Source: Hymenobacter volaticus
GTDB lineage: Bacteria > Bacteroidota > Bacteroidia > Cytophagales > Hymenobacteraceae
Length of the DNA stretch: 64,000 bases
Assembly (NCBI RefSeq): GCF_022921055.1
Contig: NZ_CP095061.1
Coordinates: forward strand, 5,061,501-5,125,500
Direction of reading: 5' to 3'
Shown here: positions 1-64,000 of the stretch, piece after piece
How the letters are laid out: each line of letters opens with the position of its first letter
How positions within the stretch are numbered: the first letter of the stretch is position 1
The notes under the pieces: model-generated
Database searches by the model: none
What the model was told of the DNA's origin: nothing
The model's input: the letters and a program-made list of their open reading frames with translations, nothing else
Made by a program: the position numbers and the translations under genes

Positions 1-360
1 GACCGGATTCCGCAGCACATCAAGGACCTGTACAAGACGGTGTGGGAGATTTCGCAGCGCCGCATCATCGACATGTCGGCCGACCGGGGCGCGTACATCT
101 GCCAGAGCCAGAGCCTGAACCTGCACGTGCTGAACGTGAACTTCGGCAAGCTCACCAGCATGCACTTCCACAGCTGGAAGAAAGGTCTGAAAACCGGCAT
201 GTACTACCTGCGCACCAAAGCCGCCGCTGACGCCATCAAGTTCACGGTGCAAAAGCAAGCCGCCGAAACACTGGAGCCCCTGAACGTAGCCGCCCAGAAC
301 GCCTCGGACATGGCCTGCTCCCTGGATAACCCAGACGCCTGCGAGGCCTGCGGATCGTAG
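1..360 (+). CDS. nrdA: Ribonucleoside-diphosphate reductase alpha subunit, C-terminal part
   Basis: The last 119 codons of a gene that begins before the window; the frame is open from base 1. The product reduces ribonucleoside diphosphates to deoxyribonucleotides in the cytoplasm, paired with the NrdB radical subunit. The stretch [20 protein letters not shown], followed by the [17 protein letters not shown] segment, is typical of the class I alpha barrel end. The C-terminal tail carries CEACGS, the mobile CxxC pair that re-reduces the active site. A strong terminator follows the stop. Identification is firm; the subclass and the upstream partner cannot be seen. Confidence 0.88.
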
Positions 361-380
361 AAGAGAAAATTCGAGAATAG

Positions 381-412
381 AAAAAGGCCATTCAAAATAG
401 AATGGCCTTTTT
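381..412 (+). terminator. Rho-independent terminator after nrdA
   Basis: Arms AAAAAGGCCATTC and GAATGGCCTTTTT form a perfect 13 bp stem with a 6-base loop, 20 bases after the nrdA stop. The A-run before and T-run after mean it can work on both strands. Confidence 0.9.
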
Positions 413-499
413 CATAGTCGTGCTGAACTGGCTATTATAAATAACCTGCTTAACACTAGTCAATTATATACCGCTTATACTGACACACCTTTAAAGCTA

Positions 500-1246
500 A
501 TGTATTTACTCTACGTGGATGAAAGCGGTGACCCTGGTAAATTTGTCGGCACTAACTCTCCTCACTACATTTTAAGTGGTCTTATTATTAGCATCGACGA
601 TTGGAATAATGCGGTAGAACGACTAGTGAAATTTCGTGAATCAGCACAAAAGACTAGCGGGCTTGATAGACGTGTAGAGATACATAGTAGTGAATTAATT
701 CGCCCACACAAATTGGAAGCATATAAGGCAATCCAAAAATCGGAGCGGGTACTACTATTAAAGCGTTTTGTAGCGGAGATGCACAACTTCTTTCCTAATG
801 GCAGAATTATCAACATCTGCCTTGACAAAGCGAAATTAGCACACTACGATGAGTACCAGGAAGTTGCTTGGAAGCGCTTGATTCAGCGTTATGACACATT
901 CTTGAAAAAAGCGAAGGCTCGTGGTATTATCGTGTCGGATGATACCAACGAAGCCTCTTTAAGAAAGCTCATCCGTAAAATGCGAGTGTACAATCCTATA
1001 GAATCTAGATTTGGGGGGTTCTATAATCCTGTCATCAACAATATAGTAGAGGATATTTTTCATCGTTCTTCTACCAACTCCTACTTCATCCAAGCTGTGG
1101 ATGCCATTGCTTTTTGCTTATACCGCAAAGAGTATCCTAAAGGCAGTTTACGCAAATTTGGCTTTCAGTATCTGTTTGATACATTAGATAGCATGTTACT
1201 CAAAGAAGCCGCGCCAAACGATCCTCAAGGTATAATTCGACGCTAA
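500..1246 (+). CDS. DUF3800 domain-containing protein
   Basis: A 248-residue protein starting MYLLYVDESGDPG. The N-terminal strand with a D-E-S-G-D motif (residues 7-11) is the hallmark of DUF3800, a family with a predicted nuclease-like fold and no settled function. A second acidic site is probably in the C-terminal part, QAVDAIAFCLYR, again typical of the family. The gene is visibly richer in A+T than its neighbours and sits alone between two terminator-like structures, which suggests recent horizontal acquisition. DUF3800 genes are often met in mobile and defence neighbourhoods, but no partner gene is present here. The ATG at 500 is the only good start. Confidence 0.85.
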   Translation: MYLLYVDESGDPGKFVGTNSPHYILSGLIISIDDWNNAVERLVKFRESAQKTSGLDRRVEIHSSELIRPHKLEAYKAIQKSERVLLLKRFVAEMHNFFPNGRIINICLDKAKLAHYDEYQEVAWKRLIQRYDTFLKKAKARGIIVSDDTNEASLRKLIRKMRVYNPIESRFGGFYNPVINNIVEDIFHRSSTNSYFIQAVDAIAFCLYRKEYPKGSLRKFGFQYLFDTLDSMLLKEAAPNDPQGIIRR

Positions 1247-1460
1247 AAAAAATGCCCCGGTTTTACAACCGAGGACTTTGTCGTGGCCCGGCAGAGGCCA
1301 CAAGGCCTAAGCGAGTCACAGTACAAACATAACGAACATTGTAATACCATTGTTCAATATGATCCTATTTCACGACTACTTGAGGCGTAGGACAGCGTTG
1401 TCAATTAACGCTACGACCATACATTGTGCTAGTTAGTTGCGTCTTTCCATACTCTAAATT
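1247..1460. other. AT-rich intergenic stretch after the DUF3800 gene
   Basis: No gene is visible. An A-run at the stop codon is followed by two short hairpins: CGGTT/AACCG near 1258-1270 and GTGGCC/GGCCAC near 1283-1301. These could end transcription of the DUF3800 gene. A dyad GAACA-N12-TGTTC at 1334-1355 could be a protein-binding site, but it is short enough to be chance. Confidence 0.4.
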
Positions 1461-1615
1461 GCTCTCTAAGTGAGGGTACATTACTATGATTCAAGAGGTA
1501 ATGCTCTCATCCTGTTGTCGAGTACAAGGGACTTTAACAGAGGAATCATAGTAATACAAACTTTTGCTTAACTCGGGAGGCTTGATCTTCTAATGAAACC
1601 CAAGTAGTAGAGAGT
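1461..1615. ncRNA. Candidate structured RNA with a 13 bp closing stem
   Basis: A perfect 13 bp inverted repeat (ATTACTATGATTC at 1480-1492, GAATCATAGTAAT at 1543-1555) encloses 50 bases. Those bases can form two further hairpins: AGAG/CTCT at 1494-1507, and CTGTT...AACAG with an inner GTC/GAC at 1512-1540. The result is a three-way junction. An outer 8 bp pairing (GCTCTCTA 1461-1468 with TAGAGAGT 1608-1615, one G-T pair) could extend it. No U-tract follows, so it is not an ordinary terminator. The strand is undetermined, and a small mobile-element remnant with terminal inverted repeats is an alternative. Confidence 0.35.
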
Positions 1616-1641
1616 TGCTCTACGCTTCCTATTCTCGTGTT

Positions 1642-2505
1642 ATGCTTGGCCTTTCTTGTTATCGGCTGCTACTTATGTTGGGTATGATGGGCTTGCTCGG
1701 CGGTTGTCAAGGCAACGGCAACACCTCTGCTCAAGCTACCGAGCCGGGGCTGAGCATGCCGCCTGATACCACGCAGTGGGTAGGCAAGGGCAAGCAGCGT
1801 CTGCACGTGCAATCCTATCACAGCTCTACGCGCACGGCCCGCCCCACGCTGGTTGTCGTGCTGCACGGCGATGCGCCTTTTCGTCCGCCCGAATATCAGT
1901 ACACCCTAGCGCGGCAGGTAGCGGCCGCTTACCCAAATGTGGTGGCCGTGGGCTTGCTGCGACCGGGCTACACTGATCCGCAAGGTCACCACTCGGCGGG
2001 CGTACGTGGCGAAGCTACCGGCGACAATTACACGCCGGAGGTAGTGGCTGCGGTGGCCGCGGCCCTAACTGAGCTGCGGCAGCGCTATCACGCGGACCGG
2101 CTGGTGGTAGCTGGGCATTCGGGCGGTGCTGCTATAACGGCCAACGTGCTGGCCCGCTACCCCAACTGCATAGATGCTGCTCTCTTGGCTTCCTGCCCTT
2201 GTGATGTACCGCGCTGGCGCCAGCACATGCAGCAGCTAGATGGCGGCGAGGCCATTTGGGAGGCGCCCGTACGCAGCCTTTCGCCCCTGGCCTTGGCTGA
2301 TTCCGTAGACGCGACCCGGCCCATCACGCTGCTCGTTGGCACCGCCGACTCGGTAGCCCCGCCCCGCTTTAGCCGCACCTACTGGCAGGCACTGCGCCGA
2401 CGCCACAGTCCCGCTCGGCTGGTGCAGCTACCAGGCGAGGGACATGAGATATTCTTGTCGACAACGGTACGCCAGGAAATCGGGTCGCTGCTGTCAGAGC
2501 ACTAA
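1642..2505 (+). CDS. Alpha/beta hydrolase lipoprotein
   Basis: A 287-residue secreted hydrolase of the alpha/beta fold, substrate unknown (esterase or lipase-like). The start at 1642 gives a lipoprotein signal MLGLSC...MGLLGGC with the lipid-carrying Cys at 22; the in-frame TTG at 1615 would only lengthen it. A VVVLHGD oxyanion-hole strand, GHSGG with nucleophile Ser160, an acidic residue in GTADS (Asp236) and GEGHEIF (His268) make a complete catalytic triad in the right order. It stands alone downstream of the possible RNA element. The protein is probably tethered to a membrane and faces the periplasm. Confidence 0.8.
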   Translation: MLGLSCYRLLLMLGMMGLLGGCQGNGNTSAQATEPGLSMPPDTTQWVGKGKQRLHVQSYHSSTRTARPTLVVVLHGDAPFRPPEYQYTLARQVAAAYPNVVAVGLLRPGYTDPQGHHSAGVRGEATGDNYTPEVVAAVAAALTELRQRYHADRLVVAGHSGGAAITANVLARYPNCIDAALLASCPCDVPRWRQHMQQLDGGEAIWEAPVRSLSPLALADSVDATRPITLLVGTADSVAPPRFSRTYWQALRRRHSPARLVQLPGEGHEIFLSTTVRQEIGSLLSEH

Positions 2506-2666
2506 GTGCTTTTCGCTTGCTACCGCTGGCGCTTCCTTGATGCCAAACTGCCAAGCAAGAGCCGGGCACAGTTATAGTTATTGGCAGAGCTTGATTCTCA
2601 TGACTTTATAGGTACCGCGCTAGTAGGCGGGGTTGGGTCTATGAGCTTCCAGTCAGTAAGGCGCAT

Positions 2667-2700
2667 AAAAAAGGCTTCCTCACTTAGAGGAAGCCTCTCT
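2667..2700 (-). terminator. Terminator of the 2720 gene
   Basis: AGGCTTCCTC (2672-2681) pairs with GAGGAAGCCT (2687-2696). The A-run before it on the + strand becomes a U-tract for the gene transcribed leftward. Confidence 0.85.
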
Positions 2701-2719
2701 TGTTACTAACTGCCGCTTC

Positions 2720-2974
2720 TTAATGGCGCCCCTTACCTCGGCCACGGCCGTTGTTGCCGCGAGGAGCGTAGTAAGCGGGGCCAGCGGGCACGAGCATAAC
2801 TGCGCCGCTCTTGTACTTAGGGTGTTTACGCTTCACCGGATGGGCTTTTTCCACCACTACATAGCGGGGTGCGGGCGTACCAATGTTGATAGTGACCTGC
2901 GCGTGCGCCGAGGTGGTGCCTAAAGCTAGAATAGCCACGGCTAGACCAGCCGCCTTGAGTAAAGATTTGATCAT
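2720..2974 (-). CDS. Small secreted basic protein
   Basis: 84 residues starting MIKSLLKAAGLAVAIL, with a cleavable signal peptide ending around AHAQ (residue 26). The frame stays open 22 codons further upstream, but the signal peptide fixes the start at 2974. The mature part has a short hydrophobic strand (VTINIGTPAPRYVVVE), Lys/His-rich spacers and a tail of RGRGKGRH. No known domain is recognised. Such short exported proteins are common in this group of bacteria; the role is unknown. It is transcribed alone and ends in a strong terminator. Confidence 0.65.
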   Translation of the reverse strand: MIKSLLKAAGLAVAILALGTTSAHAQVTINIGTPAPRYVVVEKAHPVKRKHPKYKSGAVMLVPAGPAYYAPRGNNGRGRGKGRH

Positions 2975-3262
2975 AAAGGAATGGGTAGGAGGTAAATAGT
3001 AAGTTGGTAAGCTGCTAGTAAGAGCACACCTAGCTTTCAAAACTTAGTCACACTACGTGAGTGAAGCAGCTACTAACACAAAGCGGCATTATTTAAGTGC
3101 AATAGAAACAGCCTTTAATAGACCAAAATACAGGAAATATCTTATATCCGAGCAACGAGTAAGCCTTTTTCAGTGAAACTGTACTTCAGCTTGGCCTGAG
3201 AGCCGTATAGTGGGGTACCGCCAGGCTGTGAAGCCAGGCCATCAACTTAGCATCCTTCTCGT

Positions 3263-3946
3263 ATGAAACCGCGCGTAATCTGTCACATGATGAGCTCCCT
3301 GGACGGGCGCATTATCCTTAGCCGCTGGGGCCAGAAGCCCAACACCAAAGAATACGAAACGACTGCCGCCACTTTTGATGCCCAAGCCTGGCTGTGCGGC
3401 CGCGTAACCATGGAAAAAGACTTCACCGAGGGCTTTGCTCCCGACTTGCAACCCATAGCCGAACCCCTGCCCCGCACCGACTTTGTGGCTGAGCACGGCG
3501 CCGAGTCGTTTGCGGTAGCGGTAGATGCGCACGGCAAGCTCGGTTGGGAATCGGCTTTCATCGACGAGGACCATGTGGTGGCTGTGCTCACCGAGCAGGT
3601 CAGCGACGAGTACTTAGCGTATCTGCGGCGGCAGGGTGTGTCGTATGTGTTCGGTGGCGCCCAGGAACTGGACTTTGCGCTGGTGCTTGATAAGTTGGGC
3701 AAGCTATTTCCCATCCAAACCCTCTTGCTGGAAGGCGGTGGGCACCTGAATGGCTCGTTGCTCAAGGCCGGGCTGGTAGACGAGCTAAGCTTACTGCACT
3801 ACCCCGTAGTGGATGGCGCGGCCACCTCCCCCACTATCTTCGAGCAGGGCCAGGAACCAGGACCGCCCGTATCGTTTACGCTGCAAAATGTAGAGCAGCG
3901 CCCCGGTGGAATTCTGTGGCTGCGCTATCAAGTGACGACAAGCTAG
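3263..3946 (+). CDS. RibD C-terminal / dihydrofolate reductase family protein
   Basis: 227 residues opening MKPRVICHMMSSLDGRI, the first strand and MSLDG-type motif of the RibD C-terminal reductase fold, which resembles dihydrofolate reductase and binds NADPH. Later landmarks are LCGRVTMEKDF, YVFGGAQELDFALVLDKLG and LLLEGGGHLNGSLLKAGLVDEL, the GG-nucleotide-binding part. There is no deaminase domain and no riboflavin cluster nearby, so it is probably a stand-alone reductase of unknown substrate rather than the riboflavin enzyme. Confidence 0.82.
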   Translation: MKPRVICHMMSSLDGRIILSRWGQKPNTKEYETTAATFDAQAWLCGRVTMEKDFTEGFAPDLQPIAEPLPRTDFVAEHGAESFAVAVDAHGKLGWESAFIDEDHVVAVLTEQVSDEYLAYLRRQGVSYVFGGAQELDFALVLDKLGKLFPIQTLLLEGGGHLNGSLLKAGLVDELSLLHYPVVDGAATSPTIFEQGQEPGPPVSFTLQNVEQRPGGILWLRYQVTTS

Positions 3947-4047
3947 CTAGGAAGCCACGCTGAGTGAACTGTCGAAAATGTGGCATATGAAGAACTGTGG
4001 AAGAAATAGCGAAACCTATATCTTCGCTACTCATCCATTCCTTCCGC

Positions 4048-4935
4048 ATGCGTCTGTTTCTTTACTCTGGGCTTGTTTCTTTGGCTGGCTTGCTCGGCTG
4101 TACCGCTACCAAAAATCAACCCACAACCGGCACCGCTGGCAATTCCGCTCCTATTGCCGTTATGATGGTGGGCGGCCCCCACTTGGCTCAGGTCTACAAA
4201 CCCGACAATCCCAATACCGACGTACTCACCCCGAAGCGGCAGGCAGAGCTTTCTGTGGTCTGCGACCAAATCCAGCGGTTTAAGCCCGATGCCATCATGG
4301 TGGAGGAACTGCCCGAACGGCAGGGCCGCATCGATAGTCTGTACAGCCTTTATCGGCTAGGTAAGCTCGACTTAGCTGCAATACCAAACGGGCGGTCCGA
4401 GACTTACCAGCTGGGCTTTGTGCTAGGCAAGCGCCTCGGGTTAGAGCGTATTTACTGCATCAACGCGCCGGGCGGCACTTCCCAAAGCATTCTGCACGAA
4501 GGCACCAACATCAAGCTTTATCAGGATGCCACAACCGAACACCGGGCGTACTACACGCCTACGTCTCGGAGATGGGAAAAAGACAGCGTGACAATGGCCG
4601 GCCTGCTGAGCTTCGCAAACAGCCCGACACTTCTCCGTCAACTGCACACCCTCGTGTACCGCACCGCCGCCCGCGTAACCGATGGCACCTTGAAGCCCGA
4701 CCCCATGGTAGATGCGTCCTTCATCACGCCGCATTACGTGGGAGCCGAGTTTATTTCAGTTCTCTACAACCGCGACCTGAAGATCTATTCCAACATGGTC
4801 ACGACGCAAATGGCCACCGGTAGCAAGCGCATCCTGACGATTATTGGGGCCCGCCACATAGGCTCACTGCAAGGTATATTTGGCACCGACCCGGCTTACC
4901 AGGTGGTAGAAGCTTCCAAGTACCTGAAGCCGTAA
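4048..4935 (+). CDS. DUF5694 family lipoprotein
   Basis: 295 residues starting MRLFLYSGLVSLAGLLGC, a lipoprotein signal with Cys at 18. The upstream extension to 3997 is unlikely because it would bury this signal. The conserved core VMMVGGPHLAQV...DVLTPKRQAELSVV...FKPDAIMVEELPE resembles DUF5694, which is distantly like the TraB/PrgY fold. The C-terminal GARHIGSLQGIF matches the usual ending. The function is unknown. It is monocistronic, and the space after it is filled by repeats. Confidence 0.7.
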   Translation: MRLFLYSGLVSLAGLLGCTATKNQPTTGTAGNSAPIAVMMVGGPHLAQVYKPDNPNTDVLTPKRQAELSVVCDQIQRFKPDAIMVEELPERQGRIDSLYSLYRLGKLDLAAIPNGRSETYQLGFVLGKRLGLERIYCINAPGGTSQSILHEGTNIKLYQDATTEHRAYYTPTSRRWEKDSVTMAGLLSFANSPTLLRQLHTLVYRTAARVTDGTLKPDPMVDASFITPHYVGAEFISVLYNRDLKIYSNMVTTQMATGSKRILTIIGARHIGSLQGIFGTDPAYQVVEASKYLKP

Positions 4936-5042
4936 GCTTAGGGCTTTACTATGCCTTCGATAAAAGTTCTTTTAGAATAGTAGGCTTATGCCACTTAGTC
5001 TCTTCTTCAGGAGCACCCCTCGAATTGACAACTTATATCGGT

Positions 5043-5268
5043 TCTGCTGAGCACGTGACGCCTCAAGCAAGGGAGGCAACGAAGCCGCAGCATCTCACGC
5101 GCTGACATCGCCAAAGTATACCCGTCCTGCTGAGCGCAGTCGAAGCATCTCGCGTGCTGACATTGTGGTGCTAATTCAACGATTCGAGCGAGATGCTTCG
5201 GCTCCGCTCAGCAGGACAATACCACCATAACGTGAGTAGGCGAGATGCTGCGGCAAGCTCAGCAGGAC
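5043..5268. repeat. Palindromic intergenic repeat, locus A
   Basis: Three related units in a row. A divergent one (5043-5106) has TGCTGAGC separated from GAAGCCGCAGCATCTC. A full palindrome lies at 5123-5218 (CCTGCTGAGCGCAGTCGAAG ... CTTCGGCTCCGCTCAGCAGG). A right half-unit lies at 5241-5268. The loop of the full unit, GACATTGTGGTGCTAATTC, recurs almost unchanged at 58 kb. Confidence 0.85.
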
Positions 5269-5323
5269 TGAGCTAAGTGTTTTGGTTTTGCTTGAAGCTA
5301 TTACCACTATAGCAACGATATAG

Positions 5324-5361
5324 GCTAAAACCTTCAGCAGAAATAGCTTATAGGTTTTAGC
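5324..5361 (-). terminator. Hairpin directly after the SnoaL-like gene
   Basis: GCTAAAACCT (5324-5333) pairs with AGGTTTTAGC (5352-5361), right against the stop codon at 5362. There is no strong U-tract, so termination is likely but not certain. Confidence 0.55.
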
Positions 5362-5763
5362 TTAAAATTGCTCGTAGCAAGGATAGCGCCGCTGCCGGTA
5401 GATCTTGCCGTCTTTGAATTCAAAGATCAAACAGAGTTGAGAGCTTAAGCGCTGCCCCCGAGTTAGGGCCCGTACGTCGCTTACGGTGGTAGCTTGCCAC
5501 TCTCCTTCTACCAACACGACGCCGTCGGCGCTGACGTGGGTATGCTGTACTTCAAATGACGGATCGCGCAGTAGTTCCCGCCCTGCCCGAAGGTTATCTA
5601 GGATATCATCGAAGGACCGACGCTGGATGGTTCGGTTGAGTAGGTTTGGAAACTCGATCTGCTCTATCTCGGGGTGTAGTACCGCAGCGTAGGCAGTCGG
5701 GTCCACGTTAAAGGACTGGACCAAATCGAAGTAAGCGTTGATAACATCAAGCTGTTTGTTCAT
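5362..5763 (-). CDS. NTF2/SnoaL-like domain protein
   Basis: 133 residues with the layout of the NTF2-like alpha+beta barrel: helix MNKQLDVINAYFDLVQSF, LHPEIEQIEFPN, then a sheet with VEGEWQATT and LCLIFEFKDGKIYRQRRYPCYEQF at the end. The ending F-DGKI-R-R-Y is the typical closing strand pair. Members are small polyketide cyclases, isomerases or binding proteins; the pocket residues do not decide which. It has no signal peptide and stands alone. Confidence 0.75.
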   Translation of the reverse strand: MNKQLDVINAYFDLVQSFNVDPTAYAAVLHPEIEQIEFPNLLNRTIQRRSFDDILDNLRAGRELLRDPSFEVQHTHVSADGVVLVEGEWQATTVSDVRALTRGQRLSSQLCLIFEFKDGKIYRQRRYPCYEQF

Positions 5764-6021
5764 AACTCGGGAGTGGGATCAGATAGGTTGCAAGATACTA
5801 GAAAGAATATGCGTTTACCGCTTGACTTAATAGCTTGCAAATCAACTTTTCTGCCGTATCAGCCTCACCTATCCGATACCGTTGTTATTCAAGCTTGTTT
5901 GTAAGGCGAGGAACTGCACTACTTGCTGGCTTCCGCTATGCTTTACGCTTGTATAAGGCTTGTCAGTTTATGAGGCTAGATCGTCTCCGATGATAAACAA
6001 TACATCGACACGCAAAGGCCA
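5764..6021. other. Intergenic stretch without recognisable genes
   Basis: Upstream region of the leftward SnoaL-like gene. I see no open frame of note, no repeat-family unit and no RNA motif here. It presumably holds that gene's promoter. Confidence 0.5.
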
Positions 6022-6120
6022 CTAAAACTTCAGCCCCAACACCATGCCCCCGATAACGGGGAATTGGTGTTGGGGCTGACTGGCTAGGTTGGCTACTTGG
6101 TTATAAACTTCTGCTACTAG
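6022..6120 (-). pseudogene. Possible relic of an outer-membrane receptor C-terminus
   Basis: Read leftward, the frame ending at the TAG at 6022-6024 gives YNQVANLASQPQHQFP followed by VIGGMVLGLKF and stop. A terminal GGMVLGLKF with an aromatic last residue is how many Bacteroidota beta-barrel outer-membrane proteins end. No matching N-terminal part exists upstream, where another frame is used by the 6117 gene. It may be a leftover tail of a deleted receptor, or chance. The same bases form the hairpin at 6031-6078. Confidence 0.35.
6031..6078 (-). terminator. Strong hairpin downstream of the 6117 gene
   Basis: CAGCCCCAACACCA (6031-6044) and TGGTGTTGGGGCTG (6065-6078) form a perfect 14 bp stem. 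A 5 bp inner stem CCCCG/CGGGG sits on top. TTTTA follows shortly on the minus strand. Confidence 0.7.
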
Positions 6121-6443
6121 GGGCGTCTGGTTTGCGGCCGGGCCGGGGTAGTGGGGTTGCGCTTGGCGGGTTGCACCTGGCCCGAATCGACGGGGCCCGC
6201 GGTTACATCGCCTCGCGGAACGGCCGGTTGGGGTAGCACCCCGTTGGGGCGTACTTGCGTGGGCGCAGGCACCGGCTCAATCTTGTTCTGGTTTACGCCA
6301 GCGGGTAGCGTAACCCCGGGGACAGGGCTTACTCGCTCACCAGTGTTGCGCTGCGTGGGCGTAAGGGGCGCACCACCTTGAGCTTGGGCCGAAGCGGACG
6401 CCAAGCCAATCAGCAATAAGGAAAAGAAGGGAAGGCGGCACAT
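6117..6443 (-). CDS. Proline-rich small exported protein
   Basis: 108 residues from the ATG at 6443: signal peptide MCRLPFFSLLLIGLASASAQ, then a low-complexity mature part rich in Pro, Val, Thr and Arg (PVPGVTLPAG, PVPAPTQVRPNG, TPARPQTRRP). No domain, no cysteines and no predicted fold. It is probably a periplasmic or surface linker-like protein. The first in-frame ATG upstream (6482) would put 13 residues before the signal and is not preferred. Coding status is inferred from the clean signal peptide. Confidence 0.55.
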   Translation of the reverse strand: MCRLPFFSLLLIGLASASAQAQGGAPLTPTQRNTGERVSPVPGVTLPAGVNQNKIEPVPAPTQVRPNGVLPQPAVPRGDVTAGPVDSGQVQPAKRNPTTPARPQTRRP

Positions 6444-6684
6444 AAGGCGGGAGGCAAAACAGGTGGAAAAGCAAACAAGCACTACCGCGGGGCATGCAGA
6501 ATCTACCTGCGGGGTAGTACTAGTAGGCCTACGACTACTCTTCCGCGCAAGTTTAGGTAAGTACGGGTTGCATTAGCCCGCTGCTAGTTACTTGGTGCCT
6601 GTTAAGCTTGCTGCGGCTTGATATAGGACGCAGAGGCGCCACACTTTTCACTTACTTATTCTCGGATTCCGCTACCTTACTTGC

Positions 6685-7086
6685 GTGAAAACAATAGATA
6701 AAATTGCGTGGCTGCACCTACAGGAAGGCAAGCTCTTGAGCGCCCGCAGCCGAGGCAAAGACCGGTTCTATCTGCCTGGTGGCAAGCGCGAAGCAAACGA
6801 GACAGACGCCGAGGCCTTACGGCGCGAAATCAAAGAAGAGCTAACCGTTGACTTGGATGTGGCGAGTTTGCAGCATGTCGGCACGTTTGAAGCGCAGGCG
6901 CATGGCCACCCAACCGGCGTATCGGTGGTGATGATCTGCTACAGCGGCCGGTACTCGGGCACCCTGCAACCCGCGGCCGAGATAGAGGAAATGGCGTGGT
7001 TAAGCTATCAGGACCGGCCCCGGGTATCCGCCGTCGACCAAAAGATTTTCGATTGGCTACGAGAACAGCAGCTACTAGCTGACTGA
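6685..7086 (+). CDS. NUDIX hydrolase
   Basis: 133 residues. The Nudix box is complete: GG at 32-33, Glu39, Arg47-Glu48 and Glu51-Glu52 in the pattern GX5EX7REUXEE, which binds Mg and cleaves a nucleoside diphosphate linked to another group. The protein is short and has no extra domain. LPGGKREANETD and the later MAWLSYQD point to the MutT-like or NUDIX-55 type, with the exact substrate open. The start is GTG at 6685; no in-frame ATG lies before the domain. Monocistronic. Confidence 0.88.
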   Translation: MKTIDKIAWLHLQEGKLLSARSRGKDRFYLPGGKREANETDAEALRREIKEELTVDLDVASLQHVGTFEAQAHGHPTGVSVVMICYSGRYSGTLQPAAEIEEMAWLSYQDRPRVSAVDQKIFDWLREQQLLAD

Positions 7087-7184
7087 ACGCTCCAACCCCA
7101 GGTAGCTTGGGGCGCCAAGTCTTTCACCGGGCTCCGGGCTTGTAGCGTTTGTGTTTCAACCGAAGGGTTCAATAAGTTGCCCCC

Positions 7185-7750
7185 ATGCTGCCGCCTGGAA
7201 AGAAAGCCGCTGCTCCGTCTGTGGCCTTGCTGGCCTTCTACAACGCAATACCGAGCCTATTCTGGTCGGTGCTGAGTTTGGTGCCGCTTTGCGTTTTCTG
7301 CTACCAGCACATGGCGCGGCCGTGGCTGTACGGGCTACTAGCTGTCAGCCTGCTGGCGTATGGGTTGTCAACTTCTTGGTTTCCATACTGGCAGCTTAGC
7401 ACTAGGTCGGCCACTTACCGCAAGCTAGGGGTGCCCTTCGTCAACCGCTTCACCCAGAACGGCGACTTCGTCAATCGTCTTGTGCGGCGCCAGTACCCCA
7501 ACTACCGGCGCGTACGCCACCGAGCCTCCGCCGCACCAGCTACCACCAAGAGCGGTTCCACCTGGTGTTGCTGCTCTTCTTTCTGTTCAGCAGTGTCTAT
7601 GCGGCGGCCTACGGTTGCTGGAAGTGGGTACTGGTGCTTACGCTTATTAACGTGGGGTATAATCTCTACCCCGTGTGGCTGCAACAATACCTGCGGGTGC
7701 GCTTGCAGGTACAACGACCTGTTTACCAGGCTTCCACTGCGCAGTTCTGA
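7185..7750 (+). pseudogene. CrtO-like acyltransferase membrane protein, frameshifted
   Basis: The first frame (7185 to about 7525) gives two membrane segments, then YRKLGVPFVNRF, GDFVNRLVRRQYPNYRRVR. A second frame, from about 7523 to the stop at 7750, continues with SLRRTSYHQERFHLVLLLFF, a further membrane segment and NVGYNLYPVWLQQY. Together they read as one glycosyl-diaponeurosporenoate acyltransferase (CrtO) family protein of about 190 residues. That enzyme acylates carotenoid glycosides in staphyloxanthin synthesis; these bacteria are often pigmented. One base appears missing near 7521-7530. It may be a real pseudogene or a sequencing error. Confidence 0.7.
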
Positions 7751-7903
7751 TTCAGCACTAGTCGTGTAGCCGCCGCTGCCTTATCGCTCCTATTTTGTTA
7801 TGTGGGTTTCATAGGTAGCAAAGACTTCTGTAGATTCCGACTTACTACGCACTTCAAACCGACATCCAAGCTGCCGGTTGTGTACGTAAGCTTCTCTACA
7901 TTC

Positions 7904-8962
7904 ATGACTATGCAAACATCCGACACCCACGCTCAAGTACAGGATTACTACGGTTCGCAGCTGGAAACCAACCAAGACCTGCTCACCAATGCCTGCTGCA
8001 CCGATGATATTCCGCTAGCCCACCGCCGCATTCTGTCCCAGCTAGCCCCCGAAGTACTAGAAAAGTATTACGGCTGCGGCGTGTGCGTGCCCGATGCCAT
8101 TGAAGGATGCACGGTGCTCGACCTAGGCAGTGGTTCGGGTCGCGACGTGTATTTGCTTTCCAAGTTGGTGGGCGAAACGGGCCGGGTCATTGGCGTGGAC
8201 ATGACGGAAGAGCAACTCGACGTGGCTCGCCGCCACATCGATTTCCATACCACGCAGTTCGGTTATCGCCAGCCCAATGTGGAATTTCGCCACGGCTACA
8301 TCGAAGACTTGCGCACGGCCGATCTGCCCGACAACAGCGTAGACCTGGTAGTAAGCAACTGCGTGCTCAACCTCAGCACCGATAAAGAAGCCACGTACCG
8401 CGAGATATTCCGGGTGCTAAAGCCCGGCGGCGAGCTGTTTATTGCCGACGTATTTGCCGACCGCCGCGTGCCCGAAGCACTGCGCCAGGACCCAGTGCTG
8501 TACGGCGAATGCCTGAGCGGCGCCCTCTACACCGAGGACTTCCGCCGGCTGCTTATGCGCCTGGGCGTATCGGATTATCGCCTCTTCGCCAGCCGTCGCC
8601 TTACCATTAACAACCCCGAAATAGAGGCCAAAGTCGGCAACATCGGGTTTTACTCGTTCACGGTCCGCGCCTTCAAGCTCGACTTAGAAGACCGCTGCGA
8701 AGACTACGGCCAAGTGGCCACCTACCTTGGCACAGTGCCTGGTCAGCCCCACCAGTTCGTGCTCGACGACCACCATACCTTTGAAACCGGCCGTCCCATG
8801 CTGGTGTGCGGCAACACGGCTGCTATGGTAGGTGAAACGCGTTACGCGTCTTACTTTCAGGTAGTAGGCAACAAAGACCGCCATTTCGGCCTATTCGACT
8901 GCGGTCCTGCCCTGGCAACTGCCGCTGCATCGGGCGAGGCTGCCGCGAGCTGCGGTTGCTAG
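7904..8962 (+). CDS. arsM: ArsM-like arsenite S-adenosylmethionine methyltransferase
   Basis: 352 residues from ATG 7904 (7910 is also possible). A class I methyltransferase core is plain: VLDLGSGSGRD (SAM site), IGVDMTEEQLDVA, and LKPGGELFIADVF. Cysteines sit where ArsM enzymes bind trivalent arsenic: NACC before the fold, YYGCGVC just ahead of motif I, and VSNCVLN after it. A C-terminal extension ends in AASCGC. It would methylate arsenite to volatile or less toxic forms. No arsR, arsB or arsC lies nearby, so this is a stand-alone gene. The frame runs upstream to a GTG at 7802 but without conserved sequence. Confidence 0.85.
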   Translation: MTMQTSDTHAQVQDYYGSQLETNQDLLTNACCTDDIPLAHRRILSQLAPEVLEKYYGCGVCVPDAIEGCTVLDLGSGSGRDVYLLSKLVGETGRVIGVDMTEEQLDVARRHIDFHTTQFGYRQPNVEFRHGYIEDLRTADLPDNSVDLVVSNCVLNLSTDKEATYREIFRVLKPGGELFIADVFADRRVPEALRQDPVLYGECLSGALYTEDFRRLLMRLGVSDYRLFASRRLTINNPEIEAKVGNIGFYSFTVRAFKLDLEDRCEDYGQVATYLGTVPGQPHQFVLDDHHTFETGRPMLVCGNTAAMVGETRYASYFQVVGNKDRHFGLFDCGPALATAAASGEAAASCGC

Positions 8963-8989
8963 GGCAAGTCAAGCAACTAAGCAGGAACT

Positions 8990-9037
8990 GAAACACGGTG
9001 CCGGGGTGCGAGATATGCGTCTCCGGCACCGTGTTTC
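8990..9037. terminator. Bidirectional terminator between convergent genes
   Basis: GAAACACGGTGCCGG (8990-9004) pairs perfectly over 15 bp with CCGGCACCGTGTTTC (9023-9037). It serves the ArsM-like gene and probably the convergent gene at 9084. Confidence 0.8.
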
Positions 9038-9083
9038 AACATTTAAAGCAACTGTTCGAGAGAAGGGCCTTCTTGAGCGCAGC

Positions 9084-9530
9084 TTACGAAAAGCTGCGTT
9101 GCGACGGAGGTGAGCTAGACTGCTGCAACAGCCACTCCAAGGCTTCGGGCTCGGTTATAAAAGACCGATAAATCAGTGGCAGGTTATTCACTTGCGTGGT
9201 GATGTAGGCGGTAGCCAGACGCACCATCACGTCCTCCGATACCACCACCGCTCCGTAACGGTAGCCAGCCTGCACGGCCAATGGCAACCATTCTTGGGTT
9301 ACCCATTGTTGTTCCTCCTGCGAGAAGGCCCGCATTCCTATCTGGTTGATCAAGATACAGCTCCAGTTGTTGCGCCGTAGCGCATACGCCATATGCGTAA
9401 ACAGCGCCCGTACTTCCTCTGGCCGGTAGGCGTTGCTACTCCAACTGACCCGCAAAAACCCGGCGGCATCTTCCAATAATTGACCAGCAGCATTCCTGAA
9501 ATATATAGCTGGCAGTAAGCTTCTGTTCAT
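9084..9530 (-). CDS. STAS-like hypothetical protein
   Basis: 148 residues. It looks like a divergent member of the family also encoded at 18951 and 19668: an N-terminal strand followed by a W (GFLRVSWSS), a central helix and strand (WSCILINQIGMR), an EWLPL helix, and the ending ITEPEALEWLLQQ. The alternating pattern recalls the STAS/SpoIIAA-like fold common in this group. The C-terminal Ser-rich tail SSSPPSQRSFS is disordered. No catalytic residues are visible; a sensory or scaffold role is only a guess. Confidence 0.6.
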   Translation of the reverse strand: MNRSLLPAIYFRNAAGQLLEDAAGFLRVSWSSNAYRPEEVRALFTHMAYALRRNNWSCILINQIGMRAFSQEEQQWVTQEWLPLAVQAGYRYGAVVVSEDVMVRLATAYITTQVNNLPLIYRSFITEPEALEWLLQQSSSPPSQRSFS

Positions 9531-9719
9531 AGCTTACAAAGATACTGGGTACCCACACACAAGGTGGAGCTTGACGATAGATTTTGCGGTGTTGAGAACG
9601 GCAGGACAACAATTGGTTTCATCTGATTGATGGTGTTCGTATAGCTGTTATTGCCCTGGGCTCCGTAGAAGGCGATACACCTGTTTGACAGCCATTCGTC
9701 TCACTACACCTTTTGTGCC

Positions 9720-11102
9720 ATGCATCGCTTCTTGTTTCTTCTGTTGCTGCTCTCATCAGCCGAATTGAGTGCGCCTGCCTCCGTTGCTGCTCAATCTGAA
9801 TCGGCAGCAGCTTCAACGGCGGAGGGGCTACCAGCCCGGCCTTCCCCGTTCCGCTTCGTGACCGATGAGGCCAAGCTGCTCAGCCCCGCCGACGCTAAAA
9901 CCCTGGAAAGTGGTTTGCGCCGCTACGCCGATAACACCGGGACCCAGATTGTAGTCGTGACGGTACCTACGCTAGGCGGCCGCACCGTAGCCGATTACGG
10001 CCGGGCCCTTGGCCAAGCGTGGGGTGTAGGGCAGCGCGAAAAAAACAACGGCATTGTGGTGCTGCTATCCGGGCAGGAGCGCAAAGTCACGATTCAGCCA
10101 GGTTCGGGACTGCAAAGCGTGATTACGCCGGAGGTAACGGCCCGTGTCATCAACGACCAGATGACGCCCAGCTTTAAACAGGGCAAGTACTTTGCGGGAA
10201 TACGTACTGGCTTGAATACGCTGATGTTGGCGGCTAACCCCGAATCGAACCCCAACAAAAACCAGCCCGCCACAACTACCGCCCCCGCTACTGCTTCTGG
10301 AGCCGCCGCAGGTACGGGAGCCGCAGCCAGCAGTTCCAACTTGAACACTGACGGCTTAGCATCGACCGACAACACTCCTGCCTCTGAGCCGTTTACGCCC
10401 CAGTCCACTGTTCCAGCCCCGCAATCTTCGGGCCTTGGCATCGGGACACTGGCCATTGGTGCCTTGCTGATTGGTGGAGTGATATGGGTACTGGTGCGGC
10501 TGTTTCGGCGCAAATCGCAAGCGGCAGCAGTACCGGGCAATGCGCCCGATTTTTATGGTAACGGCAACCTCCCCAATAACCCCACCGGCAACTACAACCG
10601 GGGCAATGTGCCGCCCCAACAACAAGGGCCTGATTTCTACGGTAACCGCGGCCCCAATATGGGTGGCAATGGCTATGGCGGAGGTATGGGAAATAGCATG
10701 GGCGGTGGTATGGGCAGCGGTATGGGTGGTATTCTGGCAACGGGGGCTGCAGCGGCCGCCGGTGCTTATTTAGGCAACCGCATGGCCTCCGGAGGTCACG
10801 ATGAGTCTGGCAACAGTATGATGGGCCATAACGGCGCACCTTCGTCTCTTGACCCAGGCGCAACGGGCCTTGCAGGTGCTGCCGGGACAGCAGGTGGCGC
10901 TTCATCGGCCGATGAGTTTCCAGCCTTCGGCGGGGCCAGCACCAACGATGCTGCTCCCGATTACTTTTCTCAAGACGACTCCAATAACTCGTCGCCCGAT
11001 TATTTCTCTTCCGACGATAATTCTTCCTACGACGATATGTCGTCAGACGATACTGGCGGCGGCGGCTTCGACAGCGACGATGATAACAGTGGCTCGTGGT
11101 AG
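9720..11102 (+). CDS. TPM domain membrane protein
   Basis: 460 residues: signal peptide to about residue 24, a TPM (TLP18.3/Psb32/MOLO-1) domain at about 40-165 (RFVTDEAKLLSPADAKTLE, GTQIVVVTVPTLGG, QREKNNGIVVLLS), a Thr/Ala/Ser-rich linker, one membrane segment near 241-262 followed by RRK, then a cytosolic Asn/Gly/Met-rich tail with GMGNSMGGGMGSGMGG and an acidic ending DDDNSGSW. The TPM domain is periplasmic. Relatives are linked to photosystem repair, phosphatase activity or membrane-protein quality control. The Gly-rich acidic ending is usual for the bacterial type. Confidence 0.85.
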   Translation: MHRFLFLLLLLSSAELSAPASVAAQSESAAASTAEGLPARPSPFRFVTDEAKLLSPADAKTLESGLRRYADNTGTQIVVVTVPTLGGRTVADYGRALGQAWGVGQREKNNGIVVLLSGQERKVTIQPGSGLQSVITPEVTARVINDQMTPSFKQGKYFAGIRTGLNTLMLAANPESNPNKNQPATTTAPATASGAAAGTGAAASSSNLNTDGLASTDNTPASEPFTPQSTVPAPQSSGLGIGTLAIGALLIGGVIWVLVRLFRRKSQAAAVPGNAPDFYGNGNLPNNPTGNYNRGNVPPQQQGPDFYGNRGPNMGGNGYGGGMGNSMGGGMGSGMGGILATGAAAAAGAYLGNRMASGGHDESGNSMMGHNGAPSSLDPGATGLAGAAGTAGGASSADEFPAFGGASTNDAAPDYFSQDDSNNSSPDYFSSDDNSSYDDMSSDDTGGGGFDSDDDNSGSW

Positions 11103-11123
11103 AACACCCCTCCGCTTTGCAGA

Positions 11124-11155
11124 CAGCCGCCTCTATCAGGCGGCTGTTTTGTTTT
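11124..11155 (+). terminator. Terminator of the TPM gene
   Basis: CAGCCGCCT (11124-11132) pairs with AGGCGGCTG (11138-11146), followed by TTTTGTTTT. Confidence 0.92.
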
Positions 11156-11387
11156 AGAGCAAGTTTTCACAGACTTAAGACCTAAGGGCAGACTGCGTCG
11201 GTAGGTATAATCTTAAGCTGTTTGGGCATTGACTTTGCCGTTGCCAGCATGAAAGCATCGACGTTGAAACTAGTTGCTATTCGAGTGTTAACAGAAAGAT
11301 TTTCGGTTGGCGCACTCCTTATACTTAATGTGTGCGTATGTGCACTGCATTGCCCACTTCGCTCTTTCTGGCCCACTTTTTCTTTCT

Positions 11388-12098
11388 ATGCAAACTCTCT
11401 TAACTACCTCTTCACCGCAGCCCAAGGTTATCTTCTTTGATGTCAACGAGACCTTGCTGGATATGAGCAAGTTGAAGCGGGCAGTCGGTAAGGCTTTTGG
11501 CAACAAGTTCGCGTTTCAGCAGTGGTTTGGCTTGCTTCTTCACTATTCGTTGGTTGACACTGTTACGGGGTCCTACCACCCGTTCAGCGCCATTGCCGAA
11601 GCAGCCCTCGATATGGCCGCCGATAAGCTGGAAGAGAAGCACCTGAAACCCGCCAAAAAACGCGAGATAGTGCAGCTACTAACGGAATTGCCCGCGCACA
11701 AAGACGTTCCGAAAGGGCTAGCCATGCTCCTGGACATGGGTATTCGGCTGGTAGCCTTCACCAACTCCACGCGAGAAGTGCTCGACGAACAACTGCGCTA
11801 TGCAGGCATCATCCACTACTTCGAGCAGGGTTTGAGCATCGATACCAGCCAGCGCTACAAGCCTCACCTCGACACCTACCTTGCCGCCGTCCAAACGGCG
11901 GGCGTACAACCCGCTGAAGCCGCGCTAATAGCTGCGCACGGCTGGGACGTAGCAGGCGCCTTGCATGCCGGTCTGGCTGCTGGCTTCATTGCCCGGCCCG
12001 GCCAGGAGCTCTATCCTTTAGCTCCACCGCCTACCTACCAAGGCAAGACGCTAGTGGAAGTAGCCAAGCAGATTATCAAGGCAGCACCTGTTGGGTAA
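11388..12098 (+). CDS. Haloacid dehalogenase type II-like HAD hydrolase
   Basis: 236 residues from ATG 11388. HAD motif I is FFDVNETLLD (nucleophile and acid/base Asp/Asn positions), motif II AFTNSTRE, motif III KPHLDTY and motif IV AAHGWDVAGA. The Asn in DVNET and the His-Gly-Trp-Asp loop are characteristic of L-2-haloacid dehalogenases, which displace halide from 2-haloacids. Many annotated members have other small substrates. The open frame reaches 11307 but lacks conserved sequence before 11388. It is a single gene between terminators. Confidence 0.82.
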   Translation: MQTLLTTSSPQPKVIFFDVNETLLDMSKLKRAVGKAFGNKFAFQQWFGLLLHYSLVDTVTGSYHPFSAIAEAALDMAADKLEEKHLKPAKKREIVQLLTELPAHKDVPKGLAMLLDMGIRLVAFTNSTREVLDEQLRYAGIIHYFEQGLSIDTSQRYKPHLDTYLAAVQTAGVQPAEAALIAAHGWDVAGALHAGLAAGFIARPGQELYPLAPPPTYQGKTLVEVAKQIIKAAPVG

Positions 12099-12266
12099 TA
12101 GCGAGTAACTCACTGGAAGGCGCTCAGAAGCAACACTCTAAGCTGCTTTAAACACCATTAAAAAAATTGTTTGCGCGTCTAAAAAAATCATGGTTTCCAG
12201 TGAAACCTGCGTTTTTTTCGAATCGTAAACGGCACCGTTGTTGGTTTCACCTAAGCTCTCAACGCC

Positions 12267-12896
12267 ATGTCTATTCAAAAATTTCAAGATTCCTTCTCTG
12301 ATATGGCATCGTCGAACTTCAGCACGATGCTCGACCGGTTCTTCAACGATTCGCTGGCCTCGCGGGGGCGTGTTAGCAGCTTTTCGCCCCACGTTGATGC
12401 CTACGAAACCGAGAAGAGTTATGAAATAGAAGCCGCTTTGCCTGGCATGAAGCGGGAAGACATTAAGGTGGACTTTCACCAAGGCCGCCTGACCATTGCC
12501 GGGGAGCGGCAGTTCCGCAACGAGCAGAATCAGCGGCGCTACCACATGGTGGAAAGTTCGTTCGGCTCGTTCCAGCGCTCGTTTCAGTTGCCCGACACGG
12601 TGGATGCTAGCGGCATACAAGCCTCTTTCGAGGACGGTATGCTGCGGGTAAGCGTACCGAAAGACGAACAGAAAACGATGCGCCACCAGATTCAAATTAA
12701 AGGTGGCCAGAGTTCTGCCGCTAACAACGGACAACTTTCCGAGCGCGCTGGCCAGCAAGCCACTGATGTAACCGTGCAACAGTCTACCAATGAGGCTAGC
12801 ACTAATGGTAGCAACGGTGCGCAAAAGAAATCTAATGCAGCAGAGCGAGTAACTGAAATGAACGGCCGGCCACAAAGTTCTGGGGTTGGCTCATAA
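12267..12896 (+). CDS. Hsp20/alpha-crystallin small heat shock protein
   Basis: 209 residues. The alpha-crystallin domain covers about 45-145: VDAYETEKSYEIEAALPGMK, REDIKVDFHQGRLTIAGER, and the conserved A-x-x-x-n-G-v-L-x-v-x-v-P-K strand seen as ASFEDGMLRVSVPK. It is followed by QIQIKGG and an unusually long (about 60 residues) disordered Ser/Asn/Gln-rich tail. It works as an ATP-independent holdase. A second, shorter Hsp20 relative lies at 38909. The gene is monocistronic with its own terminator. Confidence 0.9.
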   Translation: MSIQKFQDSFSDMASSNFSTMLDRFFNDSLASRGRVSSFSPHVDAYETEKSYEIEAALPGMKREDIKVDFHQGRLTIAGERQFRNEQNQRRYHMVESSFGSFQRSFQLPDTVDASGIQASFEDGMLRVSVPKDEQKTMRHQIQIKGGQSSAANNGQLSERAGQQATDVTVQQSTNEASTNGSNGAQKKSNAAERVTEMNGRPQSSGVGS

Positions 12897-12923
12897 GCGT
12901 TTAGCTCGTACTCCTGTGTTTTA

Positions 12924-12959
12924 CAAAAGCCTTTCCGCAAGCGGAAAGGCTTTTGTTTT
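12924..12959 (+). terminator. Terminator of the Hsp20 gene
   Basis: CAAAAGCCTTTCCG (12924-12937) and CGGAAAGGCTTTTG (12942-12955) form a 14 bp stem with a CAAG loop, followed by TTTTA. Confidence 0.93.
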
Positions 12960-13179
12960 ATATAGAGGGGGCCAACTTATGGTGGCACTTCCCATCAGAC
13001 CATAAAAGAAGCTCGCCCTTGATTGGCTTCCCTATCCGTTGTTGGGTATGCGGCCTCTTTGCAACCAAGACAACAATTTCTTTATCTGCTCTATAGCCTG
13101 TATCGGGACCATTATTGCCGACACCTATTACTTTAGCTCATCCGGAACCATCTACAGCCTCCGGCTCCCTTGCGCGTCC

Positions 13180-13719
13180 ATGCTTAGCCAATCTGTACTT
13201 CAAGTTCCGGTTTTGGAAACCACCCGTCTGCTTTTGCGCGGTTACCAGCCCACTGATTTCCCCGAATACGTAACCATGTGGGCCGACCCCAAGGTCTACC
13301 GTTATTTGAGTCCCCGGCCTATGCTAGAAGAAGAGGTCTGGGCGACATTGCTTCGTAGCATTGGACACTGGACCCTGATGGGCTATGGCTTCTGGTCTGT
13401 GGAAGACAAAGAATCGGGCCGTTTCATTGGAGTAGTGGGTTTTGCCGACCCCAAGCGCAACATTGTGCCGCCTAGCAACGGTGCCCCAGAAATTGGGTGG
13501 GTGCTGGCTTCTGCTGCGCACGGCAAAGGCTACGCTACCGAAGCCGTGGAAGCTGCCATTGCCTGGGGCGACACCCATTTTGGACCGGTCCGTACCGTGT
13601 GCGTTATTCACCCCAAAAACGAAGCTTCTTTGCGGGTAGCCCGCAAATTTGGCTACCAGGAATACCACCGCACCACCTACCACGACCAGCCCACCGTGCT
13701 GCTAGAGCGCGTGCAGTAA
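13180..13719 (+). CDS. GNAT family N-acetyltransferase (RimJ/RimL type)
   Basis: 179 residues from ATG 13180; earlier in-frame starts give no conserved sequence. LETTRLLLRGYQPTDFPEYVTMW is the RimJ/RimL-type beginning, GFADP and EIGWVLASAAHGKGYATEA form motif A with the acetyl-CoA loop (HGKGYA), and NEASLRVARKFGYQEY is motif B. It transfers acetyl from acetyl-CoA to an unknown amine. It is convergent with aspA. Confidence 0.87.
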   Translation: MLSQSVLQVPVLETTRLLLRGYQPTDFPEYVTMWADPKVYRYLSPRPMLEEEVWATLLRSIGHWTLMGYGFWSVEDKESGRFIGVVGFADPKRNIVPPSNGAPEIGWVLASAAHGKGYATEAVEAAIAWGDTHFGPVRTVCVIHPKNEASLRVARKFGYQEYHRTTYHDQPTVLLERVQ

Positions 13720-13732
13720 GAACTGAAGCAGT

Positions 13733-13791
13733 GACAGGGATGCAGTAGCATCAACAAGTGCAACTCGCTTCAATACTTCACTTTCCCTGTC
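13733..13791. terminator. Weak hairpin between convergent genes
   Basis: GACAGGGA (13733-13740) pairs with TCCCTGTC (13784-13791) across a 43-base loop in the gap between the GNAT gene and aspA. It may act as a shared terminator. Confidence 0.35.
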
Positions 13792-13797
13792 TCGCTT

Positions 13798-15204
13798 TCA
13801 CTGGATAAAGTGCGGACGAATCAGGTTTTCAAACGTGAATATCTCGTCCCATTTGGCTTGCGAAAGCAGTTGGCGCTCCGTCACGGCAATATCGTACACG
13901 TTCTTGCCTGTGCGTAAAGCTTCTCTGGCAATGTCAGCAGACGTCTCGTAACCGAGCACCGGATTCAACTGCGTAACAATACCGATGCTGTTGCGAACCA
14001 ACTGCTCCGCGTGTTGCGCGTTGGCCGTAATGCCCACTACACATTTTTCGCGTAGGGTATGGCACGCCCGCGTCAGGTAGGAAATACTGGTGAACAGGGC
14101 AAACGAAATTACAGGCTCCATCACGTTCAGCTGCAACTGCCCCGCTTCTGCGGCCATGGTTACGGTTAAGTCGGCACCTATGACGTAGAAAGCGGTTTGA
14201 TTGACTACCTCCGGCACCACCGGGTTTACCTTGCCCGGCATAATGCTGGAACCCGGCTGCAGCGGCGGCAGATTGATTTCAAACAAGCCCGCCCGAGGTC
14301 CAGAAGAGAGAAGCCGTAGGTCGTTGCAAATCTTGGAAAGCTTTACAGCGGTGCGCTTTAGCACACCCGAGAGCTGCACGTAAGCACCCGTATCGTAGGT
14401 GGCTTCTATCAAGTCGCCGGCTAGCACCAGGTCTAGCCCTGTGATGTCGCGCAGATATTCGGTTACCTTTTCGCCGTAGCCAGCTGGGGCATTCACCCGG
14501 GTGCCAATAGCGGTAGCCCCCATGTTGATTTCGCTGATCAGGTTGCGGCTGTCTTTGATACGCAGCAGTTCCTCACGCAGATTGGTGGCAAAGGCATGAA
14601 ACTCGTCGCCCATACTCATGGGTACGGCGTCTTGGAGTTGGGTGCGGCCCATCTTCAACACGTTCCGAAACTCTTCGCCTTTCTGAGCAAACGCATCGGC
14701 TAATTCGCCTAGGGCTTGGCTGTAGCTTTCTAGCTTGTTGTTGAGTGCTATACGAAAGGCCGTCGGGTAAGCATCGTTGGTAGACTGCGAACAGTTGACG
14801 TGGTTGTTAGGATGGCAGAACTCGTACTGGCCCTTGGCCTTGTCCATTAACTCCAGCGCCACGTTGGCAATAACCTCGTTGGCGTTCATATTCACGGAAG
14901 TACCAGCGCCACCCTGAATCATATCGGTCAAGAACTGTTCGTCCATCTCGCCGGCAATCACCCGGTCGCAGGCCTGAACAATGCAGTTGGCGATGCTAGG
15001 ATCTAGCACGCCCATATCGCGGTTGGCCATGGCGGCAGCTTTCTTCACGTAGCCTAATGCCTGCACAAACAGTGGCTCCGACTTGAGCGGAATACCCGTA
15101 ATGTTGAAATTTTCCAGCGCCCGGAGGGTTTGGATACCATAGTAGGCATTGGCCGGAATGGCCCGTTCGCCCAAGAAATCGTGTTCAAGTCGGGAGGTAA
15201 GCAT
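13798..15204 (-). CDS. aspA: Aspartate ammonia-lyase
   Basis: 468 residues, the usual length. It converts L-aspartate to fumarate and ammonia in the cytoplasm as a tetramer. Family signatures are clear: AGTSVNMNANEVIAN (aspartase rather than fumarase wording), HVNCSQSTNDAYPTA, GATAIGTRVNAP and the flexible loop GSSIMPGKVNPVVPE with the catalytic Ser. The start MLTSRLEHDFLGERAIP is standard. It is monocistronic with about 230 bases before the next gene and may help nitrogen recycling. Confidence 0.92.
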   Translation of the reverse strand: MLTSRLEHDFLGERAIPANAYYGIQTLRALENFNITGIPLKSEPLFVQALGYVKKAAAMANRDMGVLDPSIANCIVQACDRVIAGEMDEQFLTDMIQGGAGTSVNMNANEVIANVALELMDKAKGQYEFCHPNNHVNCSQSTNDAYPTAFRIALNNKLESYSQALGELADAFAQKGEEFRNVLKMGRTQLQDAVPMSMGDEFHAFATNLREELLRIKDSRNLISEINMGATAIGTRVNAPAGYGEKVTEYLRDITGLDLVLAGDLIEATYDTGAYVQLSGVLKRTAVKLSKICNDLRLLSSGPRAGLFEINLPPLQPGSSIMPGKVNPVVPEVVNQTAFYVIGADLTVTMAAEAGQLQLNVMEPVISFALFTSISYLTRACHTLREKCVVGITANAQHAEQLVRNSIGIVTQLNPVLGYETSADIAREALRTGKNVYDIAVTERQLLSQAKWDEIFTFENLIRPHFIQ

Positions 15205-15348
15205 GGGTGGGATTTGGGATGGTAGCTCTTCTACGGAAACTGTAGCGTAGAGGTAAGCTTCTTGCGTACAAGGAACCTACCTGGTCTGTTTGCCACGCTA
15301 TTTAAAGAGGCTGCTGACACAGCAGTACCCTAACCTGATTCTCCTTTT

Positions 15349-15413
15349 AAACAACAAAACCGGCAGGCACAACTAGCATCGCTGCGTAGTCATGCCTGCC
15401 GGTTTTGTTGTTT
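15349..15413 (-). terminator. 21 bp-stem terminator of the DUF547 gene
   Basis: The arms 15349-15369 and 15393-15413 are perfectly complementary over 21 bp (core AACCGGCAGGCA/TGCCTGCCGGTT with A/T-rich ends). It lies 22 bases after the DUF547 stop on the minus strand. Confidence 0.88.
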
Positions 15414-15435
15414 TGCGCCTGCCTTAACAGTAAAC

Positions 15436-16215
15436 TTATTTTTTGGGGTCTTCTGCTTTCTGGTCGTTTAGTCTCCAGTCGTAAGCGTAGTAATCCATAG
15501 CAAACCAGGTGGGAACGCGCTTGTCGGCACGGAACTGGTTGACGTACGCCACACCCGTTTTTCCGCTAGTACCAAAATCGGCTTCGTACCACTTGAAGAT
15601 TTCGGGCAGCATCACGGTTTTACCTTCAGCATCTACTTTCACAAAAGCAGGGTCTTGCAACACGCGCCGAGTCTGGTCGTTGAGTTGCGTAAATAGATCT
15701 TTGCCCATATACGCCTCGCGGCTTAGGCGAGGGCAGCTAGCAGTGCCACACACCAAAGCAAAGTGCAGGCGCGGGTCGTCGTAGAGCTTGCGTAGCTTGT
15801 TATGCTCGAGTTCGTCGAGCGTCATTTTCTCACCGCCTACCAACATCTGCTTCTTGTCGAAGAAGCCTGGCATTTCGCGTACCGACGTCAGAGGATAATT
15901 GCTAACTATTTCCCCAATAACAAGCACATTGTAAGCATTCAAGTAAAAGGCATACAAGTCGGCTTGCGAGGCACCAGTCATGCTAAACGAAGCAATATCT
16001 TCCAGTAAAGCATCAAGCTGCTTAGGGTCACGCTGAATAGCTTTATAGTTGACCTCTCCATCTTTATTCACAAACCTTTTCAGAAAAGCCGTGGTCGAAG
16101 CGGTTACTTGGGCTGAGGAAGGAAGTGCAGCTTGCACCGACAGACAACCAAATAATAGAACAAAAAACAGTGCCGCACGTACCCAAACCGCCTGAGAATT
16201 ATAGATGTGGTTCAT
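15436..16215 (-). CDS. DUF547 domain secreted protein
   Basis: 259 residues from ATG 16215: signal peptide MNHIYNSQAVWVRAALFFVL...VQAA, then the DUF547 domain. Hallmarks are QADLYAFYLNAYNVLVI, LDELEHNKLR and FALVCGTASCPRLSREAY, where the Cys and neighbouring residues have been likened to a cysteine-peptidase or papain-like fold without demonstrated activity. The frame opens 18 codons earlier but the signal peptide fixes the start. It is exported, and the role is unknown. The intergenic space before it is strongly AT-rich. Confidence 0.85.
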   Translation of the reverse strand: MNHIYNSQAVWVRAALFFVLLFGCLSVQAALPSSAQVTASTTAFLKRFVNKDGEVNYKAIQRDPKQLDALLEDIASFSMTGASQADLYAFYLNAYNVLVIGEIVSNYPLTSVREMPGFFDKKQMLVGGEKMTLDELEHNKLRKLYDDPRLHFALVCGTASCPRLSREAYMGKDLFTQLNDQTRRVLQDPAFVKVDAEGKTVMLPEIFKWYEADFGTSGKTGVAYVNQFRADKRVPTWFAMDYYAYDWRLNDQKAEDPKK

Positions 16216-16664
16216 GGATGAAAATAAGCTAGTTGTGATGTAGTAGTAACAATACAATTTAATTGCCAATATTATAAAGACCTCTACATTTAATATAAAT
16301 ACTTCAATATCAATTAGTTATGTATATAAGTAATTATCTATATTTTTCTTAATTCAGGAAAGGGCATTCATTGTGGGAAACCAATGTTTTTATGACTTTA
16401 TCGATAACACATGAGACTTATTAACTAAAATATACGCTTGCTTTCTCATTGAACTTAAGCAGCATTTAAGCACGACAGTAATGAAAAATATTTCAGAACA
16501 ACAACTATTTGATAATCAGCATTTTATCATATATTGTTTTAGCAACCCATTAGCAGTCTTGATTTAGGAATCCATAAGCCAAACAGTCTAATACTGAAAC
16601 AAGAGATTTAAGAGTCTGCATCTCCCCAGCCACTAAATTCTTCGCAGGATACTAAGTCTAAAAC
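16216..16664. other. AT-rich intergenic region
   Basis: About 450 bases far richer in A+T than the surroundings (for example TTTAATATAAATACTTCAAT near 16289). I find no coding frame, repeat unit or RNA fold. It must hold the promoter of the leftward DUF547 gene. The composition could mean curved DNA or decayed foreign sequence. Confidence 0.5.
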
Positions 16665-16725
16665 CCGCTTAATACAATAGCCGCATTTGCTTTTTCAAGA
16701 CAAATGCGGCTATTGTATTAAGCGG
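16665..16725 (-). terminator. 25 bp perfect-stem terminator of the 16757 gene
   Basis: Arms 16665-16689 and 16701-16725 are complementary at all 25 positions, with an 11-base loop. This is unusually long for a terminator. It lies 31 bases after the stop codon of the leftward gene. Confidence 0.85.
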
Positions 16726-16756
16726 AATAATAAGGCTTTACTTATTCCCGGAGCAC

Positions 16757-17056
16757 TTAGTTTTTCGGCATTACACCCTTCGGTTCATCTACCGAAATCA
16801 CGCCTTTCCGTGGTGCTGGTTTAGCGACGTGGTTACGACGGGCTTTGCGCCGAGCAGCACGTCGACGGAAGAAACCTAAGCGTTTGCGTTTTGAGCGACT
16901 ATTGCCCCGGTAGCGCTTATAGTTAGGGCGTGGCACTTTGGGATATGCGCTACTTTCCGCCTCAATGGTAGCGCTACTTGCCTCCCTCGCTTGCGAGGGC
17001 TCTACATCCAGCAAAAGGAAGAGAGCACAAAAAAACAGTAAAACTATTTTGTACAT
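16757..17056 (-). CDS. Exported strongly basic small protein
   Basis: 99 residues from ATG 17056: signal peptide MYKIVLLFFCALFLLLDVEP...QA, then a Pro/Tyr segment YPKVPRPNYKRYRGNS and an Arg/Lys-rich block KRKRLGFFRRRAARRKARR. Similar short basic proteins with an NYKRYRGNS-like box occur in related bacteria as hypotheticals. The charge suggests binding to an acidic surface polymer, lipopolysaccharide or nucleic acid outside the inner membrane; this is inference. Monocistronic. Confidence 0.6.
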   Translation of the reverse strand: MYKIVLLFFCALFLLLDVEPSQAREASSATIEAESSAYPKVPRPNYKRYRGNSRSKRKRLGFFRRRAARRKARRNHVAKPAPRKGVISVDEPKGVMPKN

Positions 17057-17484
17057 AAAAAAGATGTAAGAAGATTTTTGCCACTTTATTAAGCCCAAAG
17101 TAAAGGCTCATCATCCAAACCAACCGACTTTCGAAAGCAAATTACTGATAATCATAAAGAAAAAGTATAAAAAACTTTAATCGCCTTAAAATAAAGAGGT
17201 TTATCACATAAGCCACTTGGCAGCCCCCATTGCAACTAGTGTGCCACTCAGGTATTACACTTGTTTTTCGGCATTCCTTGGTAAGCAAAGCAATAGAGTA
17301 GACGCACGCTATTTTCTCTCTAACTGCTAGGTATCACTAGTCCCCTCTGTGAGTTGGCTTGACTTGTTTACAGATAGTGGCTCTCAAGCCAACTAGCTCT
17401 TTGCTGAAACAAACCCTGACTGATGGCGTTCGTATGGCCGGGCGCAATGAGCACATGCGCTATTTGGCATCAACAATTTTTCTT
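17057..17484. other. Divergent intergenic region
   Basis: About 430 bases between the leftward basic-protein gene and the rightward HAD gene, AT-rich at its left end. An in-frame upstream extension of the HAD gene covers 17359-17484 but lacks conserved sequence. I see no RNA or repeat. Promoters for both genes should lie here. Confidence 0.5.
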
Positions 17485-18123
17485 ATGACGCAACGCTTCG
17501 ACAGTGTAATTTTTGATCTGGATGGCACCCTTTGGAACGCCACCGAATCGGTAACCAAGGGTTTTCAAGCCGCTAGAAACAGCGTCGATTATATAGAGAA
17601 TGATATTACCGTGGCCGATGTGCAGGCCGTAACAGGTCAGCCCTTTGAGATGGTGTACGACCGGCTCTTCCCGACCCTGCCGGCCGAGCGACGACAAGAG
17701 TTTAAAGCTCTTTGTGCCCAACACGAGTTAGGCGGTGTCGAGCAGTACGGCGGCAATTTGTATGCGGGACTAGAAGAGTCCCTGCGCTACCTAACCCACA
17801 AAGGCTATCGGCTGTTCATCGTTAGCAATTGTCAGCGAGGGTATATCGAAGCATTCTTTCAGCACAGCCAATTAGCGCAATACTTCGAAGGACATCAGTG
17901 CTTTGGCACCAAAAGCCTACCTAAGTTCCAGAATATACTGGAGGTTATCGAGCAGTACCATTTGCAAGCGCCCGTATACGTCGGTGACACCCGCAGCGAC
18001 TTCGAGGCTAGCCAGAAGAGTGGTATCCCATTCATTTTTGCTACATACGGATTTGGGGAAGTGCCCGTAGAGGAAGCCCCTATGCGCATCAATTCATTGA
18101 CCGATTTAGAGAACATACTGTAG
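17485..18123 (+). CDS. HAD family hydrolase (phosphoglycolate-phosphatase-like)
   Basis: 212 residues from ATG 17485. Motif I is VIFDLDGTLWNATES (nucleophile Asp and Asp+2), motif II is LFIVSNCQRGY, the Lys motif falls in GTKSLPKFQNI, and motif IV is VYVGDTRSDFEAS, so all four HAD motifs are present. A helical cap follows motif I. It hydrolyses a small phosphate ester; the family includes phosphoglycolate and nucleotide phosphatases. The creatininase-family gene follows 47 bases later on the same strand, possibly as one unit. Confidence 0.85.
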   Translation: MTQRFDSVIFDLDGTLWNATESVTKGFQAARNSVDYIENDITVADVQAVTGQPFEMVYDRLFPTLPAERRQEFKALCAQHELGGVEQYGGNLYAGLEESLRYLTHKGYRLFIVSNCQRGYIEAFFQHSQLAQYFEGHQCFGTKSLPKFQNILEVIEQYHLQAPVYVGDTRSDFEASQKSGIPFIFATYGFGEVPVEEAPMRINSLTDLENIL

Positions 18124-18170
18124 TTGCGGGCTTCTTCCTCTTCTGTACTTCCTTTCTATTTCGCTACGCT

Positions 18171-18935
18171 ATGGCAGCACGCCCTTATATTCTAGCTGAA
18201 ACCAACTGGCAGCTGGTTAAAGACACCGGGTTTGAAGTTGTGGTACTGCCTTGGGGCGCGACGGAAGCCCACAACTACCACCTCCCCTACGCCACCGACA
18301 ACTATCAGTGCGACTATGTGGCCGCCGAGGCAGCTCGCGTGGCGTGGGAGCAAGGTTCTAAAGTGATTGTACTGCCTACCATTCCATTTGGCGTCAACAC
18401 TGGCCAGTTAGACATCACGCTCGACATGAACCTAAACCCGAGCACTCAGCTGGCCATTCTGCGCGACTTAGTGCAAGTACTAGCCCGGCAGGGCATTCCG
18501 AAGCTAGTGCTGCTCAACGGCCACGGTGGCAACGACTTTCGGCAAATCTTACGGGAGTTGCAGGCAGAATTTCCAAGTGTGTTTCTGTGCACCTTGAACT
18601 GGTTTAAAGCAGCCGACCGCAGTCAGTTTTTCAGTGCTTCCGGCGACCACGCCGACGAATTAGAAACCAGTGCCATGTTGCACATCGCACCCGAGCTAGT
18701 ACGTCCGCTTACCGAAGCTGGCAACGGGGCCGCCCGGCAGTTCCGCATCAAGGCGCTGAGGGAGTGGGCCTGGGCCCAACGGGAGTGGAGCAAAGTAACG
18801 GCCGATACGGGTGTAGGCGACCCAACAGCGGCTACCGCCGAAAAAGGCGCCGCTTTCCTAGCTGCCGTCACGGCCAACATTGGGCAATTTCTGGTAGAAC
18901 TAGCCGCTGCCGACCCCCAGGATTTGTACGAGTAG
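18171..18935 (+). CDS. Creatininase family protein
   Basis: 254 residues. The creatininase/FAPy-amidohydrolase fold is shown by VVLPWGATEAHNYHLPYATDNYQ (metal ligands Glu, His, Asp), LVLLNGHGGNDFR and SGDHADELETSAMLHI (His and Glu ligands). These metal-dependent amidohydrolases open cyclic amides; substrates include creatinine, pyrimidine precursors and pterin-type intermediates. No pathway neighbours narrow the substrate. It ends 15 bases before a convergent gene. Confidence 0.87.
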   Translation: MAARPYILAETNWQLVKDTGFEVVVLPWGATEAHNYHLPYATDNYQCDYVAAEAARVAWEQGSKVIVLPTIPFGVNTGQLDITLDMNLNPSTQLAILRDLVQVLARQGIPKLVLLNGHGGNDFRQILRELQAEFPSVFLCTLNWFKAADRSQFFSASGDHADELETSAMLHIAPELVRPLTEAGNGAARQFRIKALREWAWAQREWSKVTADTGVGDPTAATAEKGAAFLAAVTANIGQFLVELAAADPQDLYE

Positions 18936-18950
18936 CCGTTCAGCTGGAGC

Positions 18951-19391
18951 CTATGCTACTGCCTGCACGGCGGGTTGGGCGCCCTGCGCCAGAAGCCAAT
19001 GCACAGCAGCACCCTCATCAGTGAACTGACTTAGAGAGCAGTTATCCCCTTGGTTGCGGGGTAATGCTGGCACCGGAGCATCCTGCAAGTGGCATAGTTG
19101 ATAAGGTGCCGCCAGAAAAGCCAAGAACACTACTCCGTGCATATGCCGCCGTAGCGTGGGATAAAATACATCGGTAAGCCAATACACGTCGCGGGTGTCC
19201 ACTTCCAGCCGGCGGCGCGAATCAATCAGCCAGTAACGGCAATCGCTACAGGTAGCGGCGTATTGTAGGATGGATTGATAGCCAGCCCGCAACTCGTGCG
19301 AAGCAACCGGGCGCGTCCATCGGGCCGTCACTATGCCCAAATCGGAGCGGTAATTCAGGTCTAAGTAGTCGAGAGGAGGAAAAGTAGCCAT
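18951..19391 (-). CDS. STAS-like hypothetical protein, paralogue 1
   Basis: 146 residues, clearly related to the next gene at 19668. Shared landmarks are YRSDLGIVTARW, CRYWLIDSRRR, a WL helix before FYPTLRRHMHGVVFLAFLAAP, and the ending FTDEGAAVHWL. The pattern fits a single STAS/SpoIIAA-like domain. The loop between the last strands is longer and Asn/Gln-rich. It has no signal peptide or catalytic motif. Function unknown; the family seems expanded in this genome (also 9084). Confidence 0.65.
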   Translation of the reverse strand: MATFPPLDYLDLNYRSDLGIVTARWTRPVASHELRAGYQSILQYAATCSDCRYWLIDSRRRLEVDTRDVYWLTDVFYPTLRRHMHGVVFLAFLAAPYQLCHLQDAPVPALPRNQGDNCSLSQFTDEGAAVHWLLAQGAQPAVQAVA

Positions 19392-19667
19392 ATGGAAACA
19401 GAACCGCCTACGCGGAATGGATGCCTCCTACTTACGCGTCATGTGTGGTTAACGTTCTGTTACAGACACTTGTATATATAAATTCTAATTTATCAGATCG
19501 CTCCAATTTGCTCTCCAACTACTCGAATAATGCGTACACTTGAGCTTCTAGCAGCCCGTGAGTATACTATGAAGCACACCCGTATTTTACTTGTAAATAA
19601 CTGACTGTTAATTGAGTAGGCAATAATCTATTTGCTACCAGGTGGCGCTTATACAAGGCAGTGATAC

Positions 19668-20090
19668 TCAGCGGTTACGCTCCAGCTCCAACCACGCCAA
19701 AGCTTCGCCTTCATTACCGAAAAACGCAATTACATAAGGCTCGGTCACGTAAGCCTCAGGCTGCTTATAACCAGGTCCGTTCACGATAAGCTCCATGAGC
19801 ATCGGGCTAGCCAGATATGCTACTGCTAAGCGACCTCTCAATTGCTGAGCCATTTGCGGGAAATAATCGCACAGCAGCCACTGCGTGGTTTGTGGATCGT
19901 TGAGCGTACGGCTGCGAATATCCTGAAGCCACAGCCGACACCCACACGCTAGCGCTTCTTGTGTAAGCAGCGAATACGCGTCAGGCAGTTGCGCCGGCTC
20001 GGGCTGATAACTCCAACGCCCTACCAAGATACCAAGGTCAGAACGATGAGTTATTGAGAGCAGTATTTCGGGGAAAGCAGCAGAGGGCAT
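19668..20090 (-). CDS. STAS-like hypothetical protein, paralogue 2
   Basis: 140 residues. It aligns with the 18951 product over its length: HRSDLGILVGRW, CRLWLQDIRSR, TTQWLLCDYFPQMAQQLRGR, VAYLASP, and the ending FGNEGEALAWLELE. The two genes lie in tandem on the same strand, separated by about 275 AT-rich bases, so each probably has its own promoter. They look like an old duplication. No enzyme signature is visible. Confidence 0.65.
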   Translation of the reverse strand: MPSAAFPEILLSITHRSDLGILVGRWSYQPEPAQLPDAYSLLTQEALACGCRLWLQDIRSRTLNDPQTTQWLLCDYFPQMAQQLRGRLAVAYLASPMLMELIVNGPGYKQPEAYVTEPYVIAFFGNEGEALAWLELERNR

Positions 20091-20375
20091 AATACAAAGT
20101 AAACCGACAAGATAGCCAGACGAGAATATTTTTCCTTTACTTTTTCTTATAGCAGGCCGTTTTTACAAGAGACAGAAAGTGAAGTTTAAAGGAAGTTTAT
20201 AGGCCTCAAACAAGCGTATTGCCTTATTGCTCTTTCTTGACTGGCATCTGCTTTCTTACCTAGCAGCCCTCTTGATAAGTACCAAAGTAACTTAGGCTGC
20301 ATCTGCCACTGCACTTAGCAAACCCACCAGCCTAGCTACCTTCAGTTACTAGCTAGATTATGCGTAACTAGCAGA

Positions 20376-20723
20376 ATGACAGAAAATTATTTGCAAAGCA
20401 TAGGCTTCGAGCCCTTTGCACGCACTGAAGGAAACAGTCGCCTTACCGCCGCCGACAGCATTGCATGGCGTTACCGCCATGCCCACGCTGCGCAGGATGG
20501 CACGCACCTTTACGCCGAGCACCCACTGGGCATAGCTCGCTGCCGCCTCAGCACTTTGCCCGCTCCCTTGGACCAGCACGACGTCCTCCTCGATACCGGC
20601 CTTGACGACCACGCCGCCCTCGAAGCTGCTATCAGCAGCTTCTTCACAACGCACGGCGGTATCGGCACGCTTATCGCCCAAAATTCCGCCAACACCTACC
20701 GGCCCTACCGCCGCCAAGAGTAA
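20376..20723 (+). CDS. Hypothetical protein
   Basis: 115 residues (MTENYLQSIGFEPFARTEGN ... TYRPYRRQE), no signal peptide, no membrane segment, no recognised domain. GIARCRLSTLPAPLDQHDVL and a helix DDHAALEAAISSFFTTHGG are the most ordered parts. The start ATG, full-length frame and the excellent terminator just behind it support it as a gene. Its function is unknown. Confidence 0.6.
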   Translation: MTENYLQSIGFEPFARTEGNSRLTAADSIAWRYRHAHAAQDGTHLYAEHPLGIARCRLSTLPAPLDQHDVLLDTGLDDHAALEAAISSFFTTHGGIGTLIAQNSANTYRPYRRQE

Positions 20724-20745
20724 GGCATTCTACGCCTTCGTATAC

Positions 20746-20793
20746 AAAGCAAAACGCCGCTCCTTGACTTATCAAGGAGCGGCGTTTTGCTTT
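20746..20793. terminator. Bidirectional terminator, 22 bp stem
   Basis: Arms 20746-20767 and 20772-20793 are perfectly complementary over 22 bp with loop CTTA; A-run and T-run on the outside. It separates the convergent hypothetical gene and blaR1-like gene. Confidence 0.93.
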
Positions 20794-20806
20794 AGGGAGT
20801 TAAAAC

Positions 20807-22183
20807 TTAGCAACCTTTCTTCGTGATACCCATCACACCATTGTAGTCATAAAGTTGATTAATCATTCCCGTCCCTGCGGCGCCAGTGGTAACGATTATA
20901 ACGCCGTTACGAGCTTTTGCTCCGTACTGCGCTTCAAACGCAGAACCCTTTAGCACGTGAATATCCTTAATGTTTTCCTGAGGTATCTCCTTGAGTGCTG
21001 CTTCACTAGCTTCTTTGCCATCAATAAGAATCAGAGCATTGGCGGTATTTGCGGTCGGGCTAAACTGCTTGTTGAACGCTACTACTGCCGACGACTTCTC
21101 GTTGGCTTTGGTGGTGACAACAATAGCGCCTGATGCTGCCGACTCCCCAAACAGCCGGCGTGCGCCTTCGCCTTTTAAAACGTTCATGCTGGCAATAGCA
21201 TCAGCATTTTGCTGGAGCAACTCGACTGCTTCTTTCGTGGACTTTTCGCCGTCTACGAAGTAGAGGGCATTATCTACCATGTTCTGCACTGCTTTGGTAG
21301 CTGGTTTCACGGATTCTTCCTGCTCGGCTTTCGAGCAACTGCCCAGAAGCAAGGCGGCAACCAATGGCGCGATGAGTATATAGCGGGCCATGTGGATAAT
21401 GGGCGTTTTCTGACTGTTCATCATCGTGATGCGACTTTTGAGGGTGTGAAATGTGAACGGGGTGACAAGCGCCGGGCCCAACGCCAGAGTGCTAAGCCGC
21501 ACCAAGCTGTATTGATACATTTTGCTATCTACCTGACCCGCGCGCAGAACTGCTTGGTCGGCAATGAATTCCAGGTTTTCCTGCAACGCCCGCAGCAATA
21601 GCCACGCCGCCGGGTTGAACCAGCAGAACACGCGCTGCACTTGGCCGAGCAACACATCGAGCGTATGCCACTGCTGCACATGCACCTGCTCGTGTTGCAG
21701 AATCGCCGGCAACTCAGCGGCTTGGTGCTGCTCGGTATTGATGTAGATGGTTCGCCAAAAAGAGAATGGCGTGACGGCCTCCGAAATCTGGCGGAAATGT
21801 AGGCTCTCGATAGGCGTTGAAGCGCGGTGCAGCCGGCGCAACGACAATGCTTGCACAAGCAATTGTGCCCCTAATACCAGCACGCCAGCCCAATACAAAG
21901 CCAGCACCCAACCATAATAGTCAATGGAGTTGGTCTTGGTAGCAGCTGAGGGTTGCCAGCTTGACTGCCAGATAATTAAGTCGCCACCCAATTCTACCGG
22001 GCGCGGCCACAGGGCGGCTAGGTCTGCCAAAGGATAAAGCGCCGAAAACAGAACGGCCCCGACCAAGTACCAACGGTTCAGGGTGTGGAATGTGAGTTGG
22101 CGCAGCAGCGCGTAGTACGCCGCCACGAAGAGCAGCAGCGCCCCGTTCACTTTCAGCAGATACACGAGCAGGTCCGGCATCAT
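20807..22183 (-). CDS. M56 (BlaR1-type) membrane metallopeptidase with plug-like C-terminus
   Basis: 458 residues. Four N-terminal membrane helices surround a zinc site HEQVH at 164-168 (M56 family, the sensor protease that relieves BlaI repression). After a further membrane segment (about residue 270-285) comes a periplasmic part. It has two copies of a TonB-plug-like repeat: VDGEKSTKEAVELL...GAIVVTT and IDGKEASEAALKEIP...NGVIIVTT. No penicillin-binding domain is present, so the signal is probably not a beta-lactam. The ATG overlaps the blaI-type stop by 4 bases, which indicates translational coupling. Confidence 0.88.
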   Translation of the reverse strand: MMPDLLVYLLKVNGALLLFVAAYYALLRQLTFHTLNRWYLVGAVLFSALYPLADLAALWPRPVELGGDLIIWQSSWQPSAATKTNSIDYYGWVLALYWAGVLVLGAQLLVQALSLRRLHRASTPIESLHFRQISEAVTPFSFWRTIYINTEQHQAAELPAILQHEQVHVQQWHTLDVLLGQVQRVFCWFNPAAWLLLRALQENLEFIADQAVLRAGQVDSKMYQYSLVRLSTLALGPALVTPFTFHTLKSRITMMNSQKTPIIHMARYILIAPLVAALLLGSCSKAEQEESVKPATKAVQNMVDNALYFVDGEKSTKEAVELLQQNADAIASMNVLKGEGARRLFGESAASGAIVVTTKANEKSSAVVAFNKQFSPTANTANALILIDGKEASEAALKEIPQENIKDIHVLKGSAFEAQYGAKARNGVIIVTTGAAGTGMINQLYDYNGVMGITKKGC

Positions 22184-22548
22184 GGCTTCGGCTTTTGATT
22201 TTCAATCATGTCGAGGATTTCCTTCAGCTCTTGGGCGCTGATGTTCTGCTCCTGTGCGAAAAACGAGACCAAGTCTTTGTAGGAGTTGCGGAAGTAGTTG
22301 CCCACCAATGACTGCATGGACTGCTTGCGGTACTCCTCGGCGGCAATAGCGGGCGTGAAGCGGTAGGTGTTGCCAAGCTTCTCGCTGCGGAGGTAGCCTT
22401 TGCGCTCTAGATTGCGGACAGTGGAAGCCAAGGTGGTGTAAGGCGGCCGCGGTTCGGGCAGTTGCTCCAGCACTTCCTTGATAAAACCACCGTTGAGCTG
22501 CCACAGCACCTGCATGGCTTCTTCCTCGGGTTCGGTGAGACGTTCCAT
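22180..22548 (-). CDS. BlaI/MecI/CopY family repressor
   Basis: 122 residues: winged-helix DNA-binding part MERLTEPEEEAMQVLWQL...PPYTTLASTVRNLERKGYL, then wing residues GNTYRFTPAI and a dimerisation helix pair. It represses its own operon until cleaved by the M56 partner encoded directly downstream (overlap ATGA). Two palindromes at 22555-22588 immediately before the start codon look like its operator. Pathway output beyond self-control is unknown. Confidence 0.9.
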   Translation of the reverse strand: MERLTEPEEEAMQVLWQLNGGFIKEVLEQLPEPRPPYTTLASTVRNLERKGYLRSEKLGNTYRFTPAIAAEEYRKQSMQSLVGNYFRNSYKDLVSFFAQEQNISAQELKEILDMIENQKPKP

Positions 22549-22554
22549 AGTTTC

Positions 22555-22588
22555 TACGATGTTTTCGTAATACTACGAATATTTCGTA
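22555..22588. promoter_or_regulatory. Tandem dyad operator upstream of the blaI-type gene
   Basis: Two identical dyads TACGA-N5-TCGTA (22555-22569 and 22574-22588) lie 4 bases apart, one 19-base repeat after another, and start 7 bases before the repressor start codon. BlaI/MecI operators are short TACA/TGTA-type dyads; here the half-site would be TACGA. Placement fits autorepression. The pta gene starts on the other side (22751) and could be co-regulated. Confidence 0.6.
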
Positions 22589-22750
22589 AACAAGGATTAA
22601 ACTCTTTGAATTTATTTTACACGTCACCCAACTCTAACGCCTGCTGACCGCCACAACCGTTTGCTGGCACCACGCCGGAAGCCATTCGCAGTTGACAGCA
22701 GGCAGCCTGATGTGGTTGTTATCCGTAGGAAAGGCTATACCCAGATCTAT

Positions 22751-24841
22751 ATGACCAAGACTGTCTTTATTGCATCCGCTGAACCGCATAGCGGCAAGTC
22801 CTTGATTGCTTTAGGCTTAGTGGATATGCTGCTTGGCAAGGCCCAAAAGATCGGCTACTTCAAGCCCATCATCAACGCCACGGAAAGCAAGAAGAAGGAC
22901 GTGCACATCGACACGGTACTCAGCTACTTCAACCTCCCGATTGCCTACGAGGAAACCTACGCTTACACCCGGCCCCAAGCCATGCGCCTGATGGAAGCCG
23001 ACCGGCAGGGCGACATCATCGACACCGTTATCCACAAGTTCAAAATGCAGGAAAACCGCTACGACTTCACAGTCGTGGAAGGCAGCGACTTTGTGGGCGA
23101 AGGCACGGCGTTCGAATTCGATGCCAACCTTTCCATCGCCAAAAATCTTGGCGCACCGGTTATTATGGTGATATCGGGGGCGGGCAAAACCACGGCGCAA
23201 TTGGTGAATACGGCCCTCACGGTGTGGCGCAACGTGGAAGCCCGCGAAGTGCAGATGCTGGCCCTGATTGCCAACAAAATCAGCCCCGAGCAGGTGGAGG
23301 ACGTGCGCGGTTTGCTGCGGGCGCAGCTCCCCGAGGAAATCATCCTGACGGTTATTCCGGCCGACAAAGACCTGCAAAACCCGTCGATGAAGGAGATTCA
23401 GGAGCAGCTAGGCGGCAAGCTCTTGTTTGGGGAGCAGCACCTCACCAACCAGGTCGACCACTTCATTACGGGGGCCATGCAGGTGCCCAACTTTCTGACT
23501 CGCATTGCCGAGAACGTATTGATTGTCACGCCCGGCGACCGGGCCGATATTCTACTAATTGCGCTACAAGCCAATGCCTCGGCCAACTACCCGCGGGTGG
23601 CCGGATTGGTGCTCACGGGCGGCCTGGAGCCCGACCCGCCGATTCTGCGACTTATCGAGGGTCTGCAAACGGTGGTGCCTATCCTGGCCGTGCAGACGGG
23701 TACGTTCCTCACCACCACCACCATCGGGGCTATCCAGTCGCGCATCACGGCCGACAACCCCAAGAAAATTCGTTTGGCTATCGACACATTCAATCGGTAC
23801 GTGGATGTGACGGCGTTGCAGGAGCGCATCGTGACTTTCGAGCCCGAGGGCCTTACGCCGCATATGTTTCAGTACCGGCTGCTGCAATGGGCCAAAAGCC
23901 AGCGCAAGCACATCGTACTGCCCGAAGGCGACGACGATCGGATTTTGCGGGCAGCAGCCCGTTTGCTCAGCGAAGATGTAGTGGACCTAACCATTCTCGG
24001 TGACCCCGCAGCCATTGCCGCCTCCGTCAAGCGCCTCGGTCTGAACCTGGATTTGAACCGCGTGCAGCTCATCGACCCGGCCCACGCCGAGCACTACGAC
24101 AACTACGTGGAGACGCTTTATGAGCTGCGTAAAACCAAGAACGTGAACTACGATATGGCTCGCGACATGATGCGCGACGTGTCGTACTTCGGGAGCATGA
24201 TGGTGTACAAGGGCCACGCCGACGGTATGGTATCGGGGGCGGTACACACCACGCAACACACCATCCGTCCGGCTTTGCAGTTCATCAAAACCAAGCCGGG
24301 CGTGTCGGTAGTATCGTCGGTGTTCTTTATGTGCTTGCCTGATCGGGTAGCGGTGTTCGGCGACTGCGCCGTGAACCCCAACCCGACGGCCGAGCAGCTG
24401 GCCGAAATTGCGGTTTCGTCGGCCGAGAGCAGCCAGCGCTTTGGCATCGAGCCGCGGATTGCTATGCTGTCGTATTCATCAGGCACTTCGGGCGAAGGTG
24501 CTGATGTGGAGAAGGTTCGGCAGGCTACCCAAATCGTGAAGCAGCGCCATCCCGAGCTAAAAGTGGAAGGCCCGATTCAGTACGATGCCGCCGTTGACCC
24601 CATGGTAGGGCGGCAGAAACTGCCGGGCTCGGAGGTAGCAGGCCAAGCCAGCGTGCTCATCTTCCCCGACTTGAATACCGGCAACAATACCTACAAGGCG
24701 GTGCAGCGCGAAACCGGTGCCTTGGCTATCGGCCCGGTCTTGCAAGGCCTAAACAAGCCCGTCAACGACTTGAGCCGCGGCTGCACCGTGGAAGATATTT
24801 TCAACACCGTCATCATCACCGCTATTCAAAGCCAAGGGTAG
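22751..24841 (+). CDS. pta: Phosphate acetyltransferase
   Basis: 696 residues from ATG 22751 (an in-frame extension to 22661 has no family sequence). The N-terminal part is a P-loop-like domain (VFIASAEPHSGKSLIALGL), then a DRTGG domain, then the catalytic PTA domain from about residue 380: LPEGDDDRILRAAARL, SGAVHTTQHTIRPALQFI and YSSGTSGEGADVEKV. It interconverts acetyl-CoA and acetyl phosphate. The long form with a regulatory N-terminus is usual. The acetate kinase gene follows on the same strand after a repeat-filled gap. Confidence 0.93.
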   Translation: MTKTVFIASAEPHSGKSLIALGLVDMLLGKAQKIGYFKPIINATESKKKDVHIDTVLSYFNLPIAYEETYAYTRPQAMRLMEADRQGDIIDTVIHKFKMQENRYDFTVVEGSDFVGEGTAFEFDANLSIAKNLGAPVIMVISGAGKTTAQLVNTALTVWRNVEAREVQMLALIANKISPEQVEDVRGLLRAQLPEEIILTVIPADKDLQNPSMKEIQEQLGGKLLFGEQHLTNQVDHFITGAMQVPNFLTRIAENVLIVTPGDRADILLIALQANASANYPRVAGLVLTGGLEPDPPILRLIEGLQTVVPILAVQTGTFLTTTTIGAIQSRITADNPKKIRLAIDTFNRYVDVTALQERIVTFEPEGLTPHMFQYRLLQWAKSQRKHIVLPEGDDDRILRAAARLLSEDVVDLTILGDPAAIAASVKRLGLNLDLNRVQLIDPAHAEHYDNYVETLYELRKTKNVNYDMARDMMRDVSYFGSMMVYKGHADGMVSGAVHTTQHTIRPALQFIKTKPGVSVVSSVFFMCLPDRVAVFGDCAVNPNPTAEQLAEIAVSSAESSQRFGIEPRIAMLSYSSGTSGEGADVEKVRQATQIVKQRHPELKVEGPIQYDAAVDPMVGRQKLPGSEVAGQASVLIFPDLNTGNNTYKAVQRETGALAIGPVLQGLNKPVNDLSRGCTVEDIFNTVIITAIQSQG

Positions 24842-24881
24842 ATTGACTTCTATAAAAGTCATCAAGATGATATCAAAAACA

Positions 24882-25056
24882 TCCTGCTGAAGTTGTCGAA
24901 GCGTCTCGAGTACTGGCGTTATACAGAAGACGTCGCCAAAGTACCCGTCATGCTGAGCGCAGCCGAAGCATCTCGCTCGTACCGTTGCAACGGTAAAGGG
25001 TTTACCACACTAGCGAGATGCTTCGGCTGCGCTCAGCATGACGGATACTTTGGCAA
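24882..25056. repeat. Palindromic intergenic repeat, locus B
   Basis: A partial unit at 24882-24909 (TCCTGCTGAAGTTGTCGAAG) is followed by a full palindrome at 24933-25056. The arms read CCGTCATGCTGAGCGCAGCC and, on return, GGCTGCGCTCAGCATGACGG; complementarity extends outward into CCAAAGTA/TACTTTGG. The loop TTTACCACACTAGCGAGATG is shared with locus C. It lies between pta and ackA, where it could limit read-through. Confidence 0.85.
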
Positions 25057-25148
25057 TGGCCACCCATGAAAGTGCAGCACGCTAGTCCGTCCTATTCTGG
25101 CCAGTAAGATGGCCGGTCCTGCTTGAACATTAGCCTTACTTTTTCCTC

Positions 25149-26354
25149 ATGAATTTACTTGTCCTGAATTCCGGTAGCAGCTCTATTAAATACCAGTTCT
25201 TCCGGTGGCCTACGGAAACGCCAGCTTGCAGCGGTTTGGTGGAGCGCATCGGGCTCGATAATGCCGTGGTGACGCATAAGGTGTTGGCCGGAGAACAGGA
25301 AACTACTACTGTGCTGAGCGTGGAGCTACCCGACCACGAAGCCGGCCTGCGCGAAGTGGCCCGCTTGCTGGCCGACCCACAACTCGGCGTACTTCAGGAC
25401 CCCGGTGAAGTGGAAGCAGTGGGACACCGCGTAGTGCACGGTGGCGAGGAATTTGCAGCTACAGTGCTGATTATTCCCGCCGTGAAAGAGGCTATCCGCC
25501 AGCTATTTCCGCTGGCACCGCTGCACAATCCGGCCAACTACCGGGGTATAGAAGTGGCGGGGAAAACGTTTCCGCAGGCCAAGCAAATAGCCGTGTTCGA
25601 CACTGCGTTTCACCAGACCATGCCCGAGCAAGCGTACCGCTACGCCATCCCGACGGAGCTGTACGCCGAGCAAGGCATCCGGGTGTACGGGTTTCACGGC
25701 ACCAGCCACAAGTACGTCACCGAACAGGCGGCGCAGTACCTCGGCAATTCTGATGCGCGCCTCGTAAGCGTGCACTTAGGTAACGGCTGTAGTATCACGG
25801 CTGTGCGCGGCGGCCAGTCCCTGGATACGAGCATGGGCTTCGGGCCGCTGGCTGGCTTGGTAATGGGCACCCGCTCCGGCGACATCGACCCGTCGGTGGT
25901 GTTTCACCTCATCAGCCAGCTGAGTTATACGCCCGAGCAAGTGAGTGCCCTGCTCAACAAGCAAAGCGGCATGCTGGCTCTCACCGGCCTGAGCGACATG
26001 CGCGACATCACCGCCGCCATAGAAGCCGGCGACGCCAACGCTAAACTTGCCTACGACCTTTATGCCTACCGCATCAAGAAATACATTGGGGCCTACGCCG
26101 CTGCTCTCAACGGCCTCGATGCCATCATATTCACGGCCGGCGTCGGCGAAAATGACGCGCTGGTGCGTAAGCTGGTGTGCCAGAACATGGACTACTTGGG
26201 CGTACAGTTAGACGAAGAAAAGAACACTCAACGAGTGAAAGGAATCCGAGAAATCAGCCAGGAAAACAGCCCCGTGAAAGTGTTGATTGTGCCCACCAAT
26301 GAAGAGTTGGAAATTGCTCGGCAGTGCGTAGAGTTGTTGGAAACGGCGGAGTAA
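25149..26354 (+). CDS. ackA: Acetate kinase
   Basis: 401 residues, standard length. ASKHA-fold motifs are all present: LVLNSGSSSIKYQ (phosphate 1), VVHGGEEF, FDTAFHQTMPE with the conserved Phe-His pair, GFHGTSHKYV and VHLGNGCSITAVRGG (phosphate 2), FTAGVGEND (adenosine). It transfers phosphate from acetyl phosphate to ADP, completing the Pta-AckA route to acetate with ATP yield. It lies about 300 bases after pta, separated by repeat B. A long terminator follows. Confidence 0.95.
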   Translation: MNLLVLNSGSSSIKYQFFRWPTETPACSGLVERIGLDNAVVTHKVLAGEQETTTVLSVELPDHEAGLREVARLLADPQLGVLQDPGEVEAVGHRVVHGGEEFAATVLIIPAVKEAIRQLFPLAPLHNPANYRGIEVAGKTFPQAKQIAVFDTAFHQTMPEQAYRYAIPTELYAEQGIRVYGFHGTSHKYVTEQAAQYLGNSDARLVSVHLGNGCSITAVRGGQSLDTSMGFGPLAGLVMGTRSGDIDPSVVFHLISQLSYTPEQVSALLNKQSGMLALTGLSDMRDITAAIEAGDANAKLAYDLYAYRIKKYIGAYAAALNGLDAIIFTAGVGENDALVRKLVCQNMDYLGVQLDEEKNTQRVKGIREISQENSPVKVLIVPTNEELEIARQCVELLETAE

Positions 26355-26355
26355 T

Positions 26356-26469
26356 CCCACCCCTGCCCCCTCCAAGAGAGGGATGCTTCTTGAAGCAGAA
26401 TAACAGACGACTGGCACACCTCTGCCGGAGGATTCTGCGCATCAAGCAGCGGAGGCCGGGGGTGGGGGC
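26356..26469. repeat. C/G-tract inverted repeat after ackA
   Basis: CCCACCCCTGCCCCCTCC (26356-26373) faces GGAGGCCGGGGGTGGGGGC (26451-26469) as an imperfect inverted repeat. Inside, GCAGAAT/ATTCTGC (26395-26438) forms a second stem. It looks like an intergenic repeat of another family than the TGCTGAGC type. Confidence 0.6.
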
Positions 26470-26474
26470 ACGCT

Positions 26475-26523
26475 AAAAAGCAAAAAGGCGGCCTGCATAA
26501 TGCAGGTCGCCTTTTTGCTTTTT
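26475..26523. terminator. Bidirectional terminator, 23 bp stem
   Basis: AAAAAGCAAAAAGGCG plus GCCTGCA pairs with TGCAGGT plus CGCCTTTTTGCTTTTT (one G-T pair), loop TAA. It serves both ackA and the convergent M13 peptidase gene. Confidence 0.92.
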
Positions 26524-26537
26524 GGTTATTTACGCTT

Positions 26538-28667
26538 CTACCAAATCTTGGCGCGCTCGTTTTGGGCGCGTACCATTTTGGCGTCTTCCTTGCAGCCGAA
26601 GGCTTCGTAGAACTCGGGCATGTTCATGAGAGGCCCGTTGGTGCGGTACTGCGAAGGAGAGTGCGGATCGGTTAGCACTTGCTGGCGCAGTGCCTCCGGG
26701 CGGGCGTTAGTACGCCATACTTGGGCCCAACCTAAGAAGAAGCGCTGCTCGGGCTTGAGGCCGTCATAGTTGGGACGGGGGCCGTTGCCGTATTGCTTAA
26801 CCAGTTGCTTTTGCAGAGCCGAGTAGGCTAGGGCCAAGCCACCGAAGTCAGCCAGGTTTTCGCCCATGGTCAGTTTGCCGTTCACGAACACCGAATCGAG
26901 GGGCTGGAAGGCCGAGTATTGCGCACCCACCATGTCGGCGCGCTTCGTGAACTCCGTGGCGTCTTCCTTGGTCCACCAGTCGCGCAGGTTGCCCTCGGCG
27001 TCCGACTGGCGGCCTTGGTCATCAAACCCGTGGGTGATTTCGTGGCCGATAACGGCACCCATACCGCCGTAGTTTACCGCGTCGTCGGCCTTCGGGTCGA
27101 AGAAGGGCGGCTGCATAATGCCGGCCGGGAACACGATTTCGTTGAGCGACGAGTTGTAGTAGGCATTCACCGTCGGCGGTGTCATACCCCACACCGACCG
27201 ATCGATGGGCTTGCCGTAGCGGCTGAGCCGGTCGTTGGCTTCCCATTCGCGCGCAGCAATTACGTTTTTCAGGTACGATTCGCGCGTGATGTTGAGCGCC
27301 GAATAGTCCTTCCACTTATCAGGGTAACCGATTTTGACGCTGAACGCATTCAGCTTTTTGAGGGCTTCCTTCTTAGTAACCTCGCTCATCCAAGAAAGCT
27401 GTTGGATATGCTCGCCCATGGCTTCCTTGATGTTCGCCACCATCTCCTGCGCTTTCGCCTTGGTTTCGGGGGTGAAGGCTTTTTCCACGTATAGTTGGCC
27501 GAAAGCTTCGCCCAACGCGGCGTCCGTAGCTAGGTTCATGCGCTTCCAGCGGGGCTGCTGCTGCTTGGCGCCGCTCAGCACCTGCGTGAAGCGGAATTCC
27601 TCATCGACATAGGCTTTTGGTAGGGCCGACGCCATAGAATTAACCAAGTGGGCGCGCAGGTAGGTTTTCCAATCAGCTATTGGCTCTTGCTTGAGTGCAG
27701 CGTTGGCTTCTTGGAAGAAAGCGGGCTGACCCACAATCACTTCCTTGGCCGACGACAAGCCCAACTGCGGCAGCATGACGGGGAGGCCAAGGTTAGGATA
27801 CTGCGCATTGGCCTGCGCCACAGTCATCTTGTTGTAGTTGGCGTAGGGGTCGCGCAGGGCCACCCGCTCTTTGCTGGCTTTCGCGAGACGGGTTTCCAGA
27901 CGCAGTACCGTTTCAGCGCCTTTCTTGGCCGTGGCCTCGTTGTCGCCGAGCAGTTTGAACAGGTTGGTTAGGTAGGTAACGTAGGCCGTGCGGACAGTTT
28001 TCGAACGGGCGTCGTCCTTGAGGTAATAGTCCCGGTCGGGCATGGTGATGCCGCCTTGCGAGATGTACAGCGCATACTCGGTGCTTTTCTTGCGGTCCTG
28101 ATTGACGCCTAGGCCAAATACCGAGCGGGTTTGCAGCTTTTGCTGGCGCACCAAAGCATTCTGCAAGCTCTTCAAATCCTTTACAGCCTGAATGCGCGCT
28201 AGCTCGGGCTGCAAATATTTCAAGCCAGCTTTTTCGATGGCCATTGAGTCCATAGCGGAAGCGTAGAAGTCGCCAACCTTCTGAAGGTTAGAGCCTTTCG
28301 TCGCGGACGTATTGGCAGCGGCTCCTTCCAGAATGCTGCGCAGGGCGGCGTTGTTCTGGTCGCGGAGGATGTTGAAAGAGCCCCACGAGGTTTGGGCGGC
28401 TGGAATGGGGGTGTTCTTCAACCACGTGCCGCCAGCATAATGGAAAAAGTCGTCGCAGGGGGAAACCGATAGGTCCCGACCGGCTAGGTCTAGCCCAACG
28501 CCGGGTACGGCCGGTGCGGCGGCAGCAGTTTCGGTGGTAGCAACAGTGGAAGCCGGCGCAGCATCAGCGCGGTCGGGCGCGGTGGTAGGGGTGGAAGAGG
28601 CGCAGCCAGCTAGTGCAAAGCCAGCGGCCGTGCCGAGCGTGAGGAGTAAGTTTCTGTTCGAAATCAT
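26538..28667 (-). CDS. M13 family metallopeptidase lipoprotein, copy 1
   Basis: 709 residues of the neprilysin (M13) family. A lipoprotein signal MISNRNLLLTLGTAAGF...GC puts Cys at 22. After an Ala/Thr-rich linker the domain starts with SPCDDFFHYAGGTWLKN. The zinc site HEITHGFDDQGRQ is near residue 540, the third ligand lies in ENLADFGGLALAYSAL, and the closing NERAKIW is the typical tail. It is an outer- or inner-membrane-tethered oligopeptidase facing the periplasm or outside. It is a tandem paralogue of the next gene. Confidence 0.92.
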   Translation of the reverse strand: MISNRNLLLTLGTAAGFALAGCASSTPTTAPDRADAAPASTVATTETAAAAPAVPGVGLDLAGRDLSVSPCDDFFHYAGGTWLKNTPIPAAQTSWGSFNILRDQNNAALRSILEGAAANTSATKGSNLQKVGDFYASAMDSMAIEKAGLKYLQPELARIQAVKDLKSLQNALVRQQKLQTRSVFGLGVNQDRKKSTEYALYISQGGITMPDRDYYLKDDARSKTVRTAYVTYLTNLFKLLGDNEATAKKGAETVLRLETRLAKASKERVALRDPYANYNKMTVAQANAQYPNLGLPVMLPQLGLSSAKEVIVGQPAFFQEANAALKQEPIADWKTYLRAHLVNSMASALPKAYVDEEFRFTQVLSGAKQQQPRWKRMNLATDAALGEAFGQLYVEKAFTPETKAKAQEMVANIKEAMGEHIQQLSWMSEVTKKEALKKLNAFSVKIGYPDKWKDYSALNITRESYLKNVIAAREWEANDRLSRYGKPIDRSVWGMTPPTVNAYYNSSLNEIVFPAGIMQPPFFDPKADDAVNYGGMGAVIGHEITHGFDDQGRQSDAEGNLRDWWTKEDATEFTKRADMVGAQYSAFQPLDSVFVNGKLTMGENLADFGGLALAYSALQKQLVKQYGNGPRPNYDGLKPEQRFFLGWAQVWRTNARPEALRQQVLTDPHSPSQYRTNGPLMNMPEFYEAFGCKEDAKMVRAQNERAKIW

Positions 28668-28844
28668 AGAAGGGAAAGAGGGGTTGGGAATTTGTTACTG
28701 CTGGTATGGAGCGGTCGTTCTTGCTGTGGCATTTGCCAGCAGCAGGTTTCACTACATCAAAATAAACTAGGGTTAGGTTCCTTGCCTAGGTGACCAACGC
28801 CCGGTGCAAGTGACTGTAAAGCCAAGGTTTACGATGAAAAACAC

Positions 28845-30950
28845 TTACCAAATCTTGGCTCGGTCGCTTTCGGTGCGAACCATCTTCTGGCCTTCTTTGC
28901 AGCCGAAGGCTTCGTAGAACTGCGGCATGTTCATGAGCGGGCCGATGGTACGGTACTGGCCAGGCGAGTGCGGGTCGGTGAGGATTTGCTGGCGCAGCGC
29001 TTCGGGCCGAATGTTCTGGCGGCGGAGTTGGGCCCAACTCAAAAAGAAGCGCTGCTCAGGCGTGAAACCGTCGATGACGGGGCGAGGCTTATCGCCGTAC
29101 TGCTTCTGGAGTTGCTTTTGCAGCGCGCCGTACACGATGGTGAGGCCCGCGAAGTCGGCCAGGTTTTCGCCCATGGTCAGCTTGCCGTTCACGTGCACCG
29201 AGTCGAGGGGTGAGAAGGCGTCGTATTGGCGGCCTACCACGGCGGCGCGCTTCGTGAACTCGGCCGCATCGGTAGGCGTCCACCAGTCGCGCAGGTTGCC
29301 CTGTGAGTCGTATTGGCGGCCTTGGTCGTCGAAGCCGTGGGTCATTTCGTGGCCCATCACGCCGCCAATGGCCCCGTAATTCACGGCGTCGTCGGCGTTG
29401 GGGTCGAAGAACGGGGGTTGCAGATAGCCAGCCGGAAACACGATTTCGTTCATCGGCGGGCTGTAGTAGGCGTTGATGGTGGGCGGCGTCATGCCCCACT
29501 CGTTGCGGTCAATGGGCCCGCCGTACTTCTTCACGTTTTGGGCGTAGTTCCATTGCCGGGCCGCCAGCACGTTTTTCAGGTACGACTCGCGCGAAATGGT
29601 CAGCGCCGAGTAGTCTTTCCACACGTCGGGGTAACCGATTTTCACCCGCAGCGCGTTCAGCTTTTTCAAGGCTTCGGCTTTGGTGGCGTCGCTCATCCAG
29701 GTGTTGGTTTGGATGTGCTCGGTCATGGACGCCCGGATGTTGGCTACCATTTCCAGCGCCTTTTGCTTGGCGGCGGGCGGAAATGCCTTGTCCACATAGA
29801 GTTGCCCAAACGCCTCGCCGAGCGTGGCATCGGTGGCGGCCAGCATCCGCTTCCAGCGGACGGGCTGCTGCTTGGTACCGCTCTGCACCTGCTGAAACCG
29901 GAACGCCTCGTCGCTGTACGCCTTGGGCAGCGCCGACGGCACCGAGCTAACCAGTTGCCAGGTTAGGTAGGTTTTAGCATCGGCAAGCGGCGTGGCTTTC
30001 ATCACGGCACTTAGCTCCTGGAAGAAAGCCGGCTGACCTACTATTACTTCCTTGGCCGCACCTAACCCGTTGGCAGTCAGTAGCACCGGCAGCCCCACGT
30101 TGGGATACTGGCGCTGGAAGTCGGCCACCGTCATTTTGTTGTAGTTGGCTTGCGGGTCGCGCAGAGCTACCCGGTCTTTGCTGGCTTCCGCAAGCTTCTT
30201 TTCCAACGCCAACACTGCTTGCGCTTTCTGCTTGGCGGTGGCTTCCGAGTCGCCCATGAGCCGGAAGGTGTTGGTCATGTACGTGACGTAGGCCGTCCGG
30301 ATGGTGGTGGAGCGAGCATCGTCCTTGAGGTAGTAATCCCGGTCGGGCATGCCGAGGCCGCCTTGGTTGAGGTTGACGGCATACACGGAACTGTTCTTCC
30401 GGTCGGGGGCAACGCCGGCCCGGAAGAAGGCGCCAGTGCCAAGCATCTGCTGGCGGGCCAAGCTGGCATGTAGGCTCTTCAGATCGTTGATGGCCGCAAT
30501 GCGCTTCAACTCGGGCTGCAAGTACGTGAGGCCTGCCCTATCCAAGGCCACCGAATCCATGCCCGACGCGTAGAAGTCGCCGACCTTCTGCAAGTTGGAG
30601 CCTTTGGTTGCGGATGTGTTGGCCGCGGCTTCCTCCAAAATCTGGCGCAGCATGGCCTGCGTCCGGTCGCCGAGCAGGTTGCGGGGTCCCCAACTAGAAG
30701 CATAGGACGGAACAGGATTAGCCTTCAGCCAATTGCCTCCCGAATACTGAAAGAAGTCGTCGCAGGGCGACACCGAGGGGTCGATGTCGGCGGGGTTGAT
30801 GCCCACTCCTTTTATGAATGGGGCCGCTGCGGTGGTGGTTGCGGCCGGGGTAGTGGATGCCGCGGGGCCGGTGGTTTTGCCGGTGGCACAGCCAGTTAAA
30901 GCAATCACCGAGGCCGCCGTCAGGGCACGTAGGTAGTACTGGTTTTGCAT
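28845..30950 (-). CDS. M13 family metallopeptidase lipoprotein, copy 2
   Basis: 701 residues from ATG 30950; an extension to 30995 would precede the lipoprotein signal MQNQYYLRALTAASVIALTGC. The domain order is as in copy 1: SPCDDFFQYSGGNWLKA, HEMTHGFDDQGRQ zinc motif, ENLADFAGLTIVYGAL, ending SDRAKIW. The two copies are similar throughout, so they came from one tandem duplication and have since diverged in substrate-facing loops. About 175 bases separate them, enough for a promoter for copy 1. Confidence 0.92.
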   Translation of the reverse strand: MQNQYYLRALTAASVIALTGCATGKTTGPAASTTPAATTTAAAPFIKGVGINPADIDPSVSPCDDFFQYSGGNWLKANPVPSYASSWGPRNLLGDRTQAMLRQILEEAAANTSATKGSNLQKVGDFYASGMDSVALDRAGLTYLQPELKRIAAINDLKSLHASLARQQMLGTGAFFRAGVAPDRKNSSVYAVNLNQGGLGMPDRDYYLKDDARSTTIRTAYVTYMTNTFRLMGDSEATAKQKAQAVLALEKKLAEASKDRVALRDPQANYNKMTVADFQRQYPNVGLPVLLTANGLGAAKEVIVGQPAFFQELSAVMKATPLADAKTYLTWQLVSSVPSALPKAYSDEAFRFQQVQSGTKQQPVRWKRMLAATDATLGEAFGQLYVDKAFPPAAKQKALEMVANIRASMTEHIQTNTWMSDATKAEALKKLNALRVKIGYPDVWKDYSALTISRESYLKNVLAARQWNYAQNVKKYGGPIDRNEWGMTPPTINAYYSPPMNEIVFPAGYLQPPFFDPNADDAVNYGAIGGVMGHEMTHGFDDQGRQYDSQGNLRDWWTPTDAAEFTKRAAVVGRQYDAFSPLDSVHVNGKLTMGENLADFAGLTIVYGALQKQLQKQYGDKPRPVIDGFTPEQRFFLSWAQLRRQNIRPEALRQQILTDPHSPGQYRTIGPLMNMPQFYEAFGCKEGQKMVRTESDRAKIW

Positions 30951-31186
30951 CAAGAAGTGAGTCGGTGGAGAAGAAAGGAGCGGCTTGAAAAGCAATTAGC
31001 AGCAAGATAAGGGGTGGAAAAAACCTGTTCTTCATCTTGCCTTAACGGCAAGGACACACGACATGGGCTTAGCGTTGCGGGGTTGGCGCTATTTCGGGTG
31101 CTAATCTTTATTGGAAACAGATAAACATCTTTGCATGAAGCAGCGCCGCGCTTCTTGTTTTTGCCATCAACCTCCTCCCTTATCCT

Positions 31187-33283
31187 ATGAACAAAGTTCT
31201 TCTCTTGCTGCTGCTGTGGTGCAGTGCCGTGAGCGGCTTCGCCCAATCGGCGCAGTCGCCGCAACGCTTCTTCCCCAAGGAAAAGCTCACGCAGATTGGC
31301 GTGTACTACTACCCCGAGCACTGGGACGAAAGCCAATGGGACCGGGACATCAAGAAGATAGCCGACCTGGGGTTCGAGTACATCCACGTGGGCGAGTTTG
31401 CCTGGGCGTTTATGGAGCCCAAGGAAGGCAAGTACGACTTCCGGTGGCTCGATAAAGTGGTGGACCTGGCCGATAAGAACAAGATGCGGGTGATTATGTG
31501 CACCCCGACACCGACGCCCCCGGTTTGGCTCACGCAGAAGCACCCCGAGATATTCCAGCGCAACAGCGAAGGCCAAGCCGCCGAGCACGGTTCGCGCAAC
31601 AACTACTCCACCTCCAGCGACATATACCGCAAGTACACCGAGCAAATCGTGACCGAGCTGGGCAAGCGCTACGGCAAAGACAAGCGCATCATGGGCTGGC
31701 AGCTCGACAACGAACCCGCCCGCGGCGTCGACTTCAGCCCGGCCGCCCAACAGAAATTTCGGGAGTGGCTGAAGAAGAAATACAACACCATCGAGGCGCT
31801 GAACAAGGCTTGGGGCGCGGCCTTCTGGAGCATCATGTACAACGATTTCGAACAGATCAACATCCCGAACCAGCGGCTGCTCTACGGTCCGAGCCCCCAC
31901 GCCGTGCTGGATTCCAAGCGTTTTGTGGCCGACCAGATGGCGGGCTTCCTGGACTTCCAGGCCGCCACGCTGCGCAAGCATCTGTCGCCGGATCAGTGGA
32001 TTATGACCAACTACATGGTGATGGAAAACGCGCCCGGCTTCGACCCGACCCGCACCAAGAACCTGGACTTTACTTGCTACACGAAGTACCCCGTGCACGG
32101 CGCCGACGAGATGCTCGGCGACAAAGGATTCCGGGTGGGTTCAATGTCGGGCTTGGCCTTCCTCAACGACTACCACCATGCTCTTAACAAAGGGGTGTTC
32201 GGGGTGATGGAATTGCAGCCGGGCCAAGTGAACTGGGGTGCCATCAATCCGCAGCCCGAGCCGGGTGCAGTGCGCATGTGGCTGTGGCACACCTTTGCGG
32301 GCGGCACGGCCCTCAACTGCACCTACCGCTTCCGACAGCCGCTGTACGGCTCCGAGATGTACCACTACGGCATCGTGGGTTCCGATGGCGTGACGACTAC
32401 GCCGGGCGGCCTGGAGTTTGCCAAGTACATCACAGAAGTAAAGGCGCTCCGCAAACAATACAAGCCCGCCACGCCGCCCGCTGAATTCACTACGCGGCGC
32501 ACCGCCATCCTGACCAGCATGGACAACTTATGGGACCAGGACATTCAGAAGCAGACCACGCAGTGGAATCCATTTGGTCACCAAATGAAGTACTTCCTGG
32601 CCGCCAAAGCCTTGGGGGCTCCCGTTGATTTCGTGTCGGAGCAGATGGATTGGAGTATGTATAAGATGCTGGTCGTGCCGGCGTATCAGTTGGTTGATGA
32701 GGCCCTGATTGCCAAGCTGCAAGCCTACGCCAGCAACGGTGGCCAGTTGGTGGTAACTTGTCGCACCGGGCAGAAAGACCGGGACAGCCACCTGTGGCAG
32801 GCCACCTGGGCGGCGCCCATCTATAAGCTGATTGGGGCCCAAGTGCAGTTCTTCGATATGATGATGCCTGACACTGACGGCCAAGTGAGCTTTGCGGGCA
32901 AAAACTACCGCTGGAACAATTGGGGTGACGTGCTCAAGCCGACGGCTGGCACCCAAACCCTCGGCACCTACGCCAACCAATATTACGCCGGTCAAGCGGC
33001 CGTCACCCAAGTCAAGCAGGGCAAAGGCACCGTCACATACATCGGCGTCGATACGGATGGAGGCGAATTGGAAAAGAACATCATGCGGTCCGTGTACCAG
33101 CAAGCCGGCATCAAAACCGCCGACTACCCGGCCGGTGTGAACGTAGAGTACCGCGACGGATTCTGGGTGGCCGTCAACTATTCCTCGAAGCCCTACACGC
33201 TGCCTCTATCAGCTAGCAGCAAAATCGTGGTAGGTGAGAAAGTGCTGCCTTGCCCCGGCGTCACAGTCTGGACTGACAAGTAA
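31187..33283 (+). CDS. GH42 family beta-galactosidase, secreted
   Basis: 698 residues: signal peptide MNKVLLLLLLWCSAVSGFAQ, then a TIM barrel beginning IGVYYYPEHWDESQWDRDI. The acid/base Glu lies in WQLDNEPARG (about residue 176) and the nucleophile Glu in GVMELQPGQVNW (about 341). A trimerisation domain (VVPAYQLVDEALI) and a small C-terminal beta domain follow. It cleaves beta-galactosides, perhaps plant-derived, in the periplasm. It is transcribed divergently from the M13 genes. A CATCTTTG box at 31126-31133 is a possible promoter element. Confidence 0.9.
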   Translation: MNKVLLLLLLWCSAVSGFAQSAQSPQRFFPKEKLTQIGVYYYPEHWDESQWDRDIKKIADLGFEYIHVGEFAWAFMEPKEGKYDFRWLDKVVDLADKNKMRVIMCTPTPTPPVWLTQKHPEIFQRNSEGQAAEHGSRNNYSTSSDIYRKYTEQIVTELGKRYGKDKRIMGWQLDNEPARGVDFSPAAQQKFREWLKKKYNTIEALNKAWGAAFWSIMYNDFEQINIPNQRLLYGPSPHAVLDSKRFVADQMAGFLDFQAATLRKHLSPDQWIMTNYMVMENAPGFDPTRTKNLDFTCYTKYPVHGADEMLGDKGFRVGSMSGLAFLNDYHHALNKGVFGVMELQPGQVNWGAINPQPEPGAVRMWLWHTFAGGTALNCTYRFRQPLYGSEMYHYGIVGSDGVTTTPGGLEFAKYITEVKALRKQYKPATPPAEFTTRRTAILTSMDNLWDQDIQKQTTQWNPFGHQMKYFLAAKALGAPVDFVSEQMDWSMYKMLVVPAYQLVDEALIAKLQAYASNGGQLVVTCRTGQKDRDSHLWQATWAAPIYKLIGAQVQFFDMMMPDTDGQVSFAGKNYRWNNWGDVLKPTAGTQTLGTYANQYYAGQAAVTQVKQGKGTVTYIGVDTDGGELEKNIMRSVYQQAGIKTADYPAGVNVEYRDGFWVAVNYSSKPYTLPLSASSKIVVGEKVLPCPGVTVWTDK

Positions 33284-33386
33284 CGCTAGGTTTCTGTCTC
33301 ACTTGCCCAACAGTTTACCCGCACGTCAGCTTAAGCTAGTATCAGCATTCCATAGCTTCCGGCATACTGACCTTGTACAAGTAACA

Positions 33387-33571
33387 TTGCAATGCTAATC
33401 GTCATGCTGAGCGCAGTCGAAGCATCTCGCTCGACTCGTAACAAGGTATTGTCATGCTGAGCGGAGTGCAACGAAGCCGAAGCATCTCGCTCGACTCGTT
33501 GGACAAGCGTCAGGGTTTACCACACTAGCGAGATGCTTCGGCTGCGCTCAGCATGACGATTAGCATTGCAA
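33387..33571. repeat. Palindromic intergenic repeat, locus C
   Basis: The outer arms 33387-33431 and 33527-33571 are complementary at 44 of 45 positions, the odd one being a G-T pair. An extra left-arm copy with a short insertion (GTGCAAC) lies at 33451-33492. The loop GGGTTTACCACACTAGCGAG matches locus B. The outermost 14 bases (TTGCAATGCTAATC) are unique to this locus, yet still palindromic. Confidence 0.88.
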
Positions 33572-33756
33572 CCTCAGCACGGGAGAGGCACCCTTTACTT
33601 CAGGTTTGCTCCGCGTGACTGGTTTAGTTTGACTCACCAAGCCCTGCCTGATAGAGTTTGAAACAGCTATTACCTAGCGAAACGCATCGATAAACCTGGC
33701 GCTACGTTCTAGGTTTTGCGTTGAATACAGTAGAGCGTTCATTCACAATTCCTCCC

Positions 33757-34608
33757 ATGCGCACCATTAAGCAGCAACACCAAGCCGTTAGTTCGCCCAT
33801 AGCCGACTTGGTTACCTACCGGGCGTTGCCCACCCATTCGGTGGACCACCTCGACCCGTTCTTGTTTTTGAACCACCACGGTCCGCAGGTGTACCGGCCC
33901 AACAACCGGGGATTACCGTTTGGCCCGCACCCGCACCGCGGCTTCGAGACGGTGACCTTTATCCTAGAAGGTGACATCATGCACCAAGACACGGGCGGGC
34001 ACCAAAGCATTATCGGGGCCGGCGGTATCCAGTGGATGACGGCCGGCAGCGGCCTGATTCATGCCGAGGTATCGTCGCTCGAGTTCAAGCGCACCGGCGG
34101 GCCGCTGGAGATTTTGCAGCTGTGGGTGAACCTACCGGCCAAAGACAAGATGACGGCGCCTGCGTACACCGGTTTGCAACAGCCAGAAATTCCGACCGTT
34201 ACGCTAGACGAAGGCCGCGTAAACATCCATGCGGTATCGGGAGAGTGGGCTGGCACTGCGGGTGCTATGCAGCCGCTCTCCGACATACAGCTAGCGACCA
34301 TTAACTTCCAGGCGGGCGGTAAATTGCAGCTACCCATTCCTGCCGAGCGCACCCTCTTCTTTTATACCATCCGGGGCAAGCTGCGCGTGAACGGCCAGGA
34401 AACGGAAGCACTCCGCCTCACCGAATTCAACTACGACGGCGACGAACTGCACATCGAAGCCCTGACCGACGCCGTGCTGCTGCTCGGCCACGCGTTGCCG
34501 TTTCAGGAGCCCATTGTGGCGGCTGGCCCCTTCGTGATGAACACAGAAAAACAAATCCAGGAAGCCTACCAAGATTATCAAGCCGGCAAGTTCGGTCGGT
34601 GGCAATAA
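33757..34608 (+). CDS. Pirin family protein
   Basis: 283 residues from ATG 33757. Pirin signatures: DHLDPFLFLNHHGP, FGPHPHRGFETVTFILEGD (metal-binding His, His, Glu) and IGAGGIQWMTAGSGLIHAE with the last metal His. This is a bicupin with iron in the N-terminal barrel. Bacterial pirins can act as quercetin dioxygenases or modulate enzymes. It carries an upstream in-frame TTG at 33721 that is not needed. A terminator follows 50 bases later. Confidence 0.9.
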   Translation: MRTIKQQHQAVSSPIADLVTYRALPTHSVDHLDPFLFLNHHGPQVYRPNNRGLPFGPHPHRGFETVTFILEGDIMHQDTGGHQSIIGAGGIQWMTAGSGLIHAEVSSLEFKRTGGPLEILQLWVNLPAKDKMTAPAYTGLQQPEIPTVTLDEGRVNIHAVSGEWAGTAGAMQPLSDIQLATINFQAGGKLQLPIPAERTLFFYTIRGKLRVNGQETEALRLTEFNYDGDELHIEALTDAVLLLGHALPFQEPIVAAGPFVMNTEKQIQEAYQDYQAGKFGRWQ

Positions 34609-34658
34609 ACGAATACTAGATTGCCGTGGCAGGGCAAAACACCATCTTCCCTAAATCG

Positions 34659-34697
34659 ACAAGCCCTTGACGCTAGTAGCATCAAGGGCTTGTTTTA
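34659..34697 (+). terminator. Terminator of the pirin gene
   Basis: ACAAGCCCTTGA (34659-34670) pairs with TCAAGGGCTTGT (34682-34693), then TTTTATTT. Confidence 0.92.
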
Positions 34698-34755
34698 TTT
34701 GGCTATTGTTTTCTTACTGACCGCAAAGAGAACCTTGTCGGCACGCCTTACTGCC

Positions 34756-35877
<1,122 letters not shown>

Positions 35878-35973
35878 TTAACTGCTCCTGTCGCGCAAGG
35901 TTTTGCTTACCTCAGGCTTGCACTAGCTCGGTGTCGAGCTTTGTTGGCAGCCATAGGGCTGATACTTAACTGT

Positions 35974-36249
35974 CTACTGGCCGTTTGTGCGTCCTGTTGC
36001 GGGCACTGCTTTGGGCTTCGCCTTTTTCTGCTCTGTTTTGGACTTGCTGGTTTTTAGTTCTGATTTCTGCTGGGTTGCTTTTTGAGCAGAGGCGTCGACA
36101 TCCAGCGTCACTCTGTGCGCGGAGGGTTGCGGAGTGGCTCGCGGACTGGCAGGTGGCGGTGGTACGGTGAGGGTGCCCTGTGCCTGTAGTGCGGGCACGA
36201 TTCCAATCAAACCACTTAGTACCATCAAGGAAAACAACAGCTTTTTCAT
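35974..36249 (-). CDS. Small exported Lys-rich protein
   Basis: 91 residues from ATG 36249: signal peptide MKKLLFSLMVLSGLIGIVPA...QA, then PPPPASPRATPQPSAH and a Lys/Ser/Thr-rich tail (KSELKTSKSKTEQKKAKPK). No domain is recognised. Its build resembles the other short basic exported proteins of this window (2720, 16757), suggesting that this type of product is common here. The function is unknown. Confidence 0.55.
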   Translation of the reverse strand: MKKLLFSLMVLSGLIGIVPALQAQGTLTVPPPPASPRATPQPSAHRVTLDVDASAQKATQQKSELKTSKSKTEQKKAKPKAVPATGRTNGQ

Positions 36250-36589
36250 AGCAGGAAATTTAGATACGCATAACATGCACTCTTTTAGGGGCAACAGAAA
36301 AGAGCAAGTGCACTAAAAGAATAGCAAAGACTCTACAATTAGTAGCCTGTTGCATTACCTACCCATTTTCTTGCTGTTTGCTTGTTGATTGTCAAATCGT
36401 TACTAAAGCGGACAGTAAGTTGCCAATACCTTCTGCACAGCAACTTTTTGCTAGTACTTGCTACCCCGACATGCACGAGCCGCTAATGTTGAGTTGCGGG
36501 CATATCGGCAACCTTTCGCATTAAAATATTTTTAATTCTATGTATATGTGTTACTATCTTACTCCGGTTCATGTCTGACTCCGCTCCTT
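36250..36589. other. Divergent intergenic region
   Basis: About 340 bases, AT-rich at its right end (AAAATATTTTTAATTC near 36523). No gene, repeat unit or RNA fold seen. It must carry the promoters of the leftward Lys-rich protein gene and the rightward SUKH-3 gene. Confidence 0.5.
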
Positions 36590-37060
36590 ATGTTTGCTTT
36601 TTCCAACGAGGTGCATCATATCATGACGGAGGCGGGCTGGTTTCCAGGGCGTAGCGTCGACACGCAGTTGTATCGGCAGCAGGCCAGACGATTGCGGTTA
36701 CCTTGGCTGCCTGCCGCCGACAAGTTCCTACGAGAATTTGGCGGCCTCTCCTGCTATTTCACCCGTCATGATCATAGCACCAGCCAAGCTTTCTTTGAGG
36801 TGGAAAGAGGCGCCGCATTTCCTGAATTGCCGCACCTACTGCACGAGTATAGTCCGCGCGTCCCGCACCAAACATTAAGCGTAGTAGGCTTGGCTTATTC
36901 TGATCCACTGTGCTTGCTCATGGACCAAGGAGGTGCTCTTTACGGTGCTTTCGCCGGCGGATTTTATCACATTGCTCAAGAAGGTGTGGCAGGCATAGAA
37001 GCTATTGTATTGGATTGGCCTTTCAAGGAGATTCCGCCTTTATTCGCCAAAGAAGGGTAG
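36590..37060 (+). CDS. SUKH-3 domain immunity-type protein
   Basis: 156 residues from ATG 36590. It begins with a helix and GWFPGRSVD, followed by PAADKFLREFGGLSCYF and VVGLAYSDPLCLLMDQGGALYGAF, the signature order of SUKH-3 (SMI1/KNR4 superfamily). Members neutralise polymorphic toxins from neighbouring cells. No toxin, Rhs or secretion gene is near, so it is an orphan immunity gene or serves another role. A GTG at 36548 is in frame but leads into non-conserved sequence. Confidence 0.75.
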   Translation: MFAFSNEVHHIMTEAGWFPGRSVDTQLYRQQARRLRLPWLPAADKFLREFGGLSCYFTRHDHSTSQAFFEVERGAAFPELPHLLHEYSPRVPHQTLSVVGLAYSDPLCLLMDQGGALYGAFAGGFYHIAQEGVAGIEAIVLDWPFKEIPPLFAKEG

Positions 37061-37201
37061 TGAACTACCTCTTGGTTGTACCCGAGAGTTGAGTGATTTG
37101 CCTAGACGGTAGTGGCAATTATGTCAGTGTGTTAGGCGGCAAGCACAGGCCTCGTCCTGCCACAACTACTACCTAGCCGGCCAGTACGCGTATATTCCGG
37201 C

Positions 37202-37747
37202 ATGATTCCGCTTATCCATCAAACGCCCCGCCTTACACTGCTAGCCGCTAGCCGAGCCCTGCTTACCGCCGAACTGCACAAGCCGCGTTACTTTCCCGTC
37301 TTGCTTGGCGCGGTACTACCCACCGATTGGCCTCCCGGCGAATACGACGAGGATGCTATGCGCTTTTTCCTTGATCAACTCACGGCTGGGGGCCGCACCG
37401 CTGCTGGCTGGTATGGGTGGTATGCCATCCGCAAGGCCACACCTACCTCACCCAAAACGCTTGTTGGGGCTGGTGGCTTCATGGGCCCACCAGATGCCAG
37501 CGGCACTGCTGAAATCGGCTACTCCATAGCCGCCGACTGGCGTGGTCAAGGCTTGGCCACCGAACTAGTAACCGGCTTGATCGAGCAGGCGGAACGCACG
37601 GGCATGGTGCGCCGCCTAATAGCCCATACCCTCCCCGACAATCCGGCTTCACAGCAAGTCTTGCTAGCCAATGGTTTTCAGACCATGGGGCTTGATCCCG
37701 AAGGACGCGTGCGCTTCGAGCGAATCGTGGAGCCGCAAGCTTTGTAG
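37202..37747 (+). CDS. GNAT family N-acetyltransferase
   Basis: 181 residues. LIHQTPRLTLLAASRALL is a RimJ/RimL-like start, VGAGGFMGPPDASGTAEIGYSI leads to motif A (RGQGLATELV), and NPASQQVLLANGFQTMG is motif B. The middle has an insertion with WPPGEYDEDAMRFFLDQL typical of a subgroup in these bacteria. The acceptor is unknown. It is distinct from the GNAT at 13180. It is convergent with the PPK2 gene. Confidence 0.86.
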   Translation: MIPLIHQTPRLTLLAASRALLTAELHKPRYFPVLLGAVLPTDWPPGEYDEDAMRFFLDQLTAGGRTAAGWYGWYAIRKATPTSPKTLVGAGGFMGPPDASGTAEIGYSIAADWRGQGLATELVTGLIEQAERTGMVRRLIAHTLPDNPASQQVLLANGFQTMGLDPEGRVRFERIVEPQAL

Positions 37748-37781
37748 CCTGCCACGTTTCGCCGCTCAGGGCAGCTCGAAT

Positions 37782-38567
37782 TTACCGCATCGCCTTAGCC
37801 TTCGGACGTTCTTCTTTTGAATGAGGGTATTGCGGATCGAGTTTGGCTAACGTATCGCGCAGGGCATTAGCAACGGCGTAGGCTTTGTACCAGTTTTGGT
37901 CGGCAGGAATTATCTGCCATGGGCAACTGCTTGGATTGCAGTACTCGAACACGTCTTCATACACCGCACGGTATTCCGGCCACTGTTTGGCTTTGTTTTC
38001 GTCGCCAGCTTCGTATTTCCACTGCTTCTCAGGGTCAGTGATACGCTCTTGTAAGCGCTGCTGCTGCTCTTTTTCCGATACGTGCAAGTAGAATTTAAGG
38101 ATAGTGGTGCCCGCCTGTTGCAACAGCTTCTCGAAGTTGTTGATGGCCACAAACCGGCGCCGAGCTTCTTCGGTCGTTACCTGCCCCGACACTCTCGTTA
38201 CAAGCACGTCTTCGTAATGGGAGCGGTTGAACACATGAATCATGCCCTTGGGCGGCACTTGCTGATGCACCCGCCACAGAAAGTCGTGGGACAGTTCCAA
38301 CTCGGTGGGCTCCTTAAACGAGTGTATCCGTACGCCCTGCGGATTGAGGCCGCTGAATACCCGCCGAATCAGGCCGTCTTTGCCGCTGGCATCCATTCCT
38401 TGCAACACCACCAATATGCTGCGCGTGTTCTCGGCGTAGAGGCGGTCTTGCAACGCAATCAACTCCTGCTTGATGCTCTTCATCTGCCGCAGGGTAGCAG
38501 TTTTGTGGAAGTTGGCGGGGGCATGGCTGGGCAGTTCAACCAAGTTGAATTCGTCGGAAGTTTTCAT
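37782..38567 (-). CDS. ppk2: Polyphosphate kinase 2 family protein
   Basis: 261 residues, one PPK2 domain. Walker A is VVLQGMDASGKDGLIRRV, the lid and Walker B part is MIHVFNRSHYEDVLVTRV, and WKYEAGDENKAKQWPEY and WQIIPADQNWYKAYAV complete it. It moves phosphate between polyphosphate and nucleotides (single-domain forms usually make NDP to NTP, or NMP to NDP in other classes). The wording FNRSHYEDVL is the usual one for soluble PPK2. Monocistronic. Confidence 0.9.
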   Translation of the reverse strand: MKTSDEFNLVELPSHAPANFHKTATLRQMKSIKQELIALQDRLYAENTRSILVVLQGMDASGKDGLIRRVFSGLNPQGVRIHSFKEPTELELSHDFLWRVHQQVPPKGMIHVFNRSHYEDVLVTRVSGQVTTEEARRRFVAINNFEKLLQQAGTTILKFYLHVSEKEQQQRLQERITDPEKQWKYEAGDENKAKQWPEYRAVYEDVFEYCNPSSCPWQIIPADQNWYKAYAVANALRDTLAKLDPQYPHSKEERPKAKAMR

Positions 38568-38908
38568 GGCGAAGGGCAGAGGTAGTACGCAAGATTACCT
38601 TTGAACGTAGCTTGACGCACGAAGGGTGGCTCCAAAACCAATAATGAGTCTGCTCGGATACGAATTCCAAGTGCATAATCCTGCATGTATGCCTCCAGAG
38701 CAGCTTTTCAGGCTGCCTGACAAGATTATCACAGGATTCTGTCTACTTGCAAAAGACGTCTTTTTCTCCGCCACAATGGCCGATGAAGTCCAATTGCTGG
38801 CCCATAAGGTCTGCCTTTCTGTCTGAAACAGGGTCTCCTGCTTACCCCTGAATTGTTGGTACACAGTTTGTATTATCCCTTCCGTAACTACGAAAGGAAA
38901 CACAACCA
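38568..38908. other. Divergent intergenic region
   Basis: About 340 bases between the leftward PPK2 gene and the rightward Hsp20-like gene. Frames of 60-100 codons exist on both strands, but none looks like a protein. I see no repeat unit. It should hold both promoters. Confidence 0.5.
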
Positions 38909-39292
38909 ATGAACTTGATAAGCAGAGAATTCATCCGCAATATGGCTCCGCAACTCGACCTGCTCAACACGTTGGGCGGTGGTATTGCACAAGCCCAAAT
39001 GCGGGTTGATAAGCTAAAGAAAGGCGTGGTTATTCGGGTAGCAGCTCCTTCAGTTAGCCCCGAGAACGTCCACGTCGTACTCAACAACAACCGGATGACG
39101 GTATATGGCGAATTCCGCCACCAGCCTGAAGACCAGTTGGGCGCGCCCCTCTTTACGCGCATCCTCGACTTGCCCGCTAACCTGGACTTGTCGCGTATTG
39201 ATGCCATTCACGAGAACAACGAGCTGCAAGTGCGCATTCCTTATCTGGACCCAAGCAGCCAACAGCGCGAAATCGAAATCAAGCAGCGTTAG
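38909..39292 (+). CDS. Short Hsp20-like protein
   Basis: 127 residues with only the alpha-crystallin core: KKGVVIRVAAPSVSPENVHVVLNNNRMTVYGEF, then LFTRILDLPANLDLSRIDAIHENNELQVRIPYLD, the A-x-n-G-L-x-i-P position being altered to HENNELQVRIP. It lacks the long tail of the 12267 product. It is probably a holdase subunit. A short-stem terminator follows. Confidence 0.8.
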   Translation: MNLISREFIRNMAPQLDLLNTLGGGIAQAQMRVDKLKKGVVIRVAAPSVSPENVHVVLNNNRMTVYGEFRHQPEDQLGAPLFTRILDLPANLDLSRIDAIHENNELQVRIPYLDPSSQQREIEIKQR

Positions 39293-39345
39293 TCTTTATC
39301 AGCGCTTGCCTATAACGCCGGGACCGACCGGTACCCTTTCTCAAC

Positions 39346-39375
39346 AGCCACTGCCTCCCGCGGTGGCTTTTTTTT
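39346..39375 (+). terminator. Terminator of the short Hsp20-like gene
   Basis: AGCCAC (39346-39351) pairs with GTGGCT (39363-39368), followed by a run of T residues (TTTTTTTT). Confidence 0.8.
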
Positions 39376-39448
39376 GCCCTTCCTTTTCTGGTTCTGGCGC
39401 TAGACTGGTTCTCTCCCCAGAGGGGAAGGAACCAGAGTTTACGGTCTG

Positions 39449-39772
39449 CTAACTGAACAACGGAATCAGCAGCACAAATCCCATGAGCAGCGACAAATAA
39501 AACCAGCCCATTACTTGCCCCCGATACCGACGTGGCAGTTGGTTGCTGAGCGTTAACACTGCTACCACGACCAAGGCGAGATACAGCAGCAGAAATACCA
39601 CTGTTTTCACCCAATTAGGCACGATGGTATTTTCGGGTTGGAGCTGGTTGGCCATCCCAAGCGGCGACGTTGCCCACCGGAGCAGGTGGTAAGCTGCTGT
39701 TTCAAAAACAACGAAGAACACGAAACCCACCAACAACGCCAGCGGACCAGATTTTTCAGTGATATCGGCCAT
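39449..39772 (-). CDS. Small three-helix membrane protein
   Basis: 107 residues from ATG 39772. Three membrane segments: LALLVGFVFFVVFETAAYHL, VKTVVFLLLYLALVVVAVL and GWFYLSLLMGFVLLIPLF. Between the last two there is a basic loop PRRYRGQ. No domain is recognised. It is a cytoplasmic-membrane protein of unknown role, convergent with the Hsp20-like gene. Confidence 0.6.
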   Translation of the reverse strand: MADITEKSGPLALLVGFVFFVVFETAAYHLLRWATSPLGMANQLQPENTIVPNWVKTVVFLLLYLALVVVAVLTLSNQLPRRYRGQVMGWFYLSLLMGFVLLIPLFS

Positions 39773-39843
39773 AGGTGGCAACTAAGGGAGTGAACGAGAA
39801 CAAGCCTGTAATAAGCTGCTAGTAAAGCAGTTTCACCTAGCCC

Positions 39844-40122
39844 TTACTTGTGCTTGGCGTTTACTTCGGCAGTGCGGGTATCAATGTACAATGCTTCCAC
39901 TTTAGCGCGAGCCCAAGGCGTGCGGCGCAGAAAAGTGAGGGTTGATTTCACGCTTGGGTTTTCCGCAAAACAGTTCATGCGCAGCCGCTGATCCAGTCCC
40001 GACCAGCCGTAGTGCGCTTGCAAATACTCGACGATAGAGGCCAGCGTAACACCGTGTAGTTCACGGATGAGGTGCCCATTTTCGTCGCGGGCATCGGAAG
40101 CAGAAGAGGTAGATACAGACAT
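39844..40122 (-). CDS. VF530 family (DUF2132) protein
   Basis: 92 residues from ATG 40122. After a Ser-rich start it has LHGVTLASIVEYLQAHYGWS, LDQRLRMNCFAENPSVKSTLTFLRRTPWARAKVEALY, the complete VF530 signature (NPS-KS-L-FLR-TPWAR-KVE-LY). The family is small and predicted to bind DNA. Its in-vivo role is unknown. Confidence 0.88.
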   Translation of the reverse strand: MSVSTSSASDARDENGHLIRELHGVTLASIVEYLQAHYGWSGLDQRLRMNCFAENPSVKSTLTFLRRTPWARAKVEALYIDTRTAEVNAKHK

Positions 40123-40219
40123 AGCAAGCAAGAAAATAAAACGTGGGACAAGGTCGTAAAAAAGCGGCCACTAACTGGTAGTTTACGCTAGTAAGACACT
40201 AGTCAACGCGCTGCGGCGT

Positions 40220-40227
40220 TACTTTTG
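40220..40227 (+). promoter_or_regulatory. TAnnTTTG -7 element of the lysozyme gene
   Basis: TACTTTTG matches the Bacteroidota -7 element exactly, two bases before the annotated ATG at 40230. Transcription would start at or just after this ATG, so the message may be leaderless, or translation may start at the in-frame ATG 40242. Confidence 0.45.
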
Positions 40228-40229
40228 CC

Positions 40230-41069
40230 ATGACCACTCTCATGAAACGTCGCCTTGCCCCTCCTGCGTCTCCCGCCCCGTGGCGTCCGCTGCTTCGCTG
40301 GATGGGGTTGCTGTTGTTGGTGGCGACGCTGGTTTTTTATGGGCATTATCGGCGCCAGTTGCACCGCCACGTACGCCGGGCATGGGCCTCTTTCGCGAGC
40401 GGACGCCTGACTGGCCGCGAGAAAACGCCGTTGCTAGCGGGCTACGCCGTGCACGGCATTGATGTGTCGTCGTACCAAGGGCGTATCGACTGGAAGGAAG
40501 TATCGCGCAACCACGTGAAGTTTGCTTTCATCAAAGCTACGGAAGGCGTCACGATGCGTGACTCTCGCTTTCAGCGCAACTGGAATGCCGCCCGCCAAGC
40601 CGGTATCTACCGCGGCGCCTACCACTACTTTCAGCCCACCTACGACGGCGCCCGGCAAGCCAACCTTTTCACCCGCACCGTGCCCCTGGCCCCCGGCGAC
40701 CTGCCTCCGGTGCTCGATGTCGAACACGCCGAATTCCACGATGTATCCGTCATGCGCCGTAATGTGGCCGTGTGGCTACGGCTGGTTGAGCGCCACTACG
40801 GCGTGCGCCCTATCCTATACTCCAACTACAGCTTCTACAAGCGCTACCTCGCCGGCCACTTCGACAAGTACCCGCTGTGGCTGGCGCACTACGAGGTCGA
40901 CCAACCGCGCTTGCCGCGTGAGAAGTGGATTATCTGGCAGCATTCCGACGAGTCCTACATTCCAGGTATCCGCGGCACCGTGGATTTCAACGTCTTTCAG
41001 GGCAGTTTTCAAAGCTTGCTAGCGTTGCGCATTCCGGCTAAGGTAGTTACCACGCAGCCCGCCAAGTAA
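40230..41069 (+). CDS. GH25 family lysozyme, membrane-anchored
   Basis: 279 residues: a basic start, one membrane segment (WMGLLLLVATLVFYGHY), then the GH25 barrel: HGIDVSSYQGRIDW, FAFIKATEGVTMRDSRF, GAYHYFQPTYDG, PPVLDVEHAEF (catalytic Asp/Glu), LYSNYSFYKRYL, WIIWQHSDES, VDFNVFQGS. It cleaves the beta-1,4 bond of peptidoglycan on the periplasmic side, in cell-wall remodelling. A promoter element abuts the start (40220), so ATG 40242 (MKRRLAPPAS) is an equally likely start. RlpA lies next. Confidence 0.88.
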   Translation: MTTLMKRRLAPPASPAPWRPLLRWMGLLLLVATLVFYGHYRRQLHRHVRRAWASFASGRLTGREKTPLLAGYAVHGIDVSSYQGRIDWKEVSRNHVKFAFIKATEGVTMRDSRFQRNWNAARQAGIYRGAYHYFQPTYDGARQANLFTRTVPLAPGDLPPVLDVEHAEFHDVSVMRRNVAVWLRLVERHYGVRPILYSNYSFYKRYLAGHFDKYPLWLAHYEVDQPRLPREKWIIWQHSDESYIPGIRGTVDFNVFQGSFQSLLALRIPAKVVTTQPAK

Positions 41070-41114
41070 GGTGCCCCTATGTAACTGGACTGTATATTTT
41101 TGAGCTACTACCTT

Positions 41115-41549
41115 ATGAAGATTCTTTCCTTTTCCGCTCGCATAATGTGCCAGAAATGCCTCTGTGCTTGGCGCTTCTCTGTCTCCTCTCGGGTAGCCAT
41201 GGTTATGCTAACCAGCTTGCTAGGAGCGTGTTCTGGCGGCAAATCGGCTTTCACCCAAAGTGGGCAGGGTTCCTACTACGCCGACAAGTTTGAAGGACGC
41301 AAAACGGCCAGCGGCACTACCTACCGGGGCAGCAAGCGCACCGCGGCACACAACACCTTACCGTTCGGCACTGTGATTCGCGTGACGAATCCGCGCAACC
41401 ACCGCTCCGTAAAAGTTACCGTCACGGACCGGGGCCCGCACGCCAAGGGCCGCATCGTGGACCTTTCCCGAAAAGCCGCCCGCAAAATCGGCATTATCGA
41501 CGCCGGTGTGGCTCCCGTACAACTGAAAGTGGTGAAGAAGAAAAGATAG
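41115..41549 (+). CDS. rlpA: RlpA-like double-psi beta-barrel lipoprotein
   Basis: 144 residues if ATG 41115 is used. A lipobox MLTSLLGAC precedes the mature part; the starts at 41115, 41148 (a shorter signal) and TTG 41100 are all possible. The double-psi barrel reads GSYYADKFEGRKTASGTTY, AAHNTLPFGTVIRVTNPRN, VTVTDRGPHAKGRIVDLS, with the conserved Asp of the lytic transglycosylase site. There is no SPOR domain. It is probably a cell-wall lytic enzyme acting with the neighbouring lysozyme gene, 45 bases upstream on the same strand. Confidence 0.85.
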   Translation: MKILSFSARIMCQKCLCAWRFSVSSRVAMVMLTSLLGACSGGKSAFTQSGQGSYYADKFEGRKTASGTTYRGSKRTAAHNTLPFGTVIRVTNPRNHRSVKVTVTDRGPHAKGRIVDLSRKAARKIGIIDAGVAPVQLKVVKKKR

Positions 41550-41619
41550 CCTGCTCAAGCAAGCAACTGTTGGCCAGTCACAACGCGTAAGAGCATCAAC
41601 CGCCATTCAATTAAATCTC

Positions 41620-41814
41620 ATGCGCATCCGCAAAAAAGTAGCTTGGCAAGCGCCGGTTAAGCCGGGCCGTTTCCTTGCTCTTGAGGCTTTCATAAAAGCC
41701 GCCGAAGCCCAAAGCTGGACCGAGGCCGAAGTACAGTTCGTAATTGATGAGGTAGTGGAAGCCAAAGATGACACCGAGGCCCTGGAAATTTTGCAGGACT
41801 ATTCGCAACGCTAA
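41620..41814 (+). CDS. Small hypothetical protein
   Basis: 64 residues, MRIRKKVAWQAPVKPGRFLA then two amphipathic helices (WTEAEVQFVIDEVVEA, DDTEALEILQDYSQR). No known domain; an all-helical, cytosolic protein. Support for coding is the clean ATG, the helix-friendly acidic composition and the perfect terminator behind it. Confidence 0.6.
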   Translation: MRIRKKVAWQAPVKPGRFLALEAFIKAAEAQSWTEAEVQFVIDEVVEAKDDTEALEILQDYSQR

Positions 41815-41828
41815 AGCCTTAGCAGCTG

Positions 41829-41877
41829 CCAAGCAAAAGCGGCCCGGACCACATTGGTCCGGGCCGCTTTTGCTTGG
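41829..41877. terminator. Bidirectional terminator, 22 bp stem
   Basis: Arms 41829-41850 and 41856-41877 are complementary over 22 bp (core AGCGGCCCGG/CCGGGCCGCT), loop ACATT. It separates convergent genes. Confidence 0.92.
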
Positions 41878-41894
41878 ATGAAGTACCACCGGGC

Positions 41895-42308
41895 TTACCG
41901 GCCCTTTTTCTTTTTCGATTTCGACTTGCTGTTGTCTCTAGTGGCTTGAATCAAGCTGTCTTGCTGCGCTTTGGCGGCGGCCGTAGTCAAGCGGCCCGAC
42001 AAAGACAGATAGTCACCTTCCTTCAGAGTGGCGGTAGTGCCATCGGCCATCGTTACGGTGCCGTCGGGCTTGATCTTGGTGCCGTTCACGAGGGCTGCTT
42101 CCTGGGTAACCGGATTCGTGATACCGCTTTGCGTCATCAGCACCTTGCCCTCCTTCATTGTCACTCCATCCTTGATGCTAGCTCCTGTGCTGGCAACTCG
42201 GGCCTTGGGCTGCACCGGCTTGCGGGGCGGCACCTTCGTTTGCGCCTGCGCGGCTACGCTGCCCAATCCCAGCAGCAAAGCCAAAACAAAAGTGGAAGTT
42301 TTATTCAT
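41895..42308 (-). CDS. DUF6799 domain exported protein
   Basis: 137 residues: signal peptide MNKTSTFVLALLLGLGSVAAQAQ, then DUF6799-type repeats: DGVTMKEGKVLMTQSG, ALVNGTKIKPDGTVTMADGTTATLKEGDYLSLSGRL. It ends with a Lys/Ser-rich tail SKSKSKKKKGR. The domain is typical of exported proteins in Cytophagales, function unknown. The basic tail matches other small exported proteins in this window. Confidence 0.78.
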   Translation of the reverse strand: MNKTSTFVLALLLGLGSVAAQAQTKVPPRKPVQPKARVASTGASIKDGVTMKEGKVLMTQSGITNPVTQEAALVNGTKIKPDGTVTMADGTTATLKEGDYLSLSGRLTTAAAKAQQDSLIQATRDNSKSKSKKKKGR

Positions 42309-42470
42309 AGAAGCTTAGAGAAAGAAAAGGAGATGGGGAAGTAATAACAGCGTAACATACAAAAGAAGGGCCAGTTCCACTTCAACAACCCACCTCAGCA
42401 CTATTTCGTTTGCCAACATACCACGGCCTGTTTGCTGGAGGATATTTCTCACTATTACAGCTTCCTACGT

Positions 42471-42812
42471 ATGAGTTCAGCGCCCAAAACCGACGACAAT
42501 ATTTACGCCCAATTCAAAGCGGATGTGAACATGACCGCTGCTGAGCTAGAGAAATGGCTGAAAACCGACGAGTCGAACTCGGTGGGTCAAGACAGCGGCG
42601 ACGGTCAGAGCATCGGGCACAAATCCGGTGAGCATATCATCCGTATCCTTCAGAAAAAGCAAGCCGACCTCACCCCCGACGATGAAGCCCACATGCACAA
42701 AGTGCATAGCTACGTTAGCCGCCATTCGGCCCAGAAGCCCGACTCCGATATTGAACACTCCCGCTGGCGCTATTCACTTATGAACTGGGGCCACGACCCT
42801 ACGAAAAAGTAA
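42471..42812 (+). CDS. DUF3140 domain protein
   Basis: 113 residues from ATG 42471. The DUF3140 pattern is unmistakable: ELEKWLKTDESNSVGQ, GDGQSIGHKSGEHIIRIL, DLTPDDEAHMHKVHSYVSRH, and the ending SRWRYSLMNWGHDPTKK. Proteins of this family are small, cytosolic and have been proposed to bind DNA. Function is unknown. The longer frame from 42432 lacks family sequence. Confidence 0.87.
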   Translation: MSSAPKTDDNIYAQFKADVNMTAAELEKWLKTDESNSVGQDSGDGQSIGHKSGEHIIRILQKKQADLTPDDEAHMHKVHSYVSRHSAQKPDSDIEHSRWRYSLMNWGHDPTKK

Positions 42813-42837
42813 AAGCCCTACAACTTACAGCATTGCC

Positions 42838-42884
42838 GCGGCCCCGGTTTGTCTTGCCCAGACGAGCCGGGGCCGCGTGTTTTA
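42838..42884 (+). terminator. Terminator of the DUF3140 gene
   Basis: GCGGCCCCGG (42838-42847) pairs with CCGGGGCCGC (42867-42876), followed by GTGTTTTA. Confidence 0.85.
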
Positions 42885-43004
42885 CATTCGGCCTAGAGTG
42901 CTTTTTCGTGGGTTGCCTTGGCATGGCGCAACATATATTCGTAAAGTTGTCGTAGGCAGCATGTCGTTTTTCGCTTCTGTCTTTATTGCCTCTATTTTGC
43001 CAGC

Positions 43005-43916
43005 ATGGAATACAAGGATTATTACAAGGCGCTGGGCGTAGATAAAAACGCCACCACCGACCAGATCAAGAAAGCCTACCGCAAACTGGCCCGCCAATAT
43101 CACCCCGACGTGAACCCCAACAATCCGGAGGCGGAGCGTAAGTTCAAGGAAGTGAACGAGGCCAACGAAGTGCTTTCGGACGAGGAAAAGCGTCGCAAGT
43201 ACGACGAACTAGGAACCGATTGGCAACGGTATCAGCAAGCGGGCGCGGGCCGCGGCCAAGCGCAAGGCGGCTTCGACTGGTCACAGTATGCGCAACAAGG
43301 TGGGTTCAGCGGTGCCGACTTCGGCGACGGCGCCGACTTCTCGGACTTTTTCGGCTCTATCTTCGGCAACATGGGTGGCCGCTCTGGTGGTACCCGCGCC
43401 GGAGCTGGCTCCGACTATCAGGCCGAATTAGAACTGACGCTGGAAGATGCTTACCGCGGCGGTCCGCGCACCCTCAACGTGAGCGGTAAAAGCCTACGCA
43501 TCACTATCCATCCGGGCGTCGAGGATGGCCAAACCATCCGGCTGCGCGACCAAGGAGCCCCCGGCCGCAACGGAGGCCCCAATGGCTCGCTCTACATCAC
43601 GCTGCGCGTACTGCCCGACCCACGCTTTGCCCGCAACGGCAACGACCTCACGCAGGAAGTGCAAGTACCACTCTACCGCGCCTTGCTAGGTGGCGAGCAG
43701 GTGGTCGATACCTTGTCGGGGCCAGTGAAAATCAACATCAAGCCCGAAACGCAAAACGGCACCCGTCTACGGCTGCGGGGCAAAGGCTTTCCGGTGTACC
43801 GGAAAGAAGGGCAGTTTGGCGACTTATACCTCCGCCTGACAGTACAGCTTCCGCAGCAGCTCACTGACAAAGAGAAAGAGTTGATTCGGCAATTAGCCGC
43901 CCTGCGCAATGACTAA
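43005..43916 (+). CDS. cbpA: J-domain co-chaperone (CbpA-like DnaJ)
   Basis: 303 residues. J domain at 1-70: [20 protein letters not shown] with the HPD motif in [10 protein letters not shown] Gly/Phe-rich linker ([14 protein letters not shown]) follows, then two C-terminal beta domains ([56 protein letters not shown]). The zinc-finger region of DnaJ is absent, which identifies the CbpA type. It feeds clients to DnaK. The next gene encodes the CbpM modulator 18 bases downstream. TATTTTG at 42993-42999, just before the start, is a near match to a -7 box. Confidence 0.92.
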
Positions 43917-43934
43917 CCCCGTGACCCAAACGCT

Positions 43935-44267
43935 ATGAAAACCCACATTATCAGCATCACCTACCACGACTGCGCCTTGCGCTATGGTTTGAGTGAAAAT
44001 GACTTGCGCGAATTCGCAGATCTTGGTTTGCTTGGCATTGATTCCGCTACCGGCACTATCCACGACGAGCCCGAGCACTTGGCCCGCCTGTCCCGCTTGC
44101 GGCACGAGCTAGGCTTAAGCAAAGAAGGCATCGACATCGTGCTGGCCATGCGGCAGCGGCTTCTTTCTCTCCAGCATGAACTTATGCTCCAGCGTGCGCG
44201 TGCCCGGCAGTTCGAGCACCTGCTAGGCAGCACCGGACCCACCCTCGACGCCGACGACTGGCTTTAG
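43935..44267 (+). CDS. cbpM: Chaperone modulator CbpM
   Basis: 110 residues. YHDCALRYGLSENDLREFADLGL, LARLSRLRHELGLSKEGIDIVLAMR and a helix QHELMLQRARARQFEH match CbpM (a MerR-like helix-turn-helix fold), which binds the J domain of CbpA and blocks its work with DnaK. Its position 18 bases after the CbpA gene confirms a two-gene operon. A convergent terminator follows. Confidence 0.88.
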   Translation: MKTHIISITYHDCALRYGLSENDLREFADLGLLGIDSATGTIHDEPEHLARLSRLRHELGLSKEGIDIVLAMRQRLLSLQHELMLQRARARQFEHLLGSTGPTLDADDWL

Positions 44268-44275
44268 AGCAATGG

Positions 44276-44339
44276 AGTAGCAGAGCAACCAAGCAAGTTG
44301 CTCGCTTATTGAATGTCATCACCTAGTTGCTCCGCTACT
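44276..44339. terminator. Bidirectional hairpin between convergent genes
   Basis: AGTAGC-A-GAGCAAC (44276-44289) pairs with GTTGCTC-C-GCTACT (44326-44339), one mismatch inside. It ends both the cbpAM operon and the ZIP gene. Confidence 0.65.
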
Positions 44340-44347
44340 TTCTTATT

Positions 44348-45085
44348 CTACAGTAGCTCCACACCGAGCGCTAAAGCCGTGCCGGCCAAGGTAGCGGCTA
44401 GCTTGGGAAGGTTAAGACGATGCTCGGGACTAGTTTCGAACAGAATAGTGGTAGATACATGAAGGAAGTTGCCGGCCACAAAGCCAAGTAGCGCCGCATA
44501 CAGTCCTCCAGTCAAAAGCTGGTCCAGTACCACGTAGTTACTGATGACGATACCTATCGGAGCGGCCAGCGCGAAAAGCACCAGAAACGGCAACGCCCGC
44601 CGGAAACTACCCAGCCGGAGCATCAGGGCGGCTACCAGCGCAAAAGCGGCCGGAATGTGGTGCAGAGCCACCCCCGTCAGAATAGCGTAAAAATTGTCGC
44701 TCACGGTGCCGGCGGCAGGCGCCTTTACCAAGATGCTGCCCTCCAGAAAGGAGTGAACCAAAAGCGAAAACAACAGCAGAAAAGGTACGTGCCCGGCGTG
44801 TGAAGTATGATGATGTACATGCCCATGCTCTACACCCTGCGAAAATACCTCCAGCACCAACTGCCCAAAAAACCCGGCCAACACAAAGTAGCCAATGCGG
44901 TGCATATCGCCAGGCACCAGCAGGAGGGCTTCGGGCAGCAAGTGGGTGATAGTGAGTGTGAATAGATAAGCGCCGCTAAAAGCGAGCAGCGGCTTCATCC
45001 AAGTAGTACTGGCTGTTGGCACCAGTTGAGTAGCCCAGCCGGCTCCCAACACAGTACAGAACAACAGCAGAACGGCAAACCACAT
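44348..45085 (-). CDS. ZIP family metal transporter
   Basis: 245 residues, about seven membrane segments. A His-rich cytosolic loop (GVEHGHVHHHTSHAGH) is typical of ZIP proteins, as are the metal-site helices ILTGVALHHIPAAFAL and GFVAGNFLHVSTTILFE. It imports divalent cations such as Zn or Fe across the cytoplasmic membrane. The N-terminal first helix MWFAVLLLFCTVLGAGWATQLV is complete. Single gene; no metal regulator nearby. Confidence 0.87.
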   Translation of the reverse strand: MWFAVLLLFCTVLGAGWATQLVPTASTTWMKPLLAFSGAYLFTLTITHLLPEALLLVPGDMHRIGYFVLAGFFGQLVLEVFSQGVEHGHVHHHTSHAGHVPFLLLFSLLVHSFLEGSILVKAPAAGTVSDNFYAILTGVALHHIPAAFALVAALMLRLGSFRRALPFLVLFALAAPIGIVISNYVVLDQLLTGGLYAALLGFVAGNFLHVSTTILFETSPEHRLNLPKLAATLAGTALALGVELL

Positions 45086-45169
45086 AGAAGAACGAGAAAG
45101 TTGTTTTAGAATTTGATAGCTGTGCTTGGCATCCCAGCCTATCGGTCACGCATCGAGTAGTTCAGCCAC

Positions 45170-45919
45170 CTACTTCTTCAAGATGAAAATCATGCGCGGG
45201 CTGCTTTCTACGTCGTAAAGGTTGAGGTGGTAGTCGCCTAGCACTTCAGCCACCCGCAACCCAGCCAAGTAGAAGTACTCCTCGAACCGTTCGAGGGTGA
45301 GGGCCCGCACTCGTTCTGCATAGTGGTACTCTTGACCACTAAGGGTTTGGAAGCTGATTTCCTTTACAATGAAGTCCCGGTCTAGATGGCGATGCATGCG
45401 GAAGGTAACGCCTTCCACTACTTTCTGTTCGTGCGCTACCAATTCCCGAATAGTTCGTTCCGTGTTCAGGAAATCGATAACCATTTTGCCGCTAGGTCGC
45501 AGAGCCGCCGTAGCATTGCGCAGGGCCACCACGTTTTCGCTCTCGTCCTGAAAATAACCGAAGCTAGTGAACAGGTTCAGCACTAGATCGAAGGGACCGT
45601 ACGGCAGCGGGTCGCGCATGTCGTGCACATGAAAGTGCAGCCGCGCGTGCCTTTGCTGCCGGGCCGCCGCAATACTTTCCGCCGACAAATCCACCCCGGT
45701 TACCTCATAGCCTCGCTCGCTTAACTGCAGCGCATGCCGTCCTTTGCCGCACGCCAAATCCAGCAGATGCGCGTTAGGTTTGGGGTGCAGGTGCTTTAGC
45801 AGCGTATCAATGAATGTACCTGCCTCGGTGTAGTCCCGGTTGCGGTACAGCAGATGGTAGTACGGCGAATCAAACCAGGTGCTAAACCACTCGGGCTCAG
45901 GCGCAGCAACTTGTGACAT
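45170..45919 (-). CDS. Class I SAM-dependent methyltransferase
   Basis: 249 residues from ATG 45919. Motif I is LLDLACGKGRHALQL, motif II is YEVTGVDLSAESI, and post-motifs FDLVLNLFTSFGYF and LRPSGKMVIDFLN follow. The early stretch WFSTWFDSPYYHLLYRNRD is common in small-molecule methyltransferases of Bacteroidota. The substrate is unknown. A TTG at 45925 is in frame but the ATG is preferred. Confidence 0.87.
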   Translation of the reverse strand: MSQVAAPEPEWFSTWFDSPYYHLLYRNRDYTEAGTFIDTLLKHLHPKPNAHLLDLACGKGRHALQLSERGYEVTGVDLSAESIAAARQQRHARLHFHVHDMRDPLPYGPFDLVLNLFTSFGYFQDESENVVALRNATAALRPSGKMVIDFLNTERTIRELVAHEQKVVEGVTFRMHRHLDRDFIVKEISFQTLSGQEYHYAERVRALTLERFEEYFYLAGLRVAEVLGDYHLNLYDVESSPRMIFILKK

Positions 45920-46125
45920 AAGCAAACAAAAGCAGGCACAGAGACCATGTGGTCAGCCTGCATAACCCGGGAAATTTCTTTAGCTGCAAGCCAAATAATC
46001 TCTCGCTTGAACTAGATAGAAGTCCGATACCGCTGTTGCAGCTAGTAGGCGTTAGCTCACCGTACGGGCTTATTATGCAACAATGTTACAAAATAGTTAC
46101 AATATCAGTACGCTCTTGAAAGAGA

Positions 46126-46167
46126 AAGAGGAACCCAAGTAGCGCGTCTGCTACTCGGATTCCTCTT
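46126..46167 (-). terminator. Terminator of the two-lipoprotein unit
   Basis: AAGAGGAA with CC and GTAGC (46126-46143) pairs with GCTAC, GG and TTCCTCTT (46150-46167), with two internal mismatched steps. Confidence 0.6.
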
Positions 46168-46188
46168 CAATTACGGTTAAGCAGCTAG

Positions 46189-46449
46189 CTACTGTGCCGC
46201 CGGCTTATGGTCAGGGTTTGGTTCCAAGGCCATATCGCACACCGGGCATTTGCCAGGTTCGTTGCTAGCACTGCCTTCGCAGCCCATCGGGCAGATATAG
46301 GCAGCTGCTACAGCCGGAGCTGCGCCAGTACCATCTGCTGCCGGAGCAGTTGCAGAAGTAGCTGGTTTGCTCTCACACCCCATTGATAAGCCGGTACCAG
46401 CAGTTAGTAACACGGCTATTGCAGCCCGCGTCCAGGAAAATCCTTTCAT
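46189..46449 (-). CDS. Lipoprotein with heavy-metal-binding (HMBD) domain
   Basis: 86 residues from ATG 46449: lipoprotein signal MKGFSWTRAAIAVLLTAGTGLSMGC with Cys at 25, a short Ala/Pro linker, and an HMBD-type treble clef AYICPMGCEGSASNEPGKCP followed by VCDMALEPN. The CPM...C...CPVCDM pattern is that seen at the N-terminus of CusB-like efflux adaptors and binds soft metals. It is a small envelope metal-binding protein. A second lipoprotein gene is 12 bases upstream in the same direction. Confidence 0.78.
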   Translation of the reverse strand: MKGFSWTRAAIAVLLTAGTGLSMGCESKPATSATAPAADGTGAAPAVAAAYICPMGCEGSASNEPGKCPVCDMALEPNPDHKPAAQ

Positions 46450-46461
46450 GCTTCGCAACGC

Positions 46462-46845
46462 CTATTCGTGAGGCTGGGCCTTATTTACAGCGGGAGCTGG
46501 CTCGTCTTCAGACTTTACTGGCTTCGCGCCCGCCGCCGCACGGTCTTCGGCTCGCTTGGTTACTTCTGCTTTTTTAGCATCTGCCGATACGTTAGCATCA
46601 GCACTAGGCCGCTCCCGGCCTTCTAGGTCTACGTGCGAGCTAATTGGGCGCTCAATGGCGCCGCCTTTGCTTTGGTCGGCAGCGGCAGCCGTATGCTGGT
46701 CGAAGTTGTCGGAGGAGCGGGAACCGGGCTCCACCATATCCACCGATACTTTATTCTCGGGCCGCCAATCGGAAGGCTCGCTGCTGCAAGCGGCTAGGGA
46801 AAGCGTGGCTACGGCCAGGGCGGAAAGCACAAGTTGCTTGGTCAT
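46462..46845 (-). CDS. Hypothetical lipoprotein
   Basis: 127 residues: lipoprotein signal MTKQLVLSALAVATLSLAAC with Cys at 20. The mature part is polar and apparently disordered (SSDNFDQHTAAAADQSKGG, ADANVSADAKKAEVTKRAED). No domain is recognised. It is probably co-transcribed with the HMBD lipoprotein that follows it after 12 bases; the two may work together in the envelope, but this is only inferred. Confidence 0.6.
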   Translation of the reverse strand: MTKQLVLSALAVATLSLAACSSEPSDWRPENKVSVDMVEPGSRSSDNFDQHTAAAADQSKGGAIERPISSHVDLEGRERPSADANVSADAKKAEVTKRAEDRAAAGAKPVKSEDEPAPAVNKAQPHE

Positions 46846-46877
46846 ATTCTTGGTTTATGGATTGTTAAGTGATTAGC

Positions 46878-47501
46878 CTACGACGCTTTTTCTTCGGCGG
46901 GCAGCAAGTTCTTGCGGCGCAGCATCGATTCGAATAGCTTCTGGTCGTTGGGCGAGTTGAATACCTTGAACGGAACGTGCAGGAACATGGGCGTCTCAAA
47001 AGTACGAGCCACCCAGGCACGCCACCCAGTAAGTTCAGCCGGTGGATCTTGGTTGCGGAACCACAGCAAATACCCGTCGGGCTCACGCTTTACGTGGCCA
47101 ATCATTTCCCAGTTCACGCCCATGCCTTTGCCTTCCTTCTCGTTCTGCATCAAACCAATTTGCCGTTGATCGATAACGTAGCTCATCCGCTCAAACAACG
47201 GCTTGGTTTGTTCCATCTGCGTGACAGCCGTAATCTGCGAAGAGCGCAGCAATACGTAGAGCAAGGTCAGCACCAAGCCAGATACCAGCCACCACCACGA
47301 GGGCCAAATAGCAGCAGGTAGTACGCCCACCACAAACGGAATCAAAGCAAACCACCACTCCTTGCGCCACACGTGGCCCATGGCAACGCGGGTGTAAAGG
47401 TTGGAGTCGAGCTGATGTTTTTTAGTGCGAATAGCCAACGGCGAGCCAGCTTGTACCTGCTGTTGCTGCCGATAGCCTCCGCGTTGATTAGGTTGTTGCA
47501 T
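46878..47501 (-). CDS. YcxB-like membrane protein
   Basis: 207 residues from ATG 47501: a Gln-rich cytosolic start, two adjacent membrane segments (WWFALIPFVVGVLPAAIW, WWWLVSGLVLTLLYVLL), and a soluble C-terminal half with NWEMIGHVKREPDGYLLWFR, a YcxB-like PH-domain-type pattern. The function of the family is unknown. It lies upstream of the lipoprotein pair in the same direction (32-base gap), possibly one operon. Confidence 0.6.
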   Translation of the reverse strand: MQQPNQRGGYRQQQQVQAGSPLAIRTKKHQLDSNLYTRVAMGHVWRKEWWFALIPFVVGVLPAAIWPSWWWLVSGLVLTLLYVLLRSSQITAVTQMEQTKPLFERMSYVIDQRQIGLMQNEKEGKGMGVNWEMIGHVKREPDGYLLWFRNQDPPAELTGWRAWVARTFETPMFLHVPFKVFNSPNDQKLFESMLRRKNLLPAEEKAS

Positions 47502-47510
47502 TTTCTTGGA

Positions 47511-47596
47511 TGGTTGAATTGCTGAAAAATTCAATGGTTGGATGTTGTAATGGCTCGATGAACGGTCAACCATTTAACCATTCAGCAATTCAACCA
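47511..47596 (-). repeat. Nested inverted repeat between nadC and the YcxB-like gene
   Basis: TGGTTGAATTGCTGAA (47511-47526) is the perfect complement of TTCAGCAATTCAACCA (47581-47596). A second stem AATGGTTG/CAACCATT (47533-47540, 47567-47574) lies inside. The arms themselves are built of TTGAAT/GGTTG motifs. It begins 1 base after the nadC stop codon and may end transcription or regulate the next gene. Confidence 0.7.
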
Positions 47597-47597
47597 C

Positions 47598-48458
47598 TTA
47601 ATAAGCTTTTAAACTAAGGTCGAGACTTTTAGTTGAGTGTGTAAGGGCTCCCACCGAAATAAAATCGACACCTGATGCGGCCACTTCGGCAATGGTATGC
47701 TCGGTGATGCCGCCACTGGCTTCGGTTGGGTAGCGACCATCAATAAGTTGGACGGCCTCACGCAGCTGGGCCGGTGACATATTGTCGAGCATAATGCGGC
47801 TAATTCCCCCAGTGTCGAGTGCTTGCTGCACTTCCGCCAGGCTGCGGGTTTCCACTTCGATAGGCAGTTGCCGACCTGTTTGGCGGAGGTAGGCCTGGGT
47901 GGCTTCTATGGCCTGCCGGATACCGCCCGCATAATCGACGTGGTTGTCCTTGAGGATAATCATGTCGAAAAGGCCGTAGCGGTGATTAACTCCGCCCCCA
48001 ATGAGCACCGCCCACTTTTCACACAGCCGAAAGTTGGGTGTGGTTTTGCGGGTATCGAGCAAGCGGGCTTTGGTGCCAGCTAGCAGCGTGGAGATGTGTG
48101 CTGTGTTAGTGGCAATACCGCTCATGCGCTGCATGCAGTTGAGCACCAGCCGTTCCGCTGTCAGGATGCTTTGAGCGCGGCCCTCCACAGTCAGTACCAC
48201 GTCGCCGTGCTTTACGCGGGCTCCGTCGGCCAGCAGCTGATTTACTTGCAGGGCTGGGTCTACTTCCCGAAAAATCAGGTGTGCTAGCTCCACCCCGGCC
48301 AATACACCTTCGTCTTTCACCAGCAACCGGGCCCGTTTTTGCGCGTCGGCCGGGATTGAGGCTAGGGAAGAATGGTCACCGTCGCCTACATCTTCTGCAA
48401 GAGCCGTGCGGATGAAAGTAGTTAATGCTTCGGGGGTGAGGTAGGAGGGTTTTTGCAC
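47598..48458 (-). CDS. nadC: Nicotinate-nucleotide pyrophosphorylase (carboxylating)
   Basis: 286 residues from GTG 48458. This start is favoured because a perfect TATTTTTG promoter element ends 4 bases before it; an ATG at 48485 would lie upstream of that element. Quinolinate phosphoribosyltransferase motifs: EDVGDGDHSSL, LNCMQRMSGIATNT, LLDTRKTTPNFR, EKWAVLIGGGVNHRYGLFD, LKDNHVDYAGG, EVETRSLAEVQQAL, LDNMSP and EASGGI. It makes nicotinate mononucleotide in NAD synthesis. nadA and nadB are not here. Confidence 0.93.
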   Translation of the reverse strand: MQKPSYLTPEALTTFIRTALAEDVGDGDHSSLASIPADAQKRARLLVKDEGVLAGVELAHLIFREVDPALQVNQLLADGARVKHGDVVLTVEGRAQSILTAERLVLNCMQRMSGIATNTAHISTLLAGTKARLLDTRKTTPNFRLCEKWAVLIGGGVNHRYGLFDMIILKDNHVDYAGGIRQAIEATQAYLRQTGRQLPIEVETRSLAEVQQALDTGGISRIMLDNMSPAQLREAVQLIDGRYPTEASGGITEHTIAEVAASGVDFISVGALTHSTKSLDLSLKAY

Positions 48459-48462
48459 GGCG

Positions 48463-48470
48463 CAAAAATA
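48463..48470 (-). promoter_or_regulatory. TAnnTTTG -7 element of nadC
   Basis: TATTTTTG read leftward, an exact match to the Bacteroidota -7 consensus, then CGCC and the GTG start. It implies a very short or absent leader. No clear -33 box is seen at the usual distance. Confidence 0.45.
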
Positions 48471-48570
48471 GTGAAAAGGGCTCATTACGCGGTTATCCTA
48501 TACAAGCTCAACCTTTAAGCCGTTACCAACCCGAACCCCATTATAGTTGCGCAAAGGCTCTAAACGCACT

Positions 48571-48604
48571 AAGCCCCTGACAACTATAGCAGTGCCAGGG
48601 GCTT
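48571..48604 (-). terminator. Hairpin after the DUF4783 gene
   Basis: AAGCCCCTG (48571-48579) pairs with CAGGGGCTT (48596-48604); stable, but without a U-tract. Confidence 0.5.
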
Positions 48605-48688
48605 GGTTAAAAGAAAACTTAACTGCGAGGCAAGTCGCAAAGCTGATTTAGCGCTTCAAAGAGAAGTTTATGTGAGTATGCTGACCAA

Positions 48689-49087
48689 TTATTCTTTGGT
48701 GAAAGCCATATTTTCAATTCGCAAAGCACCATTGGCGTTTTGCATCTTCACAATTACGCGGTACATGGCGTCTTTGCTTTTGTATTTACCTACTGCGTAG
48801 GGAATCCCACCATCACTGCCACCTTGGTGTACTATTTCGAAACTGGCAGGTGCCGTTTTGGCAAAAAAGTCTTTCATCACAAATTCAGCCTGAGTGGCAC
48901 TGTAGCTCTGCCGGTCCCCATCAATGCTAATTTCGACGGTTGCGCCAAAGTATTGCGACAGTTCTTTGGAAGAAGCATTACGCAAAGCGCCACCAATAGA
49001 GCCAAATACGTCGCCCTGCGCCTGCCCCACCGCCGAAAGCAATAGTAGCCATCCGCACACGAGAGCTTGAAAAAGAATGCGTTTCAT
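48689..49087 (-). CDS. DUF4783 domain exported protein
   Basis: 132 residues: signal peptide MKRILFQALVCGWLLLLSAVGQAQ, then the DUF4783 domain: ALRNASSKELSQYFGATVEISI, YSATQAEFVMKDFFAK, FEIVHQGGSDGGIPYAVGKY and LRIENMAF at the end. This Bacteroidota family has an NTF2-like look and an unknown role in the periplasm. It is divergently placed from gpmI, and a nadC-gpmI-prfA style housekeeping context surrounds it. Confidence 0.88.
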   Translation of the reverse strand: MKRILFQALVCGWLLLLSAVGQAQGDVFGSIGGALRNASSKELSQYFGATVEISIDGDRQSYSATQAEFVMKDFFAKTAPASFEIVHQGGSDGGIPYAVGKYKSKDAMYRVIVKMQNANGALRIENMAFTKE

Positions 49088-49219
49088 TTTAGAGTATAGA
49101 ATGCATCATGCGGTACGCGAAAATTATGCCAACCCCTGCTACGTAGCCCAAACGCCTCGGGTTATTTACACCGAACGTAGGTTAAACAATAAAATACCGT
49201 TGGTACGGCGCTGACAGCC

Positions 49220-49227
49220 TATCTTTG
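49220..49227 (+). promoter_or_regulatory. TAnnTTTG -7 element of gpmI
   Basis: TATCTTTG is an exact match to the -7 consensus, 5 bases before the ATG at 49233. A TTG at about the -33 position (near 49200) gives a spacer of roughly 17 bases. The leader would be close to zero length. Confidence 0.5.
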
Positions 49228-49232
49228 TGCCC

Positions 49233-50783
49233 ATGAACAAGCAGGTATTGTTGGTGATTCTCGATGGCTGGGGTCTGGCCAAGAACAAAGAGGTTTCGGC
49301 AGTTGATAAAGCGCAAACCCCTTTCGTTGATTCGCTGTTTCAGCGGTTTCCGCACAGCAAGTTGCAAGCATCCGGCGAAGCCGTAGGGCTTCCTGATGGA
49401 CAGATGGGCAATTCCGAGGTCGGACACATGAATATTGGCGCCGGCCGCGTGGTGTACCAGGAATTGGTCCGCATCAACAAAGCCATTCGGGAGCGGAAGC
49501 TAGCTTCTATTCCGGCCCTGGAAAAGGCATTTGAGTATGCTCGCACCAGCGGCAAAACCATGCACTTCATGGGCTTGCTTTCGGATGGTGGCGTGCACTC
49601 CCACATCGAGCACCTAAAAGCTCTCTGCACCCTGGCCCACGACGCCGACGTGCACAAGGTGTTCATCCATGCCTTCACCGACGGCCGCGACACCGACCCG
49701 AAAGGCGGCGTAGCGTATGTCAATGACTTAGAGCAGCACTTGCAGCACGGTGCCAGTGGTAAGATTGCCTCGATTGTAGGCCGCTACTACGCCATGGACC
49801 GCGACAACCGTTGGGAACGGGTGAAAGTGGCATACGACCTGCTGGTGAACGGCAAAGGCACCCCTTCGCAGAACCTGATTCAAAGCATGCAGGACTCCTA
49901 TAAGGAAGGAGTTACAGACGAGTTTCTGAAGCCAATCGTGAAGGTGGGTGCAGATGGGACGCCGCTGGCTACCATCCAGGAAGGCGACGTGGTTATCTGC
50001 TTCAACTTCCGCACCGACCGGGGCCGCGAAATCACGCAGGCCCTGACGCAGCAGGATTTCAACGCCTTCCAGATGCACCGGCTGAACCTGCATTACCTCA
50101 CCATGACCAACTACGACGCCACATTCACGGGCGTAACCCCCATCTTCGAGAAAGATAACCTCGACAATACGTTGGGTGCGGTACTGGAGGCTCATGGCAA
50201 GAAACAGATTCGCATTGCCGAAACTGAGAAGTACCCGCACGTCACGTTCTTCTTCTCGGGAGGCCGCGAAACTGAATTCAATGGCGAAACTCGCCTTATG
50301 CGTCCTTCGCCCAAAGTAGCCACCTACGACTTGCAACCCGAAATGAGCGCCGCCGACCTGCGCGACGCACTAGTGCCGGAGTTGCAAGCCAAGTCAGCCG
50401 ACTTCATTGTCCTCAATTTCGCCAATCCCGACATGGTGGGTCACACCGGTGTATTCGATGCCGTAGTGAAAGCCGTGGAGACCGTGGATGCCTGCGCCAA
50501 AGCCGTTATAGAGACTGCCTTGGCTAGCAATTACGCGTGCATCGTTATTGCCGACCACGGTAATGCCGAATACATGATCAATCCGGACGGCTCACCCAAT
50601 ACGGCGCATACCACCAATCTGGTGCCCTGCATCTTAGCCGATAACGATTACCACGGTACCCTCGCCGACGGCAAGCTCGGTGATATTGCGCCTACGGTAC
50701 TTGCGCTCATGGGCCTGCCGCAACCCACCGACATGACGGGTGTGAGTTTGTTGCAGCCCCAAGGAACCTCAACTCGTGCGTAA
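49233..50783 (+). CDS. gpmI: 2,3-bisphosphoglycerate-independent phosphoglycerate mutase
   Basis: 516 residues from ATG 49233; the GTG two codons earlier overlaps the promoter box. Alkaline-phosphatase-superfamily metal sites: LVILDGWGLAKN, GNSEVGHMNIGAGR with the catalytic Ser, FTDGRDTDPKGG, GRYYAMDRDNRWERVK, VLNFANPDMVGHTG and IADHGNAEYM. It interconverts 3- and 2-phosphoglycerate with two Mn ions in glycolysis. The next gene overlaps its last 8 bases. Confidence 0.95.
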   Translation: MNKQVLLVILDGWGLAKNKEVSAVDKAQTPFVDSLFQRFPHSKLQASGEAVGLPDGQMGNSEVGHMNIGAGRVVYQELVRINKAIRERKLASIPALEKAFEYARTSGKTMHFMGLLSDGGVHSHIEHLKALCTLAHDADVHKVFIHAFTDGRDTDPKGGVAYVNDLEQHLQHGASGKIASIVGRYYAMDRDNRWERVKVAYDLLVNGKGTPSQNLIQSMQDSYKEGVTDEFLKPIVKVGADGTPLATIQEGDVVICFNFRTDRGREITQALTQQDFNAFQMHRLNLHYLTMTNYDATFTGVTPIFEKDNLDNTLGAVLEAHGKKQIRIAETEKYPHVTFFFSGGRETEFNGETRLMRPSPKVATYDLQPEMSAADLRDALVPELQAKSADFIVLNFANPDMVGHTGVFDAVVKAVETVDACAKAVIETALASNYACIVIADHGNAEYMINPDGSPNTAHTTNLVPCILADNDYHGTLADGKLGDIAPTVLALMGLPQPTDMTGVSLLQPQGTSTRA

Positions 50784-51354
50784 AGGCAATTGGCGGCTAG
50801 GGGTGCTGTTGGCACTTGCGGCCTGTGGGCCGGGTGAAGATGCAACCGTGCGCCCTGTACCCACCAACCGCAAGCCTAACTACTTCGACGTTAAAGGCTT
50901 TCTAGATAGTCAAGTAGCTGAACTCAACCGCCAGCAGCCCGTGGTGGAAAAACAAGTGCGCCTGCGCGACGGCAACGTGGAAACCACCCGCGTTACCAAA
51001 ACGGATTGGAGCAAAGAGTTGCAAATCTTCTACCAAGCGGACATCAACAAGCCTGCTTTACGCGGCGCGTATGAGATAGAGCCGGTCAACCAACAGAATA
51101 GCCCGAGCACTGCGTACAAAAGAAAGTCTGGTATTGAGGGGTCAGTACAAGAGTTAGTTGTCACCAAAGCTGCTGACCGTCCCGAATCTATCATAGCTAC
51201 CATCATTCAAGACAACCCGCTGTTCTACTCTGAGAAGAAGCTCCGACTTCAGGCAAATAACCGTGGTTTGCAGAGCTATAGCGTAGAAGGCATTCAGAAG
51301 TTGGTCATGTTTGATACCGTGCGCTACACCGTACGGACGCGCATAGTAGAGTAA
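50776..51354 (+). CDS. Hypothetical lipoprotein overlapping gpmI
   Basis: 192 residues from a GTG at 50776, overlapping the gpmI stop by 8 bases in another frame, so translation is probably coupled. Signal VRKGNWRLGVLLALAAC with lipobox LAAC (Cys at 17). The mature part has a charged helix (FDVKGFLDSQVAELNRQQPVVEKQV) and a mixed sheet (SVQELVVTKAADRPESIIATI). No named domain. It is conserved-looking in form but not recognised. It is convergent with the 51390 gene. Confidence 0.7.
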   Translation: MRKGNWRLGVLLALAACGPGEDATVRPVPTNRKPNYFDVKGFLDSQVAELNRQQPVVEKQVRLRDGNVETTRVTKTDWSKELQIFYQADINKPALRGAYEIEPVNQQNSPSTAYKRKSGIEGSVQELVVTKAADRPESIIATIIQDNPLFYSEKKLRLQANNRGLQSYSVEGIQKLVMFDTVRYTVRTRIVE

Positions 51355-51389
51355 ACAAGTGCTATTCCGGCATGGTAAGAGGGGAGGCC

Positions 51390-51965
51390 TTAATCCAGGT
51401 ACGGCTGCACGCGGGCCAAGCTAGGCTGTCCGGCGGTGAAGGTGGCAGAAACCATGTTGGCATGGTCGGTGTCGCGGAGGCGAAGCTGGCCGCAGGGGCC
51501 GCCACTCTGCCGCGCCGACTCGTTGAGCGTCAGGCGCAGACGCTGCCCGTATGCGGGTTTGAAGTTGGTAATGACGGCTTGCCGAAGCAGATCCTTTTCG
51601 GGCGAGTGATAAAACTCAAATAAATTGCCCTGGTGCTGTAGGGTAATAATGGTGTCCGTTTGCCCGGCTTCGTGCAGGTTTTCAAACGCCTTGCGGCTTA
51701 CTATTTTCGCTCCAGAGTTCAGTAACTCTTCCACAGTTGGCTCCATCCCGAAAGGCTGCCCCGCCAATGTATCGTTGGTGAGGGTACAAGACGCTTTCGG
51801 AGCCACGGGCTGCGGCGCGGCAACTGGCTGGCGGCGTTCCTGCTTGGGCTTAGCAACAACGGTAGCGGGCGGGCCTTTAGCCTCGCAGCTTACTAATCCT
51901 AAGGCCGCGTAGAGCAGCAGGACCGCAAGGGCAGGTTTACGGAAAGACAGCAGAGCAGACTCCAT
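51390..51965 (-). CDS. Hypothetical lipoprotein
   Basis: 191 residues. Lipoprotein signal MESALLSFRKPALAVLLLYA...VSC with Cys at 27, a Pro/Ala/Lys linker, then a globular part: TVEELLNSGAKIVSRKAFENLHE, TIITLQHQGNLFEFYHSPEKDLLRQAVI. Two more cysteines (in SCTLT and GPCGQL) could pair. No domain recognised. It is transcribed leftward, 35 bases from the convergent 50776 gene. Confidence 0.6.
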   Translation of the reverse strand: MESALLSFRKPALAVLLLYAALGLVSCEAKGPPATVVAKPKQERRQPVAAPQPVAPKASCTLTNDTLAGQPFGMEPTVEELLNSGAKIVSRKAFENLHEAGQTDTIITLQHQGNLFEFYHSPEKDLLRQAVITNFKPAYGQRLRLTLNESARQSGGPCGQLRLRDTDHANMVSATFTAGQPSLARVQPYLD

Positions 51966-52075
51966 GAGATGCGAAAAGCTAGTGCTTTTTTACCTCATAC
52001 GAGAAACAATGACGGCCGGGCTTGATAACCGAAAATTTATACTGTCCGGCTAGAAGAATAGCCTGTTACCTGAAT

Positions 52076-52501
52076 TTATTCTGTGCCCATCAGCGTCGCA
52101 ACTACCCAGCGCCGGCCTCCCTGGTTGCGGTGCTCGCCCAAGTACACGCCTTGCCACGTACCAAGGGCCAACTCCCCGTTTGTAATGGGCATGCTCACGG
52201 CGTGGCCGAGCATCGCTGCTTTGAGATGGGCTGGCATATCGTCGGGGCCTTCTAGTGTATGACGGAAGTACGGGGCATTTTCGGGTACCGCTTGGTTGAA
52301 ATACGACTCGAAATCAACGCGCACCGTAGGATCAGCGTTTTCGTTGATGCTCAAGCTGGCAGAGGTATGCTGAATGAAAAAATGCGCAGTACCCATACGG
52401 ATACGCTCTAGCTCTGGCAGTTCTGCAACTAGTAAGTCCGTAACTAAATGAAAGCCACGCCGCAAGGCCGGTAAGCGCAAACGCTTTTGGATGTAGATCA
52501 T
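52076..52501 (-). CDS. YjbQ/UPF0047 family protein
   Basis: 141 residues, the usual length. GFHLVTDLLVAELPEL, HFFIQHTSASLSINENADPTVR (the signature with His and Asn), YFRHTLEGPDDMPAHLKAAMLG and LALGTWQGVYLGEHRNQGGRR are all present. Members were named secondary thiamine-phosphate synthase after weak activity in E. coli; the real role is open. It follows the 52507 gene at a 5-base gap in the same direction. Confidence 0.92.
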   Translation of the reverse strand: MIYIQKRLRLPALRRGFHLVTDLLVAELPELERIRMGTAHFFIQHTSASLSINENADPTVRVDFESYFNQAVPENAPYFRHTLEGPDDMPAHLKAAMLGHAVSMPITNGELALGTWQGVYLGEHRNQGGRRWVVATLMGTE

Positions 52502-52506
52502 CAGCT

Positions 52507-54033
52507 CTAAGGATTCACCCGTTCATACGCCCCGAGGTCGGGCGCCGTTATGCTCCGGGGTTTATTGAGGAGGTCGCGCGGTATTGCCGAGTTAAACACC
52601 CCTTTGTTGCTGGCCGGAGAAAGGGTATCGAGACGATAGTCGAACTTATTGCCGAAGCTTCGGAGCGGAGTGCTCTTGAACTTCGGATCAGTGTCAATTT
52701 GATTGCGACGGTTGTCAAAACCTAGCTTGTCGCCAACATCTGTAGTGCCAGCATAGTCATCAGTCTGCAAAATGCTATTCTGAATGTTCAGATTTGGCCG
52801 ATATGTATCGCCGTTTTTAAAGAACAACTCGTCTTTGATTGAGCCCCATATAATGGAGTTATCAACGGTTACTCGAACTGTGTTTGGAACAGCAGTTTGC
52901 TTGTCAGTTACCTCATTGGTGAACCAGAGAGAAGCTGATTCGCGTCGGAACTGTGGGGTGTAATTGGCAATCGTGCAATAGTTCAGAGTGTACGTTCCGC
53001 CGATACCGCGCACGGCATATTCGCCACAGTTGGTGAACAGGCAATTGCGCAGATCAAAGTCGCCGGAGAAACCGAATACTCCTGCTCCTTCAAAACTACT
53101 ACCATCATCACCACCACCACCGAAGGAGCGGGCTTCCCCAGAAATATTGCGCAGGATCGTATTCTCGGCCGTTACCCGTGGGTGAGGGCCGTTGAGCCGG
53201 TTCAAGATCAGCAGACCATATGAGGCGTTTTTGATTTCAGTGAAACGCACCAGATTGTTACGGCTACTACTCGGGTCGAACTGAATACCCCGCCATTGCC
53301 CCGGAATATCAGCATAGAAAGGCTCTAGCCGGTCACCCTGAAAGCGCACAAACGTGGCAGTATCCGTAGGCGTAAGCTCCGCCGATGGGTTGGTATTTTC
53401 GTTGACACGCAAAGTGCCCTGCACCACGATGGCCGAGCCGGCATGCGAGTAAATCCGGGTACCGGGTTGAATGCGGAGCGTCGCGCCGGCATCGACTACT
53501 ACCACGCCATAGATAACGTGCGGACGGTTTTTGGGCCACGTGGTGTTGCGGGTAATATGTTCTTCGGGGCCGTGGAAGTAGGCGTTCTGCCCGTACGACA
53601 CCAGCTTCACGTCCTGCTCGTTGCCGTTGGTTTTGAACAGCAGCTGGTCGTCCACCAGAAAAGGTTTATTATCGGTAGCGCTTGGCCCAAGCTTGGCTTT
53701 CACCAACACAAGCAAGCTGTCTTTACCCCGGATTTCCAGGTCATTGGCCACGCGCATTTCGTCACCGTTGATGAGCAGCGAATAGGTACCGGGATACGTA
53801 TCCGCCAGCCGAATCTCACTGACTTTCACGGCCAGGGAGTTGCGGTTGTACACCCACAGGCGCTTGCTCACGGTGCCCACCTGCGCAAAGACCGTATCGA
53901 AGAGCACGGTATCGGCCGAAAATTCCAGCTTGGCGCTAGCGTCCTTGGTGACTAAGTCTTCCTTCGGCTCGCAGCTCGGCAGCAGGCAAAGTAGTGCCGA
54001 GAAAACAAGTAGCAGCGGGAGTAGAAAGCGCAT
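52507..54033 (-). CDS. Right-handed beta-helix lipoprotein (choice-of-anchor Q)
   Basis: 508 residues from ATG 54033. Signal MRFLLPLLLVFSALLCLLPSC with Cys at 21. N-terminal part: SADTVLFDTVFAQVGTVSKRLWVYN, an Ig-like strand set common in Bacteroidota surface proteins. From about residue 160 the parallel beta-helix coils start (VVDAGATLRIQPGTRIYSHAGS, LFTNCGEYAVRGIGGTYTLN, VTVDNSIIWGSI), and the end is PDLGAYERVNP as in choice-of-anchor Q proteins. It is probably surface-exposed. YjbQ follows it 5 bases on, perhaps one operon. Confidence 0.82.
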   Translation of the reverse strand: MRFLLPLLLVFSALLCLLPSCEPKEDLVTKDASAKLEFSADTVLFDTVFAQVGTVSKRLWVYNRNSLAVKVSEIRLADTYPGTYSLLINGDEMRVANDLEIRGKDSLLVLVKAKLGPSATDNKPFLVDDQLLFKTNGNEQDVKLVSYGQNAYFHGPEEHITRNTTWPKNRPHVIYGVVVVDAGATLRIQPGTRIYSHAGSAIVVQGTLRVNENTNPSAELTPTDTATFVRFQGDRLEPFYADIPGQWRGIQFDPSSSRNNLVRFTEIKNASYGLLILNRLNGPHPRVTAENTILRNISGEARSFGGGGDDGSSFEGAGVFGFSGDFDLRNCLFTNCGEYAVRGIGGTYTLNYCTIANYTPQFRRESASLWFTNEVTDKQTAVPNTVRVTVDNSIIWGSIKDELFFKNGDTYRPNLNIQNSILQTDDYAGTTDVGDKLGFDNRRNQIDTDPKFKSTPLRSFGNKFDYRLDTLSPASNKGVFNSAIPRDLLNKPRSITAPDLGAYERVNP

Positions 54034-54093
54034 AGAAAATCTGGTTGCCAATATGACGTTCTTTTAAGGGCTAACGAGCTTACGGCATCTTTA

Positions 54094-55164
54094 TTACGAT
54101 ACGCCTTCCTTCAGGCGCTCAGCACTTTCAGCGAGGCGCAACTGCTCCACGAAGTCGTCGATGTTGCCTTCCATTACGCTGGCTAGGTTGTACACCGTGA
54201 ACCCGATGCGGTGGTCGGTTACCCGACCTTGGGGGTAATTGTAAGTACGAATCTTGTCGGACCGGTCGCCGCCGCCAATCATGCTCTTGCGGGCTGCGCC
54301 TTCCACTTCATTTTTCTTGGCCAACTCGATTTCGTAGAGGCGCGAGCGAAGTACTTGCAGTGCCTTGTCGAAATTCTTGAGCTGCGACTTCTGGTCCTGG
54401 CACTGTGCTACGAGGCCCGTAGGTAAGTGCGTGAGGCGCACGGCCGAGTACGTCGTGTTTACCGACTGCCCACCGGGGCCCGACGACATAAAGAGGTCCT
54501 TGCGCACATCGTTCATGTCGATCTGCACGTCCAGTTCCTCGGCTTCCGGCATTACCACAATCGAAGCTACCGAGGTGTGAATCCGGCCCTGCGTTTCGGT
54601 GGCGGGTACGCGCTGCACGCGGTGCACCCCCGACTCGAACTTGAGCTTGCCATACACGTCTTCGCCTTTCACGGCCAAGATAATTTCCTTGTAGCCGCCC
54701 GAAGTGCCTTCAGTGGCATCAATCAAATCCATTTTGAGGCCATGCCGTTCGGCGTAGCGCATGTACATCCGCTGCAAGTCGCCGGCAAAAATGGCCGCTT
54801 CGTCGCCACCTGCACCAGCCCGGATTTCCATGATGACGTCTTTCGAGTCGTTGGGGTCCTTGGGCAGCAACAGGTCTTTGATAACCGTTTCGAGGCGCTC
54901 TTGCTCGGGGTAGAGTGCTTCTAGCTCGTCTTTCGCCATTTGGCGGAAGTCTTCGTCTTTCTCGTTGGCAATGACCTCCTTGGCGCTGTCGATGTTGGCC
55001 AGCACGTTCTGGTAGGCCTTGTATTCAACAACAATCTTGTTTAGGTCTTTATATTCTTTATTAAGCGTCTTGTAGCGTTTCATGTCGCTCATGGCGTCGG
55101 GCTGCGTGAGCTGCTCGGCCACGTCGTTGAATCGCTGTTGGATAGCTTCTAGTTTGTCTAGCAT
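54094..55164 (-). CDS. prfA: Peptide chain release factor 1
   Basis: 356 residues from ATG 55164, normal length; an extension to 55215 is not conserved. VQRVPATETQGRIHTS carries the PAT tripeptide that reads UAG/UAA, and SSGPGGQSVNTTYSAVRLTH has the GGQ loop that triggers peptide release. The coiled N-terminal domain and the C-terminal KIRTYNYPQGRVTDHRIG are standard. PrmC, its methylase, is not in the window. Confidence 0.95.
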   Translation of the reverse strand: MLDKLEAIQQRFNDVAEQLTQPDAMSDMKRYKTLNKEYKDLNKIVVEYKAYQNVLANIDSAKEVIANEKDEDFRQMAKDELEALYPEQERLETVIKDLLLPKDPNDSKDVIMEIRAGAGGDEAAIFAGDLQRMYMRYAERHGLKMDLIDATEGTSGGYKEIILAVKGEDVYGKLKFESGVHRVQRVPATETQGRIHTSVASIVVMPEAEELDVQIDMNDVRKDLFMSSGPGGQSVNTTYSAVRLTHLPTGLVAQCQDQKSQLKNFDKALQVLRSRLYEIELAKKNEVEGAARKSMIGGGDRSDKIRTYNYPQGRVTDHRIGFTVYNLASVMEGNIDDFVEQLRLAESAERLKEGVS

Positions 55165-55358
55165 CTTACCTTCTGAGAATTGTATTGGGAGTGCAAAGGT
55201 ACTGAAAACAAACACGTCCTGTGCGTGGCACGGTTCCTCTTGCGCGCAAGAGAAGCACGGCCGTTAGGCGTTTTCTCAGTTCTTTTTTCAGAATAGATAG
55301 GTAGATAGATATTGTGCTTATCAGAAAATGCCTACTTTACGGCCAGAAGTACGCACGC

Positions 55359-55457
55359 ATGGCCTCACTTTCTTTTTCAACTTTCCTTATTTCCGCTCCC
55401 ACCGGCGTCTGTTTGACGACCGGCACCGGCATTATTACAGGTATTACAACCCGCTAG
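55359..55457 (+). CDS. thrL: Threonine operon leader peptide
   Basis: A 32-codon open frame that reads MASLSFSTFLISAPTG, then VCLTTGTGIITGITTR and stop. It holds 8 Thr and 4 Ile codons; from codon 20 to 31 nine of twelve codons are Thr or Ile. E. coli thrL has the same kind of composition. Its stop codon (55455-55457) touches the left arm of the antiterminator, and thrA begins 112 bases on. Slow translation for lack of charged Thr-tRNA or Ile-tRNA would stall the ribosome here and keep the operon on. No protein function of its own is expected. Confidence 0.88.
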   Translation: MASLSFSTFLISAPTGVCLTTGTGIITGITTR

Positions 55458-55550
55458 ACGGGCTGCGCTACCTCTCCTTGCTTTGATGTTTCGCAGCCCG
55501 TCGCCGGCCGCTTCCTAACCAGAAGCCAAGCCGGATCCGACGGGCTTTTT
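55458..55550 (+). promoter_or_regulatory. thr operon attenuator (antiterminator and terminator)
   Basis: Arm 2 (ACGGGCTGCG, 55458-55467) pairs perfectly with arm 3 (CGCAGCCCGT, 55492-55501) to form the antiterminator. Arm 3, extended (AGCCCGTCG, 55495-55503), instead pairs with arm 4 (CGACGGGCT, 55538-55546), with inner stems CCGG/CCGG and GCTTC/GAAGC, and is followed by TTTTT (55546-55550): a terminator. The two structures share 55495-55501 and exclude each other. A ribosome halted at the leader stop codon would cover arm 2 and let the terminator form. Confidence 0.87.
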
Positions 55551-55569
55551 CGTGTCCTCACATCTCTTT

Positions 55570-58023
55570 ATGCTCATGCAGGTTCTGAAATTCGGTGGTT
55601 CGTCGGTGGCTACGGCCCCCAACCTCCAACGTGTGGCGCAGCTCGTGGAAACGGCTGCCCGGCAAGCTCCCACCGTGGTAGTGGTATCGGCCCTCGGGGG
55701 CACCACCGACGCGCTGATTGAAGCCGGCCGCCTAGCTGCCACCGGTTCCGACGAATACCGCGCCCGACTCAAGTACTTGGAAGAGCGCCATTTAGAAGCC
55801 GTGCGCGGCTTGCTTCCCATTCCCGATCAAAGCGCCGTGTTGAGCTTGGTGAAAACCTACTGCAACGAGCTAGACAGTGTGTGCGACGGGATATATTCGT
55901 TGGGTGAGTTGTCGAACCGGACGCTAGACCGGCTGGTGAGCTTCGGGGAATTGCTGTCGTCGCGGCTGCTGGCGGCTTGCTTGAAAGCACACGGCGTGGC
56001 CCACATTTGGCAAGACAGCCGGCAACTGATCCGCACCAACTCGCATTACGGCTTTGCGGCGGTGGATACGGCCGTTACCAATCAGCAGATTCAGGAGTTT
56101 GTGGCCGCGCAGCCAAGTTCGGTGTACGTGGTGCCGGGCTTTATCGGGAGCGATGCGCAAGGCACTACCACCACCCTCGGCCGCGGTGGCTCCGACTATA
56201 CGGCGGCCATCTTCGCGGGAGCTTTGGCGGCGGAGCGGTTGGAAATCTGGACCGATGTAAGCGGGATGATGACCGCCGACCCTCGTCTCGTGACGCTGGC
56301 CCGCCCGATTCCGCGCATCTCGTATCAAGAAGCCATGGAGTTGTCGCACTTCGGGGCCAAGGTGCTGTATCCGCCTACTATTCAGCCGGTCATGAGTCAG
56401 GGAATCCCACTCTGGATCAAGAATACCTTCGCGCCGGAAGATGAAGGTACACTAGTAGAAATAAATCCGCCGGCCAACCGCGACGTGGTGCGGGGCCTTT
56501 CGAGCATCGGGCAGCTAGCGTTGCTAAACCTGGAAGGCAGCGGCATGGTAGGCATTCCGGGCTTCTCGCGGCGGTTGTTTGGGGCGCTGGCACTGTTGCG
56601 CATCAACGTAATTCTCATCACCCAAAGCTCGTCGGAGCACTCGATCTGCGTGGCCGTGCGGGCCGCCGATGCTGGCTCGGCGCAAGCCGCCGTTGACGAG
56701 GAATTCAGTGTTGAAATAGCCGCCGGCAAAGTAGCGCCACTGCGTTGTGAGATGGACCTAGCTATTGTGGCATTGGTGGGTGAGCAGATGCGCAACCACC
56801 CGGGCATCAGTGGGCGAATGTTTGGGGCGCTCGGCCAGAACGGCGTGAACATCCGGGCCATTGCGCAGGGCTCGTCGGAGCGAAATATATCCGCCGTGAT
56901 TCGGACCGCCGACGTGCGCAAGGCCATCAACGTGCTGCACGAGGAGTTCTTCGAGGAGACCACCAAGCAGGTGAACATCTTTGTAGCGGGAGTGGGCAAC
57001 GTGGGCAAGAAACTGCTCGAACAAATGGCTCGGCAACAGCAGTGGCTGCGCGAAAAGCTGCGCCTTAATTTGCGCGTAGTGGGCCTAGCCAACAGCCAAC
57101 GCTTCGTACTGACAGAAGACGGTGGCATCGAGCTGAACGACTGGCAAACGGCGCTAGAGCAAGGACAACCGCTGAATTTAACGGAATTGGTCGAGCAGCT
57201 GCACGCTCGCAATCTACGCAACACGGTGTTTGTGGACGTGACGGCCAGCGCCGACGTAGCAAAAACCTATGCCTCGTTGCTCGAGAAAAGTATGGCCGTG
57301 GTAGCCTGCAACAAGGTGGCCTGCTCGTCGGAATACGTGAATTATGCCCGCTTGAAATCATTGGCACGCGAGTTCAATGCCGAATTTCTGTTTGAAACCA
57401 ACGTGGGGGCCGGCCTACCCGTCATCGGTTCGCTCAACGACCTATTGCGCAGCGGCGACGAGGTACACCGCATTGAGGCCGTACTCTCGGGCACGCTCAA
57501 TTTTGTGTTCAACCACTACGATGGCACCGTGCCCTTCGCCGACGTGGTGCGCCAAGCCCAAGCCGAAGGCTACACCGAACCCGATCCACGCCTGGACTTG
57601 AGTGGCACCGACGTAGCCCGCAAAATCCTAATTTTGGCGCGGGAAGCTGGTCAGGAAATGGAGCTAAGTGACATTCACAACGAATCCTTCCTGCCCGCCT
57701 CTTGTCTGGAAGGCGACGTGGAAGCTTTCTACAAGCAATTGGCCGTGCACGAATCCCACTTCCGCAGCCTCTATGATGCGGCCGCCGCTCAAGGTCAACG
57801 CCTCAAATTCGTGGCGCGCTACGCCAACGGCAAAGCTAGCGTCGGGCTGCAAGGCGTAGCACCAGGTCATGATTTCTACGTGTTGCAGGGCAAAGACAAT
57901 GCTGTGCTCTTCTTCACCAACCGCTACCCCGAGCAACCTTTAGTAGTGAAAGGTGCGGGCGCCGGCGCCGATGTCACGGCCTCCGGTGTTTTCGCCGATG
58001 TAATCCGTGCCGCTCGGGCGTAA
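55570..58023 (+). CDS. thrA: Bifunctional aspartate kinase / homoserine dehydrogenase I
   Basis: 817 residues from ATG 55570 (55576 is also possible). Aspartate kinase domain: LKFGGSSVATAPNLQRV, LGRGGSDYTAAIFAGAL, TDVSGMMTADPRLV. Two ACT regulatory domains (GMVGIPGFSRRLFGAL, GISGRMFGALGQNGVNIRA) cover about 300-450. Homoserine dehydrogenase starts near 465: FVAGVGNVGKKLLEQ (NAD-binding), FETNVGAGLPVIGSLNDLL and LSGTLNFVFNHYDG. It catalyses the first and third steps toward threonine. It is the first gene after the attenuator. Confidence 0.95.
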   Translation: MLMQVLKFGGSSVATAPNLQRVAQLVETAARQAPTVVVVSALGGTTDALIEAGRLAATGSDEYRARLKYLEERHLEAVRGLLPIPDQSAVLSLVKTYCNELDSVCDGIYSLGELSNRTLDRLVSFGELLSSRLLAACLKAHGVAHIWQDSRQLIRTNSHYGFAAVDTAVTNQQIQEFVAAQPSSVYVVPGFIGSDAQGTTTTLGRGGSDYTAAIFAGALAAERLEIWTDVSGMMTADPRLVTLARPIPRISYQEAMELSHFGAKVLYPPTIQPVMSQGIPLWIKNTFAPEDEGTLVEINPPANRDVVRGLSSIGQLALLNLEGSGMVGIPGFSRRLFGALALLRINVILITQSSSEHSICVAVRAADAGSAQAAVDEEFSVEIAAGKVAPLRCEMDLAIVALVGEQMRNHPGISGRMFGALGQNGVNIRAIAQGSSERNISAVIRTADVRKAINVLHEEFFEETTKQVNIFVAGVGNVGKKLLEQMARQQQWLREKLRLNLRVVGLANSQRFVLTEDGGIELNDWQTALEQGQPLNLTELVEQLHARNLRNTVFVDVTASADVAKTYASLLEKSMAVVACNKVACSSEYVNYARLKSLAREFNAEFLFETNVGAGLPVIGSLNDLLRSGDEVHRIEAVLSGTLNFVFNHYDGTVPFADVVRQAQAEGYTEPDPRLDLSGTDVARKILILAREAGQEMELSDIHNESFLPASCLEGDVEAFYKQLAVHESHFRSLYDAAAAQGQRLKFVARYANGKASVGLQGVAPGHDFYVLQGKDNAVLFFTNRYPEQPLVVKGAGAGADVTASGVFADVIRAARA

Positions 58024-58098
58024 TGCGCTTAGGAAGTGTACAGTCTAATCGGTTCGTTTATCATATGTACTCTGGCGTCTGACGTTGCCCTACGAACG

Positions 58099-58193
58099 GT
58101 CATGCTGAGCGGAGTCGAAGCATCTCGCGTGCTGACGTTGTGGTGCTAATTCAACGATTCGAGCGAGATGCTTCGGCTGCGCTCAGCAGGACG
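58099..58193. repeat. Palindromic intergenic repeat, locus D
   Basis: GGTCATGCTGAGCGGAGTCG (left) returns as CTTCGGCTGCGCTCAGCAGG (right), with loop CTAATTCAACGATTCGAGCG. About 87 bases agree with locus A at all but four positions. It sits between thrA and thrB, so the 350-base gap would break or weaken the operon unless read through. Confidence 0.85.
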
Positions 58194-58375
58194 ATAGTAT
58201 TACGGAGTCAGCATGTGTAATGCTTGGACAAACGGACGACAGACCAAACATGATAGACGATCAATAAGAAGCTGTACACTGACTTAGCCAACAACTTTAC
58301 AAAGGCTACTATTCATCTCCTCATCTCCGCAACTACTAGCAGCGAGGCATAAGCTTCGGGCTACATTTTCCACTT

Positions 58376-59305
58376 ATGCCTACTTCCAACTTTCTGACGC
58401 TGTATTCACCGGCTACCGTGGCCAATGTAGTCTGCGGGTTTGACGTGCTGGGCTTTGCGCTGGAAGCCCCTTGCGACACCATGCATCTGCGCCTGACTGA
58501 ACAGCCGGGAGTTGTGATTACGCATGAGGACGACTTCGACCTGCCTACCGAGCCTGCACGCAACGTGGCGGGGGCGGCACTGCTAGCGTTGCTACGGGCC
58601 GCCCCGGCCGGTACGGGCTTCGAGATGCGCATCAACAAAGCCATTCTGCCGGGCAGCGGTATTGGTAGCAGCGCGGCCAGCGCGGCGGGTGCCGTAGTGG
58701 GAGCCAATCTGTTGCTAGGCAACATCTTCTCTAAAGAGGAACTGGTACGCTTTGCCATGTTCGGGGAAGAGGTAGCATCCGGCGCGCAGCATGCCGACAA
58801 TATTGCCCCGGCTATCTACGGCGGCGTCACGCTTATCCGTTCGGCCGAACCGCTGGATATTGTGCCTTTGTCGGCGCCGCCGCTGCACGTGACGGTAGTG
58901 CACCCGCAGATAGAAGTGCGCACCGCCGATGCCCGCCAGATTCTGAAACAGCAAGTGCCGCTAAAATCTGCCATCCGGCAGTGGGCCAACGTGGCCGGAC
59001 TGGTGGCGGGCTTGTTGAAGTCAGATTACCAGCTTATTGGCCGCTCGCTGGAAGACGTGATTGTGGAGCCAGTACGTAGCATTCTGATTCCGGGCTTTGC
59101 TGCCGTGAAGGCGCGCAGTTTAGAAGCCGGTGCACTGGGCGGGGGTATCTCGGGTTCTGGCCCATCCATCTTCATGCTGAGTGAAAACGAAGCGACGGCG
59201 CAGGCGGTAGCCAGTGCTATGCGAGCAGTATATGAGCAGCTAGGAGTAGACTTCCACATCCACGTCAGCACCATCAATTCCACCGGAGTACGATTTGAGC
59301 TGTAG
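58376..59305 (+). CDS. thrB: Homoserine kinase
   Basis: 309 residues of the GHMP kinase family: LYSPATVANVVCGFDVLGFA (N-terminal substrate loop), LPGSGIGSSAASAAGAVVGAN (ATP-binding glycine-rich loop), and the C-terminal LGGGISGSGPSIFML. It phosphorylates homoserine with ATP. It follows thrA after a gap filled by repeat D and precedes thrC by 71 bases. The ATG at 58376 gives the standard N-terminus. Confidence 0.94.
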   Translation: MPTSNFLTLYSPATVANVVCGFDVLGFALEAPCDTMHLRLTEQPGVVITHEDDFDLPTEPARNVAGAALLALLRAAPAGTGFEMRINKAILPGSGIGSSAASAAGAVVGANLLLGNIFSKEELVRFAMFGEEVASGAQHADNIAPAIYGGVTLIRSAEPLDIVPLSAPPLHVTVVHPQIEVRTADARQILKQQVPLKSAIRQWANVAGLVAGLLKSDYQLIGRSLEDVIVEPVRSILIPGFAAVKARSLEAGALGGGISGSGPSIFMLSENEATAQAVASAMRAVYEQLGVDFHIHVSTINSTGVRFEL

Positions 59306-59376
59306 CGCTAAGTTTCTCTTCCCGCTACACTGCACCATTCATCAGAAGGGCCGCAACTGGCCGCACACGTAATCTT

Positions 59377-60669
59377 ATGCGCTACTATAGCCTCAAACAG
59401 CAAGCTCCTACCGTTGATTTTCAAGCCGCTACCATCGCCGGACAGGCGCCGGATGGCGGGCTATACTTTCCGGAACGGATTCCGAAGTTCTCTCCAGAAC
59501 TGTTGCGGAACTTCCGCACTATGTCGCGGGCTGAGGTGGCGTTTGAAGTCATCCAGCCCTATGTCGGCGACACAATTCCGGAAGAGGTACTGCGCGGCAT
59601 CTGCGCCGAGACAGTGGACTTCGAGTTTCCGTTGGTGCCCGTGACTAGTCAGATAGCAGCGCTGGAACTGTTTCATGGTCCGACGTTGGCGTTCAAAGAC
59701 GTGGGTGCACGGTTCATGAGCCGCTGCTTGGGCTACTTCTCACGGCAGCAAACGGCGCCGGTTACGGTATTGGTAGCGACTTCCGGCGACACGGGCGGGG
59801 CCGTCGCCGACGGTTTCTTGGGTGTTGAAGGGGTCGAGGTGGTAATTCTGTATCCATCGGGCAAGGTCAGTCCGTTGCAGGAATTGCAGCTGACCACGCT
59901 AGGCCAGAACATCACGGCCCTGGAAGTGCGCGGCAACTTCGACGACTGCCAGCGGCTGGTAAAGCAAGCTTTCCTCGACCCGCGCGTAACCGAGCATCGG
60001 CAACTCACTTCTGCTAACTCCATCAACGTGGCCCGCTGGTTGCCGCAACAGTTCTACTATTGCTACGCTCTGCAACAGTGGGCACACGAAACCCCACCGG
60101 TGGTGGCAGTACCGAGCGGCAACTTCGGCAACATTTGCGCCGGGCTCATGGCGCACGCCTCGGGCTTGCCCATCGGGCACTTTGTGGCGGCCTGCAATGC
60201 CAACTCAGCCGTAGCCGACTACCTCCGCACCGGCGTTTTCGAGGCCCGTCCTGCTGTCGTTACGCTTTCCAATGCCATGGACGTAGGCAACCCGAGCAAC
60301 TTTGGGCGCATCCTGGAGCTATTCGAACAGCGCCACGCCGATGTAAGCCGAATGGTTAGCGGTGCCATCGTTTCCGACGCGGAAACTACAGCCACCATCA
60401 AGCGGGTACACCAGGAAACCGGCTACTTGCTCGATCCACACGGCGCCGTGGCGCTTCGGGCCTTGGAAGACTACCTGAGCGAACATCCAACTGAACACGG
60501 CATTTTTCTGGAAACGGCGCACCCGGTAAAATTTCCGGAAGTGGTGGAGCCTGTTATTGGCGCAGAGGTGCCTGTACCCACGGCAGTGCGCGGCCTCCTG
60601 ACCCGGGCAAAAAAGAGTGTACTACTCGAACCTGAGTATAAGGCGCTACAAGAGTTTTTGCTGCAATAA
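59377..60669 (+). CDS. thrC: Threonine synthase
   Basis: 430 residues. MRYYSLKQQAPTVDFQAATI and DGGLYFPERIP form the usual start; FHGPTLAFKDVGARFM holds the PLP lysine; LVATSGDTGGAVADGFLG is the phosphate/PLP loop; LTSANSINVARWLPQQFYY, VPSGNFGNICAGLMAHASGLP and FLETAHPVKFPEVVEP complete it. It converts O-phosphohomoserine to threonine. It is the last gene of the thr operon and is followed by a hairpin. Confidence 0.95.
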   Translation: MRYYSLKQQAPTVDFQAATIAGQAPDGGLYFPERIPKFSPELLRNFRTMSRAEVAFEVIQPYVGDTIPEEVLRGICAETVDFEFPLVPVTSQIAALELFHGPTLAFKDVGARFMSRCLGYFSRQQTAPVTVLVATSGDTGGAVADGFLGVEGVEVVILYPSGKVSPLQELQLTTLGQNITALEVRGNFDDCQRLVKQAFLDPRVTEHRQLTSANSINVARWLPQQFYYCYALQQWAHETPPVVAVPSGNFGNICAGLMAHASGLPIGHFVAACNANSAVADYLRTGVFEARPAVVTLSNAMDVGNPSNFGRILELFEQRHADVSRMVSGAIVSDAETTATIKRVHQETGYLLDPHGAVALRALEDYLSEHPTEHGIFLETAHPVKFPEVVEPVIGAEVPVPTAVRGLLTRAKKSVLLEPEYKALQEFLLQ

Positions 60670-60682
60670 CATTGCTGGGGCT

Positions 60683-60719
60683 AGCATCCTGCGGCCACTA
60701 AAAAGGTCGGCAGGATGCT
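60683..60719 (+). terminator. Hairpin at the end of the thr operon
   Basis: AGCATCCTGC (60683-60692) pairs with GCAGGATGCT (60710-60719). There is no U-tract after it, so termination is probable, not certain. Confidence 0.5.
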
Positions 60720-60818
60720 GGCCTAACAGGTGTTCACAAAACCTGAACGCAGGGTAGCGGGTAGTTGGGGAAGTGCGGCGGTTGTCGTCTCTTTGTTGCG
60801 TTGATTTGTTGTTTCGCT

Positions 60819-61505
60819 ATGGCCCATCTTTTTCGCTCCCTCCTTGGGTTCTTGCTGCTGTCTGAACTGCTAGTTGCTTGTCGTCCCGACCAAATCGAGC
60901 ACATCAAAGACGGTAAGAAAATCGCGACTACCCTGGAGAACATGGCAGTAAAGCGCATTCTTCCCGTAGACCTGCTCCGCGCCACCCGCTGGGCCGGCGA
61001 CTCGCTCACGCGCCACGCCGACCGGGAGCTAAAGCGTGTCCTCACTGAAAAGCTGCAAGCCGGTGGCGTAGCTGCCGCCCTTCCCTACTGCCGCCCCGAA
61101 ACGTTTGCCTCCGTCGATACGCTGGAAAGGATAATGCAAGCCATAGCACAGCGCCGAAGCGCCCGCCCACGCAACCCTGCCAACCAAGCTTCCCTGGCCT
61201 TAGCTGACCTACAGCCCGATACCACTCGCCGCGTTGCTCGCCTCAACGGGGACGCTTTCACCTACAAGCGCCCGATAACTCTTGATGATGCGTTGTGTTT
61301 GCGCTGCCACGGTGAAATCGGCAAAGATATTTCAGCCACTGACTACGCTCTTATTAAGAAAGAGTACCCACAAGACCAAGCTACTGGCTACCGTTTAGGC
61401 CAAGCAATGGGCGTCTGGCAAGTAACGCTTCAGCGTGCCGGGGTAGCCGAGTTTTACACCATGAAAACCCGCAAGATGATGAAGCCGCGCAAGCCGCTTT
61501 TCTAG
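60819..61505 (+). CDS. DUF3365 (Tll0287-like) haem lipoprotein
   Basis: 228 residues from ATG 60819; the frame from 60765 has no signal. Lipobox LLVAC (Cys at 21), then a DUF3365 domain with TEKLQAGGVAAALPYCRPETF, RNPANQASLALADLQ and the haem site LCLRCHGEI (CxxCH). The family binds one c-type haem in a PAS-like fold, often as a sensor or electron carrier. It is exported and tethered. The 61539 gene follows 33 bases later and may be co-transcribed. Confidence 0.85.
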   Translation: MAHLFRSLLGFLLLSELLVACRPDQIEHIKDGKKIATTLENMAVKRILPVDLLRATRWAGDSLTRHADRELKRVLTEKLQAGGVAAALPYCRPETFASVDTLERIMQAIAQRRSARPRNPANQASLALADLQPDTTRRVARLNGDAFTYKRPITLDDALCLRCHGEIGKDISATDYALIKKEYPQDQATGYRLGQAMGVWQVTLQRAGVAEFYTMKTRKMMKPRKPLF

Positions 61506-61538
61506 AATATTCCCTATAAACTATGCCCTGTATACTCT

Positions 61539-62318
61539 ATGCTACTATCTTTTAGGCACTTGTGGCTGATGCTGCTTGTGATCTTGTCATTTGTGAACAA
61601 CAATGCGTGGGCACAGAAGCCTCTTCAGAAGGAGGAAAAAGCTAAGCTAGATGACTGCTACCGGATAGTGGGCAGAGACAGTGTAGTCTTCTATTATTCT
61701 GTTGATTACGTGCTTACCCCGCCGGGTTGTGCTGCTATCCGCCGCCACATTCGCTTGGACAGCGCGGGCCACTTCTGGGGCTACGTGCGCGACTACAAGC
61801 TTAGCAACAATCAGCTTTTACTGCAGGGTGCTTATCGTGAGGGCCTTATGGAAGGCCTGTTCGAAGTATATCACGATACGGGCGAGTTGGCAGCCCGTGG
61901 CAATTATCGCAAAGGTCAGCAAGTTGGAGACTGGGGCTATTGGTATCCGTCGGGAAGGAAACGGCAGGTGCTTAGTTTTCGCAATGGCTTAGACCCGTTG
62001 GTGCAGCAATTTTGGGATGAAGCAGGCCAGCAATTGGTTAAGGACGGCAACGGCACGTGGTATCGGCAGGAGGATGGAATGCAGTTGTCTGGCACCGTTG
62101 TGGGTGGCATACCTGACGGGCGCTGGCAACTTCGCCGGATAGACGATGAACACTTGGTGGCGCGGGAAAACTTTGTGAAAGGAAACTTCCGAAATGGCGT
62201 GCTCGTCGACCAAATGTATGCTTACCGGGACCAGTCGCGCTTCAGTGTAGCTGATTGGGAGCAGTACCGGGCAGCTGAAAAGTATAGCATAGGAACCCCT
62301 TGCCCCTCAGGCAAATAG
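61539..62318 (+). CDS. Exported MORN/YwqK-like repeat protein
   Basis: 259 residues. Signal peptide MLLSFRHLWLMLLVILSFVNNNAWAQ, then repeats of the MORN variant type: LLQGAYREGLMEGLFEVYHD, GNYRKGQQVGDWGYWYPSG, LSFRNGLDPLVQQFWDEAG, GTVVGGIPDGRWQLRRIDD, each with G-x-W/F-x-x-Y. Such units form an extended beta-sheet and occur in YwqK-type proteins. The function is unknown. No toxin partner is close. Confidence 0.72.
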   Translation: MLLSFRHLWLMLLVILSFVNNNAWAQKPLQKEEKAKLDDCYRIVGRDSVVFYYSVDYVLTPPGCAAIRRHIRLDSAGHFWGYVRDYKLSNNQLLLQGAYREGLMEGLFEVYHDTGELAARGNYRKGQQVGDWGYWYPSGRKRQVLSFRNGLDPLVQQFWDEAGQQLVKDGNGTWYRQEDGMQLSGTVVGGIPDGRWQLRRIDDEHLVARENFVKGNFRNGVLVDQMYAYRDQSRFSVADWEQYRAAEKYSIGTPCPSGK

Positions 62319-62374
62319 GCTTGTTTCCGCGCACAAGCCTAACCTTAAAGCAAATTTTACAGTTTCGGGAGAAT

Positions 62375-63642
62375 ATGAATGTTCCTGTTTCCGCACAGTT
62401 GCCCATCGTTATTGTGGGGGCCGGCATGGCTGGCCTTACCTGCGCCAACTACCTGCATCGCGCGGGCTGCCCGGTAGTGGTGCTCGAAGCCGCCGAAGCC
62501 GTAGGGGCCGCGTGCGCACCGACGTCACATCCGAAGGCTTCCGCCTCGACTATGGCTTTCAGGTGCTCCTGACCAAGTACCCCGAAGTGCAGCGCATGAT
62601 TGATTACGGAGCCCTCAACCTCAAGGCTTTTCGCTCTGGCGCCGTCATTCGGATGCCTGATGGCCGCGAAACCACCCTGCGCAATCCGCTACAGCAACCT
62701 CTCGCCGCTTTCCCGGCTCTTACGTCGCCCATTGGCACGCTGACCGACAAGCTGCGTATTCTTAGCTTGGTGCAGCACGTGCGTAGCCACAGCGCCGAAG
62801 AACTACTGGCGCATCCGTCCACAGACACGCTCACTTTTCTGCGGCGCTACGGGTGGAGCGAACAAATCATTGACACATTTTTCCGGCCTTTCTTCGGCGG
62901 GGTGTTTCTAGATCGTACGCTGACCACGGCTAGCAACTTTTTTGAGTTCGTGTTTCAGCAGTTTGTGATAGGTGAAGCCGCGGTGCCCGCTCTCGGCATG
63001 CAGCAGATTCCCGAGCAATTGGCCAACCGTCTCCCGGCTGGAACGGTCCGCCTCAACACCCCTGTCGAGTCAGTAGAAGGCAATAAAGTGCACTTACGCG
63101 GTGGCGAAACGCTAACCGCTGCTACCGTTGTGGTGGCTACCAACGGCGATACCACGGCCCGCCTGTTACCGCACTTGCCTCAGCTGCACGCTACCGCTTG
63201 GCGTCGTACTACTTGCACTTACTTTTCGGCTCCGGCATCGCCTGGTAGGCAGGATAAGTTGTTGCGCCTGAATGCAGCACATGGCCAAATGGCGCACAAT
63301 GTGTCCTTCCCCTCCGATGTCTCGCCAGACTACGCTCCGCCCGGACGCACCCTCGTATCGGTTAGCACTCACGGTGAGCATCACTTACCCGAAACCACCC
63401 TGGTGGCTTTATTACACGCTGAGTTGATGGTCTGGTTTGGCGACGAAGTGGCACAGTGGAAGCACTTGCGCACTTACCATTTACCTCATGCTTTGCCTGT
63501 CTATGCAAACGGCCAAGCGCAACACCAGGATCTGAAGCTAACTAATACCCTTTACCGCTGCGGCGACTACACTTCTTACCCTTCCCTAAATGCCGCCATG
63601 GCCTCGGGTCGGGAAGTAGCAGAGATGATCCTACAGTCTTAA
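62375..63642 (+). pseudogene. FAD-dependent oxidoreductase, frameshifted at a G-run
   Basis: The first frame from ATG 62375 gives IVIVGAGMAGLTCANYLH and VVVLEAAEAVG (dinucleotide fold), then goes astray. The second frame (to 63642) continues as RTDVTSEGFRLDYGFQVLLT, FFRPFFGGVFLDRTL and CGDYTSYPSLNAAMASGREV. The change falls at GGGG, 62504-62507: one more G restores VGGRVRTD, the normal second FAD motif. The joined protein (about 420 residues) is an amine-oxidase/phytoene-desaturase-like NAD(P)/FAD enzyme. It may be truly inactive or a sequencing error. Confidence 0.8.
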
Positions 63643-63657
63643 CAGCTTCGCATTCAG

Positions 63658-64000
63658 CTAGATGGTAAGATAAGCCGGGCAATGGTCGGAGTGAACTACG
63701 TCGGGTAGCAAACCGGCTTCCTGAATGCGTGACTCTAGCTCTTTATCAACTAATAGGTGGTCGAGGCGCCAGCCCACGTTGCGTTTCCGTGAGCCCGCTC
63801 GGTAGCTCCACCACGAGTAGTGGCCAGGCGCATCGCCGTGGTGGTGGCGGAAAGAATCAGTATAGCCATCAGCCAGGAAATCTTTGAACCACTGCCGTTC
63901 TTCTGGCGTGTACCCCGGGCTATTTTGGTTGGCTTTGGGATTGTGCAAGTCAATGGGCGTTTGGCAGCAATTATAGTCCCCACCAATAATGAGCCGTCGC
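63658..64000 (-). CDS. xth: Exodeoxyribonuclease III, C-terminal part
   Basis: The gene runs off the right end of the window; about 113 codons of the C-terminal part are seen. IIGGDYN (catalytic Asp/Asn pair), YTPEERQWFKDFLADGYTDSF, YSWWSYRAGSRKRNVGWRLD and VHSDHCPAYLTI (catalytic Asp-His near the end) are standard for the exonuclease III/AP endonuclease family in base-excision repair. It is convergent with the FAD gene at 15 bases. Confidence 0.93.
   Translation of the reverse strand, partial: RRLIIGGDYNCCQTPIDLHNPKANQNSPGYTPEERQWFKDFLADGYTDSFRHHHGDAPGHYSWWSYRAGSRKRNVGWRLDHLLVDKELESRIQEAGLLPDVVHSDHCPAYLTI

Follow-up and report, generated by a model that had tools for sequence, protein, structure and literature searches.

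Upstream of thrA in Hymenobacter volaticus, a short threonine-rich open reading frame (ORF) is followed by two hairpins, which raises the question of whether a ribosome on a leader decides if thrA is transcribed, as in the enterobacterial thr operon. The window, by which we mean the whole 64,000-nt stretch analysed, comes from assembly GCF_022921055.1 (contig NZ_CP095061.1, 5,061,501–5,125,500, forward strand). A preliminary description had placed a complete threonine attenuator ahead of thrA, and this was borne out: leader ORF, antiterminator and terminator are all present (Table 1).

Table 1. Features of the thr locus, in positions of the window
Feature	Position	Strand	Basis
Candidate promoter-like box TACTTTA, 5' of leader	55333..55339	+	Pattern kept in aligned loci
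Leader peptide ORF, 32 codons plus TAG, 8 Thr and 4 Ile	55359..55457	+	ATG to TAG; sequence and conservation
Arm 1 (CCCG), pairs with 55459–55462 around the stop codon	55450..55453	+	RNAalifold and pairing counts
Arm 2, antiterminator 5' arm, includes the partner of arm 1	55457..55467	+	Fold and pairing counts
Arm 3, antiterminator 3' arm (55492–55502) overlapping terminator 5' arm (55495–55508)	55492..55508	+	Fold, arm exchange, pairing counts
Arm 4, terminator 3' arm (55530–55534 and 55538–55546)	55530..55546	+	Fold and pairing counts
Terminator U-run, first T paired	55546..55550	+	Sequence; T-rich tails at the equivalent place in relatives
thrA, bifunctional aspartokinase/homoserine dehydrogenase	55576..58023	+	Start by comparison; name from sequence and gene order
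thrB-like gene (homoserine kinase)	58376..59305	+	Named from sequence and gene order
thrC-like gene (threonine synthase)	59377..60669	+	Named from sequence and gene order

A threonine-rich leader precedes thrA

The 32-codon leader that had been claimed, with its 8 Thr and 4 Ile codons, is found at 55359–55457 and reads MASLSFSTFLISAPTGVCLTTGTGIITGITTR. Enterobacterial thrL likewise carries 8 Thr and 4 Ile codons. For the 400-nt region preceding thrA, the Thr-run score was reached by none of 2000 dinucleotide shuffles; of the window's 1272 overlapping 400-nt stretches, just three equalled it with ATG starts, and all three cover this locus. When GTG and TTG starts were allowed, scores of at least 5, 7 and 11 were found in 63, 15 and one, respectively, of 603 other 420-nt stretches. 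Because this background is higher with alternative starts, the presence thresholds of 5 and 7 are loose when applied locus by locus, and the comparison with relatives draws its weight from position, frame and structure in combination. By its ORF, codons, frame and conservation, the leader would be the short ORF rich in codons for the regulated amino acid that marks attenuators of this kind.

The gene 5' of the leader is divergent and, as read from its sequence, prfA-like. Downstream, an in-frame ATG stands at 55570, 20 bases beyond the terminator, where thrA had been said to begin; relatives, however, favour the ATG at 55576 (M-Q-V-L-K-F-G-G). Between thrA and thrB, in a gap of 352 bp, lies an imperfect inverted repeat, GTCATGCTGAGCGGAGTCGAAGCATCTC..GAGATGCTTCGGCTGCGCTCAGCAGGAC (58099–58192), which is perhaps a mobile or repeated element; a similar repeat lies upstream of thrA at locus L159.

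Antiterminator and terminator compete for shared bases

The antiterminator was found where it had been reported and is one pair longer than claimed, with 11 bp between 55457–55467 and 55492–55502 (−26.3 kcal/mol; none of 200 shuffles was as stable). Its first base is the last of the leader's TAG (55455–55457). The terminator has the arms 55495–55503 and 55538–55546 and the TTTTT tail originally described, T55546 being the last paired base; its stem continues inward through 55504–55508/55530–55534 and then 55510–55514/55522–55526, and over 55495–55546 it reaches −32.3 kcal/mol, again matched by none of 200 shuffles. The base sharing and mutual exclusion put forward for the two hairpins are likewise confirmed, since their arms overlap at 55495–55502. 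The locus has, in other words, the mutually exclusive antiterminator and intrinsic terminator of the attenuators of amino-acid operons. A further hairpin, absent from the preliminary description, pairs arm 1 with CGGG at 55459–55462 and holds the stop codon in its loop. A simple promoter and terminator scan of 7 kb, whose terminator rule was a stem with a loop of 3–8 bases directly before a T-run, did not list the window's terminator among its sites.

Predicted folding depends on ribosome position

We folded each of 43 Hymenobacter leader RNAs with all bases up to a chosen ribosome edge hidden and counted arm-specific pairs, giving the edge as the first free base relative to the base after the leader stop. 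With the edge at −18 to −3, 40–42 of the 43 loci formed the antiterminator and no more than 6 the terminator. An edge at +3 gave 38 loci with the terminator and 34 with the antiterminator; at +6, 41 loci had the terminator and 21 of the 43 still had antiterminator pairs; from +9 onward, the terminator formed in 41 and the antiterminator in none. An edge far upstream (−24 to −36) gave a mixed outcome, with the terminator in 13–16 loci and the antiterminator in 27–30, as expected if hairpin 1:2 competes. Both required states were obtained for 35/43 real leaders and 15/430 shuffled ones, so that eight of the loci fail the combined test. In E. coli, about 12 nt separate the first A-site base from the leading edge of the ribosome. 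Given this footprint, stalls at most Thr codons, Thr27 among them, are predicted to cause antitermination and arrival at the stop codon to cause termination, a stall at the last Thr codon being borderline. Ribosome position thus selects the structure in silico at 35 of 43 loci, for a footprint derived from E. coli.

Leader and helices are conserved within a Hymenobacter group

ThrA was searched for in named genomes (the best 80 of 395 loci were used) and, across the family, in 200 genomes, 144 of which gave a match. The family loci examined were 95 from the window's genus, its own included, and 18, 7, 5 and 4 from the genera g3, g4, g5 and g6. A Thr-run ORF scoring at least 5 precedes thrA at 45 of the 95 genus loci, and at 16 of the 40 loci from Hymenobacter or Hymenobacteraceae among the best 80 of 395. 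The remaining 50 genus loci have thrA and fall below the leader score (49 and L091); with a leader at fewer than half of the genus loci, the device is therefore dispensable. In a ThrA tree of 114 sequences, made by a quick method from loci other than those fetched as short stretches (L116 on) and L019, whose ThrA is cut by a TAG, 33 leader-plus-terminator rows, L091 included, fall together on the same side of a branch supported at SH-aLRT 94, with the 24 leaderless Hymenobacter rows outside. At L091 itself, a G run differs by one base from that of its near relative L180, which puts the Thr run out of frame and leaves the arms intact; this is either a real loss or a sequencing error.

For alignment A1 we chose 43 leader loci so as to avoid duplicates (41 distinct rows), with L091 excluded. 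The leader ORF of L097 was chosen by hand, L082 offers only 68 nt upstream, the mis-anchored L264 and L330 were counted as misses, and the paralogue locus L212 stands outside every count. The 43 leaders have 27–32 codons, and Thr accounts for 295 of their 1278 codons; reading in the other two frames gives 25 and 30. Upstream Thr columns alternate among synonymous codons, and the last two codons, ACA and ACC, are nearly invariant; because the latter are partly fixed by their overlap with arm 1, they give no independent sign of selection for Thr. Before the leader start, TACTTTR or TAGCTTW occurs at a distance of 18–24 nt in 43/43 loci, a count that carries no shuffled control, for a pattern picked after a TAnnTTTG-type promoter test had missed 16 of the 43 (3/43 matched strictly and 27/43 with a looser pattern). 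The TACTTTA of the window resembles the Bacteroidota −7 element, though not exactly.

RNAalifold, run on A1, recovered unprompted part of helices 1:2 (three pairs) and 3:4. Paired cells make up 91.7% of helix 1:2, 88.1% of helix 2:3 and 95.6% of the helix 3:4 core, compared with at most 52.6%, 52.5% and 60.5% in the respective slid controls. When arms were exchanged between loci, pairing was weaker on average, and none of 2000 permutations reached the cognate mean for either 2:3 or 3:4; the register of L020, L131 and L132 was set by hand for this exchange and not for the counts of paired cells. Paired changes are few because the arms are strongly conserved. In the covariation analysis proposed for arms 2, 3 and 4, three of five pairs of helix 3:4 show double changes (six cells, two sequences per pair), above all 500 shuffles. 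Helix 2:3 has five double-changed cells in two of nine pairs, a pair count matched by 196 of 500 shuffles, and its covariation score of 0.052 is lower than that of the slid control at −2 (0.067). Helix 1:2 has double changes in one pair only, a count that 466 of 500 shuffles equal. The preliminary description had made its reading depend on conservation of leader codons and stems in relatives, and within the Hymenobacter group the frame, the Thr codons and all three helices are kept.

A different 5' region of thrA, containing TACATTGC, is conserved among seven distinct leaderless Hymenobacter loci (L038, L040, L043, L057, L061, L163 and L171). A long hairpin follows TACATTGC, closed by CTGTTTGG/CCAAACAG in L038, L040 and L043, a T-run is present in six of the seven, and a final hairpin TTCTGGTTTCGC..CCCACCCA.GCGG..AACCAGAA lies just before thrA; the layout is riboswitch-like. 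The pattern of that final hairpin occurs in 8 of 120 genomes of the genus, at one site each. For five of the seven, or duplicates of them, Rfam searches gave only sub-threshold miRNA matches, in L163.

Threonine leaders in other Bacteroidia take several forms

The search upstream of thrA in relatives that had been proposed found Thr/Ile leaders of various architectures across several families of Bacteroidia. At 34 of the 40 non-Hymenobacter loci among the best 80 of 395, many of them from Chitinophagaceae, inspection placed the leader stop in a hairpin loop, and these leaders often share the ending of the window's leader, ..ACAACCCG-TAA. All 34 have CATA (CATAT in 32) about 14–15 nt after the stop and all 34 a GGG box (for example L026:3868–3921). 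A terminator scan of them gave scattered candidates only, from none to −24.6 kcal/mol, with T-runs mostly interrupted. The Chitinophagaceae-type hairpin is paired in 90.6% of cells, with slid controls at no more than 50.8%, and has paired changes in one pair (two cells).

A model of this form, R1, made one strong match (E of 8e-9 or better) in each of 10 genomes, at a thrA locus partly used to build it; elsewhere in those genomes, with 150 candidates scored in each, matches were only weak. On the window's genome, where 150 of 1495 candidates were scored, R1 gave only a chance-level match elsewhere (E 0.96). The window's leader has in common with this type the stop-loop hairpin and the leader end, and differs in having no CATAT box. 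As a general element R1 found no backing: 8 of its 21 weak matches (E 0.01 to 0.96) were inspected and L229–L231, which lie in one common region, were rejected, the ORFs listed for L229 and L230 looking NADH dehydrogenase-like. Another weak match, L228, shows a hairpin with similar arms before another gene.

Within the family, leaders scoring at least 5 occur at 13 of 18 g3 loci, all five g5 loci and all four g6 loci (for three g6 genes the match to ThrA is confined to its aspartokinase part), and at none of the seven g4 loci. The g3 and g5 leaders displayed have U-run terminators built from other arms. Further loci were taken at order level (60, from 89 of 148 genomes with a match) and class level (24, from 34 of 159). 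Among other Cytophagales, 12 of the 60 loci score at least 7 (7/8 in family f19, 3/9 in f4 and 2/5 in f5). Twelve Cytophagales loci were displayed, with L260 of f5 added by eye; the stop lies clearly in a hairpin loop in seven (L254, L260, L262, L267, L269, L287 and L297), five of which have CATAT. At class level, 10 of the 24 loci score at least 7, one of which (L338) looks spurious; the four loci of family f61 have Thr/Ile leaders with U-run terminators, and L312, L313, L314 and L333 have stop-loop hairpins. Compared with the window, the f61, g3 and g5 leaders continue past the Thr run with further codons, and several of them have their candidate antiterminator arm within the ORF. L213–L215 (g6), L318 and L320 are Thr-rich leaders with a like hairpin lacking the stop in its loop and with CATAT downstream; they may represent a variant arrangement of the same leader.

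The window's ThrA is 62–67% identical to the non-Hymenobacter proteins among the best 80 of 395, and 44–51% identical to the best ThrA of g3–g5 and of one g6 genome in its own family. This higher identity outside the family suggests, short of proof, that the thr locus came to be common to Hymenobacter and Chitinophagaceae by transfer, and the common leader end then suggests descent of the Hymenobacter attenuator from a terminator-less form. The attenuator may derive from a Chitinophagaceae-like leader with a stop-loop hairpin and an invariant CATA box.

Discussion

The locus is very probably one of ribosome-mediated transcription attenuation of thrA, with a reach that probably extends to thrB and thrC. 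The conserved frame, codons and helices support the original reading as a threonine attenuator, and the predicted switch behaves as that reading requires. Transcription would begin just upstream of 55359, and the leader would then be translated. When threonyl-tRNA or isoleucyl-tRNA is scarce, the ribosome would stall at Thr or Ile codons and leave arm 2 free to pair with arm 3, so that the terminator would not form and thrA would be transcribed. With charged tRNA plentiful, it would reach the TAG and cover arm 2, whereupon arms 3 and 4 would pair and transcription would stop at about 55550. If no ribosome is present, or if it stalls early, arm 1 would compete in part for arm 2 and partly favour the terminator.

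The leader might instead work mainly through translation or Rho, by reinitiation or by ribosome release and Rho loading after the stop, with the hairpins secondary. The Chitinophagaceae leaders lend this some weight, keeping the Thr codons and the stop-loop hairpin; because they show no consistent strong hairpin and U-run, a leader is evidently useful without a terminator. The Hymenobacter group, however, has a strong hairpin and T-run whose core pairing is kept, in two sequences through double changes, and the placement of the arms relative to the stop suits transcription attenuation. We therefore consider a mainly translational or Rho-dependent leader unlikely here.

The hairpin might also be simply an unregulated intergenic terminator beside an incidental Thr-rich ORF. 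Sites resembling terminators are frequent, with 13 from the simple scan of 7 kb where 7.7 were expected, but leader and stems are kept together and, because the upstream gene is divergent, there is no plus-strand transcript to end at this place; we judge this reading very improbable. The antiterminator/terminator geometry by itself would be compatible with a T-box-like element or a riboswitch for a small molecule, in which no leader is translated. Against such an element, the in-frame Thr codons are maintained with synonymous changes, and an Rfam search of window positions 54000–56500, at E up to 10, returned one chance-level snoRNA match elsewhere and nothing else, which makes it the least credible of these alternatives.

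Attenuation by a translating ribosome is also how enterobacterial thrL (RF00506) is organised: both have a Thr/Ile leader before thrABC and a mutually exclusive antiterminator and terminator. In the window, by comparison, the arms follow directly after the stop codon, and the stop lies in a hairpin loop. RF00506 had no match in positions 54000–56500 up to an E of 10, and the locus does not belong to that family by this measure; L189, of the same family as the window, scored 35.2 bits for RF00506 against a gathering score of 55, and Rfam searches of sets of 10, 4 and 7 relatives found nothing at the gathering score. The window's attenuator is thus predicted to work like the enterobacterial one while standing outside Rfam's Thr_leader. 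The enterobacterial-type logic of the preliminary description stands. Its evolutionary remark, which weighed independent origin against deep common use, needs to be changed, as Thr/Ile leaders span several Bacteroidia families and the terminator version was seen only in one Hymenobacter group.

Candidate attenuators, threonine included, were reportedly described also from Bacteroidetes/Chlorobi by Vitreschak et al. in 2004. Our literature search, whose reach did not extend to that study, found no thr leader described for Hymenobacter, Chitinophagaceae or other Bacteroidota. As far as the text consulted goes, PMC2965389 cites Vitreschak 2004 for Proteobacteria only. In the window's own phylum, strong clues of leader peptide attenuation have been found upstream of amino-acid biosynthesis operons of Flavobacterium psychrophilum, the relevant passage naming neither an operon nor threonine (PMC9723704); small ORFs reminiscent of leader peptides are noted in Bacteroides thetaiotaomicron (PMC7366714), and PMC2864571 lists Bacteroid-trp (RF01692), a cis-regulatory motif. 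The Chitinophagaceae leaders recall the LEU element and cys leaders of Actinobacteria, which have regulatory codons without an obvious intrinsic terminator. LEU is a pseudoknot of Leu codons with the leuA Shine-Dalgarno box, whereas the Chitinophagaceae form has a stop-loop hairpin with CATA(T) and GGG boxes (PMC1262725).

The window's attenuator is therefore a new example of a classic control device and not a wholly new one, and is well supported as such because related versions recur in relatives. The more novel lead is the terminator-less Chitinophagaceae form. We tentatively suggest, as an idea somewhat likelier to prove wrong than right, that, in Chitinophagaceae and some other Bacteroidia, the thr leaders are terminator-less attenuators, in which the stop lies in the loop of a hairpin of the last Thr codons with CATA(T) and GGG at a near-fixed distance, and in which the ribosome would act on a pause, on Rho or on translation start; the Hymenobacter form would be derived, with arm 2 recruited into an antiterminator/terminator pair. 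The E. coli his and trp leaders have a hairpin-stabilised pause, and the spacing between hairpin and CATAT would be compatible with one.

For Bacteroidota, a phylum in which devices of this kind had been suggested, the locus provides a threonine switch under ribosome control that can be tested. Its relatives present one regulatory leader with what seem to be several output mechanisms, so that the origin and change of attenuators may be tested in culturable bacteria.
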